A stretch of DNA of 42,021 nucleotides, from assembly GCA_039028155.1 (NCBI GenBank), contig JBCCIS010000044.1, forward strand, positions 1 to 42,021. Direction: 5' to 3'. Position 1 is the first letter of the stretch. Each line of letters starts with the position of its first letter. Source of the DNA: Pseudomonadota bacterium (lineage in GTDB: Bacteria; Pseudomonadota; Alphaproteobacteria; SP197). Below the pieces are notes generated by a model. It had not been told where the DNA came from, made no database searches, and worked only from the letters and a program-made list of their open reading frames with translations. Below are positions 1-42,021 of the stretch, one piece after another. A program made the translations under genes and the position numbers.

Positions 1-255
<255 letters not shown>

Positions 256-310
256 TCAGAGAGTATCTTTGAGGCAGACGGCGTCCGGGAAACCGGGCGC
301 CGTTTTGTTA

Positions 311-1687
311 TCAGCTTTCCGACCGTGGCCGTGCGGTGGGAATGGCGACGAACAGCGCGACGTTGACCAAGGCGCCGATGACGAAACCTTCTATCAACAA
401 AGGCTTGCCCAGGAGTTGGTTCCACAGGAGCGCGGTGATGAAACCGCCGATGGCGCCGGCGACGAAACAGCGCGTGCTCTTGGGATAACCCAAGATCGTC
501 GCAGCCAGCGGCACGACGATGACCGGCGCCCAATAGGTGTAAGCGAAGATCAGGATGTCCAGCAGGCTCTCGATCGTCAGCGCGAAGCCGACGGAGAGCA
601 GGCCGACGATGAGGGTCACCGCCTTCGCCAAACGCAGGTAGCCGAGCTCGCCCAGCCGCGATCCCGCGACTGGCTTGACCAGATCGTTGACGAAGGCGAT
701 CGCCGCGGAGTTCAGGAACGAGTCGCCCGACGACATGACGATCGCGATGATGCCCGCAATCACCAAGCCCTTGAGCACCGGCGGCAGGACATTGACGACC
801 ACGTGCGGCAGGGCGAGGTTGGAGGCGATTGCCGGGTCCATGGCGAGCGCGACGAGCCCGATCAAGCCGGATATCGCGAAGAAGGGGATGGAGAAGAGGC
901 CGGACATCAGGACGCCGCGCGCGGCCTTGTTGGCGTCCTTGCTGATCAAGAGGCGCTGCAGATAGGGCGGCACCAGGGTCTCGCCCAACAGAAAGGTCAG
1001 GAACAGCGCGCCGACCCCGATCCAGGTGTAGTGGATCCCGGGAACCTCGAACCGGTCCTTCGGCACCGCCGCGACCAGCGCGTCGAACCCGCCGACATAA
1101 ATGATGCCGAAGACGAGCACCAGCGGGATGCCGATCGCCAGCATGACGAACTGAAAGAGGTCGGTCACCACCACGGCCCGCATGCCGCCGGCTGTCGTAT
1201 AGGCGATCACGATGCCGCAGCCGATCAGGATGCCGACCTCGATCTGCATGCCAAGAAAGACGTTGAAGATCGCACCGATTGCGCCGACCTGCGCGCCGAC
1301 GATGCCGGTGCACAGCAGAAGGGCGAAGACCCCGCTGACCATGCGCCCGGTGCGTCCGTAGCTGGTCGCCAGGATGTCACCGGCCGAGATGGCACCGGGA
1401 AAGTGCACCATGCGCGGCGCGATATAGCGGGCGACCAGGATCTCCTTTAGGCTGAAGCCCCACAGGCCGACCACGTTGACGATGCCGAACAGGAACACCT
1501 TCTCGGCGTTGCCGATGGAAAACCCGCCGCCGATGAACGACGCCGACATGGTGGCGAAGACCACAATCGATCCGTAGGAGCGCCCGGCGACGGCATATTC
1601 GTCGACCGACTTGATAGCGCGGCTGGTCCAGAGCCCTATCGCCAGAACGATGCACAGGTAACCGGCGACGACGATATAGTCGATCAT
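311..1687 (-). CDS. Sodium:solute symporter (SSS family)
   Basis: A 458-residue integral membrane protein with about 13 hydrophobic segments, normal for the SSS (SLC5-like) family. The N-terminus (MIDYIVVAGYLCIVLAIGLW) forms the first helix. It is followed by a family-typical stretch, DEYAVAGRSYG, then SASFIGGGFSIGNAEKVF. It should couple sodium entry to uptake of an organic solute across the inner membrane; the substrate cannot be read from sequence. The frame stays open up to 1888, but that would run into the hydrolase start at 1823 and add a non-hydrophobic leader, so the ATG at 1687 is chosen. It sits on the opposite strand between two formaldehyde-detoxification genes, with no evident link to them. 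Confidence 0.88.
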   Translation of the reverse strand: MIDYIVVAGYLCIVLAIGLWTSRAIKSVDEYAVAGRSYGSIVVFATMSASFIGGGFSIGNAEKVFLFGIVNVVGLWGFSLKEILVARYIAPRMVHFPGAISAGDILATSYGRTGRMVSGVFALLLCTGIVGAQVGAIGAIFNVFLGMQIEVGILIGCGIVIAYTTAGGMRAVVVTDLFQFVMLAIGIPLVLVFGIIYVGGFDALVAAVPKDRFEVPGIHYTWIGVGALFLTFLLGETLVPPYLQRLLISKDANKAARGVLMSGLFSIPFFAISGLIGLVALAMDPAIASNLALPHVVVNVLPPVLKGLVIAGIIAIVMSSGDSFLNSAAIAFVNDLVKPVAGSRLGELGYLRLAKAVTLIVGLLSVGFALTIESLLDILIFAYTYWAPVIVVPLAATILGYPKSTRCFVAGAIGGFITALLWNQLLGKPLLIEGFVIGALVNVALFVAIPTARPRSES

Positions 1688-1822
1688 GTCGTGGCGAGCC
1701 GCATGGACACGGAGATCCCGATGGATGATGGAGCGCTTTTGCGCAACGGCACACGATTCCATATCCGCGACATTGTCAACCTGTCGACGGGCTGTTAGAG
1801 CGAACCGACCACGGAGGAACTC

Positions 1823-2665
1823 ATGACAGCCATCGAAACCATTTCCGAAAACCGCTGCTTCGGTGGCGTGCAGGGGATCTATCGCCACCAGTCCGACGAG
1901 ATCGGGCTGCCCATGCGGTTCGCACTCTATCGCCCGCCGCAGGCCGAGAACGGGCCCGTGCCGGTGCTCTATTACCTTTCAGGCCTCACCTGTACCGAAG
2001 AGAATTTCACCATTAAGGCGGGCGCCCAGCGGCTGGCGGCCGAACACGGTTTTGTCGTTGTCGCGCCCGACACCAGCCCGCGCGAGACCGGCATTCCGGG
2101 CGAGGACGACGACTGGGCTTTCGGCACCGGCGCCGGCTTCTATCTGGATGCGACGGCCGAGCCATGGTCGCGCCACTACCGCATGGAAAGCTATATCGTC
2201 AAAGAGCTGCCGGGCGTGGTGGAAGGCAACTTCCCGGCTGACGGCGCGCGGCGCAGTGTCTTCGGCCATTCCATGGGCGGTCACGGCGCGCTGTCGCTGG
2301 CGTTGAAGAACCCCGGCATGTTTCAGTCCGTCTCGGCTTTCGCACCGATGGTGTCGCTGATGAACTGCGAGCCCGGTATCAACGCGCTCAAAGGTTATCT
2401 GGGCGACGACCAGGAGTCATGGCGGCGCTACGACGTCTGCGACCTCATTGCCTCGGGCCATACATGCCCGCCGATCCTGGCCGACCAGGGTACCGTCGAC
2501 GAGTTCCTGCCCAACCTGCTGCCCGATCGTCTGGAAGCGGTCTGCGCGGAGAAGGGCCAGGCGCTGACGCTCAACATGCGCGACGGTTACGACCACAGCT
2601 ATTGGTTCGTACAGTCCTTCATGGCCGACCACTTCGCCCACCACGCGGCCGCGCTTAACCCGTGA
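1823..2665 (+). CDS. fghA: S-formylglutathione hydrolase
   Basis: A 280-residue esterase D-type alpha/beta hydrolase, the usual length for the family. It hydrolyses S-formylglutathione to formate and glutathione in the cytoplasm, the second step of glutathione-dependent formaldehyde oxidation. The nucleophile elbow is GHSMGGHGA with Ser150. The other triad residues fit Asp226 in DQGTVDEFLP and His258 in GYDHSYWF. The family-typical cysteine in YLSGLTCTEENF is Cys57. A good ribosome site (GGAGG at 1813-1817) precedes the ATG. The class III dehydrogenase that makes its substrate lies upstream on the same strand, separated by a symporter gene on the other strand. The stop codon overlaps the GTG start of the next gene, so the two are probably translationally coupled. 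Confidence 0.96.
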   Translation: MTAIETISENRCFGGVQGIYRHQSDEIGLPMRFALYRPPQAENGPVPVLYYLSGLTCTEENFTIKAGAQRLAAEHGFVVVAPDTSPRETGIPGEDDDWAFGTGAGFYLDATAEPWSRHYRMESYIVKELPGVVEGNFPADGARRSVFGHSMGGHGALSLALKNPGMFQSVSAFAPMVSLMNCEPGINALKGYLGDDQESWRRYDVCDLIASGHTCPPILADQGTVDEFLPNLLPDRLEAVCAEKGQALTLNMRDGYDHSYWFVQSFMADHFAHHAAALNP

Positions 2666-3618
2666 AGTCGCGCGCGGCGCTGCTGGCTGTTCTGTTGCTG
2701 GCAACAGGTTGTGCCACGGCGCCGTCATCAAGCGAACGGATTGATTTCGATAGCGCCAACTATGGTTTCCTGAACGAGGTCATGACGGGGGACGCCGGGC
2801 AGCCTCAAGGCGTTTGGGGCTACCTGATGACGCCCGACAGTCCGCCACCGTGGCCCGCCGTCATTCTGCTGCACAGCGCATCGGGACCGGGCAGCCAGGA
2901 TTGGTTCTACGCCGAACTCTTGCGCGACGCCGGCTACGCCGCCTTTGTCGTCGACAGCTTTGGCGCACGTGGCGTCACACGCACGGTCGACGATCAGACG
3001 CTGGTGACAGAGGCCAGTATACTGGCCGACGCGTTCGCGGCACGTCGCGCGCTTGCGGCCGATCCGAGAATTGACGGCGACAGCATCGCCCTGGTCGGCT
3101 TTTCCAAAGGCGGCATCGCCGCGCTTTATGGTGCGCTTGAAACGATCCGCGCCGCCTATGGTGGTGACCGTTTCGCCGCCCACGCGGCGTTCTATCCATG
3201 GTGCGGCCTCAGGCCCCTGGACACGACAACGACCGGCGCGCCGGTGCTGATCCAGATGGGCGATAACGATAACGTCACGCCGGCTGTGTTGTGCCGCGAT
3301 CTCGTGGCGTCGATGGCGGGTGAGCCGGTCGACCTCGTGATCTATCCGGGCGCCCGCCACGCCTTCGATCATCCGACTCTAGACGGTCTGGACTGGGTGC
3401 CCGTCACCGGCATGATTCCGTCCGACTGCCTGATCGAGGAGACCGGTCCTGGTGTCTTCGTCGAACGCACCACTGGCGACACGGTCGATGGTGCGTCGCT
3501 CGGCGACGTGCTCACCGCGTGCGGGCGGCGTGGCGCCGAGGCCGGCGGCAATGCCGAGGCGGCGGCCGCGGCGCAGCAAGCGCTGCTCGACTTCCTGGCG
3601 GCCGCCTTTTCGCCATAG
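2662..3618 (+). CDS. Dienelactone hydrolase-family lipoprotein
   Basis: A 318-residue alpha/beta hydrolase with a lipoprotein signal: a positively charged start, a hydrophobic run, then LLLATGC with the lipid-modified Cys17. The nucleophile motif is GFSKGG (Ser148), with Asp203 in MGDNDNVTP and His233 in GARHAFDHP completing a triad. Classical dienelactone hydrolases use Cys as nucleophile; serine here suggests a general esterase. The GTG start overlaps the previous stop as GTGA, so it is very likely co-translated with S-formylglutathione hydrolase. A membrane-anchored extracytoplasmic esterase next to a cytoplasmic formaldehyde enzyme has no obvious metabolic reason, and the substrate is unknown. 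A long imperfect stem-loop follows the stop. Confidence 0.85.
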   Translation: MKSRAALLAVLLLATGCATAPSSSERIDFDSANYGFLNEVMTGDAGQPQGVWGYLMTPDSPPPWPAVILLHSASGPGSQDWFYAELLRDAGYAAFVVDSFGARGVTRTVDDQTLVTEASILADAFAARRALAADPRIDGDSIALVGFSKGGIAALYGALETIRAAYGGDRFAAHAAFYPWCGLRPLDTTTTGAPVLIQMGDNDNVTPAVLCRDLVASMAGEPVDLVIYPGARHAFDHPTLDGLDWVPVTGMIPSDCLIEETGPGVFVERTTGDTVDGASLGDVLTACGRRGAEAGGNAEAAAAAQQALLDFLAAAFSP

Positions 3619-3622
3619 TGCC

Positions 3623-3670
3623 GGGAACGGCGTTTTAGCTAAGCGCTTGAAATCGCTAGCTTCCGTTCCC
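3623..3670 (+). other. Long imperfect stem-loop between hydrolase and hsp20
   Basis: GGGAACGG at 3623-3630 is complementary to CCGTTCCC at 3663-3670. Inside it, AGCTA at 3637-3641 and GCG at 3643-3645 pair with CGC and TAGCT at 3654-3661. The structure could end transcription of the upstream operon, but no T-run follows. The apical loop holds the CTTGAAA element proposed as the hsp20 promoter -35, so DNA-level roles overlap here. Confidence 0.45.
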
Positions 3671-3677
3671 ACGTTAA
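3646..3677 (+). promoter_or_regulatory. Candidate sigma-32 (RpoH) promoter of hsp20
   Basis: CTTGAAA at 3646-3652 matches the -35 core of heat-shock promoters. Counting from CTTGAA (3646-3651), a 16-base spacer leads to CCCACGTTAA beginning at 3668, a partial match to the RpoH -10 element. Transcription would start near 3680-3685 and leave a leader of about 90-95 nucleotides before the hsp20 ATG. The assignment is inference from motif and position. Confidence 0.5.
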
Positions 3678-3688
3678 CCCTCGTGCCG

Positions 3689-3774
3689 CCGCCATTTCGG
3701 GGTGGCATATGCCGGTTTGCCATTGGATTCCGGCATTGAACGTCAGGCCCTCGCTCAGTGGAGGAGATGCCCCT
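3689..3774 (+). promoter_or_regulatory. ROSE-like RNA thermometer in the hsp20 leader
   Basis: The leader folds on paper into three successive hairpins. GCCA (3691-3694) pairs with TGGC (3703-3706). ATGCCGG (3709-3715) pairs with CCGGCAT (3730-3736). The last hairpin hides the ribosome site: UCGCU at 3751-3755 pairs with AGGA at 3762-3765, leaving the central G bulged. C3750-G3766 extends that helix, and GGC (3746-3748) pairs with GCC (3769-3771). U(U/C)GCU pairing with AGGA around a bulged G is the defining feature of ROSE elements, which control small heat-shock genes in alphaproteobacteria. The multi-hairpin layout and the target gene also fit. Melting of the last helix at high temperature would expose the ribosome site; this has not been tested here. 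Confidence 0.65.
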
Positions 3775-4236
3775 ATGGCCCGAATGACGGCCTTTGACAG
3801 CCCGCTTTTGCTGGGTTTTGACCATTTCGAGCGTGTGCTCGATCGGGTCGCCAAAACGTCCAGCGACGGCTATCCGCCCTACAACATTGAGCAGATCGGC
3901 GAGAACGGCCTCAGGATCACCCTGGCCGTGGCCGGCTTCACCATGGACGATTTGAGCGTCCTGGTGGAGGAAAACCAGCTGATCGTGCGCGGCAAACAGG
4001 TCGACGACGACAAGCGGATCTACCTGCATCGCGGCATCGCCGCGCGCCAGTTCGTGCGCAGCTTCGTGCTCGCCGAGGGTATCGAGGTTGTCGGCGCGTC
4101 GCTCGACAACGGCCTACTGCATGTCGACCTGGAACGGCCGATCCCGGAGGTCAAACAAAAGGTCATCGACATCAAGGCCGGCGACGGAACCGGTAGCCGC
4201 GCCAAGATCGTCGAGGGTCTGGAGCAGAAGTCCTGA
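3775..4236 (+). CDS. Small heat-shock protein, Hsp20/alpha-crystallin family
   Basis: A 153-residue Hsp20 chaperone of the IbpA-like bacterial class. The short N-terminal arm has PLLLGFDHFERVLDRV. The alpha-crystallin domain follows, roughly residues 35-130, including LAVAGFTMDDLSVLVEEN and the conserved A-x-x-x-N-G-L-L motif (GASLDNGLLHVDL). A charged tail with an I-x-I-type segment (VIDIKAG) closes it. Such proteins bind unfolding polypeptides without ATP and hand them to other chaperones. An in-frame ATG exists at 3709, but it lies inside the structured leader. The ATG at 3775 has GGAGGAG about 9 bases upstream and gives the family N-terminus, so it is chosen. Regulation is probably by a sigma-32 promoter plus an RNA thermometer. 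A DUF1150 gene follows 41 bases downstream. Confidence 0.93.
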   Translation: MARMTAFDSPLLLGFDHFERVLDRVAKTSSDGYPPYNIEQIGENGLRITLAVAGFTMDDLSVLVEENQLIVRGKQVDDDKRIYLHRGIAARQFVRSFVLAEGIEVVGASLDNGLLHVDLERPIPEVKQKVIDIKAGDGTGSRAKIVEGLEQKS

Positions 4237-4277
4237 CCGCGTAACACGCCGCATGACGGGTGTAGAGGAGAGTAACC

Positions 4278-4508
4278 ATGCCGAACACGGAGAACACATT
4301 CAAAGACGCGATCGCCGCCATGTCGCCGGAGGCGTTCGCCAAAATGGGCGCGCCGCATCTGGCCTATGTCGCGCCGGTCGAGACCGAGCAGGGCAAGGCC
4401 TATGGCATCCATGGCGCGGACGGCAGCCTGCTGGCCGTCGTCGAATCGCGTGAGCTGGCGTTTGTCGCCGCGCGCCAGAACGACCTGGAGCCGGTCAGCA
4501 TCCAGTAA
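4278..4508 (+). CDS. DUF1150 family protein
   Basis: A 76-residue protein with the DUF1150 pattern: an N-terminal acidic helix, then MGAPHLAYVAPV and YGIHGADGSLLAVVESRELA, ending in a short tail. The family is small, alphaproteobacterial and functionally uncharacterised. It commonly sits directly behind an hsp20 gene, as here (41 bases), so a link to the heat-shock response is plausible. A strong ribosome site (GAGGAG at 4265-4270) precedes the ATG. No membrane segment or cysteine pair is present. Confidence 0.85.
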   Translation: MPNTENTFKDAIAAMSPEAFAKMGAPHLAYVAPVETEQGKAYGIHGADGSLLAVVESRELAFVAARQNDLEPVSIQ

Positions 4509-4540
4509 CGCGGATCAACCATCTTTAAGCGCGCTAACGC

Positions 4541-4620
4541 GCGGACCCCTCACCCCGGCCCTCTCCCTAAAGCGGAGAGGGCGCCCAGCATTGTTTCCCT
4601 CTCCCCTGGAGGGAGATGGA
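4541..4620. repeat. Non-coding C-rich hairpin pair of the dispersed-repeat type
   Basis: CCCTCTCC at 4559-4566 pairs with GGAGAGGG at 4574-4581 across a 7-base loop. A second hairpin follows, CTCCC at 4601-4605 with GGGAG at 4611-4615. The wording 'CCCCTCACCCCGGCCCTCTC' resembles extragenic palindromic elements scattered through many proteobacterial genomes. No second copy was seen in this window. It may also end transcription behind the DUF1150 gene, although no T-run follows. Confidence 0.5.
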
Positions 4621-4658
4621 CGTGCAGGCTTGGCCGCGCTAGCGCCTCGGAGCCCGGT

Positions 4659-4684
4659 CGACCCACATCGAACGATGTGGGTCG
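4659..4684. repeat. Perfect 12-bp inverted repeat with a 2-base spacer
   Basis: CGACCCACATCG (4659-4670) is followed by AA and its exact reverse complement CGATGTGGGTCG (4673-4684). It lies in the 320-base gap between the DUF1150 gene and the first EamA transporter, about 145 bases before that transporter's start. The near-continuous dyad could be a protein-binding operator, a terminator or the second half of an extragenic repeat. The rest of the gap shows no gene. Confidence 0.6.
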
Positions 4685-4828
4685 TGAATCGGCCTCCCAT
4701 TCTTAGATAAGAGCTAGTCCATGGATTAGCCTAGCTTGGGCCGAAGCTGGGTGAGGGTGCTCATGGCCGCTTGTCAGCACCCCATTCGGCACCGATAGTG
4801 CCCGCTCCAAACTCGGGGCGGGCCTGCC

Positions 4829-5746
4829 GTGTCATCCAATCCATCCCCCGACGGCGACTGGCGCGGCCGGCTTCACGGCATCGCCTTTATGTTGGTCGGC
4901 ATCACGCTGTTTGCCTGGCATGACGCGCTGAACAAATGGCTGGTGACGGCCTATTTCGTCTACCAGCTGTTGCTGTTGCGGTCGCTGTTTTCCTTTGTGC
5001 CCGTGCTGGTACTGGTCCGCCGGGCAGGCTTCCGCAAGACGCTGACGACACGCAAGTTCGGCGCGTTGCTGCTGCGTGGCTTCTTGTTGTTCATGGCGTT
5101 CGCGACCTGGGTCGGCGCGCTCGACATGGTGCCGCTTGCCGACATGGTGGCGGTCGGGATGGCGATGCCGCTGGTGGTGACGGCGTTCGGTGCGCTGCTG
5201 CTGGGCGAAACCGTCGATGCCCGGCGCTGGGCCGCGATCTTCGCCGGGTTTTTCGGCGTTCTGCTGATCGTCGGGCCCAGCGGCGAGTTCCCGTTGGCCG
5301 CGACCATGCTGGCGATGTCCTCGGTGGTCTTTTTCGGCATGGCGTTCGTGCACACGCGCCGGTTGGGTGTGACCGAATCTGCCGAGACCATGGTGCTCTT
5401 CCAGATCATCTTCAACAGCATCGGCAGCGGTGTGGTGCTGCTGATCCTGCCTGGCGAATGGCTGACACCCAGCATCGTCGACTGGGGTCTTTTCGCCGCC
5501 GTTGGTCTGTGCGCGGGCCTCGCCCAATTCTGCATGACCAGCGCGTTCCGTGCCGCGCCGCTATCGGTGGTCGCGCCCTTTGAGTACCTCGCGCTCGTCT
5601 GGGCTGTTATCCTGGGTTATGTCGTTTGGGGCGACATTCCGGATCTATGGTCGGTGGCGGGGGCTCTGATTGTGGTCGCGAGCGGTCTTTACACGGTGTA
5701 CAGGGAGGCGTCGCTGCGACGCGCGACTTCCGGCGGGCCGCCTTGA
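4829..5746 (+). CDS. EamA-family (DMT superfamily) transporter, first of four
   Basis: A 305-residue membrane protein with about ten hydrophobic segments in two EamA repeats, the standard DMT architecture. The first segment begins RLHGIAFMLVGITLFAWHDA. The second repeat ends with PFEYLALVWAVILGYVVWGD, the family's final-helix pattern. Members export or exchange metabolites such as amino acids or nucleobases; the substrate is unknown. The GTG at 4829 is the start that leaves a short hydrophilic N-terminus. It is the first of four adjacent paralogues on this strand. Its stop shares one base with the ATG of the next gene (TGATG), indicating an operon with tight coupling. Confidence 0.9.
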   Translation: MSSNPSPDGDWRGRLHGIAFMLVGITLFAWHDALNKWLVTAYFVYQLLLLRSLFSFVPVLVLVRRAGFRKTLTTRKFGALLLRGFLLFMAFATWVGALDMVPLADMVAVGMAMPLVVTAFGALLLGETVDARRWAAIFAGFFGVLLIVGPSGEFPLAATMLAMSSVVFFGMAFVHTRRLGVTESAETMVLFQIIFNSIGSGVVLLILPGEWLTPSIVDWGLFAAVGLCAGLAQFCMTSAFRAAPLSVVAPFEYLALVWAVILGYVVWGDIPDLWSVAGALIVVASGLYTVYREASLRRATSGGPP

Positions 5747-6639
5747 TGGCCAGCCACGCCCACCGACCGCTGCTCGGCATCGTCTACATCAACGTCGCGT
5801 TAATGATCCTTGCCTGCAACGAGGCTTTGATCCGGCTCCTCACAGAGGACTATTCACCGATCCAGATCGCCTTCATTCGGTTCGTCGTCATGGCGATCCT
5901 GGTCGGTGCCGCCATCGTCGGCATGAAGCGTCGCGAGCTGTTCCAAGCCAACAGATGGTGGCTTTTGGTTCTGCGCGGTGTGCTGGGGGCCATCGCGAGC
6001 GGCAGCTTCTTCTTCAGCATCAAGTTTCTTGAGCTCGACGACGCGACCACGATCAGCCTATCGGCGCCGATCTTCGTCGCGGCGCTGTCGGGCTGGCTTT
6101 TGCGCGAACGCGTCCCGGCGGCCCGATGGGGCGCCGTTGTTCTGGGGTTTGTGGGGGTCGCCATCGTCATGCGCCCGGGCGCCGGGCTGTTCAATATCTG
6201 GGCCTTCGTCGCGTTCATCTCGGCCGGCGCTTACGCGCTCGCCATGATGGTCAACCGCGTCCTCACGCGCACGGAAGACAGTCTGACAATCATCTTTTAC
6301 TTCCCTCTGTTCGGCAGCCTAACACTGTTGCCGTTCATGCCGTTTCTCTGGACGTCAACGCCGGCCTCGGAATTCCCGATGCTCTTCGCCGTCGGTCTTC
6401 TCGCGGGCATCACGCAGTACTTGATGATGCAGGCTTATCGCTTTGCCGCCGCAAACACGGTGATCACGTTCGATTACATGGGTGTGCTCTACATTGCGAT
6501 CATCAGCTATCTGGTCTTTGCCGAGATCCCCAGTTGGAACCTGATTGCCGGCGCCGTGCTGCTGATCGCCAGCGGTATCTTCATCGTTTATGACGAAGCG
6601 CGACAGCTCAAACGCATGGCGGGCGAGAGCAAGGCGTGA
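5746..6639 (+). CDS. EamA-family (DMT superfamily) transporter, second of four
   Basis: A 297-residue, roughly ten-helix EamA protein. It opens with LLGIVYINVALMILACNEAL and ends with TFDYMGVLYIAIISYLVFAE before a short charged tail. The frame stays open upstream to 5626, inside the preceding gene. The ATG at 5746 overlaps the previous stop by one base and places the first helix correctly, so it is used. Its N-terminus and that of the third transporter (LLGIAYINVAVIFYALQDGL) are clearly alike, pointing to a local duplication. The physiological substrate cannot be inferred. Confidence 0.9.
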   Translation: MASHAHRPLLGIVYINVALMILACNEALIRLLTEDYSPIQIAFIRFVVMAILVGAAIVGMKRRELFQANRWWLLVLRGVLGAIASGSFFFSIKFLELDDATTISLSAPIFVAALSGWLLRERVPAARWGAVVLGFVGVAIVMRPGAGLFNIWAFVAFISAGAYALAMMVNRVLTRTEDSLTIIFYFPLFGSLTLLPFMPFLWTSTPASEFPMLFAVGLLAGITQYLMMQAYRFAAANTVITFDYMGVLYIAIISYLVFAEIPSWNLIAGAVLLIASGIFIVYDEARQLKRMAGESKA

Positions 6640-7496
6640 GGGCTGGTGATCGATCGCTTCTGGGCATCGCCTATATCAATGTTGCCGTCATTTTTTATGC
6701 GCTACAGGACGGTCTGGTCCGTTACCTGACTGCGGACTATCCGGTGCTCCAAATTCAGTTCGTCCGCTCGGCGGTGATGATGTCGACCATGCTCGTGATC
6801 ATCGTGTCGCTGCGACGTTTCGCCGATCTGAGACCACGTCGGCTGGGATTGCTGATGTTCCGCGGGTACACGAGCCTGATCGGTGTCGCCCTGATGTATC
6901 TGGTGTTGGCCAACATGGCGCTAGCCGACGCGTTCACCATCTTCATGACCGGTCCAATCTTCATTGCGCTGTTCGGTATTCCGATCTTGAAGGAGAAGGT
7001 TGGTTTAACGCGCGCGATTGCCATTGGCGTCGGATTCATCGGCGTGGTGGTCATCATGGAGCCGGGCAGTGGCGTCGCGACCCAATGGGCCATCGTTGCC
7101 TTGCTGGGCGCTGCGATCTATGGGCTTGCCATGGTCACGACACGTGACCTGACCAAATCGGAAAGCAGCCTGACCATCGTCCTGTTCACCAATCTGTTCG
7201 TCGTTGCGGTTCTGCTGCCGGTGCAGCCTTTCATATGGGTTGTTCCGCCGCTTACCGATCTTGTGTTGTTGCTGGCGGTTGGCGCCTTGGCGACGCTGGC
7301 GCAGTTTCTGCTGGCCCAGGCCTATCGTCACGCCAGCGCCGCGACCGTCGCGCCGTTCGACTATGTCGCCTTCATCTATGTTGTCATCGTCGGCTATCTG
7401 ATGTTCGGCGAGGTGCCCACCTGGCAGGTTGGCCTGGGCGCCGCTATCCTGATCGCCAGCGGTTTGGTCATGGTACGCCACGAGCGCGGTCGCTAA
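6636..7496 (+). CDS. EamA-family (DMT superfamily) transporter, third of four
   Basis: A 286-residue EamA protein with two five-helix repeats. The GTG start overlaps the previous stop by four bases (GTGA), so translation is probably coupled. The first helix reads LLGIAYINVAVIFYALQDGL and the last-repeat signature is PFDYVAFIYVVIVGYLMFGE. It is the closest relative of the second transporter among the four by eye. All four keep the (P/T)F(D/E)Y signature near the C-terminus while loops and mid-protein helices differ. That pattern fits either divergence in substrate or paired function. Confidence 0.9.
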   Translation: MRAGDRSLLGIAYINVAVIFYALQDGLVRYLTADYPVLQIQFVRSAVMMSTMLVIIVSLRRFADLRPRRLGLLMFRGYTSLIGVALMYLVLANMALADAFTIFMTGPIFIALFGIPILKEKVGLTRAIAIGVGFIGVVVIMEPGSGVATQWAIVALLGAAIYGLAMVTTRDLTKSESSLTIVLFTNLFVVAVLLPVQPFIWVVPPLTDLVLLLAVGALATLAQFLLAQAYRHASAATVAPFDYVAFIYVVIVGYLMFGEVPTWQVGLGAAILIASGLVMVRHERGR

Positions 7497-7576
7497 GAAT
7501 TACCATTCTAAGCGTTGCGCTGCGCCCGCCATGGCTCTATGCGAGTGTTTCCAACGTCCATTCGGACCACACCAAC

Positions 7577-8506
7577 GTGTCAGATTCTGCAAAGTCCGCC
7601 GACCAGGGCTCGCCGGTCGTCGCGATCGTTTTGATCAGCCTGTCGATCGCCGCCTTCTCCGTGTCCGACGCCATCGTCAAATGGGTCGCAGGCGAGTATC
7701 ACTTCACCCAGATCATTCTAATCCGCAGCCTGGTCGCGGTCCCGTTTGCATTGATACTGGTGGCGCGCAGCGGTGGCCTGCACCGTCTGGGTTTCGTCAG
7801 TCACCGCATTGTCCTGATGCGCGTCGTCTTTGGCACGACATCCTTCATCACCTTCATCGAGGCGCTCAAGGTGCTTCCGCTCGCCGAGACGGTCGCGGTG
7901 TCGTTCGCTGGACCGTTGTTCATTACAGCGCTGAGCGTTCCGTTGCTGAAAGAAAAGGTCGGGCCAAGGCGCTGGGCGGCGGTCGTCGTCGGATTCGCTG
8001 GCGTCCTTATCATCATGGAACCGGGCACGGCGGTGTTCCAGCCGGCCGCACTATGGGCGCTCGCCTCGGCCGCATTCTACGCGCTTGCAGCGATTGCCAC
8101 GCGCAAGCTGGCGGTTGCGACATCGACCGCGGTCATCCTGGTCTGGGTCAACGGCTACATTCTCGTCATCATGGCGATTGGCGTCGTACTGCTGGATACC
8201 TGGGTTGCCATGGACTGGCTGGGTCTGGCCCTGCTGCTCGGTATCGCGTTTGCCAGCACGATCGGTCAGTACCTCGGCGTTGAAGCGTTTCGTCGCGCCG
8301 CGCCGTCGTTGCTGGCGCCGTTCGACTATGTGGCACTGATCTGGGCCGGATTCCTGGGCTTCATGATCTGGCATGAGATCCCGTCGTGGAGCCTGGTTGG
8401 CGGTTCCGCCGTTCTGGTCATGAGCGGTCTTTACATCCTGCAGCGCGAGCGCGCGCTGGCGCGCAATGCGGTCACCGGCTATCGGGGCCTGCGCCGCTGG
8501 CGGTAG
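7577..8506 (+). CDS. EamA-family (DMT superfamily) transporter, fourth of four
   Basis: A 309-residue EamA protein with about ten membrane segments, starting near VVAIVLISLSIAAFSVSDAI and ending with PFDYVALIWAGFLGFMIWHE. The frame is open back to 7235 inside the previous gene. The only credible start after that gene's stop is the GTG at 7577, which gives a 14-residue hydrophilic lead; the ribosome site is weak. An 80-base gap separates it from the third transporter, so it may have its own promoter or be read through. It converges with the M23 peptidase gene, leaving seven bases between stops. Confidence 0.88.
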   Translation: MSDSAKSADQGSPVVAIVLISLSIAAFSVSDAIVKWVAGEYHFTQIILIRSLVAVPFALILVARSGGLHRLGFVSHRIVLMRVVFGTTSFITFIEALKVLPLAETVAVSFAGPLFITALSVPLLKEKVGPRRWAAVVVGFAGVLIIMEPGTAVFQPAALWALASAAFYALAAIATRKLAVATSTAVILVWVNGYILVIMAIGVVLLDTWVAMDWLGLALLLGIAFASTIGQYLGVEAFRRAAPSLLAPFDYVALIWAGFLGFMIWHEIPSWSLVGGSAVLVMSGLYILQRERALARNAVTGYRGLRRWR

Positions 8507-8513
8507 CGAGCCG

Positions 8514-9488
8514 TCAGGGTATGTGCAGCGTCAACTCGGCATCGGTGATGATCTGCCAGCCGTCGGTGCCGGGCCGCATCAGCGTCACGCTGCCACGGTA
8601 TTCGCCGACCGGCCAGCCGCTCTCGGGCCTGTGGTAGCCGGCCTGGGTCAACAGGCGCGCGGCCACCGTGTCGAGTTCCGTCGGCTCGGCCGCCAGGATA
8701 CGGCCGTCTGGCGCCAGCAAACGCGCTTCTACGCGATCACCGGGCCTTAAGCCAAAGAGATCGGCCCAGAAGACAATGGTCGCGGCGTCGGGCATGGCTG
8801 GCGCCGGTGTCGCTCCGTCGCGGATCAGGTCACCGGCAAACCCGTGGCCCAGAAGGCCGGTGGGGCGATAGGCCAACACCTCGGCCGCCGCGCCGGACCA
8901 CAGCGACGCCAACGAGACGCCGCAGATGATGCCGGGGCCGGTGCCGGAAAAGGGGTCGACCACCGCGCCATGATGCTGGACTTCGAAGTGCAGATGGTCG
9001 AACCGTGCTTCGCCGCTGTTGCCGATCGTGCCGATACGTTCGCCCGCGACGACGGTTGCGCCAGCGTCGACGATGACACTGCCGGGCGCCATGTGGGCAT
9101 AAAGCGTTGTCCATCCCCCACCATGATCAATGACGACATGGTGTCCCGGTTGGGTCCAATGCAGCTGCGATGCCGTCTTGGGCGGTGAGCCAACGGTCTT
9201 CACCCGTCCGTCTGCCGCTGCAAGAACCGCGACCGGTTCGACATCTGGCGCACGGTCGACCAACGTAAAGTCGGTGCCGGTATGGCGGTCGAAACTGAGA
9301 CTGCCGCAGGTATAGTCGCCGAAGCCGGGTCCGGCGTCATGATCGACATAATTCTGAACGAAACACTGCTCGCCGATGGCGCAGGCGACGGGCAGATCAA
9401 GCTTCGGCAGCTCGCCTGCATGCGCTGTAAAGACAGCAAGGAAAGTCGCCGCGAGTGCCGGTCCGGCGAGCCACGCGCGACGGGCCAC
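8514..9488 (-). CDS. Exported M23-family metallopeptidase (LytM-like)
   Basis: A 324-residue protein with a cleavable signal peptide (ARRAWLAGPALAATFLAVF, cleavage near AHA-GE) and an M23 domain over roughly residues 60-185. Zinc ligands fit His69 and Asp73 in HTGTDF and His167 in DHLHFEV, with His132 in YAHM and His165 also conserved. All key residues are present, so it is likely an active endopeptidase on peptidoglycan cross-links in the periplasm. About 135 further residues form an unrecognised C-terminal domain. The GTG start lies three bases after the chvG stop on the same strand, so it is almost certainly co-transcribed with the ChvI-ChvG system. This suggests cell-wall remodelling as part of that envelope or acid response. 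Confidence 0.9.
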   Translation of the reverse strand: MARRAWLAGPALAATFLAVFTAHAGELPKLDLPVACAIGEQCFVQNYVDHDAGPGFGDYTCGSLSFDRHTGTDFTLVDRAPDVEPVAVLAAADGRVKTVGSPPKTASQLHWTQPGHHVVIDHGGGWTTLYAHMAPGSVIVDAGATVVAGERIGTIGNSGEARFDHLHFEVQHHGAVVDPFSGTGPGIICGVSLASLWSGAAAEVLAYRPTGLLGHGFAGDLIRDGATPAPAMPDAATIVFWADLFGLRPGDRVEARLLAPDGRILAAEPTELDTVAARLLTQAGYHRPESGWPVGEYRGSVTLMRPGTDGWQIITDAELTLHIP

Positions 9489-9491
9489 GGC

Positions 9492-11240
9492 TTAGGTGCC
9501 GGTCAGCAGGCGCACGGTGAAACACGCACCGTCTGGCGACGCCGGATTGCTGCCCAGGTTCGATGCTGTGATGGTGCCGTGATGGGCTTCGATGATCTGG
9601 CGCGAGATGCTGAGGCCCAGACCCGAATGGGTGCCGAACTTCTCACCCGGCGGACGATCGCTGTAGAAACGATTGAAGATATCGTTTTCCTTGCCGGCGG
9701 GAATGCCGGGACCCTGGTCGCTGACCGTGATCTCGACCCAACGTCCGTCCTGGCGCGCGGCGATGCGCACGGTTCCGTCAGGCGGGCTGAACGAGCGCGC
9801 GTTGACCAAGAGGTTGCGGAACACCTGGACCAGGCGGTCTTCGACGCCGCGGACCACGAAACGGCCGGCGACATCGGCGCCGCTGAGTGCATCGTTCAGG
9901 TCGACACGCGGACCGTCGTCGCCCCAGGTGGTCTGCATGACCATGGCCAGTGCCTGCAGGGTCGCGCCGATATCGACCTTCTCCGTGTCGGCGCGATTCA
10001 ACTCGGCATCGAGGCGTGAGGCATCGGAGATGTCGGTGATCAAGCGGTCGAGACGGTTCAAGTCGTCGGCGGCGATCGCCATGAGCTTGGCGCGCCGCTC
10101 CGGGTCCTCTATGCGCTGGATGGTTTCAAGCGCGCTCTTGAGCGACGACAGCGGGTTCTTGATTTCATGCGCGACATCGGCGGCGAACCGCTCCGTCGCC
10201 ATCATGCGGTTTTCCAGGGTGCGCGTCATGTCGATCAGCGCGCGCGACAGCTCGCCGATCTCGTCGCCCCGACTGGCAAAATCGGGGATCGAGCCTGCCT
10301 TGCCGGTGCCGCGCCCGACCTTCTCGGCAGCCAGCGCCAGCTTTCGGACCGGCCGCGCGATCGTGCCGGCGAGGTAGAGCGACATCAAGACGGTCAGACC
10401 GAACGACAACAGCGCCAAGGCCAGGATGTCGCTGCGCACCGCACGCAATTCGCGCTCCACGTCGCCCAGATCCGATGACAACAGCAGCGCACCCTGAACC
10501 TGTTTGAAGTGGCTGACCGGAACCGCCACGGTCAGGATCAGACCGCCGCGCCCGGCATCGCGCAGAGCTTCGTCACCCATGCCGTTCAGCGCGTGGACGA
10601 CTTCGGGATAGTCATAGGCCGTCTGATCGGCGCGCTCCGAGTATGGTTCGTTGGTCTGCCACACCGACGAGACGCCGAGTGCGATCCGGTCGAGCCGGCG
10701 CAAAAGGCGTTCGAAGGAATCGAGATCGCCGGGTGGCGGCAAGTACTCACGGTGCACGGCGCCGCCGGTGCCGACCAGTTGGCGGCTATCGGCAATCAGC
10801 GCGCCGTCGGCGCCGAACAGGCGGGCGCGAATGCCGGCCGACTGGACCAGGCGCCGGATCAGCGCGCGCGCATCCTCCTCCAGGATTTGCGTGACAGGCG
10901 GCGCGGAGACGTCGTCCAGGCCGAATGCAACAACGGTCTCGCCCAGCGCGCCGGCAATCAGCTCGCCATTGGTGGTCAGCGAGTTGACCTTCTCGGCGAT
11001 CAAGCCTTCGCGATAGTTGTCGAGATAGAGAACGCCCGCAAGAAACAGCGCCAGCGGCACCAGGTTGATGGCCAGGATGCGCCGCGTCAGCGATGCCGAT
11101 GGATGCCGGTCGATCTCCTCGCGCGGGTCCGCCGTGACCGATGGGCGTTCAGCCGGCCCAATGATCGTGTCGGCATTACGCTCGGTGTCGACCGCCGTCA
11201 GGCGGGGTTCACGTCTCCTTAAAGCGGTATCCGACGCCAT
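9492..11240 (-). CDS. chvG: ChvG-type sensor histidine kinase
   Basis: A 582-residue membrane sensor kinase. After a hydrophilic N-terminus of about 50 residues come TM1 (about 54-74), a periplasmic sensor region of about 195 residues, TM2 (about 271-293), and a HAMP linker. The dimerisation box [19 protein letters not shown] carries the phospho-accepting His358. The ATPase domain has DQGPGIPAG and the F-box NDIFNRFYS. The architecture and box sequences match ChvG/ExoS, which in alphaproteobacteria senses acid or envelope signals and phosphorylates ChvI. Its start overlaps the end of chvI by 32 bases, so the two form one transcription unit. The long N-terminus before TM1 leaves some doubt about the exact start. 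Confidence 0.9.
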
Positions 11241-11961
11241 ACAGTGTCTCGATCTGCCCGAATTCCGGATCGATCATCCGGAACTTCTTGCGGATCCTTT
11301 TAATGTGGCTGTCGATCGTGCGGTCATCGACATAGATGTTGTCATCATAGGCCGCGTCCAACAGTTGGTCGCGGCTCTTCACGTGTCCCGGGCGCTGCGC
11401 GAGCGACTTCAGGATCAGGAACTCGGTGACCGTCAGGGTGACGCGCAAACCCTTCCAGGTGCACATGTGGCGCGCGGGATCGAGCGTCAGTTCGCCGCGC
11501 TCCATCTGCGGCTCGATCTCCTCGTCGTCTTCGGGCAGCTCGCCGCTGACCAGATCCGCGCGGCGCAGGACGGCGCGGATGCGCTCGGTGAGGAGGCGCA
11601 GCGAGAACGGCTTGGTGATGTAGTCATCGGCGCCCATCCTCAGACCCAGCGCCTCGTCGGTTTCGTCCGCCAGCGAGGTCAGAAAGATGACCGGCAGGTC
11701 CTTGTCGCGGCGCAGGCGGGTCAAAAGCTCCATACCGTCCAGGCGCGGCATCTTGATGTCCAAGACGGCGATGTCGGGCGGGCTGGCGGAAATGGCTTTC
11801 AGGGCCTCGACGCTGTCGGAGAAGCACTGAACTCGGTAACCCTCGGCCTCCAGGGCCATGGACACGGAGGTCAGAATATTCTGATCATCGTCGACAAGTG
11901 CGATGGTCTGGCTCAACGGAACGCAACTTTCGGCTAAGGTTTCAATGGCTGTGTTCATCAT
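11209..11961 (-). CDS. chvI: ChvI-type response regulator
   Basis: A 250-residue OmpR-type regulator. The receiver domain has the acidic pocket VDDDQ, the phospho-accepting Asp68 in [12 protein letters not shown], and the conserved lysine in YITKPFS. The C-terminal winged helix includes [20 protein letters not shown] and [17 protein letters not shown], ending in GVGYRFKE. The linker is unusually acidic ([12 protein letters not shown]). The frame is open to 12018, but the tandem ATGs at 11961 and 11958 follow an AGGGTGG-like ribosome site and give the family N-terminus. ChvI controls envelope, exopolysaccharide and acid-response genes in related bacteria. It is divergent from a HugZ-like gene across an 82-base gap that must hold both promoters. 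Confidence 0.9.
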
Positions 11962-12043
11962 CAGTCTACCACCCTGGCGGCCAAAAATGATACGGCAGGA
12001 CTGCCCTATCCATGGCAACTGACCCCAGAAGGAAGGCGGATTT

Positions 12044-12751
12044 GTGGCTGAAATCGAGGCTTTAGACCGGGCTCGGCGGCTGCTGCGCGGCGCGGGTTAC
12101 GGCACGCTGGCGACCCTGGACGGCCGTGACGGCGGGCCTTTCGCCTCGCTTGTGGCCATGGCGACGACGCCTGACGGTGCTCCGGTGATGCTTCTGTCGG
12201 ACCTTGCCGAACACACCAAAAATCTCGCCCAAGACACCCGGGCATCGATTCTGATCGATGGCACCGCGGGGTTGTCCGATCGGTTGACAGGCCCGCGGCT
12301 GACACTGGTAGGGCGCGTTGAGCCCACTACCGACGACGATGCAATCAAGCGCTACCTCCTGCGCCACCCTTCCGCGGCGCTGATCGGTGGGTTCGCCGAT
12401 TTCCGCCACTACCGGCTCGTGATCGAGCGGGCGCATCAAGTCGCCGGATTCGGCCGGATCGACGACCTGGACGGCGGCGACCTTCGCGTCGCGCAATCGC
12501 TTGCAGCTGACATAGCCGCGCTGGAGGTTGACGCGTTGGCGCGGATGAACGCGCTTCACCGACAAACGCTGGACGTCTTCGGCCCTGATGCTGTCATCGC
12601 TGCCCTTGATGCCGACGGTGCGGAACTACGTTCACTTGACCGGGCGGCACGTGGCGACTTTGACCGACGCCTGGGTACAGTCAGCGAGCTCGACGACGCG
12701 GTTGGCGCGTTGATGTATCGCATGGGGCAGGACACCACACCAAAGGGCTGA
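12044..12751 (+). CDS. HugZ-like / pyridoxamine-phosphate-oxidase-fold protein
   Basis: A 235-residue protein with an N-terminal split-barrel, FMN-binding-like domain ([20 protein letters not shown], then [20 protein letters not shown] and HTKNL). The C-terminal region with [11 protein letters not shown]-like helices resembles the DUF2470/HugZ type. Relatives bind flavin or heme, and some degrade heme; the heme-binding histidine cannot be assigned with confidence. The GTG at 12044 follows GAAGGAAGG at 12028-12036. It lies between chvI (divergent) and pckA, genes often directly adjacent in rhizobia, so it looks inserted in a conserved neighbourhood. A role in heme-iron use would fit the iron-uptake genes farther along, but that is speculation. 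Confidence 0.75.
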
Positions 12752-12770
12752 GACAAACACGATTCCGGTC

Positions 12771-12799
12771 TTGTCATGGCCTGTTACTTGGCGTTGAAT
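12771..12799 (+). promoter_or_regulatory. Candidate housekeeping promoter of pckA
   Basis: TTGTCA at 12771-12776 and TTGAAT at 12794-12799 are separated by 17 bases, a fair sigma-70-type match. A small hairpin (CCCC at 12803-12806, GGGG at 12814-12817) lies just downstream. The leader to the pckA ATG would be about 70 bases. Only motif spacing supports it. Confidence 0.35.
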
Positions 12800-12878
12800 C
12801 CTCCCCTTCTTGCGGGGCGCCGGGGAAACGCTTCGTTCTTTTAACATGGGCGCGAAAGTACCGGGAGGGCCGCTACTT

Positions 12879-14489
12879 ATGCAGGTGTATGGACCAGTCC
12901 ACAGTTCATTTGGACTGGACAAGCTCGGCCTCGTCAATCTGGCGGGCCAATACTGGAACCTGGGCACTCCGGCGCTTTATGAGGAGACCATTCGCCGCGG
13001 CGAGAGCAGGATGGCGGCAGGCGGTCCTTTGGTCGTCCTGACCGGACAACACACCGGGCGCTCGGCGCGCGACAAATTCATCGTGCGCGACGACGTCACC
13101 GATGGCGAGGTTGACTGGGGCAAGGTCAATGTCGCTATGGACCCGGACAACTTTCAAACGCTGAAGCAGCGTTTCCTGGCCTACTACCAGGGCCGCGACG
13201 CGTTTGTGCAGGACCTCTATGGCGGTGCCGACCCGGATTTCCGGGTCAAGGTGCGTGTTGTCACCGAACAGGCCTGGCACAGTCTTTTCGCGTCCAATCT
13301 TCTGATCCGGCCGCCGCTCGATCAGCGGCGCGACTTCGAGCCCGAATTCACGATCCTGCAGGCGCCCGGCTTCGTCGCCGATCCGGCGATCGACGGCAGT
13401 CGTTCGGAAACCGTGATCGTCATGAATTTCACCGAGCGGCTGGTGCTGATCGGCGGGACATCCTATGCCGGCGAGATCAAGAAATCGGTCTTCTCGATCC
13501 TGAACTTCCTGTTGCCGCCGCGCGACGTCCTGCCCATGCACTGTTCCGTCAATGTTGGCGAGGACGGTGATTCGGCTGTCTTCTTCGGCCTTTCCGGCAC
13601 CGGCAAGACGACGCTTTCGGCCGATCCCCGACGTACGCTTGTGGGCGATGACGAACACGGCTGGGGCGAGAACGGCGTTTTCAATTTTGAAGGCGGCTGT
13701 TACGCCAAGGTCATCCGCCTCTCGGCGGAGGCCGAGCCGGAAATCTATGCCACGACGAAACGCTACGGCACGGTGCTGGAAAACGTGGTCATGGATCCCG
13801 ATAGCCGCGTCCTTGACCTAGACGATCCGCATTTCACCGAGAATACACGCGCGGCCTACCCGCTGGACTTCATTCCGAACGCTTCGCCGACCGGCCATGC
13901 CGGTCACCCCCACAATGTGGTCATGCTGACAGCCGATGCCTTCGGCGTTCTGCCGCCAATCGCCAAGCTAACGCCCGAACAGGCGATGTATCACTTCCTG
14001 TCCGGTTACACGGCCAAGGTCGCGGGCACCGAGAAGGGCCTGGGCAACGAGCCGCAAGCGACGTTCTCGACCTGCTTCGGCGCGCCTTTCATGCCGCGCC
14101 ACCCTTCGGTCTATGCGCGCATGCTGGCCGACAAGATCCAGAAGAACGGCGCCGACTGCTGGCTGGTCAACACCGGCTGGTCTGGCGGTGCCTATGGCGT
14201 CGGCGAGCGTATGTCGATCCGCCACACCCGTGCGCTGTTGGGCGCCGCTCTCGACGGCTCGCTTTCCAAGGCGTCGTTCCGCGAGGACAGTAACTTCGGC
14301 GTGTTGGTGCCCGAATCCTGCCCCGACGTGCCGGGAGAGGTGCTCAATCCGCGCGAGACGTGGTCAGACAAGGGCGCTTACGACAGCCAGGCGCGCGACC
14401 TGTGCGACCGCTTCCACAAGAACTTCGAGGTCTTCGCACCCTATGTCGACGACCAGGTGAAGTCGGCGGGACCGAACATGGCGGCGTAG
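12879..14489 (+). CDS. pckA: Phosphoenolpyruvate carboxykinase (ATP)
   Basis: A 536-residue ATP-dependent PEP carboxykinase, the usual family length. It converts oxaloacetate and ATP to phosphoenolpyruvate, CO2 and ADP, the committing step of gluconeogenesis from C4 acids. Visible motifs include [10 protein letters not shown], the P-loop [14 protein letters not shown] with Lys243, the metal-binding VGDDEHGW, and the substrate region [17 protein letters not shown]. The frame opens at 12810, but the ATG at 12879 has GGGAGGG about 10 bases upstream and gives the family start ([17 protein letters not shown]). The gene lies beyond the HugZ-like gene from chvIG; proximity of pckA and chvIG is a known alphaproteobacterial arrangement. 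A strong bidirectional terminator follows. Confidence 0.96.
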
Positions 14490-14540
14490 GGCTGACGCCG
14501 CTTCGCTCTAGCCGGCGCAGCAGACAACTCGTCCAAAACA

Positions 14541-14573
14541 AAGAGGCGGCGGGCCATCGGCCCACCGCCTCTT
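14541..14573. terminator. Bidirectional terminator between pckA and the cold-shock gene
   Basis: AAGAGGCGG at 14541-14549 pairs with CCGCCTCTT at 14565-14573, and inside it GGGCC (14551-14555) pairs with GGCCC (14559-14563) around a 3-base loop. Read rightward it is followed by a T-rich tail (GTGTTTC). Read leftward the tail is TTGTTTTGG. It separates convergent genes and can serve both. Confidence 0.85.
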
Positions 14574-14620
14574 GTGTTTCAAGATCACGCCCTGTCCGAA
14601 GACCGGGCGAAACCCTTAGC

Positions 14621-14827
14621 TCAGACCACTTTTAGATTGTCGGCGGACGTGCGTCCGTCGCGGCCTGGAACGACCTCGAACTCAACCTTCTGGCCTTCGG
14701 CCAGGCTGTCCAGTCCGGCGCGCTCAACGGCGCTGATATGGACGAACACGTCGCGTTCACCACTGTCGGGGGCGATAAACCCATAACCCTTGGTGGAGTT
14801 AAACCACTTCACGGAACCACTCTGCAT
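14621..14827 (-). CDS. Cold-shock protein (CspA family)
   Basis: A 68-residue single cold-shock domain. RNP1 is KGYGFIAP and RNP2 is DVFVHISAV, with [11 protein letters not shown] at the N-terminus, so the RNA-binding face is intact. Such proteins bind single-stranded RNA or DNA and melt RNA structure. The frame extends upstream to 14881, but the ATG at 14827 follows AAGGAGA at a suitable distance and gives the family start. It lies downstream of polA on the same strand with a gap of about 300 bases, so it probably has its own promoter and a long leader, as many csp genes do. It ends at a terminator shared with pckA. Confidence 0.95.
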
Positions 14828-15130
14828 CGAAAAAAGTCTCCTTGTTGCGACGTCCGATTCGAACGCCGCGTCGTCAGTCATAATCGAATGGTTGGGAGGG
14901 GCCGCAGGGTATTAACCGTGACGCATCGACAAGCAGAACCCGGCGATGACCAGCCGGACCCACCGTCCGACCTGAATCATATGGGCGTTTGTCGAGAGAA
15001 ACGCCAGCGAAATCTTCGTGACCTGGTTGTTGTGATGTCGTTTGCAGCCGGCCCGCCAAGGCGACACCAACTCGACCAATCGAGCCGGCGTCACGTTTTG
15101 ATACAGACGCGTTGGCGCCTGCCCGGTAAC
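14828..15130. other. 303-base gap between polA and the cold-shock gene
   Basis: Open frames here on the minus strand (up to about 86 codons) have no ribosome site of note and no recognisable protein character, so I do not call a gene. The gap should contain the promoter and leader of the cold-shock gene. I see the ribosome site AAGGAGA close to the start but no convincing -35/-10 pair. Confidence 0.5.
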
Positions 15131-17869
15131 TCAATGTGCGTCGTTCCAGGTAAGGCCTGTGCCGGTATCGACGGTCAGCGGGACCGACAGGTGGGCGGCG
15201 TCTTCCATCACCTGTTTGACCAGCTTGGCCGTCTTGTCGGCCTGTTTCTCCGGCACCTCGAACAGCAATTCGTCGTGGACCTGAAGCAGCATGCGTGCCT
15301 TCAGTTTCGCCGACGCCAGCTCCCCGGGCACGCGGATCATCGCGCGTTTGATGATGTCGGCGGCGGAGCCTTGCAAGGGCGCGTTGATCGCGGCGCGTTC
15401 ATAGAACCCGCGCGTCGACGGATTGCGGTCATTAATGCCCGGCACATGACAGCGGCGCCCGAACAGGGTCTCCACATAGCCGGTTTCCTTGGCCTTCTTC
15501 TTGGTTCGGTCCATGTAGTCCTTGATGCCGGGATACCGTTCGAAGTAGGCCTTGATGTAGGCGGCCGCGTCGTCGCGACCGATGCCGAGTTGGCGTGCCA
15601 GACCGAATGCGCTGATGCCATAGATGATGCCAAAGTTGATGGCCTTGGCATTACGACGCGTGATCGGATCCATGTCCTTTAGCGGCACATCGAAAACCTG
15701 GCTTGCGGTCATCGCGTGGATGTCGAGACCGTCGCGGAAGGCTTCCTTCAAGGTCGGGATGTCGGCGACGTGGGCCAACAGGCGCAGCTCGATTTGCGAA
15801 TAGTCGGCGCTCAACAGGATATTGCCCTTGTCGGCGACGAAGGCCTCGCGGATACGCCGGCCTTCCTCGGTCCGGACGGGAATGTTCTGCAGGTTGGGAT
15901 CGGAACTCGCCAGGCGTCCGGTCGAGGCCGCCGCCATGGAGAACGATGTGTGGACGCGCCCGGTATCCGGGTTGATCTGCTCGACCAGCGTGTCGGTATA
16001 GGTGCTCTTCAGCTTGGAAAGCTGGCGCCATTCCAGCACCTTGGCCGGCAGTTCGTGACCCTGGGCGGCGAGCGACTCCAGAACGTCGGCGCTGGTCGTA
16101 TAGGCGCCTGATTTGCCCTTCTTGCCGCCTTCCAGGCCCATCTCGTTGAACAGCACTTCGCCCAATTGCTTGGGTGAGCCGATGGTGAACTCGTGGCCGG
16201 CGAGTTTGTGGATCTCCTTCTCCAGCTTCTGGATGCGCTTGGCGAACTCGCCCGACATGCGTTCCAGCTCGACCCGGTCGACCTTGACGCCGGCCTTCTC
16301 CATCTCCGCGATGACGGAGATCAGCGGCCGCTCGATGGTCTCATAGATCCGCGTGACCTTTTCCAGCGGCAGGCGCGGCTTGAGATCAAGCCACAGGCGC
16401 AAGGTGACGTCGGCATCCTCGGCGGCATAGTCGAGGGCGCGGTCAAGCGGCACCTCGTCAAAGGTGATCTGCGACTTGCCGGAGCCCGCGACCTCCTTGA
16501 ACGGAATCGGGGTGACGCCGAGATAGAGCTGCGCCAGCGAATCCATCTTGTGGTCGTGCTTGCCGCCCTCCAGCACATAGGACAGCAGCATGGTGTCGTC
16601 GATCGGCGTGACGTCGACGCCGTAACGCGACAAAACCACCATGTCGTACTTGATGTTGTGGCCGATCTTCAGCACCGCGGTGTCGGTCAAAAGCGGCCGA
16701 AGCTTCTCGAGCACGGCATCACGGTCAAGCTGTTTGGGTTTTTCGGAGAAAGCGTCGGACTGGCGGTGGCCGACCGGAATGTAGCAACCGTTGCCGCCCG
16801 CCGTGCTCATGGAAATGCCGACCAGTTCGGCCGTCATCTCGTCGATCGAGGTGGTTTCGGTATCGACCGCGACGACGCCCAAGCGCGCGGCCTCGGCGAT
16901 CCATCGCTCAAGGTCGGCCATCTCCTGGATCAGCTCATAGCCGTCGGCGTGGCCTTCCTCGGCCTTCGCCTCGACCGGTTCGGCGGCGGCGACGGCCTTG
17001 TCGCCGAACCAGCTTTCGACGCGGGCGGTGATGGTGCGGAACTCCTGGGCGCGCAGGAAACCGAGCAGGGCGTCGGGTTCCGGCGGCCGGTTGATCAATT
17101 GCTCGAGCCCTTCCTCGACCGGAACGTGCTGGTCGAGCGTGACGAGCTTCTTGGAGACCCGCGCGTCGTCGGCATGGGCGATCAGGTTCTCGCGGCGCTT
17201 CGGCTGTTTGATTTCCTCGGCATGCGCCAGCAGGTTTTCCAGGTCACCGTATTCCCCGATCAGCTGGGCGGCGGTCTTGACGCCGATCCCGGGCACGCCG
17301 GGCACGTTGTCGACGGAATCGCCGGCCAGCGACTGCACCTCGATCACCTTGTCGGGCGGCACGCCGAACTTTTCGATCACCTGTTCGGTGCGGATTTCCT
17401 TGTTCTTCAGGCCGTCCATCATGACGACACCGTCGTCGATGAGCTGCATCAGGTCCTTGTCGGACGAGACGATGGTGACCTCCGCGCCGGCCTCGCGCGC
17501 CAAGCGGGTATAGGTCGCGATCAGGTCATCGGCCTCATACCCCTCCATCTCAATGACCGGCAGGTTGAAGGCTCTGGCGGCCTCGCGGATCATCGGGAAC
17601 TGCGGCACCAGCTCTTCCGGCGGATCGGGCCGATGCGCCTTGTACTGGTCGTAGATCTCGTTGCGGAAGCTCTTGGAACTATAGTCCAGGATGCAGGCGA
17701 TGTGATCGGCGTCGGTGTTGTCGATCAGCTTCAAGATCATATTGCAGAACCCCATGACCGCATTCACCGGCGTTCCGTCGGAACGGGTCATGGGGGGAAG
17801 CGCATGGAAGGCCCGGAAGATGAAACCGGAACCGTCGATCAGGTAGACGTGTTGGGGTGACTCAGCCAT
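15131..17869 (-). CDS. polA: DNA polymerase I
   Basis: A 912-residue full-length DNA polymerase I. The N-terminal 5'-3' exonuclease region carries YLIDGSGFIFRAFHALPP and SSDKDLMQLI. The 3'-5' proofreading domain keeps Asp336 and Glu338 in AVDTETTS plus GHNIKYDMVVL, so proofreading should be active. Polymerase motif A is ADYSQIELRLLAH with Asp689, motif B is RRNAKAINFGIIYG, and motif C is QVHDELLFEV with Asp866 and Glu867. It fills gaps and removes RNA primers in repair and lagging-strand synthesis. The ATG at 17869 is divergent from kup, with 57 bases between them for both promoters. A long open frame on the opposite strand is a codon-bias shadow. Confidence 0.97.
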   Translation of the reverse strand: MAESPQHVYLIDGSGFIFRAFHALPPMTRSDGTPVNAVMGFCNMILKLIDNTDADHIACILDYSSKSFRNEIYDQYKAHRPDPPEELVPQFPMIREAARAFNLPVIEMEGYEADDLIATYTRLAREAGAEVTIVSSDKDLMQLIDDGVVMMDGLKNKEIRTEQVIEKFGVPPDKVIEVQSLAGDSVDNVPGVPGIGVKTAAQLIGEYGDLENLLAHAEEIKQPKRRENLIAHADDARVSKKLVTLDQHVPVEEGLEQLINRPPEPDALLGFLRAQEFRTITARVESWFGDKAVAAAEPVEAKAEEGHADGYELIQEMADLERWIAEAARLGVVAVDTETTSIDEMTAELVGISMSTAGGNGCYIPVGHRQSDAFSEKPKQLDRDAVLEKLRPLLTDTAVLKIGHNIKYDMVVLSRYGVDVTPIDDTMLLSYVLEGGKHDHKMDSLAQLYLGVTPIPFKEVAGSGKSQITFDEVPLDRALDYAAEDADVTLRLWLDLKPRLPLEKVTRIYETIERPLISVIAEMEKAGVKVDRVELERMSGEFAKRIQKLEKEIHKLAGHEFTIGSPKQLGEVLFNEMGLEGGKKGKSGAYTTSADVLESLAAQGHELPAKVLEWRQLSKLKSTYTDTLVEQINPDTGRVHTSFSMAAASTGRLASSDPNLQNIPVRTEEGRRIREAFVADKGNILLSADYSQIELRLLAHVADIPTLKEAFRDGLDIHAMTASQVFDVPLKDMDPITRRNAKAINFGIIYGISAFGLARQLGIGRDDAAAYIKAYFERYPGIKDYMDRTKKKAKETGYVETLFGRRCHVPGINDRNPSTRGFYERAAINAPLQGSAADIIKRAMIRVPGELASAKLKARMLLQVHDELLFEVPEKQADKTAKLVKQVMEDAAHLSVPLTVDTGTGLTWNDAH

Positions 17870-17926
17870 GGCGGCACTTTAGCCTTCCGCTACGCGCGAT
17901 GCGAGGGGCAGGGGGTCAATTCAGGC

Positions 17927-19825
17927 GTGAGCGATCAAGCCGACAAGGGGACCGGCGCACAGGAAACCCGCACGCCGCTGGCGATGATGGGCCTGGCCGC
18001 GCTGGGCATCGTCTATGGCGATATCGGCACCAGCCCGCTCTATGCCTTCCGGCAGAGCTTCGCCCAGGGCAGCGGCATCGAACCGACCGCCGGCAACGTC
18101 ATGGGCGTGGTGTCGCTGATCTTCTGGTCGCTGATCCTGGTCGTCTCGATCAAGTATCTGGTCTTCGTTCTGCGCGCCGACAACCGGGGCGAAGGCGGGG
18201 TCATGGCACTGATCGCGCTGTTGGGCGCGCGCGAAAAGAATCCCAGGGTCATGGCGGTCGCGGTCGTGCTGGGCATGTTCGGCGCGGCCCTGCTTTATGG
18301 CGACGGCACGATCACCCCGGCGATCAGCGTCTTGAGCGCGATCGAGGGTCTGAAGATCGCGACGCCGCTGTTCGACCCTTATGTCGTGCCGGTCACGGTT
18401 GTCGTGCTGATCGCTCTGTTTCTGGTTCAGCGTCGCGGGACCGCCGGGATCGGGTCGGCGTTCGGCCCGGTGATGCTGATCTGGTTCGCGGTTCTCGGCA
18501 TCCTGGGTATCCGCGGCATCATCCTCCATCCCGGGGTGCTCGCGGCCGTCGATCCCAGCTACGCCGTCGCCTTCTTCGTGCATAACGGCTTTGCCGGCTT
18601 CGTCGTCTTGGGCACCGTGTTTCTGGCCGTCACGGGTGCTGAGGCGCTCTATGCGGATATGGGGCACTTCGGCCGCCGGCCGATTCGCCTCGCTTGGTTC
18701 CTTGTCGCGCTGCCGGGCCTGGTGCTGAACTATTTCGGTCAGGCCGGCATCGTGCTTGACCACCCGAAGCTGGACCATCACACCTTCTATAATCTCGCGC
18801 CGGACTGGGCGCTCTATCCGATGGTCATCCTGGCGACGGCCGCCACGGTGATCGCGTCCCAGGCGATCATCACCGGCACCTTTTCGCTGACGCGCCAGGC
18901 GATCCAACTGGGTTTCCTGCCGCGCATGCGCGTCATTCATACCGGTGGCGGCGAGGAAGGTCAGATCTACATGCCGGCGGTCAACTGGATGCTGATGATC
19001 GCGACCATAGGCCTGGTCTTCGGCTTCCAGACCTCCAGCCATCTGGCATCGGCCTATGGCTTGGCGGTCTCGCTGGACATGGTCTTCACGACGTTGCTGG
19101 GTGCGCTGGTCGCCATTCGCTGGGGCTGGCATCCCCTGTTGGTGATCGTGCTTGCGACCATCGCGTTGGTCATCGATCTCGCGTTCTTTGGCGCCAACAC
19201 GCTGAAGTTCGCCGAGGGCGGCTGGTATCCCATCGCCGTCGCGGTGGTGCTGTTTATCGTGATGGCGACGTGGCGGCGCGGGCGCGCCCGGGTCCTGGAT
19301 TCGTTTCGCAGCGATGGCATCGGCTGGAACGACCTGCTCGATCAGGCGGTCGCCCAGGATCTGCCGCGCGTGCCCGGCACCGCCGTCTTCCTGGCGCCCG
19401 ACAGAGGCAGCGCCGAGCGGACCTGGCAGCATCACATCGCCAGCAATCGGGTGCTGCATGAGCACATCGTCTTCATGACCGTAACGACAACGCGTGAACC
19501 GCGCATCGGCACCGCCGACCGGCTGGCGATCGAACCGCTCAACCACGGGGCTTCACATGTCACCGTGCGATACGGCTTCATGCAAAGCCCTGACATTCCC
19601 GTCGCCGTGCGGCTTTGCGAACGCGCTGGTTTGACCATCGATGTCGATGACATCGTCTACTACGTCGGGCGGACCAGCATCGTCGCGCCGAGCAAACCCG
19701 GTGGCCTGATCAAATGGCGCCGCGCGCTCTTCTCGTTCCTGATCCGCAACGCCGTCCGCCCGTCGGACTATTTCCGGCTGCCGCCCGACCGGGTCATGGA
19801 ACTGGGCCTGCAGGTCGAGCTTTAG
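17927..19825 (+). CDS. kup: Potassium transporter Kup
   Basis: A 632-residue Kup/HAK potassium uptake protein. The signature LAALGIVYGDIGTSPLYAFR near the N-terminus identifies the family. About twelve membrane helices follow over the first 430 residues, then a cytoplasmic C-terminal domain (about 460-632) with VPGTAVFLAPDRG and the late DDIVYYVGR. Kup imports K+ with H+ across the inner membrane. The GTG at 17927 is preceded by a G-rich ribosome site (GAGGGGCAGGGGG). It is divergent from polA and converges with marC, with only seven bases between stops. Confidence 0.95.
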   Translation: MSDQADKGTGAQETRTPLAMMGLAALGIVYGDIGTSPLYAFRQSFAQGSGIEPTAGNVMGVVSLIFWSLILVVSIKYLVFVLRADNRGEGGVMALIALLGAREKNPRVMAVAVVLGMFGAALLYGDGTITPAISVLSAIEGLKIATPLFDPYVVPVTVVVLIALFLVQRRGTAGIGSAFGPVMLIWFAVLGILGIRGIILHPGVLAAVDPSYAVAFFVHNGFAGFVVLGTVFLAVTGAEALYADMGHFGRRPIRLAWFLVALPGLVLNYFGQAGIVLDHPKLDHHTFYNLAPDWALYPMVILATAATVIASQAIITGTFSLTRQAIQLGFLPRMRVIHTGGGEEGQIYMPAVNWMLMIATIGLVFGFQTSSHLASAYGLAVSLDMVFTTLLGALVAIRWGWHPLLVIVLATIALVIDLAFFGANTLKFAEGGWYPIAVAVVLFIVMATWRRGRARVLDSFRSDGIGWNDLLDQAVAQDLPRVPGTAVFLAPDRGSAERTWQHHIASNRVLHEHIVFMTVTTTREPRIGTADRLAIEPLNHGASHVTVRYGFMQSPDIPVAVRLCERAGLTIDVDDIVYYVGRTSIVAPSKPGGLIKWRRALFSFLIRNAVRPSDYFRLPPDRVMELGLQVEL

Positions 19826-19832
19826 AGCGACG

Positions 19833-20468
19833 TTAAGCCAGGCCCGGAAAGAGTTTCTTGAGGCCGGCGGCGAGCATGCCGACGGCGATGGCGGCCAGCA
19901 TCATGCCCATGATGCGGGTGACGATGTTGACCCCGCCGATGCCCAGGCGATGGCTGAGCGGTGCGGCAAACCGGAAGGCAAGCAACAGCAAAAGGGCAAC
20001 CAGCACACAGACAACGGTGACGACCAGGCGGTCCACCACGGTGCCGGTCTGATGGGTCTGGACGATAATGGTCGTCATGGCGCCCGGCCCGGCAACGATC
20101 GGGATGGCGATGGGCACGACGGCGATCTCGTCCTTTTCCACCGCCGCCTTCTTCTCCTCCAGCGTTTGATGCATGGCGCTCATTCTGCTGTGCAGCATCG
20201 AGAGACCGAGGAGCAGAATAATCAACCCACCGGTGGTCTGGAACGCGGCTATGGAAATGTCGAAAAGGCCCAGGATGTAGCTGCCGGACCAGGTCACAAT
20301 CACCAGAATGACGACAATCGCGACCGTCGCCTTCAGCGCGATCTGTTTCTTTTCGGTATCGTCGCGGTCGCTGGTCAGGGAGGCGAAAATTGCCATGTTG
20401 CCGACCGGGTTGGCGATCGTGACAAGGGCAAGCGCAAAGGTAATCAGGACCGGGCCGGTAAGGGTCAT
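19833..20468 (-). CDS. MarC family integral membrane protein
   Basis: A 211-residue membrane protein with six predicted helices, the MarC/NAAT pattern: VLITFALALVTIANPVGNMA at the start, then FQTTGGLIILLLGLSMLHS, and VVPIAIPIVAGPGAMTTII in the middle. The family is widespread. Its substrate is unsettled, and the original link of MarC to multiple antibiotic resistance was not upheld. It follows the CHCC zinc-finger gene by 21 bases on the same strand, so the two may be co-transcribed. Confidence 0.9.
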   Translation of the reverse strand: MTLTGPVLITFALALVTIANPVGNMAIFASLTSDRDDTEKKQIALKATVAIVVILVIVTWSGSYILGLFDISIAAFQTTGGLIILLLGLSMLHSRMSAMHQTLEEKKAAVEKDEIAVVPIAIPIVAGPGAMTTIIVQTHQTGTVVDRLVVTVVCVLVALLLLLAFRFAAPLSHRLGIGGVNIVTRIMGMMLAAIAVGMLAAGLKKLFPGLA

Positions 20469-20489
20469 GGCCGATTCCTATAAGACGTG

Positions 20490-20684
20490 TCAGGCCGCCG
20501 CGCCGCCGTCCCGGTTGGCGTTGAAGCCGGTCCAGATGAACCGCCGGTCGCAATAGCCGCAGTCGATCCAGCCGTGGGCGGTGAGGTCATAAAACACCCT
20601 GGGATGCCCCAGCGCGCCGCCGCCGCCGTCGCACATCACCTTGGGCGAGTCGGTTTCAATAACTTCCGGCGGTTCCACGGGCAT
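20490..20684 (-). CDS. CHCC zinc-finger protein (NDUFS6-like)
   Basis: A 64-residue protein with the zf-CHCC pattern: Cys18 in VMCDGGGGALGHPRV, His27, then Cys42 and Cys45 in DCGYCDRRF. This is the fold of mitochondrial complex I subunit NDUFS6, and alphaproteobacteria carry short free-standing versions. A structural role with complex I or other zinc-dependent function is possible but unproven for the bacterial protein. The frame extends to 20720, yet the ATG at 20684 follows AGGAGAT at a good distance and gives the usual short N-terminus. It precedes marC on the same strand. Confidence 0.88.
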   Translation of the reverse strand: MPVEPPEVIETDSPKVMCDGGGGALGHPRVFYDLTAHGWIDCGYCDRRFIWTGFNANRDGGAAA

Positions 20685-20793
20685 GGGTATCTCCTGTTGA
20701 TCAACCGCGATGATACTCATGGCCGCGATCAGCGCAACGGCTGCTATCGCGCCGGTTTCGCTTGGCCACGGGCCATGCTAAGAGCGCGCCGCC

Positions 20794-21744
20794 ATGAGCA
20801 ATGACGCCGCCATCGACATTCAAGCGCTGAAAAAGACCTATGGCCGGGGGCCGGGCGCCAAGCAGGCGTTGAAGGGGGTCGACCTCAAGGTGCCGCGCGG
20901 CGCGTTCTTCGGGCTTTTGGGCCCCAACGGCGCCGGCAAGTCGACCATGATCAACATCCTGGCCGGGCTGGTCACGAAATCGTCTGGCAAGGCGGCGATC
21001 TGGGGCCACGACATCGACACCCATCCGCGCGATGCCAAGCGCGCGATCGGCGTCGTGCCGCAGGAACTCAACATCGACCCGTTCTTTGCGCCGCGCGAGG
21101 CGTTGGAGCTTCAAGCCGGTCTCTATGGCGTGCCGAAGCGCCTGCGCAAGACCGATGAGATCCTGGAGGCGGTCGGCCTGACCGAACAGGCCGAGACCTA
21201 TGCCCGCTCTCTCTCGGGCGGCATGCGCCGGCGGCTTCTGGTCGCCAAGGCCATGGTGCACAGCCCGCCGGTCATTGTGCTCGACGAACCGACCGCTGGT
21301 GTCGATGTGGAGCTGCGCCGCAGTTTCTGGGCCTATATCCGCGGGCTGAACGAGGAGGGCGTCACCATCCTGTTGACGACCCACTATCTGGAGGAGGCCG
21401 AGCGGTTCTGCGACGAGATCGCGATCATCAACCACGGCGAACTGATCGTGCGCGACACGACGGAAGGCCTGAAGCAGCGCCTGGACGCCAAGGTCCTGAC
21501 CATCCGTCTCGCCGAGCCACTGGCGGGCATTCCGGCGGAACTGGAGCGGTTGGACAGCCGCGTCACACCCAACGGGCGTCTTGTCGTGCGCTATCGCCCG
21601 AGCCAGACCAGGATGGAGGACATCCTGGCCCAGGTGCGCCACGCCGGTCTTACCATCGATGACATGTCGACGACCGAAAGCGATCTGGAAGAGATCTTCG
21701 TCAACCTGACGTCAAGCGCGCCGGGCGCGCCGGCTGCCGACTAG
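20794..21744 (+). CDS. ABC transporter ATP-binding protein (ABC-2 type exporter class)
   Basis: A 316-residue ATPase with Walker A GPNGAGKST, a Q-loop at VVPQE, signature LSGGMRRR, Walker B VIVLDEPTAGVD and switch His in LTTHYLEEAERF. All catalytic elements are present. A C-terminal extension of about 90 residues ends in the ESDLEEIFVNLT type seen in exporter ATPases such as YadG/CcmA-like DrrA proteins. It should energise an ABC-2-type membrane partner. No permease gene is adjacent: the next gene is a convergent lysR three bases away, and upstream is the divergent zinc-finger gene. The partner must be encoded elsewhere or is lost. Confidence 0.9.
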   Translation: MSNDAAIDIQALKKTYGRGPGAKQALKGVDLKVPRGAFFGLLGPNGAGKSTMINILAGLVTKSSGKAAIWGHDIDTHPRDAKRAIGVVPQELNIDPFFAPREALELQAGLYGVPKRLRKTDEILEAVGLTEQAETYARSLSGGMRRRLLVAKAMVHSPPVIVLDEPTAGVDVELRRSFWAYIRGLNEEGVTILLTTHYLEEAERFCDEIAIINHGELIVRDTTEGLKQRLDAKVLTIRLAEPLAGIPAELERLDSRVTPNGRLVVRYRPSQTRMEDILAQVRHAGLTIDDMSTTESDLEEIFVNLTSSAPGAPAAD

Positions 21745-21747
21745 CCG

Positions 21748-22620
21748 CTACTGCGGCGTCACGAGCCGCACGGTTTCGCGACGCAGGATCTCGCACAGAT
21801 CCCGCGACCGGGACGACGCGTTGTCCGAGCGCAGAAGCCTCAACTCGATGGACGGCAGTGAGGGGAGGCCGGATGCCGCGTCCAGACAGACGATGTCGCG
21901 CGGCAGCGCGTGGTCCGTGCGCACCCCGATCCCCAGATTTGATCGTAGCGCCGACCAGACATAAAGCAGGCTGGGCGTCGTTACCGCCATGCGCCGGCGC
22001 CGAGCGGAGCGGTCCAAGACCGAGAGCGCCGCTTTGCGGAACAGGCAGGGATGATCGAACATCACGAGATCGACGCTCTCCCCCGCTTTGGTGCGGTCGT
22101 AGGTCTCATGCGCAAGCCAGCGCATGGGTAGGGCACACAGAAGCTCGCCTTCGTTGCTGGTGCCCTCTTCAAAGAAGGCGATGGCGCCGTCCAGACGGCC
22201 GGCCCTGACCTCCTCGTTCAGCTTGTGGTTTTCGCCAGCCCGGATGTCGACCTGCACGTTCGGATGGTCGTGCCCGAAGGCCTTGAGTGCCGCCGGCATG
22301 ACATCGTCGAAGAAGTCCTGCGGCAGACCCAGACGAACAATCGCCGTGCTGACCGTCGCGCCCATCGCTGCAGCCGCTTCATCGTTAAGGGCGATGATCT
22401 GACGGGCATAAGCGATCAGGGCCTCGCCGGCTTCCGTCGGCGCGAGGGTCCGGCCTTGGCGGGCGAAGAGCTGCGTGCCCGTCTGCTGCTCCAGCTTCTT
22501 CAACTGCATGCTGATGGCCGATTGCGAGCGGCCCAGCTGCACGGCGGCGCGTGCGAAACTGCCGAGGTCGGCGCCTGTCACGATGGCCCGAAGTGACTCC
22601 GTATCAAAGCTCGTCATCAT
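21748..22620 (-). CDS. LysR family transcriptional regulator
   Basis: A 290-residue LysR-type regulator. The N-terminal winged helix covers about residues 5-65 with SFARAAVQLGRSQSAISMQL and KKLEQQTGTQLFARQGRTLA. The remaining part is the periplasmic-binding-like effector domain, starting near IVRLGLPQDFF. The effector is unknown. It starts at tandem ATGs (22620 or 22617) and is divergent from an MFS transporter. The usual LysR logic predicts that it controls that transporter and itself from the shared gap, which contains two direct repeats. Confidence 0.92.
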   Translation of the reverse strand: MMTSFDTESLRAIVTGADLGSFARAAVQLGRSQSAISMQLKKLEQQTGTQLFARQGRTLAPTEAGEALIAYARQIIALNDEAAAAMGATVSTAIVRLGLPQDFFDDVMPAALKAFGHDHPNVQVDIRAGENHKLNEEVRAGRLDGAIAFFEEGTSNEGELLCALPMRWLAHETYDRTKAGESVDLVMFDHPCLFRKAALSVLDRSARRRRMAVTTPSLLYVWSALRSNLGIGVRTDHALPRDIVCLDAASGLPSLPSIELRLLRSDNASSRSRDLCEILRRETVRLVTPQ

Positions 22621-22660
22621 ATTCGATTTCGTGAACTCAACTATCAGATATATTCGATTT
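22619..22660. promoter_or_regulatory. Two direct repeats ATATTCGATTT between lysR and the MFS gene
   Basis: Identical 11-mers ATATTCGATTT lie at 22619-22629 and 22650-22660, exactly 31 bp apart, about three helical turns, so both would present the same face. The first overlaps the lysR start codon. They sit in an AT-richer divergent gap of 138 bases, the normal place for a LysR operator, and are a candidate binding site for the adjacent regulator. Confidence 0.5.
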
Positions 22661-22758
22661 TCTTGATTCTAAGAGCTTGCTATCTCTACCGTCAATCCGT
22701 ATGGACCTCGTCCGACCGGTCCAGCACCCGGTCGGACCAACGCGAGAGAAAGCGCGGT

Positions 22759-24015
22759 ATGGCGAACGTAGCGACGGCATCCAGGCACGATCATCGATCG
22801 ATCTACGCCATCGTGGCCGCCGGCGGCATTATTCTGGCTCTGTCATTCGGCGTGCGTTCGATGTTCGGCGGTATTGTCGTGCCGCTTTCCGATAACCTCT
22901 TCGCCGGCCGGATTGAGATCTTCTCGCTGTCGATCGCGATCCAGAACCTGGTCTGGGGCCTGGCGCAGCCCGTTTTCGGCATGGTCGCGGACCGTTTCGG
23001 CGACCGCCGTGCGCTTTGGATCGGCCTTGCCTGTTATGTCGCCGGCATCGCCGTCTGCGTCGTCGGCACGACGCCTTTGGCCCAACACCTGGGCGCAGGC
23101 TTGCTGGTCGGCATGGGCATATCGGGAACCGCGTTCGGCGTCGTGCTCGCGGTGATTGGCCGTGCGGCACCGGTCGACAAACGCGGTCTTTATCTTGGCA
23201 TCGCCTCAGCACTTGGATCCGTCGGACAGGTTGTCCTGCCGCTCGTCGCGTCTTTGCTGCTGGCATGGTTCGACTGGCGCCTAACGTTGATCATTATCGC
23301 CCTCATGCTGGTACCCATGGCGCTATGCATCCCGATGATGCGCGCCGGGGGTGAATCCTCGACCATCCCGAGTTCAGCCGACCGCAGTAGTGCCGTCTCG
23401 CTGCGCCAGGCGGTGGTCGATGCCTTCAGGTATCCCGGTTTCCTCTTCTTGACCGCCGGCTTCTTCGTCTGTGGTTTCCATCTGGCGTTCATCACCGCGC
23501 ACCTGCCGAACTTCGTTCAGCACTTCTGCGTCGGCACCGGCATGTCGCCGCAGGAACTGCGGGCCTACGGGCTGCAAGCGCTTTCCTTGGTCGGCTTTGC
23601 CAACATCATCGGCACGTTGCTAGCGACACAGCTCGGTACGATTCTCCCCAAACCCTATGTGCTCTCGGCGATCTACGCGCTTAGAACCGTCGCGATCCTG
23701 GTCTTCCTGTCGCAACCCATCACGCCGGTCTCCGTCATGATCTTCGCGTTCGCCATGGGCATCCTGTGGCTCTCGACGGTGCCGCTGACCAGCGCCCTCG
23801 TGCTGACGATGTTTGGTCCGCGCACCATGGGCACCCTGTTCGGCTTCGTCTTCCTGAGCCATCAGCTTGGCGGTTTCGCTGGCGTGTGGCTGGGCGGCCT
23901 TTGGTTCGACATGTACGCCAACTATGACGTCATCTGGTACGCATCGATCGGCCTCGGCGCGCTCTCGGCCTTCCTGCATCTTCTGGTCAAGGAGCGCCCG
24001 GCACCGACCGATTGA
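22759..24015 (+). CDS. MFS transporter
   Basis: A 418-residue major facilitator protein with about twelve helices. The loop between helices 2 and 3 has GMVADRFGDRRALW, the typical MFS motif A form. N-terminal RSMFGGIVVPLSDNLF resembles carboxylate or oxalate/formate-antiporter-like members, so an organic anion is a reasonable but unproven substrate. The frame is open from 22663, but the ATG at 22759 follows GAGAGAAAG and gives a short hydrophilic N-terminus. Control by the divergent LysR regulator is likely. The ogt gene follows 31 bases downstream. Confidence 0.88.
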   Translation: MANVATASRHDHRSIYAIVAAGGIILALSFGVRSMFGGIVVPLSDNLFAGRIEIFSLSIAIQNLVWGLAQPVFGMVADRFGDRRALWIGLACYVAGIAVCVVGTTPLAQHLGAGLLVGMGISGTAFGVVLAVIGRAAPVDKRGLYLGIASALGSVGQVVLPLVASLLLAWFDWRLTLIIIALMLVPMALCIPMMRAGGESSTIPSSADRSSAVSLRQAVVDAFRYPGFLFLTAGFFVCGFHLAFITAHLPNFVQHFCVGTGMSPQELRAYGLQALSLVGFANIIGTLLATQLGTILPKPYVLSAIYALRTVAILVFLSQPITPVSVMIFAFAMGILWLSTVPLTSALVLTMFGPRTMGTLFGFVFLSHQLGGFAGVWLGGLWFDMYANYDVIWYASIGLGALSAFLHLLVKERPAPTD

Positions 24016-24046
24016 CCCGGCGCGCGTCGGAGCGCACAGTCGTCAC

Positions 24047-24553
24047 ATGAGCCTCGTGCAAGACCGTATCAAAACGCCGATCGGCGATGTCGTGTTGGTC
24101 GCCGAAGATGGTGCGTTGCGTCTCATGGACTTCGACGACGGGCCGCGCTTTGCCGCCTTCATGAAGCGCCACTTCGGCGATCAGCCGATTGCACGTGAGA
24201 CCAACCCGAACGGCCTGTCTGATGCGGTACGCGCCTATATGGCTGGCGACCTCGACGCCATCGAGACGCTGCCCGCCAGGCCGCGCGGCACGGCGTTTCA
24301 GGAGCGTGTCTGGGCTGAACTCAGAAAGATCCCGGCGGGCGAGACCATTAGCTACCGCGAGCTTGCCAAGCGCGCCGGACGGCCCAAGGCAGTGCGCGCC
24401 GCCGGTGCGGCGAACGGTCAGAACCCGGTCTCCGTCGTCGTCCCCTGCCACCGGGTGATCGGCACCGACGGCACCTTGACCGGCTATGGCGGTGGCCTGG
24501 ACCGCAAGAAGTGGCTTCTGGAGCACGAAGGCGCCTTGCCGCGCGCGGACTAG
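24047..24553 (+). CDS. ogt: Methylated-DNA-protein-cysteine methyltransferase
   Basis: A 168-residue suicide DNA-repair protein that takes the methyl group from O6-methylguanine onto a cysteine. The active-site motif VVPCHRVIG places the acceptor at Cys134. The helix-turn-helix region is KIPAGETISYRELAKRAGRP, including the arginine-finger part (KAVRAAGAANGQNPV). The frame runs back into the MFS gene to 23867; the ATG at 24047 gives the usual length for a single-domain Ogt. It has no Ada-type regulatory domain. It follows the MFS gene on the same strand and may be co-transcribed, without an obvious functional link. Confidence 0.93.
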   Translation: MSLVQDRIKTPIGDVVLVAEDGALRLMDFDDGPRFAAFMKRHFGDQPIARETNPNGLSDAVRAYMAGDLDAIETLPARPRGTAFQERVWAELRKIPAGETISYRELAKRAGRPKAVRAAGAANGQNPVSVVVPCHRVIGTDGTLTGYGGGLDRKKWLLEHEGALPRAD

Positions 24554-24633
24554 GGCGCCCGTCTTCTATCGCCGCCGTCTTGTTTCGCCCCATCTTGTTT
24601 CATAGGAGGGCCTGACATAAGGTCCGCCGCACC

Positions 24634-24710
<77 letters not shown>

Positions 24711-24911
24711 GCTTTTTCGCCATTGCATGATGCCCTGCCTGGATGGATTGTTGGCCGCTTGGTGGACGAAGCGGGTGGCAACCGGCCGTGGAACGTGCCG
24801 AGATCGTCGCCGTGGGCAACAGTTCCAATCGTCACAGCGCGCCTGATACGATTGCCGCTCGAGCTCGTCAGACATCGCCCGCGCAGCCCACGCCATCAAA
24901 GGGGACCCAAA

Positions 24912-25337
24912 ATGTTCACCGAAGCGCGATACCAGCAGTACATCCGCGATTTCAACTCGACGTTCGTCGACGGGATGACGCTGGAGGATTTTTTTGACAC
25001 GTACTACGAACCCGATGCGACATTCGAGTACGTGCCGCAGGCCCGCAAGAACGTCGGGCGCGAACAAGTGCTTGCCTTTTGGCGCGGTGTTGGTGGGAAA
25101 ATGCTGGAGACCATCCTTGATCACACGCATTTCCTTGAAGACGACACGACGGTTGCCTCCGAAGCGCCGATCGATTTCTTGTGCAAGGAAGATCTCGAAT
25201 GGAATGGCGTTCCCTACAAAGCCGGCACCAAGTTTCGCCTGATGATGTGTGCCTTCTATGACGTCAGTCCGAACAACAAGTTCACCTATGCGCGCGTGTA
25301 TTCGATCTATAACCCGGCATACAAACCAGACAGCTAA
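24912..25337 (+). CDS. SnoaL-like / NTF2-fold protein
   Basis: A 141-residue cytoplasmic protein with an NTF2/SnoaL-like pattern: an N-terminal helix pair (YQQYIRDFNSTFVDG), then FFDTYYEPDATFEYVPQ and RKNVGREQVLAFWRGV. Later strands include FRLMMCAFYDV. Such folds serve as polyketide cyclases, isomerases, dehydratases or small-ligand binders, so the reaction cannot be stated. The frame is open back to 24723 just after the tRNA, but the ATG at 24912 follows AAAGGGG and gives the family size. It stands alone between tRNA-Arg and a 400-base gap. Confidence 0.7.
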   Translation: MFTEARYQQYIRDFNSTFVDGMTLEDFFDTYYEPDATFEYVPQARKNVGREQVLAFWRGVGGKMLETILDHTHFLEDDTTVASEAPIDFLCKEDLEWNGVPYKAGTKFRLMMCAFYDVSPNNKFTYARVYSIYNPAYKPDS

Positions 25338-25739
25338 AGCTCGCCGTCATGTCCCTGCGGTTTATCGTCCGGGTCGAGCGTCGATCGCTAGACGCCTGGT
25401 AGCGCCTGCATTGCGGACATCGGTTGCGTCCAGCGAGACTTCCCGATTTGACGCATGCTTTAGGGGCCGCAGGTCACATGCGCGCATGCCTAAACGTCAT
25501 CCGACGATGCGCCAATCGAACCTGGGGTCGGTATCGCCATTTCCGCCGCCTTGCGGGCGATGGTCGTGGGTAGTGATGAGGTTTTTGAACCCCCACGTAG
25601 AGTATCGTCTCGTTACTCCGCCGCGCCGTTATCTGCTCGCGAACACTGAGAGCGAATTCCAAGGCGATGCCGCCGCTGGACGCCGGACGAAGTAGCGGTC
25701 CACACTGCGGGTGAGCTTTGCTTTAGGAAGGGCGAGCAC
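25338..25739. other. 402-base gap before the amidohydrolase gene
   Basis: No convincing gene is seen; frames crossing it have no recognisable protein. It contains a perfect 12-bp palindrome CATGCGCGCATG at 25477-25488. Around it, TTTAGG (25459-25464) and CCTAAA (25489-25494) are complementary. A ribosome site (AGGAAGGGCG) for the amidohydrolase is at 25725-25734. The promoter of that gene should be here, but I cannot place it. Confidence 0.4.
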
Positions 25740-26945
25740 ATGGCACAATGGTTGCGCGGCGGATCGATCTACGACGTTGCGGCCGGCGCTTACCGGCGCG
25801 GCGACATCCGGATCGAGGCCGGGCGGATCGCGTCGATCGCCGACGGCGCAAAACCGGCCGGCGATGATATGGTCATCGATGTCGATGGGGCCTATCTGCT
25901 GCCCGGTCTGATCGACTGTCACGTTCATCTTTGCATGCCCACCGAAGCGGCCGATCCCGATAACCCGTGGCGCGGCCGGCTGCCGGGCGAGATTGCCATC
26001 TACGCCGCGGAGGCAGCCAAGCGGACGTTGATGGCCGGCGTCACGACGGCGCGCGATGTTGGCGGTTGGGACTATCACGAGATCGCGGTCAGAAACCTGA
26101 TCAACAGCGGCAAGATCAAAGGTCCGCGATTGTTCTGCGCGGGTCGCCTGCTGTCCATCACGACGGCGACAACATCCTACTATCCCGGCATGTACGAGAC
26201 CGCCGACGGGCCCGAACAGGTGCGTGCGGCGGCCAGGAAGCAGCTCGCCCACGGCGCCGATTTGATCAAGGTCATGGCGACCGGTGCGTTGACGTCGTCG
26301 GAATACGAGGACGCGCGCGCGATCCAGTTCACGCTAGAGGAACTCCAGGCCGCCGTCGCCATTGCCGAGGAAAACTACAAACACTGCGCCGCCCATGCTC
26401 ACGCGGCGGCCGGCATCAAAAACGCGGCGCTGGCCGGGTGCCGCAGCGTGGAACACGGCAGCTTCGGCGACGAAAACGTCTACGGTGTGATGGCCGAGAA
26501 GGGCACCTATCTGGTGCCGACCACATGCGTCACCTCGGCCATGATGGCCGACAACGCGGTCGCCGCGAGCCTGACACCCCACATCAAGGAACGCTATATC
26601 GCGTTTGACGACATCCACCTGAAGAACATGGACCTCGCCAAGCGCCTCGGCGTTCCGGTCGCCATGGGCACCGATGCGGGAACGCCCGGCAACCACCATG
26701 GCGACAATGCCCAGGAACTGGTGCGGATGGTCGAGGGCGCGGGGTTCACGCCGCATGAGGCGATCCACTCGGCGACGCTAGGGGCGGCGACGATGTTACG
26801 CCGCGAGGCCGACCTGGGATCCATCGACGCGGGCAAGTATGCCGACATCATCGGCTTTGCCGACGATCCGCTCGCCGACGTCAACGTCACCCGCGACGTG
26901 CGCATGGTCATGAAGGGCGGCGATGTGGTGCGCTTCGATCGCTAA
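25740..26945 (+). CDS. Amidohydrolase family protein (imidazolonepropionase/prolidase-like)
   Basis: A 401-residue metal-dependent hydrolase of the amidohydrolase superfamily. Metal ligands are visible: His61 and His63 in DCHVHLC, a likely carboxylated Lys177 in LIKVMATGAL, His219 or His221 in AAHAHAAAG, His239 in VEHGSFG, and Asp312 in MGTDAGTPGNHH. The set fits the binuclear subgroup that includes Xaa-Pro and Xaa-Arg dipeptidases and related enzymes. No signal peptide is seen, so it acts in the cytoplasm. The substrate is not determined. It is not obviously in an operon: a long gap lies on each side. Confidence 0.88.
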   Translation: MAQWLRGGSIYDVAAGAYRRGDIRIEAGRIASIADGAKPAGDDMVIDVDGAYLLPGLIDCHVHLCMPTEAADPDNPWRGRLPGEIAIYAAEAAKRTLMAGVTTARDVGGWDYHEIAVRNLINSGKIKGPRLFCAGRLLSITTATTSYYPGMYETADGPEQVRAAARKQLAHGADLIKVMATGALTSSEYEDARAIQFTLEELQAAVAIAEENYKHCAAHAHAAAGIKNAALAGCRSVEHGSFGDENVYGVMAEKGTYLVPTTCVTSAMMADNAVAASLTPHIKERYIAFDDIHLKNMDLAKRLGVPVAMGTDAGTPGNHHGDNAQELVRMVEGAGFTPHEAIHSATLGAATMLRREADLGSIDAGKYADIIGFADDPLADVNVTRDVRMVMKGGDVVRFDR

Positions 26946-27145
26946 CGCCTCTTCGGCTTTTGCGGGAGCGGGCTGGTGATGGCGTTTGAACGGAGAATGC
27001 GCTAGCGAGATTGTCGCGCGTTGGGCTTGTTACCGAACTGAAACCGGCAGCTCCACGCGGCGACAACAGGCCTGAAACAAGGCGACCCCAAGTTTCCTCC
27101 AGCCGGGCAGGTTGCCTGGAATGACCAGTTTCGGAGGAAGAAGTC

Positions 27146-27316
27146 ATGGATCGCACGTTTACGCGCCAAACAGCCGACAAACCCCGCGCGGCGATGCCCG
27201 TCTCGGGACGCGTCGGAGTCGGCGGCCCAACGACAGTCAGCGCGTCCGAGCGCGATCGCGCCGGTTTGGACCGCGTGACGTCCGTCACGGATGTGATACG
27301 TCACCTCCTGCGCTGA
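27146..27316 (+). CDS. Candidate 56-residue small protein, unrecognised
   Basis: An ATG preceded by GGAGGAAG at 27133-27140 at good spacing opens a 56-codon frame ending in TGA at 27314-27316. The product starts MDRTFTRQTADKP, has a glycine-rich middle (GRVGVGGPTTV), and ends DRVTSVTDVIRHLLR. It is basic, with no cysteine, membrane segment or signal peptide. I do not recognise a family. The strong ribosome site in an otherwise empty region is the main support; the frame could still be chance. Confidence 0.35.
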   Translation: MDRTFTRQTADKPRAAMPVSGRVGVGGPTTVSASERDRAGLDRVTSVTDVIRHLLR

Positions 27317-27468
27317 CCGCTCCCAGGACGCCCCATGACGGCACCAAGTGGAATTCACGTAACGCAGGGTTCACGCAACACGCAGCACAAATACCAAAGA
27401 TGTAGTGGCGCACTGATTTGGCCGCGCATCATGTTGTGGGTGCGCAAACACTATGCCGTTAACACTAT

Positions 27469-27516
27469 TGGATATGTATCCATAGGTGGGTGCTGAACTG
27501 CTTTTTCGTAGCAGTT
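27469..27516. promoter_or_regulatory. Palindrome and hairpin upstream of the exported-protein gene
   Basis: TGGATATGTATCCA (27469-27482) is a dyad of two 6-base arms around TG. Fourteen bases on, AACTGC and GCAGTT enclose a 9-base loop (27496-27516) with a T-run in the loop. Both lie in the AT-rich stretch 100-200 bases before the exported-protein gene. They may be an operator and an RNA hairpin; no known site is matched. Confidence 0.35.
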
Positions 27517-27684
27517 GTATTCATTCTATCGATTGGTTGGGTTATTAAGGATGCGGAAGCAGATGTCGCGCGAGATCTTGCGACGTTTGTGGTGTGACAT
27601 CGATCGGGTTTCCGCATGGTCAGGTCCAAGGGCGCGGATTTACGAGCGGGCATCAGACGCTCTGCGCGATGTCGTTTGCCGCCG

Positions 27685-28143
27685 ATGGCGACTGCTTGTT
27701 TCGCCGCCATGGTGATCGCTCTGGCCGCCGCGCCTGGCGCTGGAGCCGATGGGTGGTCGGAAGTCGCGACTTTCGGCAACTGGACGGTCGTACGCAATCA
27801 CGCGTCGACGTCGTCCCAGACACAGTGTCTTGCCGTTCACCAACGCTATGCCGCTATCAGGCTCTATGACGATCAGCTCCAGATCGCCGTTCCCGAAACG
27901 CCACGGGGTTATCAATACCAGATCGATTCCGGCGCCGCGTCCAAACTCCATCTTGCCTCGCAGGCCGAGCAGGAGAACGCGACGGTGAGCCTAGCCGGGA
28001 CCTTGCTGACCAACCTCGCCTCAAGCGAGCGGGTGAAGGTTGAGATCCTGACCTATTCCAAGATCCTGGAGGTCGACCTGGACCTCGACGGCATCGACGA
28101 CGCCCTAGCTTACCTGGATGGCGCGCCGTCTTGCCGCAGCTAG
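27685..28143 (+). CDS. Exported protein of unknown function
   Basis: A 152-residue protein with a signal peptide (ATACFAAMVIALAAAPGAGA, cleavage near ADG). The mature part has FGNWTVVRNH followed by QCLAVHQRY, two cysteines in all (one mid-protein, one in the tail APSCRS), and an acidic segment LDLDGIDDALAYLDG. The W-x-V then C arrangement faintly recalls IalB-like periplasmic proteins, but I cannot assign the family. An ATG at 27616 in the same frame would add 23 basic residues before the signal; 27685 gives a standard signal peptide and is preferred. It converges with the AraC regulator, with seven bases between stops. Confidence 0.6.
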   Translation: MATACFAAMVIALAAAPGAGADGWSEVATFGNWTVVRNHASTSSQTQCLAVHQRYAAIRLYDDQLQIAVPETPRGYQYQIDSGAASKLHLASQAEQENATVSLAGTLLTNLASSERVKVEILTYSKILEVDLDLDGIDDALAYLDGAPSCRS

Positions 28144-28150
28144 CGGCAGT

Positions 28151-29194
28151 TTAACGGCCTGTGCCCTGCATGGGTGATGGCCCCAGTGCGATGCCTGACT
28201 GGGCAGCCGGATCGACCAGAAGATCGGACGGCTTCACGCCATATTGCCGTCGGAACAGCTTGGCAAAGTGACTGGGATTGGCGTAACCGATCGCCATCGA
28301 TACCTCGGTGACGCTATCGGCGCCGGTTTCCAGCATGTGCTTCGCATGCTCCAGCCGCGAACGCTGCAGGAAGCCATAGACGGGCTCGCCGAACTTGGCG
28401 CGGAAATCAACCTTCAGGCGCTTCTCCGACAAACCGACCTCGCGGGCCACGTCGCGCACCTTCCACGGCCGCGACAGATCCGACAGCATCACCGCCTTGG
28501 CTTCTTCCAGGCGCTGGGCGTTGCGGATCGATTTGGTGCCCTGACAGAACAGCGGCTCCGACACCGCGACCATGACCGTGTTCAAGATGTCCAGGCCGCG
28601 CGCTTCGACCAGAAGGTCGTCACTGCCGTCGACACTGACGTCCAAGAGATGAAGGGCGGCTTCGCGAAGCGGCGCCGACGTCGGGAACCCGCCGATCCAA
28701 GACGTCCGACTGGCGGATATGGTTAGCGAATGTGGTGTCTGTAAAACGCTTTGAAAGAGATCAAGGCCGCCGATCCGATCCAGACAATCCAGACCAACGC
28801 GCACCTCTGCACCGCGCATTCGACCATCGACGGCGGTCCGATACACGCCATGGACGGGGTCTGGACTGAAGAAGACATAGGTCATGCCCGACTCGTAGGG
28901 CATCAGCACATCGGTTTCGCCCTTGATCCGTGCGAACCGGCTTTCGCCATTGCCGTCAAGCATGACCACGGCGACCAGGCAGGGACCGCTCTGTACCTCG
29001 CTGATTGCGCCGGCGGAGATCTCCAAGTCGAACACGGAAATGACCAGATCCGGTCGGGCGGCATAACGACGCAACACGCCGCCAAAGTTCTGCATGCGGT
29101 CGATCTGCTCTTTTTCCGTCGACTCGCTTGCCTCTGACTGGGACAGCACGCGTTCTTCGTAGGTGATCGTGTCGTGCGGTTTCATCGTTTCCAT
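28151..29194 (-). CDS. AraC-family regulator, PchR/RhrA-like
   Basis: A 347-residue regulator. The first 250 residues form a sensing domain I cannot name. The last 100 are a two-helix-turn-helix AraC domain: VRDVAREVGLSEKRLKVDF, then FLQRSRLEHAKHML, and SMAIGYANPSHFAKLFRR with KPSD at the end. The form is closest to PchR and RhrA, activators of siderophore uptake genes. The frame is open to 29326, but the ATG at 29194 (or 29185) is favoured because longer forms would cross the shared control region. It is divergent from an MFS-TonB receptor operon, and two tandem repeats lie between. It probably activates that operon when the siderophore is present. Confidence 0.82.
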   Translation of the reverse strand: METMKPHDTITYEERVLSQSEASESTEKEQIDRMQNFGGVLRRYAARPDLVISVFDLEISAGAISEVQSGPCLVAVVMLDGNGESRFARIKGETDVLMPYESGMTYVFFSPDPVHGVYRTAVDGRMRGAEVRVGLDCLDRIGGLDLFQSVLQTPHSLTISASRTSWIGGFPTSAPLREAALHLLDVSVDGSDDLLVEARGLDILNTVMVAVSEPLFCQGTKSIRNAQRLEEAKAVMLSDLSRPWKVRDVAREVGLSEKRLKVDFRAKFGEPVYGFLQRSRLEHAKHMLETGADSVTEVSMAIGYANPSHFAKLFRRQYGVKPSDLLVDPAAQSGIALGPSPMQGTGR

Positions 29195-29253
29195 CAACCA
29201 ATCCGCGACATTAGTAGGCCAAATCGCACCACTTCGGAACCGCCAACAAAAAG

Positions 29254-29297
29254 GACCCGATCGCGTTGCCGGTGACCCGGATCGCGGTAGCCGGGTG
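29254..29297. promoter_or_regulatory. Tandem direct repeats, probable AraC-type operator
   Basis: Two adjacent imperfect copies share the words GACCC, GATCGCG and GCCGG in the same order: copy one at 29254-29274, copy two at 29274-29297. Their starts are 20 bp apart, about two helical turns. AraC-family proteins typically bind tandem direct repeats of about this period. The position, between the regulator and the operon it should control, fits. A further GAACCGCCA word occurs at 29237-29245 and 29304-29312, bracketing the pair. Confidence 0.6.
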
Positions 29298-29339
29298 TTT
29301 TCCGAACCGCCATCAAGAGCTCGCACAGTCTGGGGGGAC

Positions 29340-30602
29340 GTGTTGGCTCATCGATCGCTGCGGGCGCCAGGCCAATGGACATGGCTCGCGATCCCGCTCT
29401 TCAGCGGGCTCTATGCCGCGCAGGGCATGACCGGTTCTCTGGTGCAGACGGCGCTGCCCACGGCGCTTCGCGACGCCGGTATGGCGCTCGACAAGCTGGG
29501 ATTCCTCTATTTCCTCTACCTGCCCTGGGCGCTCAAGTTCCTGTGGGCGCCGGCGGTCGACCGTTTCTCGGTGATGCAACTCGGCCGACGTCGGTTTTGG
29601 CTGCTGCTGTGCCAGTCCGGCCTGATCATCAGTCTGATCGTTGTCGGTTTTCTGCCGCCTGATCCGCATCTCTACGCACTCTTGGCGGCATTGCTGATCG
29701 TGGCGTTGCTGGCCTCGACCCAGGATATTGCGACCGATGCCCTGGCCGTCGAGGCGACGGCCGAGAACCGACGCAGCCTGGTCAGCGGTGCGGGTGTCGG
29801 CGGCGCCTATCTGGGCTTCCTGATCGGTATCGGCCTGTGGCTGCCGATCTATGCGGCGGTGGGCTGGATGTGGGCGATGCTGGCCATGGCGGGGTGCCTG
29901 ATCGTCTGTACCGTCCCGGCTTTGCTGGCGCGCCCGTTCGATCAAACATCGTCGGACGTTGAAATGGGCCAGCGTCCCAGCGTCTGGTCGGGCCTAAAAA
30001 ACCCGACCCTGCGCAGGGGTTTGCTGTTTCTGGTCGTCTATCAAGCGGGCCTGCGTCTGGGGATCGCGCTGTTGGGTCCCTTTCTAGTGGATTCCGGCAT
30101 GAGCCTGACGGAGATCGGCTGGCTGAAGGGAACCGGCGGCGCGATCATCGGTTTCGCTGCGGCGGTTCTCGGCTGCCTCGTCCTGCGCTGGATCGGACCG
30201 CGCGCCGCTCTTGTTTCCGCCGCCCTGGGTCAGGCCGTCCTCTATGGCTCGCTCGCAGCTGTCGCGCTTGGCGGCTATGGGGACCGCGAGTTTCTCGTCG
30301 TGTTGATCCTCGCCCTGTCGGCCGTCACCTCGTTCGCCTTCGTCTCTCTCTACACGGTGATGATGGGTTGGTGCCGGCGTACGCAGACCGGCACCGATTT
30401 CGCGCTTTTGCAAAGCGCCGATGCCGTCGTCGCCATCGCGCTTGCCGCTGTCGCGGGTCTGGTGAGCGAAGCGTTCGGCCATGCCACGAACTTTGCCGCC
30501 AGCGCCGTGCTGCTGACCTGTGGCGCCGCGGCGGCCCTTTGCCTGAGCGCGCTTATCCCGCGCTTGGCGAAGGCAGACCTCGAAACCGCCCAATCAACAT
30601 AG
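29340..30602 (+). CDS. MFS siderophore importer, RhtX/FptX-like
   Basis: A 420-residue, roughly twelve-helix MFS permease. It opens with IPLFSGLYAAQGMTGSLVQT and has LPWALKFLWAPAVDRFS, then ASTQDIATDALAVEA, a pattern shared by AmpG and by RhtX/FptX single-component siderophore importers. The companion TonB receptor and PchR-like regulator favour the siderophore assignment over muropeptide uptake. It would move the ferri-siderophore from periplasm to cytoplasm without an ABC system. The frame is open from 29163 across the control region. The GTG at 29340 just after GGGGGG is chosen, and a TTG at 29343 is possible. The receptor gene follows after 28 bases. Confidence 0.8.
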   Translation: MLAHRSLRAPGQWTWLAIPLFSGLYAAQGMTGSLVQTALPTALRDAGMALDKLGFLYFLYLPWALKFLWAPAVDRFSVMQLGRRRFWLLLCQSGLIISLIVVGFLPPDPHLYALLAALLIVALLASTQDIATDALAVEATAENRRSLVSGAGVGGAYLGFLIGIGLWLPIYAAVGWMWAMLAMAGCLIVCTVPALLARPFDQTSSDVEMGQRPSVWSGLKNPTLRRGLLFLVVYQAGLRLGIALLGPFLVDSGMSLTEIGWLKGTGGAIIGFAAAVLGCLVLRWIGPRAALVSAALGQAVLYGSLAAVALGGYGDREFLVVLILALSAVTSFAFVSLYTVMMGWCRRTQTGTDFALLQSADAVVAIALAAVAGLVSEAFGHATNFAASAVLLTCGAAAALCLSALIPRLAKADLETAQST

Positions 30603-30630
30603 CGTTTTCGGTAACCCGGAGATCAAGACC

Positions 30631-32634
30631 ATGACACGTCGTCTGCTTCCTTTTGCTCTGCTGCCCGTCGTGGCCCTCGGCTTGTCGCACCAGGAGGTGT
30701 TCGCGGAGGACGAGGATACGGTGATCATCCTGAACCCGATCACGGTTGTCGGGACCAAGCGCGACGAAGACCCGTTCGAGGTCGATGGCATGATCGCGGT
30801 CGTCGAACCAGAGGAGCTCTACAGTCGCGACTTCCTCATGGTCGACCAGCTCGACCGCGTCTTCGCGGACGTCAATATCCGGCAGCGTTCAAGCCGGGCC
30901 TACACCAACGTCACGATCCGCGGTCAGTCCTCCGTCGACTTCTATAATCCGACGACGCAGATCTACATCGACGGCCTGCCTCAGGATCAGACCCTGTTCG
31001 GCCAGTTGCTGCCGCAAGCGCTTGAGCAGGTCGAACTGCTCTATGGCCCGCAGGGTACGTTGTATGGCCGCGGCGCGGTCGGTGGCGTGTTCAACATCGT
31101 CACCAGGAAACCCGACAACGTGCTGAGCGCCGATGCCACGGGCTCCTACGGCAACCTGCAACACGACGGCGCGCTTCTGGTCAACATTCCGCTCGTCGAC
31201 GAAATGCTGTTCGCGGATTTCGCGCTGGCCGGCATGAAGGAACAGGGCGAATACCGGCAGGCGGTCACGAACAAGGCCATCGGCGACAGCAACATCTGGA
31301 ACGGACGCGCGCGTCTGCGCTATGCGCCCTATGACAGCCCCTGGGATATCATGGTGACCGCCGCGCACGACGACGTCAGCTCCGACGAGGAGCAGTATGT
31401 GCAAGCCTTCAATATCGAGCGCAGAATCGCTCTTCCCGTTAGCTCGCAGTACACGCTCGACACCAACAGCTACAGCGCGACCGTGTCTTACGATCTCGGT
31501 TTTGCCGAGCTGACCTCCTTTACCGGCTATCAGGACCGCGACCTCGATCGCACGATCTTCGGTTCCTACACGCCGGAGACCCAATGGACGCTCAGCGAAG
31601 AAGTGCGTCTGGCGACGGTACCGGACGACGAGCGCGCAATTGACTACGTCGTCGGTCTTTATGCCCAGCGCTTGGACTTCGAGCGCAACGTACCCGCCGC
31701 CTTCCAGACATCGCAGCAAACGATCGACACCTACGCCGTCTTCGGTGAGGCGACCTGGCATGCGACCGATCGTCTGGATGTAACGCCCGGCCTGCGCTTC
31801 GACTACGAGCGGGCCGACGCCACGGCCGTCGGCGCGGTGACCTTGTCGAACAGCGACAGTTGGAGCGCCGTCTCACCGAAGTTCGCGTTGGGATATGCCC
31901 TGGAGGACGATTGGCGCGTCTACGGCCTCTATTCGACCGGCTTCAAGGCCGGCGGATTCACGCGCAACGTCTCGCCCGCGAACATCGCCTTTTCCTATGA
32001 CCCGCAGTACACCCACAACTTCGAGGTCGGCACGAAACTCATGGCGCTGGACGGTCTTCTCGAGTTCTCCGCCGCCGCCTACTACAACATCACCAAGGAC
32101 TACCAGCTCTTCGTCGGGTTGCAGCCGAATCAGTATCTGCAGAATGTCGGCGAGGTCGAGGGGCGGGGCATTGACTTCATGCTGACCGCCTATCCGACTG
32201 ATCAGCTTGCGGTGACCGGCAACCTCGCTTTCAACAACACCGAGTTCACCGAGTACGCCAATCCGACAACGCCCGGTGTCGACCTTACCGGCAACACCGT
32301 GCCCTACGCGCCGCCGGTGACGGCGAACCTGAACGTCGTCTACGACCTCGATATCGCGCCCCGGAACGGCGACCTCGCCGTTCATGGCGGCATCACCTAT
32401 GTCGGCGAGATCTATTTCGACGAGACCAACACGATCGGTCAGGGCGGCTACACGCTGCTTGATGCCGGCATCACCTGGACGTTCAACGAGAACGTCTCGG
32501 CAAGCGCCTATATCGACAACATCACCGACAAGACCTACGCGGTATACGGATTTAACGGCGGCCCGTTCCTCGGCAATCTCTTCCAGCTCGGCGAGGGCCG
32601 CAACTACGGCGCGCGCCTCACACTCAGCTTCTGA
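30631..32634 (+). CDS. TonB-dependent outer-membrane receptor
   Basis: A 667-residue receptor with a signal peptide (cleavage near VFA-EDE). The TonB-box-like segment is ILNPITVVGTK. The plug domain spans roughly residues 50-160 (IRQRSSRAYTNVTIRGQ, then YGPQGTLYGRGAVGGVFNI), and a 22-strand beta-barrel ends in the aromatic NYGARLTLSF. Complete and intact. It would import a ferric siderophore across the outer membrane using TonB energy. It has no N-terminal signalling domain, consistent with control by the AraC-type regulator rather than an ECF sigma factor. It is second in the operon, 28 bases after the MFS importer. Confidence 0.93.
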   Translation: MTRRLLPFALLPVVALGLSHQEVFAEDEDTVIILNPITVVGTKRDEDPFEVDGMIAVVEPEELYSRDFLMVDQLDRVFADVNIRQRSSRAYTNVTIRGQSSVDFYNPTTQIYIDGLPQDQTLFGQLLPQALEQVELLYGPQGTLYGRGAVGGVFNIVTRKPDNVLSADATGSYGNLQHDGALLVNIPLVDEMLFADFALAGMKEQGEYRQAVTNKAIGDSNIWNGRARLRYAPYDSPWDIMVTAAHDDVSSDEEQYVQAFNIERRIALPVSSQYTLDTNSYSATVSYDLGFAELTSFTGYQDRDLDRTIFGSYTPETQWTLSEEVRLATVPDDERAIDYVVGLYAQRLDFERNVPAAFQTSQQTIDTYAVFGEATWHATDRLDVTPGLRFDYERADATAVGAVTLSNSDSWSAVSPKFALGYALEDDWRVYGLYSTGFKAGGFTRNVSPANIAFSYDPQYTHNFEVGTKLMALDGLLEFSAAAYYNITKDYQLFVGLQPNQYLQNVGEVEGRGIDFMLTAYPTDQLAVTGNLAFNNTEFTEYANPTTPGVDLTGNTVPYAPPVTANLNVVYDLDIAPRNGDLAVHGGITYVGEIYFDETNTIGQGGYTLLDAGITWTFNENVSASAYIDNITDKTYAVYGFNGGPFLGNLFQLGEGRNYGARLTLSF

Positions 32635-32659
32635 TCGTCAGCGGGTCGACACACCAGCC

Positions 32660-33841
32660 ATGGAACGACCCCTTGCGGTCATCTGCGGCGCGGGCGTGGC
32701 CGGTCTGGCGGCCGCCTATTGCCTGCATCGTGTCGGCTGGCGATCGGTCGTGGTGGAAAAGGCCGACAACCTACGCCAGGGCGGCTATTTCGTCGGTCTT
32801 TCCGGGGTCGGCTACATGGCCGCCCGCGACATGGGCATCCTGCCGCAGCTCGAGGCCGTGGCGCGCGATATCGACGAAAATGTCTACTTCGATCGGCGGG
32901 GCAGGGAAATCATGCGGCTCAGGTACCGCGACTTTCTTGCCCATGTGCCGTTCCTGGTGCTTCATCGGACCGATCTGATCGCGACCTTGGAAGGTCTCGT
33001 CAAACCGGTTGTAGATCTGCGTCTGGCGACCACGGTCGCCGATGTCGACGACACCGGCGGGGCCGTCCGGGTGTCGCTGTCGTCGGGCGAGACCTTGACC
33101 GCCGACCTGATGATCGGGGCGGATGGGTTCCGCTCGACGCTCAGGCGGCGCCATTTTGGTGACGATGACGCCTTTTTGCGGCCGCTTGGCTATCGGTTCG
33201 CCGCCTACGACCTCCCTGACAGCCTGGGCCTCGGGTTCGATTTCCTATCCTATTCGACACCCGGCCAGCTCGCCGAATACTACACCTTGGCACAAGGCCG
33301 ATTGGCGGCGGTCCAGGTATGGCGTAGCCATGTGACCGGCGCCGTCCCGGAGAATGAACGCTGGGATCTCCTGACCGACGTTGCCAAGCTGAACCACCCC
33401 GACGTCCTGCAGATGATCGAAACCGCCCGCGTTGATGCCGTGCCCATCGTCGATGACATGTCGCTGGTCGACATGCCGGCCTGGTCAAAGGGCAGAGTCC
33501 TGCTGCTGGGCGATGCCGCCCACTGTCTGACCCTCGTCTCGGGCCAGGGCGCCGGACTGGCCCTGGCTTCGGCCGTGATCCTGGCCTCGAAGCTCGCTCA
33601 GCACGATGTCCACGGGGCCGTTGCGAAGCACGACGCGCAGCTGAGACCGGCGGTGAACCGGTTGCAGGAGAGGAGCCGCCGCATGGCCTCGTGGTTCATT
33701 CCAGCGTCCCGCCTGGGCTATGTGGCGCGCAACACGGTGCTCAAGAACATACCGACGTCATGGCTGGGACGTTACTTCAACAAAACGCTGATGTCGGAGA
33801 TCGAGGCGGTCGGCACCTTGCCGGATATCGGTCGAGAGTGA
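32660..33841 (+). CDS. FAD-dependent monooxygenase (PF01494-type)
   Basis: A 393-residue flavoprotein of the aromatic-hydroxylase class. The dinucleotide-binding motif is VICGAGVAGLAAAYCL at the N-terminus. The second FAD motif is LMIGADGFRST in the middle. The third is VLLLGDAAHCLTLVSGQGAG, so the cofactor sites are complete. These enzymes use NAD(P)H and O2 to hydroxylate ring substrates. The ATG at 32660 is 25 bases after the receptor stop, so it is the last gene of the siderophore operon. It could modify the imported siderophore to release iron or allow breakdown, which is inference from context. The C-terminal 60 residues (basic, hydrophobic) may be membrane-associated. Confidence 0.85.
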   Translation: MERPLAVICGAGVAGLAAAYCLHRVGWRSVVVEKADNLRQGGYFVGLSGVGYMAARDMGILPQLEAVARDIDENVYFDRRGREIMRLRYRDFLAHVPFLVLHRTDLIATLEGLVKPVVDLRLATTVADVDDTGGAVRVSLSSGETLTADLMIGADGFRSTLRRRHFGDDDAFLRPLGYRFAAYDLPDSLGLGFDFLSYSTPGQLAEYYTLAQGRLAAVQVWRSHVTGAVPENERWDLLTDVAKLNHPDVLQMIETARVDAVPIVDDMSLVDMPAWSKGRVLLLGDAAHCLTLVSGQGAGLALASAVILASKLAQHDVHGAVAKHDAQLRPAVNRLQERSRRMASWFIPASRLGYVARNTVLKNIPTSWLGRYFNKTLMSEIEAVGTLPDIGRE

Positions 33842-33953
33842 CGCGACGCCGCCAACGCAGGTTAATCCGCTCCAGGGTCAGGCCGCCGGACAGGGTGTGG
33901 TCGACCTATCCAACGCCCCGCGGCTTTTGGTCAGATGTTGCTTATCGGAGGAA

Positions 33954-34029
<76 letters not shown>

Positions 34030-34080
34030 GTATTCTGATGGTTACATCGCCGCGGTGGGGCGCGGCTGCTGGAAACTAGG

Positions 34081-34096
34081 CCCGCATTGGCGCGGG
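34081..34096. terminator. Small GC hairpin behind the TIGR02300 gene
   Basis: CCCGC at 34081-34085 pairs with GCGGG at 34092-34096 across a 6-base loop. It lies about 30 bases past the TIGR02300 stop and before tRNA-Ala. There is no proper T-run, so termination may be weak or absent. Confidence 0.3.
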
Positions 34097-34125
34097 TTCA
34101 AGGTACAACTGTCACACCTTTGTTC

Positions 34126-34491
34126 TCAGGTGTCGTCTTCTTCCTCGCTGGCGTTGCCGCCGCCAATGCCGACATCGTCGAGGTTATCGTCGTCATCGTC
34201 GTCGTCGCCCAGCAGATTGGCATCGTTGTCGTCGTCATCATCCTCGATGTCGTCGACCGCCTCGATCTCCAGACCCTCGACGTCCCCGGTCGCCTCCTCC
34301 TTCTTGGCCGCTTCCGGCGCGGCGGCGGCGACCGCCGCTGCTGCCTTGGGTGCCCGGGTCTTGCGCTGTTTGACCTCCGGCTCGAACACGGTCTCGCATT
34401 TCGGGCAGACGATCGGGTCGCGCAACATGTCGTAGAACTTTGCGCCACAACTCTGGCACACACGTTTGGTTCCCCATTCAGGTTTCGCCAC
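34126..34491 (-). CDS. TIGR02300 (FYDLN acid) family zinc-ribbon protein
   Basis: A 121-residue protein starting VAKPEWGTKRVCQSCGAKFY. Four cysteines (12, 15, 29, 32) form a zinc ribbon: CQSC and CPKC. The family-naming FYDLN motif is FYDML here. An alanine-rich middle leads to a very acidic tail (runs of Asp such as EDDDDDND). The family is alphaproteobacterial and uncharacterised. Longer frames reach 34569, but the GTG at 34491 has GGGAGG seven bases upstream and matches the family N-terminus, so it is chosen. It is divergent from aroA, the usual neighbour in this lineage. Confidence 0.87.
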   Translation of the reverse strand: MAKPEWGTKRVCQSCGAKFYDMLRDPIVCPKCETVFEPEVKQRKTRAPKAAAAVAAAAPEAAKKEEATGDVEGLEIEAVDDIEDDDDDNDANLLGDDDDDDDNLDDVGIGGGNASEEEDDT

Positions 34492-34627
34492 TGCGGTACC
34501 TCCCGAACCTGCCATATCGAAAGATTGGAGCGGCCCAATATCCATTTGCGGGACGCCTGTCAAAATCAAAATCGCGCCAGCGATGAAGCGATTACACGAT
34601 CAAGGCGGCCCGTGCTAGAAGGCCGCC

Positions 34628-35980
34628 ATGAACCAGCCATCGCCACCGCCGAATACAGCCATCGCGGCGCACCCCGCAGACGGCCTCTCGGGCGTCGTCG
34701 CCGTGCCCGGTGACAAGTCGATTTCACACCGCGCACTGATGCTGGGCGGCCTCGCGGTCGGCGAGACCGTGGTGAGGGGTCTGCTGGAAGGTGAGGACGT
34801 GCTGGCCACCGCCGAGGCTATGCGCGCCTTTGGCGCCGAGATCGGCCGCGACGATGGTGGTGTCTGGCGCATCTGGGGGCGCGGCGTGGGTGGGCTCAAG
34901 CAGCCCGATGACGTCATCGACCTCGGCAACTCCGGCACCGGCGTGCGCCTGCTGATGGGGCTCGCCGCCGGTCATCCGTTTGCGTCGGTCTTCACCGGTG
35001 ACGCTTCGCTGCGCAAGCGACCGATGGGGCGCATCGCCCGACCGCTTGAGGCCATGGGCGCGACCTTCGAGGGCCGCGAAGGTGATCGCCTGCCCATGAC
35101 GGTAAAGGGCAGCGACTTCCTGATGCCCATCACCTACGAGACGCCGGTTGCGTCCGCGCAGATCAAATCGGCGGTCCTGTTGGCGGGCCTGCACGCGCCT
35201 GGCGAGACCCGCGTGATCGAAACCGCCGCGAGCCGCGACCATACCGAGCGCATGATCCGCGCGTTCGGCGGCGATGTGCGTGTCGAGCCGCGTGACGACG
35301 GGGCCTTTGTCATTACGGTCACCGGGCAGCCGGAGCTGACGCCGACAGCTATCGCGGTGCCGGGCGATCCCTCTTCGGCGGCGTTTCCGCTGGTGGCCGC
35401 GGCGCTCTTGCCCGGCGCTGAGGTGACGGTTACCGGTGTCGGCGTCAATCAGCTGCGTAAGGGGCTGATCGTGACACTCCAGGAAATGGGCGCCGATCTG
35501 ATCTTGGAGAATCAGCGCGAGGAAGGCGGCGAACCGGTCGCCGATGTTCGGATCAAGGGCGGCGACCTTGCCGGCGTCGAGGTGCCTGCCGAACGCGCGC
35601 CGACCATGATCGACGAATACCCGATCCTGGCGGTTGCCGCGTCAGCCGCGCGGGGCCGAACCGTCATGCGCGGTCTTGAGGAGCTGCGGATCAAGGAAAG
35701 CGACCGTCTGGCCACCATGGCGACCGGATTGAAGGCCGCCGGTGTCGTCGTCGAGGAACTTGAGGACGGGTTGATCATCGATGGCTGCGCCGGCCGGGTG
35801 CCCGGCGGCAACAACAAGCCGATCGCGACCCATCTGGACCATCGCATCGCCATGAGTTTCCTGATCCTGGGGCTTGCCGCCGAGCGGCCGGTAACCATCG
35901 ACGACCCGGCACCGATCGCGACCAGCTTCCCCGACTTTCTGGACCTAATGACCGGGTTGGGCGCGCGGTTCGAACAGTGA
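34628..35980 (+). CDS. aroA: 3-phosphoshikimate 1-carboxyvinyltransferase (EPSP synthase)
   Basis: A 450-residue EPSP synthase. It joins phosphoenolpyruvate to shikimate-3-phosphate in aromatic amino acid synthesis. Visible motifs: [15 protein letters not shown] with the substrate-binding Lys and Ser, [17 protein letters not shown] (the PEP-binding loop), [13 protein letters not shown] and [11 protein letters not shown]. Presence of A in the LLMGLAAG loop region resembles class II-type enzymes, some of which tolerate glyphosate, but the loop is not enough to assign this. The ATG follows AGAAGG. Its stop overlaps the cmk start by four bases. Confidence 0.96.
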
Positions 35981-36615
35981 CGGCGCCGCTCGTCATCGCG
36001 ATTGACGGCCCGACGGCTGCCGGCAAGGGGACGTTGGCGCGCGGCCTTGCCGAACGCTTGGGCCTCAGGCACCTGGATAGCGGCATGCTCTACCGCGCGA
36101 CGGCTGCGAGGCTCTTGGCGGCGGGCGGCGATCCCGGCGATGCCGCTGCTGCGGCGGCGTGCGCGCGCGATCTCGATGCCGGCGATCTCGACCGCGATAA
36201 CCTCCGCCAGGAGGTAGTCGGCAAGGCGGCTTCTCAAGTCGCGGCCTATCCCGATGTCCGCCAGGCGCTGCTGGCGTTTCAGCGCGTTTTTGCCGCCGAG
36301 CTACCCGGGGCCGTCATCGACGGGCGCGATATCGGCACCGTCGTCTGCTCGGACGCGACGGTGAAGTTCTTTGTGACCGCCGACCAGCTGTCCCGCGTCG
36401 AACGGCGCTATCTTGAGCTCAAGCAGCGCGATGCGAGCGTCGACCGCGACCAGGTGGCCGCCGATCTCGCCGCTCGCGACCGCCAGGACACGGAGCGGGC
36501 GACGGCGCCTTTGCGCCAGGCCGAGGATGCGATCCTGCTCGATACCTCCCAAATGGACGCCGATCAGGCGCTGGAGGCCGCGTTAACCCTTGTCGATCAA
36601 CAGTTGAACCCGTAG
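35977..36615 (+). CDS. cmk: Cytidylate kinase
   Basis: A 212-residue CMP/dCMP kinase. The P-loop is [19 protein letters not shown]. It has [14 protein letters not shown] and the CMP-binding [20 protein letters not shown], followed by the lid arginines in RRYLEL. It phosphorylates CMP and dCMP for nucleotide supply. The GTG start overlaps the aroA stop (GTGA), and rpsA follows; aroA-cmk-rpsA is a widely conserved bacterial order. Confidence 0.95.
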
Positions 36616-36632
36616 CCGCTCATCTATATATA
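36604..36632 (+). promoter_or_regulatory. Candidate rpsA promoter
   Basis: TTGAAC at 36604-36609 and TATATA at 36627-36632 are 17 bases apart, a good housekeeping match in otherwise GC-rich DNA. It overlaps the end of cmk. Transcription would start near 36640 and give a leader of about 125 bases before rpsA. Confidence 0.5.
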
Positions 36633-36661
36633 AGCGCCGCAATCACGAGCTGGTGACAGCC

Positions 36662-36744
36662 CCGGCCGCAAAAGGCCGGTGAGGTGTCGGCCTCGCCCGA
36701 ATGGGTGAAATCCAAAGCCGACGCCGGGAAGCCCGAGGGCTTCC
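36662..36744 (+). promoter_or_regulatory. Structured rpsA leader with two perfect hairpins
   Basis: CCGGCC (36662-36667) pairs with GGCCGG (36674-36679) over loop GCAAAA. GGAAGCCC (36727-36734) pairs with GGGCTTCC (36737-36744) and ends seven bases before the AACAGGAG ribosome site. S1 represses its own translation through its leader in E. coli, so a similar control is plausible, though no known S1 leader motif is matched here. Confidence 0.5.
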
Positions 36745-36763
36745 AGAATCAACAGGAGACATC

Positions 36764-38644
36764 ATGGCGAATACCGACGTCGTTGAGGGCGCTGACGTGC
36801 CCGCAACCGAAGAGAATTTTGAGGAGCTGTTCAACGAGTTCCTCGACCGGGTCGATATCATGGAAGGCTCGGTGGTCAGGGGTAAGGTGGTCGACATCAC
36901 GAACGACGCCGCCCTGATCGATGTGGGATTGAAGGCCGAGGGCCGCATTCCCTTGCGCGAGTTCACGCCGCCCGGCGGCAAGCCGGATATCAATGTGGGC
37001 GACGAGGTCGAGGTTTTCATCGAGCGGATGGAAAACCGTAACGGTGAAGCCGTTCTGTCGCGCGAGAAAGCACGCCGCGAAGAATCGTGGAACCAGCTGG
37101 AAATCGCCTTCAACGAAAGCGACCGCGTCAAAGGCTATATTGTCAGCCGGGTCAAGGGCGGTTTCACCGTCGACCTGGGCGGCGCCCTGGCGTTCCTGCC
37201 GGGCAGCCAGGTCGATATCCGCCCGGTGCGCGATATCGCGCCCCTGATGGGCGACGAGCACGAGTTCAGGATTCTGAAGATGGACCGCCGGCGCGGCAAC
37301 ATCGTCGTCTCGCGGCGCTCGGTCCTGGAAGATCAGCGTGCCGGCCAGCGTGCCGAGCTGATCGCCGGCCTGACCGAAGGCCAGGTGCTGGAAGGCGTGG
37401 TCAAGAACATCACCGACTACGGTGCCTTCGTCGATCTGGGCGGTGTTGACGGCCTGCTGCACGTCACCGACATCTCGTGGCGGCGCATCAACCATCCGAC
37501 CGAGGCGCTCAGCATCGGCCAGACCGTCAAGGTCCAGGTCATCCGCTTCAATCCTGAGACTCAGCGCATCAGCCTGGGCATGAAGCAGCTTGAGGCCGAT
37601 CCGTGGGAAGGTGTCGCCGCCAAGTATCCGGTCGGCGCGCGCTACACGGGCCGGGTCACCAACATCACCGACTACGGCGCCTTCGTGGAGCTGGAGCCCG
37701 GGATCGAGGGCCTGGTTCACGTGTCGGAGATGAGCTGGACGAAGAAGAACGTCCATCCGGGCAAGATTATCTCGACCAGTCAGGAAGTCGAAGTCGAGAT
37801 CCTGGACGTCGACGAGGACAAGCGGCGCATCAGCCTGGGCATCAAGCAGACCATGGAGAACCCGTGGGAGCACTTTGCCGAGAGCCATCCGGTCGAGAGC
37901 GAGGTCGAGGGCGAGGTCAAGAACATCACCGAGTTCGGCCTGTTCGTCGATCTGGGCGACGATCTGGACGGCATGGTCCACATGTCCGACATCTCCTGGG
38001 AGAAGTCGGGCGAGGAAGCCATCCAGGACTTCAAGAAGGGCGACCAGGTGCGCGCCAAGGTGCTCGACATCGACACCGAAAAGGAGCGCATCAGCCTGGG
38101 CATCAAGCAGCTCGGCTCCGACCCGATGTCGGAGGCCATGAGCGGCCTGAAGCGTGGTTCGATCGTCACCTGTAAGGTGACGCGGATCATGGAGAACGGC
38201 ATCGAGGTTCTGGTCAACGACGCCGTTCAGGGCTTCATCCGCAAGGGCGATCTGTCGCGCGAGCGCAGCGAACAGCGGCCCGACCGCTTTGCTGCCGGCG
38301 ACCGGGTCGATGCCAAGATCACCTCGGTCGATAAGGCGACGCGCAAGCTGGGCCTGACCATCAAGGGCCTTGAGATCGACGAGGAGAAGAAGGCGATGAA
38401 GGAGTATGGCTCCGCCGACAGCGGTGCCACACTGGGCGATATTCTTGGCGCGGCGTTGTCGGCCAAGGAAGCGTCGGGTGCCGGCGAGCCCGAGACCCCG
38501 TCCGAGCCGGAGCCGGAAGCCAGCGACGCCGAGCCTGAAGCCGAAGCGGAAGCGGCGACCGATGGTGACGCCGCCGAGGCCGATGCGGAACCCGCCGCCG
38601 AAGAAGCCGCGGAGGGTGACGACGAGGCCAAGAAGGACGCCTGA
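36764..38644 (+). CDS. rpsA: 30S ribosomal protein S1
   Basis: A 626-residue S1 with six tandem S1/OB domains over about residues 30-545. Repeated boundary motifs are clear: KNITDYGAFVDLGGVDGLLH, VTNITDYGAFVELEPG and VKNITEFGLFVDLGDDLDG, each ended by ISLG(M/I)KQ. The last 70-80 residues form an extra tail rich in Glu, Ala and Asp (EPEPEASDAEPEAEAEAATD). S1 binds mRNA leaders on the 30S subunit and helps start translation. The frame opens at 36701, but the ATG at 36764 follows AACAGGAG and gives the standard N-terminus. Acidic tails are common in alphaproteobacterial S1. Confidence 0.96.
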   Translation: MANTDVVEGADVPATEENFEELFNEFLDRVDIMEGSVVRGKVVDITNDAALIDVGLKAEGRIPLREFTPPGGKPDINVGDEVEVFIERMENRNGEAVLSREKARREESWNQLEIAFNESDRVKGYIVSRVKGGFTVDLGGALAFLPGSQVDIRPVRDIAPLMGDEHEFRILKMDRRRGNIVVSRRSVLEDQRAGQRAELIAGLTEGQVLEGVVKNITDYGAFVDLGGVDGLLHVTDISWRRINHPTEALSIGQTVKVQVIRFNPETQRISLGMKQLEADPWEGVAAKYPVGARYTGRVTNITDYGAFVELEPGIEGLVHVSEMSWTKKNVHPGKIISTSQEVEVEILDVDEDKRRISLGIKQTMENPWEHFAESHPVESEVEGEVKNITEFGLFVDLGDDLDGMVHMSDISWEKSGEEAIQDFKKGDQVRAKVLDIDTEKERISLGIKQLGSDPMSEAMSGLKRGSIVTCKVTRIMENGIEVLVNDAVQGFIRKGDLSRERSEQRPDRFAAGDRVDAKITSVDKATRKLGLTIKGLEIDEEKKAMKEYGSADSGATLGDILGAALSAKEASGAGEPETPSEPEPEASDAEPEAEAEAATDGDAAEADAEPAAEEAAEGDDEAKKDA

Positions 38645-38664
38645 GCCAACGAGGTAGCACCGCC

Positions 38665-39579
38665 ATGGTGATGGACACACAACGCCTGATCTCGCGCCAG
38701 CGGCTTAAACGCCGCGTCCGCTTCTGGCAGGCGCTGTTCGTGATTGCCGTTGCCGTGGCGGTTTACCTGGTCTTCGCCGAAAAACTGGTTAACGACGAGG
38801 CTGGCGACCGTATCGCGCGGCTGTCGGTGACCGGCGTGATCGCCAATGACGTCGATCGCGATAACGCGGTTCGCGACCTCGCGACCGACGGTGCGGTCAA
38901 GGCATTGGTCATCCGTATCGACAGCCCCGGCGGCACATTTGTCGGCGGCGAGGCGCTCTATCACGCAATCGCTGAAGTGGCCGAACAGAAGCCGGTGGTC
39001 GCGGTCATGGAAGGTCTTGCGACCAGCGCTGGCTACATGGTCGCCGTCGCCGGCGATCATATCGTCGCGCGCGAAGGCACATTGACCGGCTCGATCGGTG
39101 TCATCATGCAGTCGGCCAACGTGGTTGGCCTGCTGGAAAGCATCGGGATCGAGCCCGAGGCGATCAAGAGCGATCCGCTGAAGGGCCAACCGTCGCCGTT
39201 TGAGGAGACACTGCCGGCGGCCAGGGCCTGGTCCCAGGTCATCGTCGATGAAATGCAGACGATCTTTGTTGGCATGGTGCAGACGGGACGGCCTAATCTT
39301 GATGCCGAGGCGCTCTCGGTCCTCGCCGATGGCCGGGTCTTCACCGGCCGTCAGGCGGTCGACAACGGTTTGATCGACGCGATCGGCGGCGAGCCGGACG
39401 CGCTTGCCTGGCTCAGCGACGAACACGGTGTTAACGGCAACCTCCCGGTCGTCGACGTGACCTATGGCGAAGACGAGAGCTGGCTCGTCGCCATGTTCAA
39501 GGAAACTGGAAAAAGCCTGTTGCCAGAACCACTTACACTTGACGGTCTGGTTGCCGTCTGGCAACCTGACCTGCACTGA
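38665..39579 (+). CDS. sppA: Signal peptide peptidase SppA (short form)
   Basis: A 304-residue membrane-bound serine peptidase of the S49 family. One N-terminal membrane segment (about 20-39, FWQALFVIAVAVAVYLVF) anchors it, with the catalytic domain outside. IRIDSPGGTFVGGEAL forms the substrate cleft, the nucleophile is Ser121 in ATSAGYM, and the general base is a lysine in the stretch IKSDPLKGQPSPF (Lys168 or Lys173). It degrades leftover signal peptides. The start may be 38665 or the second Met at 38671. It follows rpsA by 20 bases and precedes ihfB, an arrangement common in this lineage. Confidence 0.9.
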   Translation: MVMDTQRLISRQRLKRRVRFWQALFVIAVAVAVYLVFAEKLVNDEAGDRIARLSVTGVIANDVDRDNAVRDLATDGAVKALVIRIDSPGGTFVGGEALYHAIAEVAEQKPVVAVMEGLATSAGYMVAVAGDHIVAREGTLTGSIGVIMQSANVVGLLESIGIEPEAIKSDPLKGQPSPFEETLPAARAWSQVIVDEMQTIFVGMVQTGRPNLDAEALSVLADGRVFTGRQAVDNGLIDAIGGEPDALAWLSDEHGVNGNLPVVDVTYGEDESWLVAMFKETGKSLLPEPLTLDGLVAVWQPDLH

Positions 39580-39656
39580 CGAGGCGATTGCGGCGGTTTT
39601 TTAGGTAACCGGTCCCAGCGTCTCTCGCAGGGTTGGGTCAGAGACTAGGGTGCCGG

Positions 39657-39950
39657 ATGACCAAATCAGAACTGATCGCGCGCTTGTCGGAACGCTATCC
39701 GCATCTATATCAGCGCGATGTCGAGCGTATCGTGAATACCGTTTTCGATGAGATCTCGGGCGCCCTGTCGCGCGGTGATAGGGTCGAATTGCGCGGTTTT
39801 GGCTCATTTTCCGTGCGCAAGCGCAATGCCCGCATCGGCCGCAATCCGCGCACCGGCGAGACCGTCAGTGTCGCTGAGAAGTTCCTGCCGTTCTTCAAGA
39901 CGGGCAAGGAGTTGCGGGAGCGCCTGAACAAGGCGTCGTCGGACGCCTGA
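39657..39950 (+). CDS. ihfB: Integration host factor subunit beta
   Basis: A 97-residue DNABII protein. The dimer arm is [20 protein letters not shown], with the DNA-intercalating proline, preceded by [16 protein letters not shown]-terminal [20 protein letters not shown] is typical of the beta subunit. IHF bends DNA sharply and acts with its alpha partner, not in this window. The frame is open to 39633; the ATG at 39657 gives the family N-terminus, with a modest AGGG ribosome site. A separate promoter may lie in the 77-base gap after sppA. Confidence 0.94.
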
Positions 39951-39957
39951 GGTCGCC

Positions 39958-40329
39958 GTGCAGCCGGCATCGAAACTTCTCTACTGGCTGATCGCACTCC
40001 CTATCGGGTTGATTCTTATCGTCTTTTCCATTTCGAACCGGGATGGCGTCCTCGTCTCTTTTTCGCCGCTGCCGTTCGAAATGTCGATCCCGCTGTTTCT
40101 GCTCGTCTTCGCCATCTTCGTGATTGGCGTTGGGGTCGGCGGCCTGCTGGGTTGGATGGCCGGCCACGGTACCAGGCGTCGCGCCCGCGAACGCCGCCGG
40201 CGGGTCAACGAGCTTGAAACGTCGCTCAAGGATGCCGAGGAGCGCTTGAAGAAAGCCGATGGGCCGGCGCTGCCCGCGCCGTCTTCCGGCCAGAAGAGCG
40301 CACCCGTCGACCAATTGCCCGCCGCCTGA
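39958..40329 (+). CDS. lapA: LapA domain membrane protein (DUF1049)
   Basis: A 123-residue inner-membrane protein with two helices: LLYWLIALPIGLILIVFSIS, then IPLFLLVFAIFVIGVGVGGL, separated by a short strand (NRDGVLVSFSPLPFEM). A basic coiled-coil segment (RRRARERRRRVNELETSLKD) follows and ends in a proline/alanine tail. This is the LapA architecture; in E. coli LapA works with LapB in controlling lipopolysaccharide synthesis. The GTG at 39958 is seven bases after the ihfB stop. No lapB is adjacent here. Confidence 0.86.
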   Translation: MQPASKLLYWLIALPIGLILIVFSISNRDGVLVSFSPLPFEMSIPLFLLVFAIFVIGVGVGGLLGWMAGHGTRRRARERRRRVNELETSLKDAEERLKKADGPALPAPSSGQKSAPVDQLPAA

Positions 40330-40341
40330 TACCGCGGTTCC

Positions 40342-41301
40342 ATGAAACACATCGCCGCTGATGCGGTGCACGATCTGCTCGACTATCCCAGCGTCGTCGA
40401 GGGCCTGAAGGCCTTCCACCGCCAGGACATCGACGACATCCGCGACGTCTACATGACCCAGCCAAACCACGCCGCCGGCACCGACGGCTTCCTGTTGCTG
40501 CCGGCCTGGCAGCGCGGTCAGGCAATCGGCGTCAAGCTGGTGAGCGTGTTTCCGGAGAACGAGCGGACCGATACCGGCCTACCGACCGTTCAAGGCGTCT
40601 ACGCGCTGTTCGATGGTGCCACGGGTGAACCGAGCGCCATCATCGACGGCACGGCGCTCACTTTGCGCAAGACCGCGGGCGATTCGGCGACCGGCGCCAG
40701 TTTCCTGGCGCGCGAGGACGCCCGGGTCATGCTGATGGCCGGCGCCGGCGCCATGGCGCCCCATTTGATCATGGCTCATACGGCGATCAGGCCGTCGATC
40801 CGCGAGGTCTGGGTGTGGAACCGGACGGGTCCGCGTGCGGAGAACGTCGCGGATACGCTCAGCCTTGACGGCATCACTGTCCGCGCGACCGCGGATCTGG
40901 AGGCGGCGGTGCGCGAGGCCGACGTCATCTCGTGCGCCACCATGGCCCAGCAGCCGTTGATCGAGGGCGCGTGGCTCAAGCACGGCGCCCATCTGGACCT
41001 GGTCGGCGGCTACCAGCCTGAGATGCGGGAATCCGACGACGAGTGCATACGGCGGGCGAAAGTCTATGTGGATTCCCGCTGGTTCACCGTGGGCAAGGTC
41101 GGCGACATCAAGACGCCTGTCGACAGCGGCGTCATGACCGAAGAGGACATTGTCGGCGACCTGTTCGAGCTCAGTCGGGGTACGGTTTCAGGGCGCGAAA
41201 GTGCCGATGAGATCACATTGTTCAAGAACGGCGGCGGCGGTCACCTGGATCTGGGCGTCGCGCGACTGTTGGTTGAGCGGTTCAGCCGGAACGCCGGATA
41301 G
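40342..41301 (+). CDS. Ornithine cyclodeaminase / mu-crystallin family protein
   Basis: A 319-residue NAD(P)-dependent enzyme of the OCD/mu-crystallin family. An N-terminal substrate domain has GVKLVSVFPENERTDTGLPT and LTLRKTAGDSATGASFLA. The Rossmann segment follows, with the glycine motif MLMAGAGAMAPHLIMAH and VWVWNRTG. Later it carries LDLVGGYQPEMRESD. Members include ornithine cyclodeaminase, alanine dehydrogenase and imine reductases, so the reaction is uncertain. It starts 12 bases after lapA and precedes pyrF. Loss of ammonia from an amino acid would be a fair guess only. Confidence 0.88.
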   Translation: MKHIAADAVHDLLDYPSVVEGLKAFHRQDIDDIRDVYMTQPNHAAGTDGFLLLPAWQRGQAIGVKLVSVFPENERTDTGLPTVQGVYALFDGATGEPSAIIDGTALTLRKTAGDSATGASFLAREDARVMLMAGAGAMAPHLIMAHTAIRPSIREVWVWNRTGPRAENVADTLSLDGITVRATADLEAAVREADVISCATMAQQPLIEGAWLKHGAHLDLVGGYQPEMRESDDECIRRAKVYVDSRWFTVGKVGDIKTPVDSGVMTEEDIVGDLFELSRGTVSGRESADEITLFKNGGGGHLDLGVARLLVERFSRNAG

Positions 41302-41412
41302 CCCAGCCTTCGCGATGGGGCTGCCGTCGGCCCCGCCAATCTGCTATAAGACCGGCCAAGACAGGCGCCCGCTGAGAAGCGCCGATGGTATGTGGATATG
41401 GGGGAAGATGTC

Positions 41413-42021
41413 ATGGCGCAGCCCAACGCCGTGTCTCGCCTGCTGTGCGCGATCGACACGACCGATCTGGACCTGGCAATTGCGTTGTCGAAGAGCCTTT
41501 CCGGCAAGGTCGGCGGCGTGAAGCTGGGGCTGGAGTTCTTCAGTTCGCACGGACCCGAAGGTGTCCGCCAGGTCGTCGCGGACCGGCACCCGTTGTTTCT
41601 CGATCTCAAGCTTCATGACATCCCGAACACGGTCGCCGGTGCCGTCCGGGGCATGGCCGATATCCTGCCATTCATGACCACGATCCATGCAAGTGGCGGC
41701 TCGGCCATGATGCGCGGCGCCATGGCGGCGGCCGTCAGGTCAGGCGAGCAGCATGGTGGGCGCCGCCCCAAGGTGATCGCCGTGACCGTCCTGACCAGCT
41801 TCGACGACAGCGACCTGGCCACGATCGGGGTGCAAAGCCCGGTTGCCGACCAGGTGTTGAAACTGGCCGATCTGGCTCAGGAATGCGGTGTCGACGGCGT
41901 CGTGTGTTCGGCTCATGAGATCCGCGAGCTGCGTCGGCGCTGCGGTGACGATTTCCTGCTCGTGGTGCCGGGCATTCGCCCGGCCTGGTCGACGGCCCAT
42001 GATCAGAAGCGGATCATCACG
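41413..42021 (+). CDS. pyrF: Orotidine 5'-phosphate decarboxylase, N-terminal part
   Basis: Open to the window edge with no stop: 203 residues are visible of an expected 230-240. Catalytic residues are in FLDLKLHDIPNTV (Lys and Asp pair), with LLCAIDTTDLDLAIALSKSL at the N-terminus and VKLGLEFFSSHG. Later IAVTVLTSF and VVPGIRP match the family's phosphate-binding region. It makes UMP from OMP in pyrimidine synthesis. GGGGAAG at 41401-41407 precedes the ATG. The start codon ATG at 41413 is favoured over the out-of-frame ATG at 41408. Confidence 0.95.
   Translation, partial: MAQPNAVSRLLCAIDTTDLDLAIALSKSLSGKVGGVKLGLEFFSSHGPEGVRQVVADRHPLFLDLKLHDIPNTVAGAVRGMADILPFMTTIHASGGSAMMRGAMAAAVRSGEQHGGRRPKVIAVTVLTSFDDSDLATIGVQSPVADQVLKLADLAQECGVDGVVCSAHEIRELRRRCGDDFLLVVPGIRPAWSTAHDQKRIIT

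Follow-up and report, generated by a model that had tools for sequence, protein, structure and literature searches.

The hsp20 gene of the window (the whole stretch of 42,021 nucleotides analyzed here, from an uncultured alphaproteobacterium) is very probably controlled by an RpoH promoter followed by a ROSE-type RNA thermometer in the leader; we put the probability of this reading at roughly 0.85. By analogy with the ROSE elements that have been studied, heat would raise the level of RpoH (sigma-32), which would drive hsp20 transcription from about position 3682. At growth temperature, the transcript would form three hairpins, the last of which would hold the UCGCU strand on GAGGAG around the bulged G3753 and block ribosome binding. 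At heat-shock temperature, the weakened stem would open and Hsp20, perhaps together with the downstream DUF1150 protein, would be made. The features are listed in Table 1.

Table 1. Features of the hsp20 locus (positions in the window)
Feature	Position	Strand	Basis
RpoH (sigma-32)-type promoter: -35 CTTGAAA (3646-3652), 15-nt spacer, -10 CCCACGT (3668-3674)	3646-3674	+	Sequence, conservation
Predicted hsp20 5' UTR, putative ROSE-type RNA thermometer	3682-3774	+	Start predicted from promoter; RF00435 alignment; held-out model
Hairpin I: GUGCCGCC-(G3691)-CC-AUUUC-GG-GGUGGCAU, one bulged G	3683-3708	+	MFE fold; covarying pairs (14 leaders); bulged-G hairpin count
Hairpin II: AUGCCGG/CCGGCAU, tip U3718-(G3719)-CC-AUU-GG-A3727	3709-3736	+	Stem from MFE fold, tip pairing by eye
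Hairpin III: GGC, CUC (3750-3752), bulged G3753, CUC (3754-3756), loop AGUG, GAGGAG (3761-3766), AU, GCC	3746-3771	+	Sequence; fold at 30 and 37°C; outer-pair covariation
UYGCU anti-SD motif, here UCGCU	3751-3755	+	Sequence; conservation
Shine-Dalgarno (SD) GAGGAG, predicted sequestered	3761-3766	+	Sequence; fold
hsp20 (small heat-shock protein, 153 aa)	3775-4236	+	Pfam PF00011, E = 1.4e-16
DUF1150 gene	4278-4508	+	Pfam PF06620, E = 8.9e-14

Promoter and gene context of hsp20

The Hsp20 protein starts with MARMTAFDSP, a beginning that sequence comparison showed to be kept in the orthologs. The reading frame is open further upstream, with starts at -66 (position 3709) and -39, and translation from the in-frame ATG at 3709 would make the region coding and the hairpin incidental. 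We regard this as hardly credible, since in-frame stops lie close upstream in the orthologs (-15 in L004, -54 in L006, and -15 in L053), the differences in leader length are not multiples of three, and 3775, beside a strong SD sequence, is where the conserved protein begins. The 5' neighbor of the region 3646-3774 is a dienelactone-hydrolase-like gene ending at 3618. The DUF1150 gene begins 41 nt past the hsp20 stop codon and probably shares the hsp20 transcript. Farther along the plus strand, four consecutive EamA/DMT-like transporter ORFs (4829, 5626, 6636, and 7235) were recognized by eye from their translations within window positions 4829 to 8506.

The promoter combines a CTTGAAA-type -35 and a CCC-AT-type -10 at a spacing within 13-16 nt; it matches 12 of the 14 consensus bases (CTTGAAA/CCCATAT) and is conserved before the orthologs. 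Most of 89 related hsp20 loci carry, at a similar place, CTTGAAA, CTTGACG, or CTTGCAA followed after 14-15 nt by CC(C)A-AT. A score of at least 11 of 14 was reached by 61% of these leaders versus 3.5% of shuffles, and one of at least 12 by 22% of the relatives versus none of the shuffles. The position of the promoter predicts a transcript start at about 3680-3683 and hence a leader of about 92-95 nt. The original prediction, in which CTTGAAA served as an RpoH -35 giving a leader of about 90-95 bases, was thus borne out by the match, by its conservation, and by a predicted leader of about 93 nt. It had also proposed a double transcriptional and translational control in this lineage. Such combined control is not special to the lineage; small heat-shock genes with ROSE elements are usually regulated at both levels.

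Structure of the leader and its conservation in relatives

In hairpin III, as read from the sequence, U3751 pairs with A3765, C3752 with G3764, C3754 with G3763, and U3755 with A3762, with G3753 bulged. The pairing of UCGCU with AGGA around a single bulged G that had been proposed for this site is therefore exact, and it extends to CUC(G)CUC/GAGGAG. With Watson-Crick pairs at all six core positions, this stem is possibly tighter than that of the classical UUGCU elements; just three outer pairs lie beside the bulge, followed by an internal loop and GGC/GCC. The two further hairpins expected 5' of the SD hairpin were recovered as hairpins I and II in the minimum-free-energy fold, and the relatives have a hairpin at the position equivalent to hairpin II. 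The leader of this small heat-shock gene thus has the anatomy of a ROSE-like element: its 3'-proximal hairpin pairs a U(U/C)GCU strand with the SD and leaves one G unpaired, and additional hairpins lie 5' of it. The folding energy of the leader was not exceptional (z = -1.02). Attenuation was dropped as a candidate mechanism because a search of the leader turned up no intrinsic terminator.

The relatives comprised hsp20 from 9 genomes of the family (that of the window included) and 80 loci, some on the same contigs, from named records of Rhodospirillales, Acetobacteraceae, Magnetospirillum, Skermanella, Tistrella, and others. TYGCT followed by AGGA was found in 79% of 85 distinct related hsp20 leaders, far above the 3.3% obtained after shuffling upstream of the SD; with looser letters the motif was present in 93% of leaders versus 11% of the shuffled ones. 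Among 324 control genes, namely, other genes with an SD from the same loci, only 7 (about 2%) had it, and six of these were hsp20 leaders or alternative hsp20 starts. Three related hsp20 genes (L065, L082, and L120) have no UYGCU strand, and the L082 leader is AT-rich; in these the thermometer may have been lost or the start wrongly chosen. The Acetobacteraceae-type loci (L073, L074, L076, L079, L083, L086, L091, L093, L095, L104-L107, L109-L111, L113, L115-L118, and L121) mostly have leaders of about 60-70 nt that fold into just two hairpins, together with GCUUCGCUC as the anti-SD strand and the promoter CTTGCAA ... CCAAAAT, a lineage form with 14 or 15 nt between the two boxes.

Pairing in the leader has been conserved through compensating changes. 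When the three-hairpin structure was evaluated on an alignment of 14 leaders made with MAFFT and not fitted to it, 81% of the cells were paired and 12 of the 22 pairs showed changes on both sides. The covariation score was 0.271 versus 0.180 in shuffles and was reached by none of 500 shuffles, although such controls overstate significance because related sequences share ancestry. Structures slid by 1-3 columns all scored below the unshifted one. In a test anchored on the core of the SD hairpin alone, 47 and 49 of the 73 distinct leaders retained outer pairs 4 and 5, respectively, with several pair types (shuffled means, 29.5 and 27.1; observed values reached in 0 of 1,000 shuffles), and outer positions 6 and 7 gave no covariation signal in the same leaders. 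The smaller alignment was used because a set of 39 leaders proved too diverse to align well; MAFFT with RNAalifold recovered just the last two hairpins from it.

A covariance model was built from 10 leaders, with those of the window and its genus mate held out. Its top-scoring place within the window was 3680-3780 (27.8 bits; E value, roughly 8.5e-4), and the next place scored 19.8 bits. In 46 loci (149 kb) that had contributed no sequence to the model, 35 of the 36 matches at an E value of at most 0.1 fell on hsp20 leaders and ended at the hsp20 start. When whole genomes were searched with this model, the window site was missing from the output, probably lost at the first-look filter; its 27.8 bits from cmsearch on the window outscored the match that was reported genome-wide in its genome.

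The search with the Rfam ROSE model that had been suggested as a check gave a divided answer. ROSE (RF00435) was the sole match among 4,227 Rfam families to the 231-nt stretch 3600-3830, and it aligned in full length (model positions 1-94 of 94) at 3685-3779, ending at the start codon. In the last hairpin, the core pairs followed the consensus and the lower stem was weak. The score was 18.4 bits, below the gathering cut-off of 45, and at that threshold Rfam gave no match in the leader region; the window leader is therefore not counted as a curated member of the family. The E value was 1.1 over all families and about 3e-4 for ROSE alone, the family having been named beforehand. Across the genome of the window, this leader ranked third (E value, about 6). 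The best place was the leader of a second hsp20 gene, at 26.8 bits; the next, G000:C1:234188-234272 (19.0 bits), was taken as a chance match because it lies on the opposite strand inside a long ORF (CobT-like by eye).

The cut-off itself turned out to be poorly suited to these genomes. The orthologous leaders of the genus mate and of G001 scored 24.2 and 25.6 bits, respectively. In 16 genomes of the same family, the strongest RF00435 matches lay mostly before hsp20, at 24-39 bits, and the places with an E value of at most 1 were mostly hsp20 leaders. In a class sample of 190 genomes, the four best places outside the family were all directly before hsp20. In both sets the best matches lay at hsp20 leaders whose core is the classical UUGCU, yet 45 bits was reached in 0 of the 16 and 0 of the 190 genomes. 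The cut-off thus fails to part hsp20 leaders from background here, and the curated model is too strict in this lineage.

Bulged G residues and the predicted response to temperature

Each of the three hairpins has a single bulged G, placed near the loop in I and II. We counted hairpins in which the 5' strand has one unpaired base, flanked by at least 4 outer and at least 2 inner pairs. Those with a bulged G numbered 1.71 per hsp20 leader versus 0.31 in shuffles, an approximately fivefold excess, whereas those with a bulged A, C, or U were rarer than in shuffles (0.08-0.15 versus 0.20-0.33 per leader). The leaders of other genes had 0.42 bulged-G hairpins, and those of a second hsp20 class had 1.8. 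The RF00435 consensus has a bulged G in hairpin I, so the enrichment is partly a family trait already in the model; within the part of the literature covered, we found no discussion of the bulged G in hairpin II or of its generality. One tentative idea, which we hold to be possible rather than probable, is that ROSE leaders in this alphaproteobacterial branch are repeats of one short hairpin module (Y-G-CY ... RG-R), whose one bulged residue, a G, lies two or three pairs beneath the loop, and that this module serves in all hairpins, including those that do not cover the ribosome site. The 5' hairpins may then themselves be heat labile or read by a protein.

Nearest-neighbor folding gave no clear opening of the SD, which was unpaired at 0.33-0.39 throughout 20-55°C, the step from 30 to 42°C included. 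This flat exposure, the all-Watson-Crick core, and the unremarkable free energy of the leader would suit a ROSE-derived fold that caps hsp20 translation and is not a sensor, the temperature response coming from RpoH only. We consider this unlikely, because nearly every relative retains the bulged G even though its removal gives a tighter lock. With G3753 removed in silico, the SD was unpaired at only 0.01-0.03, locking the site, and the hairpin without the bulged G had -12.5 kcal/mol versus -8.7 kcal/mol with it (37°C). That the weak point is conserved argues for regulated opening. Nearest-neighbor energy models predict the melting of thermometers poorly. In the short ROSE-like elements of Pseudomonas, mutations that let the U(U/C)GCU strand pair completely block thermoregulation (PMC3669281).

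Hairpins I and II are conserved and extensive and are not required for hiding the SD, as might be the case if the leader were read mainly by a protein, for example, by Hsp20 repressing its own mRNA via the ROSE region, with thermosensing secondary. IbpA of Escherichia coli reportedly represses its own mRNA in this way, by binding the ROSE region. Such reading by a protein is compatible with a thermometer and does not exclude one; as the main function of the leader we find it very improbable. A thermometer that opens with heat is the reading we retain.

Comparison with known ROSE elements

The second hsp20 leader of the same genome (G000:C3:145445-145550; L002 and L127) resembles that of the window in having an RpoH-type promoter (CTTGAAA ... 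CCCATAT) and the ROSE architecture. It differs in its classical core, UUGCUC/GGAGGAUAU (UUGCUC/AGGAGGAUAU), and its paralogous protein is 47% identical. Since this gene has its own promoter and ROSE leader, both hsp20 paralogs look thermometer controlled.

Like the rhizobial small heat-shock leaders of RF00435, the window leader, which aligns with that model along its entire length of about 94 nt, has three hairpins, a bulged G in hairpin I, and UYGCU paired to the SD in hairpin III, and it too precedes a small heat-shock gene. Unlike them, it has an all-Watson-Crick UCGCU core, and its sequence diverges in hairpin II and the outer portion of hairpin III. With the short ROSE-like element found at ibpA in Pseudomonas (PMC3669281) it has in common a 3' hairpin in which U(U/C)GCU covers the SD, a G-C-rich 5' hairpin, and the small heat-shock gene, but that element has two hairpins in about 62 nt, compared with three in about 93 nt here. 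The Acetobacteraceae relatives, with two-hairpin versions of about 60 nt, differ from the window leader in the same respect. A bulged G in the anti-SD strand is also found in ROSE-G (PMC12857270), which has CUGCU, an opposing bulged G in the SD, and a place upstream of ABC transporter genes (PMC12857270). The window leader is not assigned to that class, for its motif is UCGCU, its SD side is unbulged, and its gene does not encode an ABC transporter.

The function of the ROSE 5' hairpins has been described as not fully understood (PMC3669281), and the recurrent bulged G in them offers a concrete handle on their role. ROSE thermometers are well described in rhizobia and gammaproteobacteria; the present leaders would extend them to Rhodospirillales-like and Acetobacteraceae-related hsp20 genes that the Rfam cut-off misses, and the three-hairpin alignment of these leaders provides a basis for a better ROSE model.

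Follow-up and report, generated by a model that had tools for sequence, protein, structure and literature searches.

Four complete EamA/DMT transporter genes, probably encoding separately working pumps, form an old operon-like cluster in a conserved slot of an alphaproteobacterial family

Paired SMR transporters, such as MdtI/MdtJ, are obligate heterodimers with subunits of approximately 100 residues. SMR proteins are members of the DMT superfamily, and the Lys/Arg bias of adjacent SMR genes is opposite in more than 95% of cases (PMC9574504). YddG is described in PMC6508934 as an amino acid transporter of the DMT type with 10 TM helices. The window analyzed here is a stretch of 42,021 nt that constitutes contig C44 in full, from a 5.31-Mb genome in 118 contigs, and it contains four consecutive EamA/DMT genes, referred to here as E1, E2, E3, and E4. 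Similar to paired SMR genes, these are adjacent paralogous genes of one putative operon, whereas each of the four proteins is 286 to 309 aa long, contains two repeats, and has the same charge bias as the others. E2 and E4 resemble the YddG type in their ten modeled TM helices and two EamA repeats, while the identity in structural alignments is only approximately 14 to 20% and E1 to E4 are four genes in a row. We found no papers on arrays of EamA genes in the open-access literature. Our data indicate that the array is probably an operon-like cluster of long standing, whose four products are complete 10-TM transporters that work separately from one another.

The four genes lie side by side on the forward strand: E1 at positions 4829 to 5746 (305 aa, GTG start), E2 at 5746 to 6639 (297 aa, ATG start), E3 at 6636 to 7496 (286 aa, GTG start), and E4 at 7577 to 8506 (309 aa), for which GTG 7577 is the first start codon in the open frame that fits the orthologues. 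E1 and E2 overlap by 1 base in TGATG, E2 and E3 overlap by 4 bases in GTGA, and 80 bp separate E3 from E4. The original prediction of four full-length same-strand EamA genes, the first three overlapping by 1 and 4 bases, was therefore accurate, although it named no start for the fourth. All four proteins match PF00892 (gathering score 28.2 bits) with two EamA repeats each, at 74.8 bits for E1 (1e-20, in two stretches), 98.4 bits for E2 (5.2e-28), 89.0 bits for E3 (4.2e-25), and 63.8 bits for E4 (2.6e-17). None reached the 230.2-bit threshold of TIGR00950 (carboxylate/amino acid/amine transporter), against which they scored 34.6 to 54.0 bits. The four had also been proposed to share a (P/T)F(D/E)Y signature in their final helix; we found the motif in all of them (APFEY, ITFDY, APFDY, and APFDY, respectively), but in the models of E2 (helix 236-258) and E4 (helix 243-265) it sits in TM9, which is the penultimate helix. 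The proposed likeness of the E2 and E3 N-termini was confirmed by comparison.

The spacing of the genes suggests that they are co-transcribed. The E1-E2-E3 message would most likely be translated with coupling at the overlaps, and E4 would be made from the same promoter or from its own; given that a dispersed palindromic repeat lies in the E3-E4 gap of G001, the sole other genome found for this genus (g1), E4 may be separately transcribed. A shared transcript or translational coupling would let the four proteins be made together. A weak promoter-like site (TTGTCA-17-GATAGT, positions 4771 to 4799, forward strand, 9 of 12 consensus matches) lies upstream of E1; positions 4400 to 9000 contain two such sites against 0.8 expected, a count that says nothing for function. 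The 89 bp preceding E1 are 82% alike in G001.

We found that the AlphaFold models of E4 (52-row alignment, pLDDT 90.3, pTM 0.87) and E2 (41 rows, pLDDT 87.4, pTM 0.85) are both complete ten-TM bundles; E1 and E3 are predicted to adopt the same fold from their alignment. The best Foldseek matches of the E4 model included SLC35B1 (1.9e-7), Vrg4, and PDB 5i20 (1.7e-6), the last of which we take to be YddG. VIA-align placed the E2 model closest to LicB (Z 26.8), SLC35B1 (26.7), and 5i20 (24.3), with a triose-phosphate translocator also within 24 to 27, while the next unrelated rows reached only a Z of approximately 8. Sequence profiles matched 5i20 at 0.0007 to 0.005, and a phmmer search of the PDB with E2 alone gave no match at 1e-3. 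The K+R bias of E1 to E4 is +6, +9, +9, and +9, respectively, positive inside in every case with the termini placed inside, and the 12 other rows counted range from +3 to +9.

We next consider the slot in which the array lies. In the window its left flank (3709 to 4508, forward strand) consists of HSP20 (3709-4236, PF00011) and DUF1150 (4278-4508, PF06620), and its right flank (8514 to 14489, mixed strands) consists of an M23 peptidase, a ChvG-like kinase, and a ChvI-like regulator on the reverse strand followed by HugZ-like and PckA genes on the forward strand, where the ChvI and HugZ labels are our presumed assignments from sequence reading and context. The order M23-ChvG-ChvI-HugZ-PckA is identical in relatives, where it bounds the slot on one side and EstD-(DLH)-HSP20-DUF1150 bounds it on the other. 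HSP20 lies beside the array in G002, G006, G007, G009, G012, and G015, accompanied by DUF1150 in four of these six. The named relatives are metagenome-assembled genomes, and in G001 the array takes up an entire 4,085-bp contig, with its flanks on two other contigs that are not joined to it.

All four genes are present in G001 in the same order, with identities of 92, 90, 91, and 95% for E1 to E4, and the sister genera have three, two, or one of them in the same slot. The cluster is thus conserved, which had been suggested as a check on it. Beyond G001, E1 has orthologues in G002 (62%) and G006 (61%), both in this slot, and E4 in G002, G006, G009, G012, and G015 (63 to 67%). The only close orthologue of E2 is in G001 (90%), while sister genera carry a gene, referred to here as X, that is the orthologue of E2/E3 and shares 43 to 46% identity with E3 in genera g2 and g3. 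Overall, the orthologue counts are 4 for E1, 7 for E4, and 2 each for E2 and E3. The slot contains E1-X-E4 in g2 (two genomes), X-E4 in g3 (three genomes), X alone in G007, no EamA gene in G003 and G004, and, in G005, a single EamA gene from a different lineage. Occupancy across the 11 readable of 16 family genomes is thus 4, 4, 3, 3, 2, 2, 2, 1, 0, 0, and 1 of another lineage; the slot was unreadable in G013, where contigs end on both sides, and in G008, G010, G011, and G014, which are without a ChvG-like kinase at E <= 1e-100. The E1/E2 and E2/E3 overlaps are retained in G001, and E1 and X overlap in G002 and G006.

When g4 and g5 serve as outgroup, the tree built from five flank proteins places g1 outside g2+g3 (99/98). 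The set is carried both by g1, the first of the three genera to branch off, and by g2, and parsimony thus shows that the common ancestor of g1, g2, and g3 had at least E1-X-E4. In g1 the middle gene is doubled (E2/E3), whereas g3 lost members singly; E1 was lost in g3, with further losses in G007 and G003. The array has decayed outside g1 and was not newly built. Read in this way, the slot is a series of 4, 3, 2, 1, and 0 genes that records the keeping, doubling, and loss of an operon-like transporter cluster.

These losses bear on whether two or more of the four form an obligate heteromer in the manner of SMR pairs, as the original prediction had suggested with a multi-subunit exporter. The overlapping genes, their conserved order, and the joint presence of X and E4 in three genomes of g3 and of E1, X, and E4 in two of g2 are what such an exporter would lead one to expect, but X persists where E1 is missing (g3) and where E4 is missing (G007), the E2 and E4 models are complete 10-TM units matching single-chain transporters, and all four proteins share one charge bias, against the opposite bias of more than 95% of adjacent SMR pairs (PMC9574504). 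We therefore consider an obligate heteromer improbable. The one-by-one losses, the charge bias, and the complete folds together argue for separate pumps, while facultative hetero-oligomers are compatible with separable loss. If the four are separate pumps, each protein would work alone by alternating access like YddG, and each would export a different small metabolite, perhaps amino-acid-like or related. Of the three options that had been put forward, several related substrates is the candidate left standing.

The remaining option was recent duplication, in which all four genes would derive from one gene by local tandem amplification, for example for dosage. The genes do follow one another head to tail on the same strand, and E2, E3, and X form one clade with a support of 99.7. 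However, the E1 to E4 proteins share only 26 to 41% identity and are not near-identical copies. A tree built from 89 EamA proteins, with the short row L127 left out, separates E1, E2/E3/X, and E4 into three groups, and E1 and E4 group with other EamA clades elsewhere in family genomes. Topology tests, which left out seven long-branch rows of the 89, rejected all slot genes as one clade (p-AU 0.0017) and a clade of E1+E4 (0.0027); a clade of E4+E2+E3+X was marginal (0.040) and one of E1+E2+E3+X was not rejected (0.106), so part of the set may have an older common origin. Recent amplification of the whole array is therefore very unlikely. The four are paralogues in a wide sense but do not share one common local origin, and the split into unrelated EamA clades that had been named as evidence against the prediction was found in part, in the form of three lineages.

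E2 and E3 are the only clear tandem copies in the array, and they are old. Neither E2+E3 (p-AU 0.34) nor E2+X (0.36) as sisters was rejected, E3+X appears in the best tree at 87, and the residues shared among E2, E3, and X conflict. The doubling may have occurred within g1, or earlier with E2 lost in g2 and g3.

All four genes are under purifying selection. Between the genome of the array (G000) and G001, dN/dS is 0.080 for E1, 0.105 for E2, 0.096 for E3, and 0.089 for E4, and that of five neighbor genes is 0.054 to 0.134. Among the lineages E1, X, and E4, 101 to 120 alignment columns are invariant in two lineages, and only 48 to 59 of them hold the same residue. E2 is the most diverged member: of 30 positions conserved in the family it deviates at 7, among them the near-invariant A240 and P241 in TM9, while E3 deviates at 3 and E1 and E4 at 1 each. 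These departures would suit a regulatory or partner role for E2, in which the coupled E1 to E3 hetero-oligomerize and E2 is a diverged partner of E3. Such a bacterial DMT exporter would be built from 10-TM subunits that differ from one another; we found none of this kind in the open-access literature, and we regard the arrangement as quite improbable.

We also asked how unusual a run of four is. The genome of the array has 90 EamA half-domain matches, or approximately 47 genes when halves are paired, and E1 to E4 are its only run of four, next to one run of two. Random placement would give approximately 3.5e-6 runs of four, although tandem duplication is non-random, so this number tells us only that the run is no coincidence. 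Counted with the family profile, with halves paired and single halves included, G015 has 54 EamA genes in which there are eight runs of two, none of three, and one of four, and G006 has 51 with six runs of two, three of three, and none of four; the three family genomes counted thus carry approximately 47 to 54 EamA genes each. The run of four in G015 (L075) consists of three intact overlapping genes and a fourth EamA stretch with a broken frame. The array had been called unusual; among the three genomes counted it is the one run of four intact genes, but it is not the only EamA array of the family. Since the family has other runs, including the one of G015, we regard four intact genes as the extreme of a local habit and not as a new kind of system. 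The array is otherwise ordinary transporter biology, and it lends itself well to the question of whether DMT exporters in tandem divide substrates among themselves.

A scan of the named genomes with the E4 alignment gave 78 loci, of which 6 are the family's own arrays; alignment A5 covers 51 of the 78 (four loci with an in-frame stop were left out) and alignment A6 has 41 rows. The other 72 loci, which were picked by likeness to E4 and so give no unbiased background rate, are at most 41% identical among the matches listed. Ten of them contain two EamA genes in a row, none has a run of three or more, and the EamA pairs examined there have best matches other than E1 to E4.

The many EamA tandems in the family would also fit an array that is a by-product of a slot that tolerates or collects EamA genes, so that clustering is without function. 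The slot of G005, occupied by an EamA gene from a different lineage, and the dispersed repeats at the array edge, which in G001 also occur inside the array, point in this direction. Against it are the gene order conserved between genera, the overlaps in both g1 and g2, and the purifying selection on every copy, and we consider a by-product unlikely compared with a retained cluster of separate transporters. The other EamA arrays of the family (the L072/L073/L074/L075 triplet, the L070/L071 triplet, and the L076/L077 pair) are likewise tandem, on the same strand, and conserved between genomes, with an EamA triplet conserved between g2 and g3. The genes of the L072-L075 triplet belong to one clade that also includes a single g1 gene (support 99), which is the pattern that local duplication would give, whereas E1 to E4 belong to three lineages.

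We found that the C-terminal tail of E4, the last of the four consecutive EamA genes, is near-invariant in all seven E4 orthologues, with the sequence AVTG(Y/W)RGLRRWR (window 8468-8503). This tail is predicted to be cytoplasmic. Both E4 and the M23 gene are missing from the array's slot in G007, a genome of the same family, in which approximately 2.4 kb of other sequence (L066:4183-6393) lies between DUF1150 and the orthologue of E2/E3. This stretch has a coiled-coil Pfam match. An amine-oxidase-like reading frame was also labelled in it by eye.

G015, another member of the family, contains an EamA array at L075:1640-5338 consisting of three intact genes, which overlap by 4 bases, and a fourth EamA stretch with a broken frame. 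On either side of the array is an ORF labelled by sequence reading, one amidase-like and the other aminotransferase-like.

Dispersed repeats of the CTCACCCCGGCCCTCTCCC type occupy the intergenic region upstream of E1 (window 4529-4757), and the 320-bp spacer before E1, used as a query, gave 31 matches in its own genome and 53 in G001, the only other genome of the genus. The E3/E4 spacer of G001 (L063:985-1204) contains a palindromic element of approximately 135 bp that is absent from the same place in the window (7497-7577). A query with this G001 spacer matched 49 times in G001 and 44 times in the window's genome, which marks the palindromic element as a MITE-like dispersed repeat.

A ChvG-like kinase and its regulator (window 9492-12018) adjoin pckA. 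The top NCBIfam model for the kinase is ChvG, at 439.5 bits, below the model cut-off of 740. At E <= 1e-100, a ChvG-like kinase was not found in four genomes of the sister genus g3 (G008, G010, G011, and G014).

Elsewhere in the window (28151-33841), ORFs labelled by sequence reading as an AraC-type regulator, an MFS transporter, a TonB-dependent receptor, and a FAD monooxygenase-like protein are adjacent, and resemble a siderophore or aromatic-compound uptake locus.
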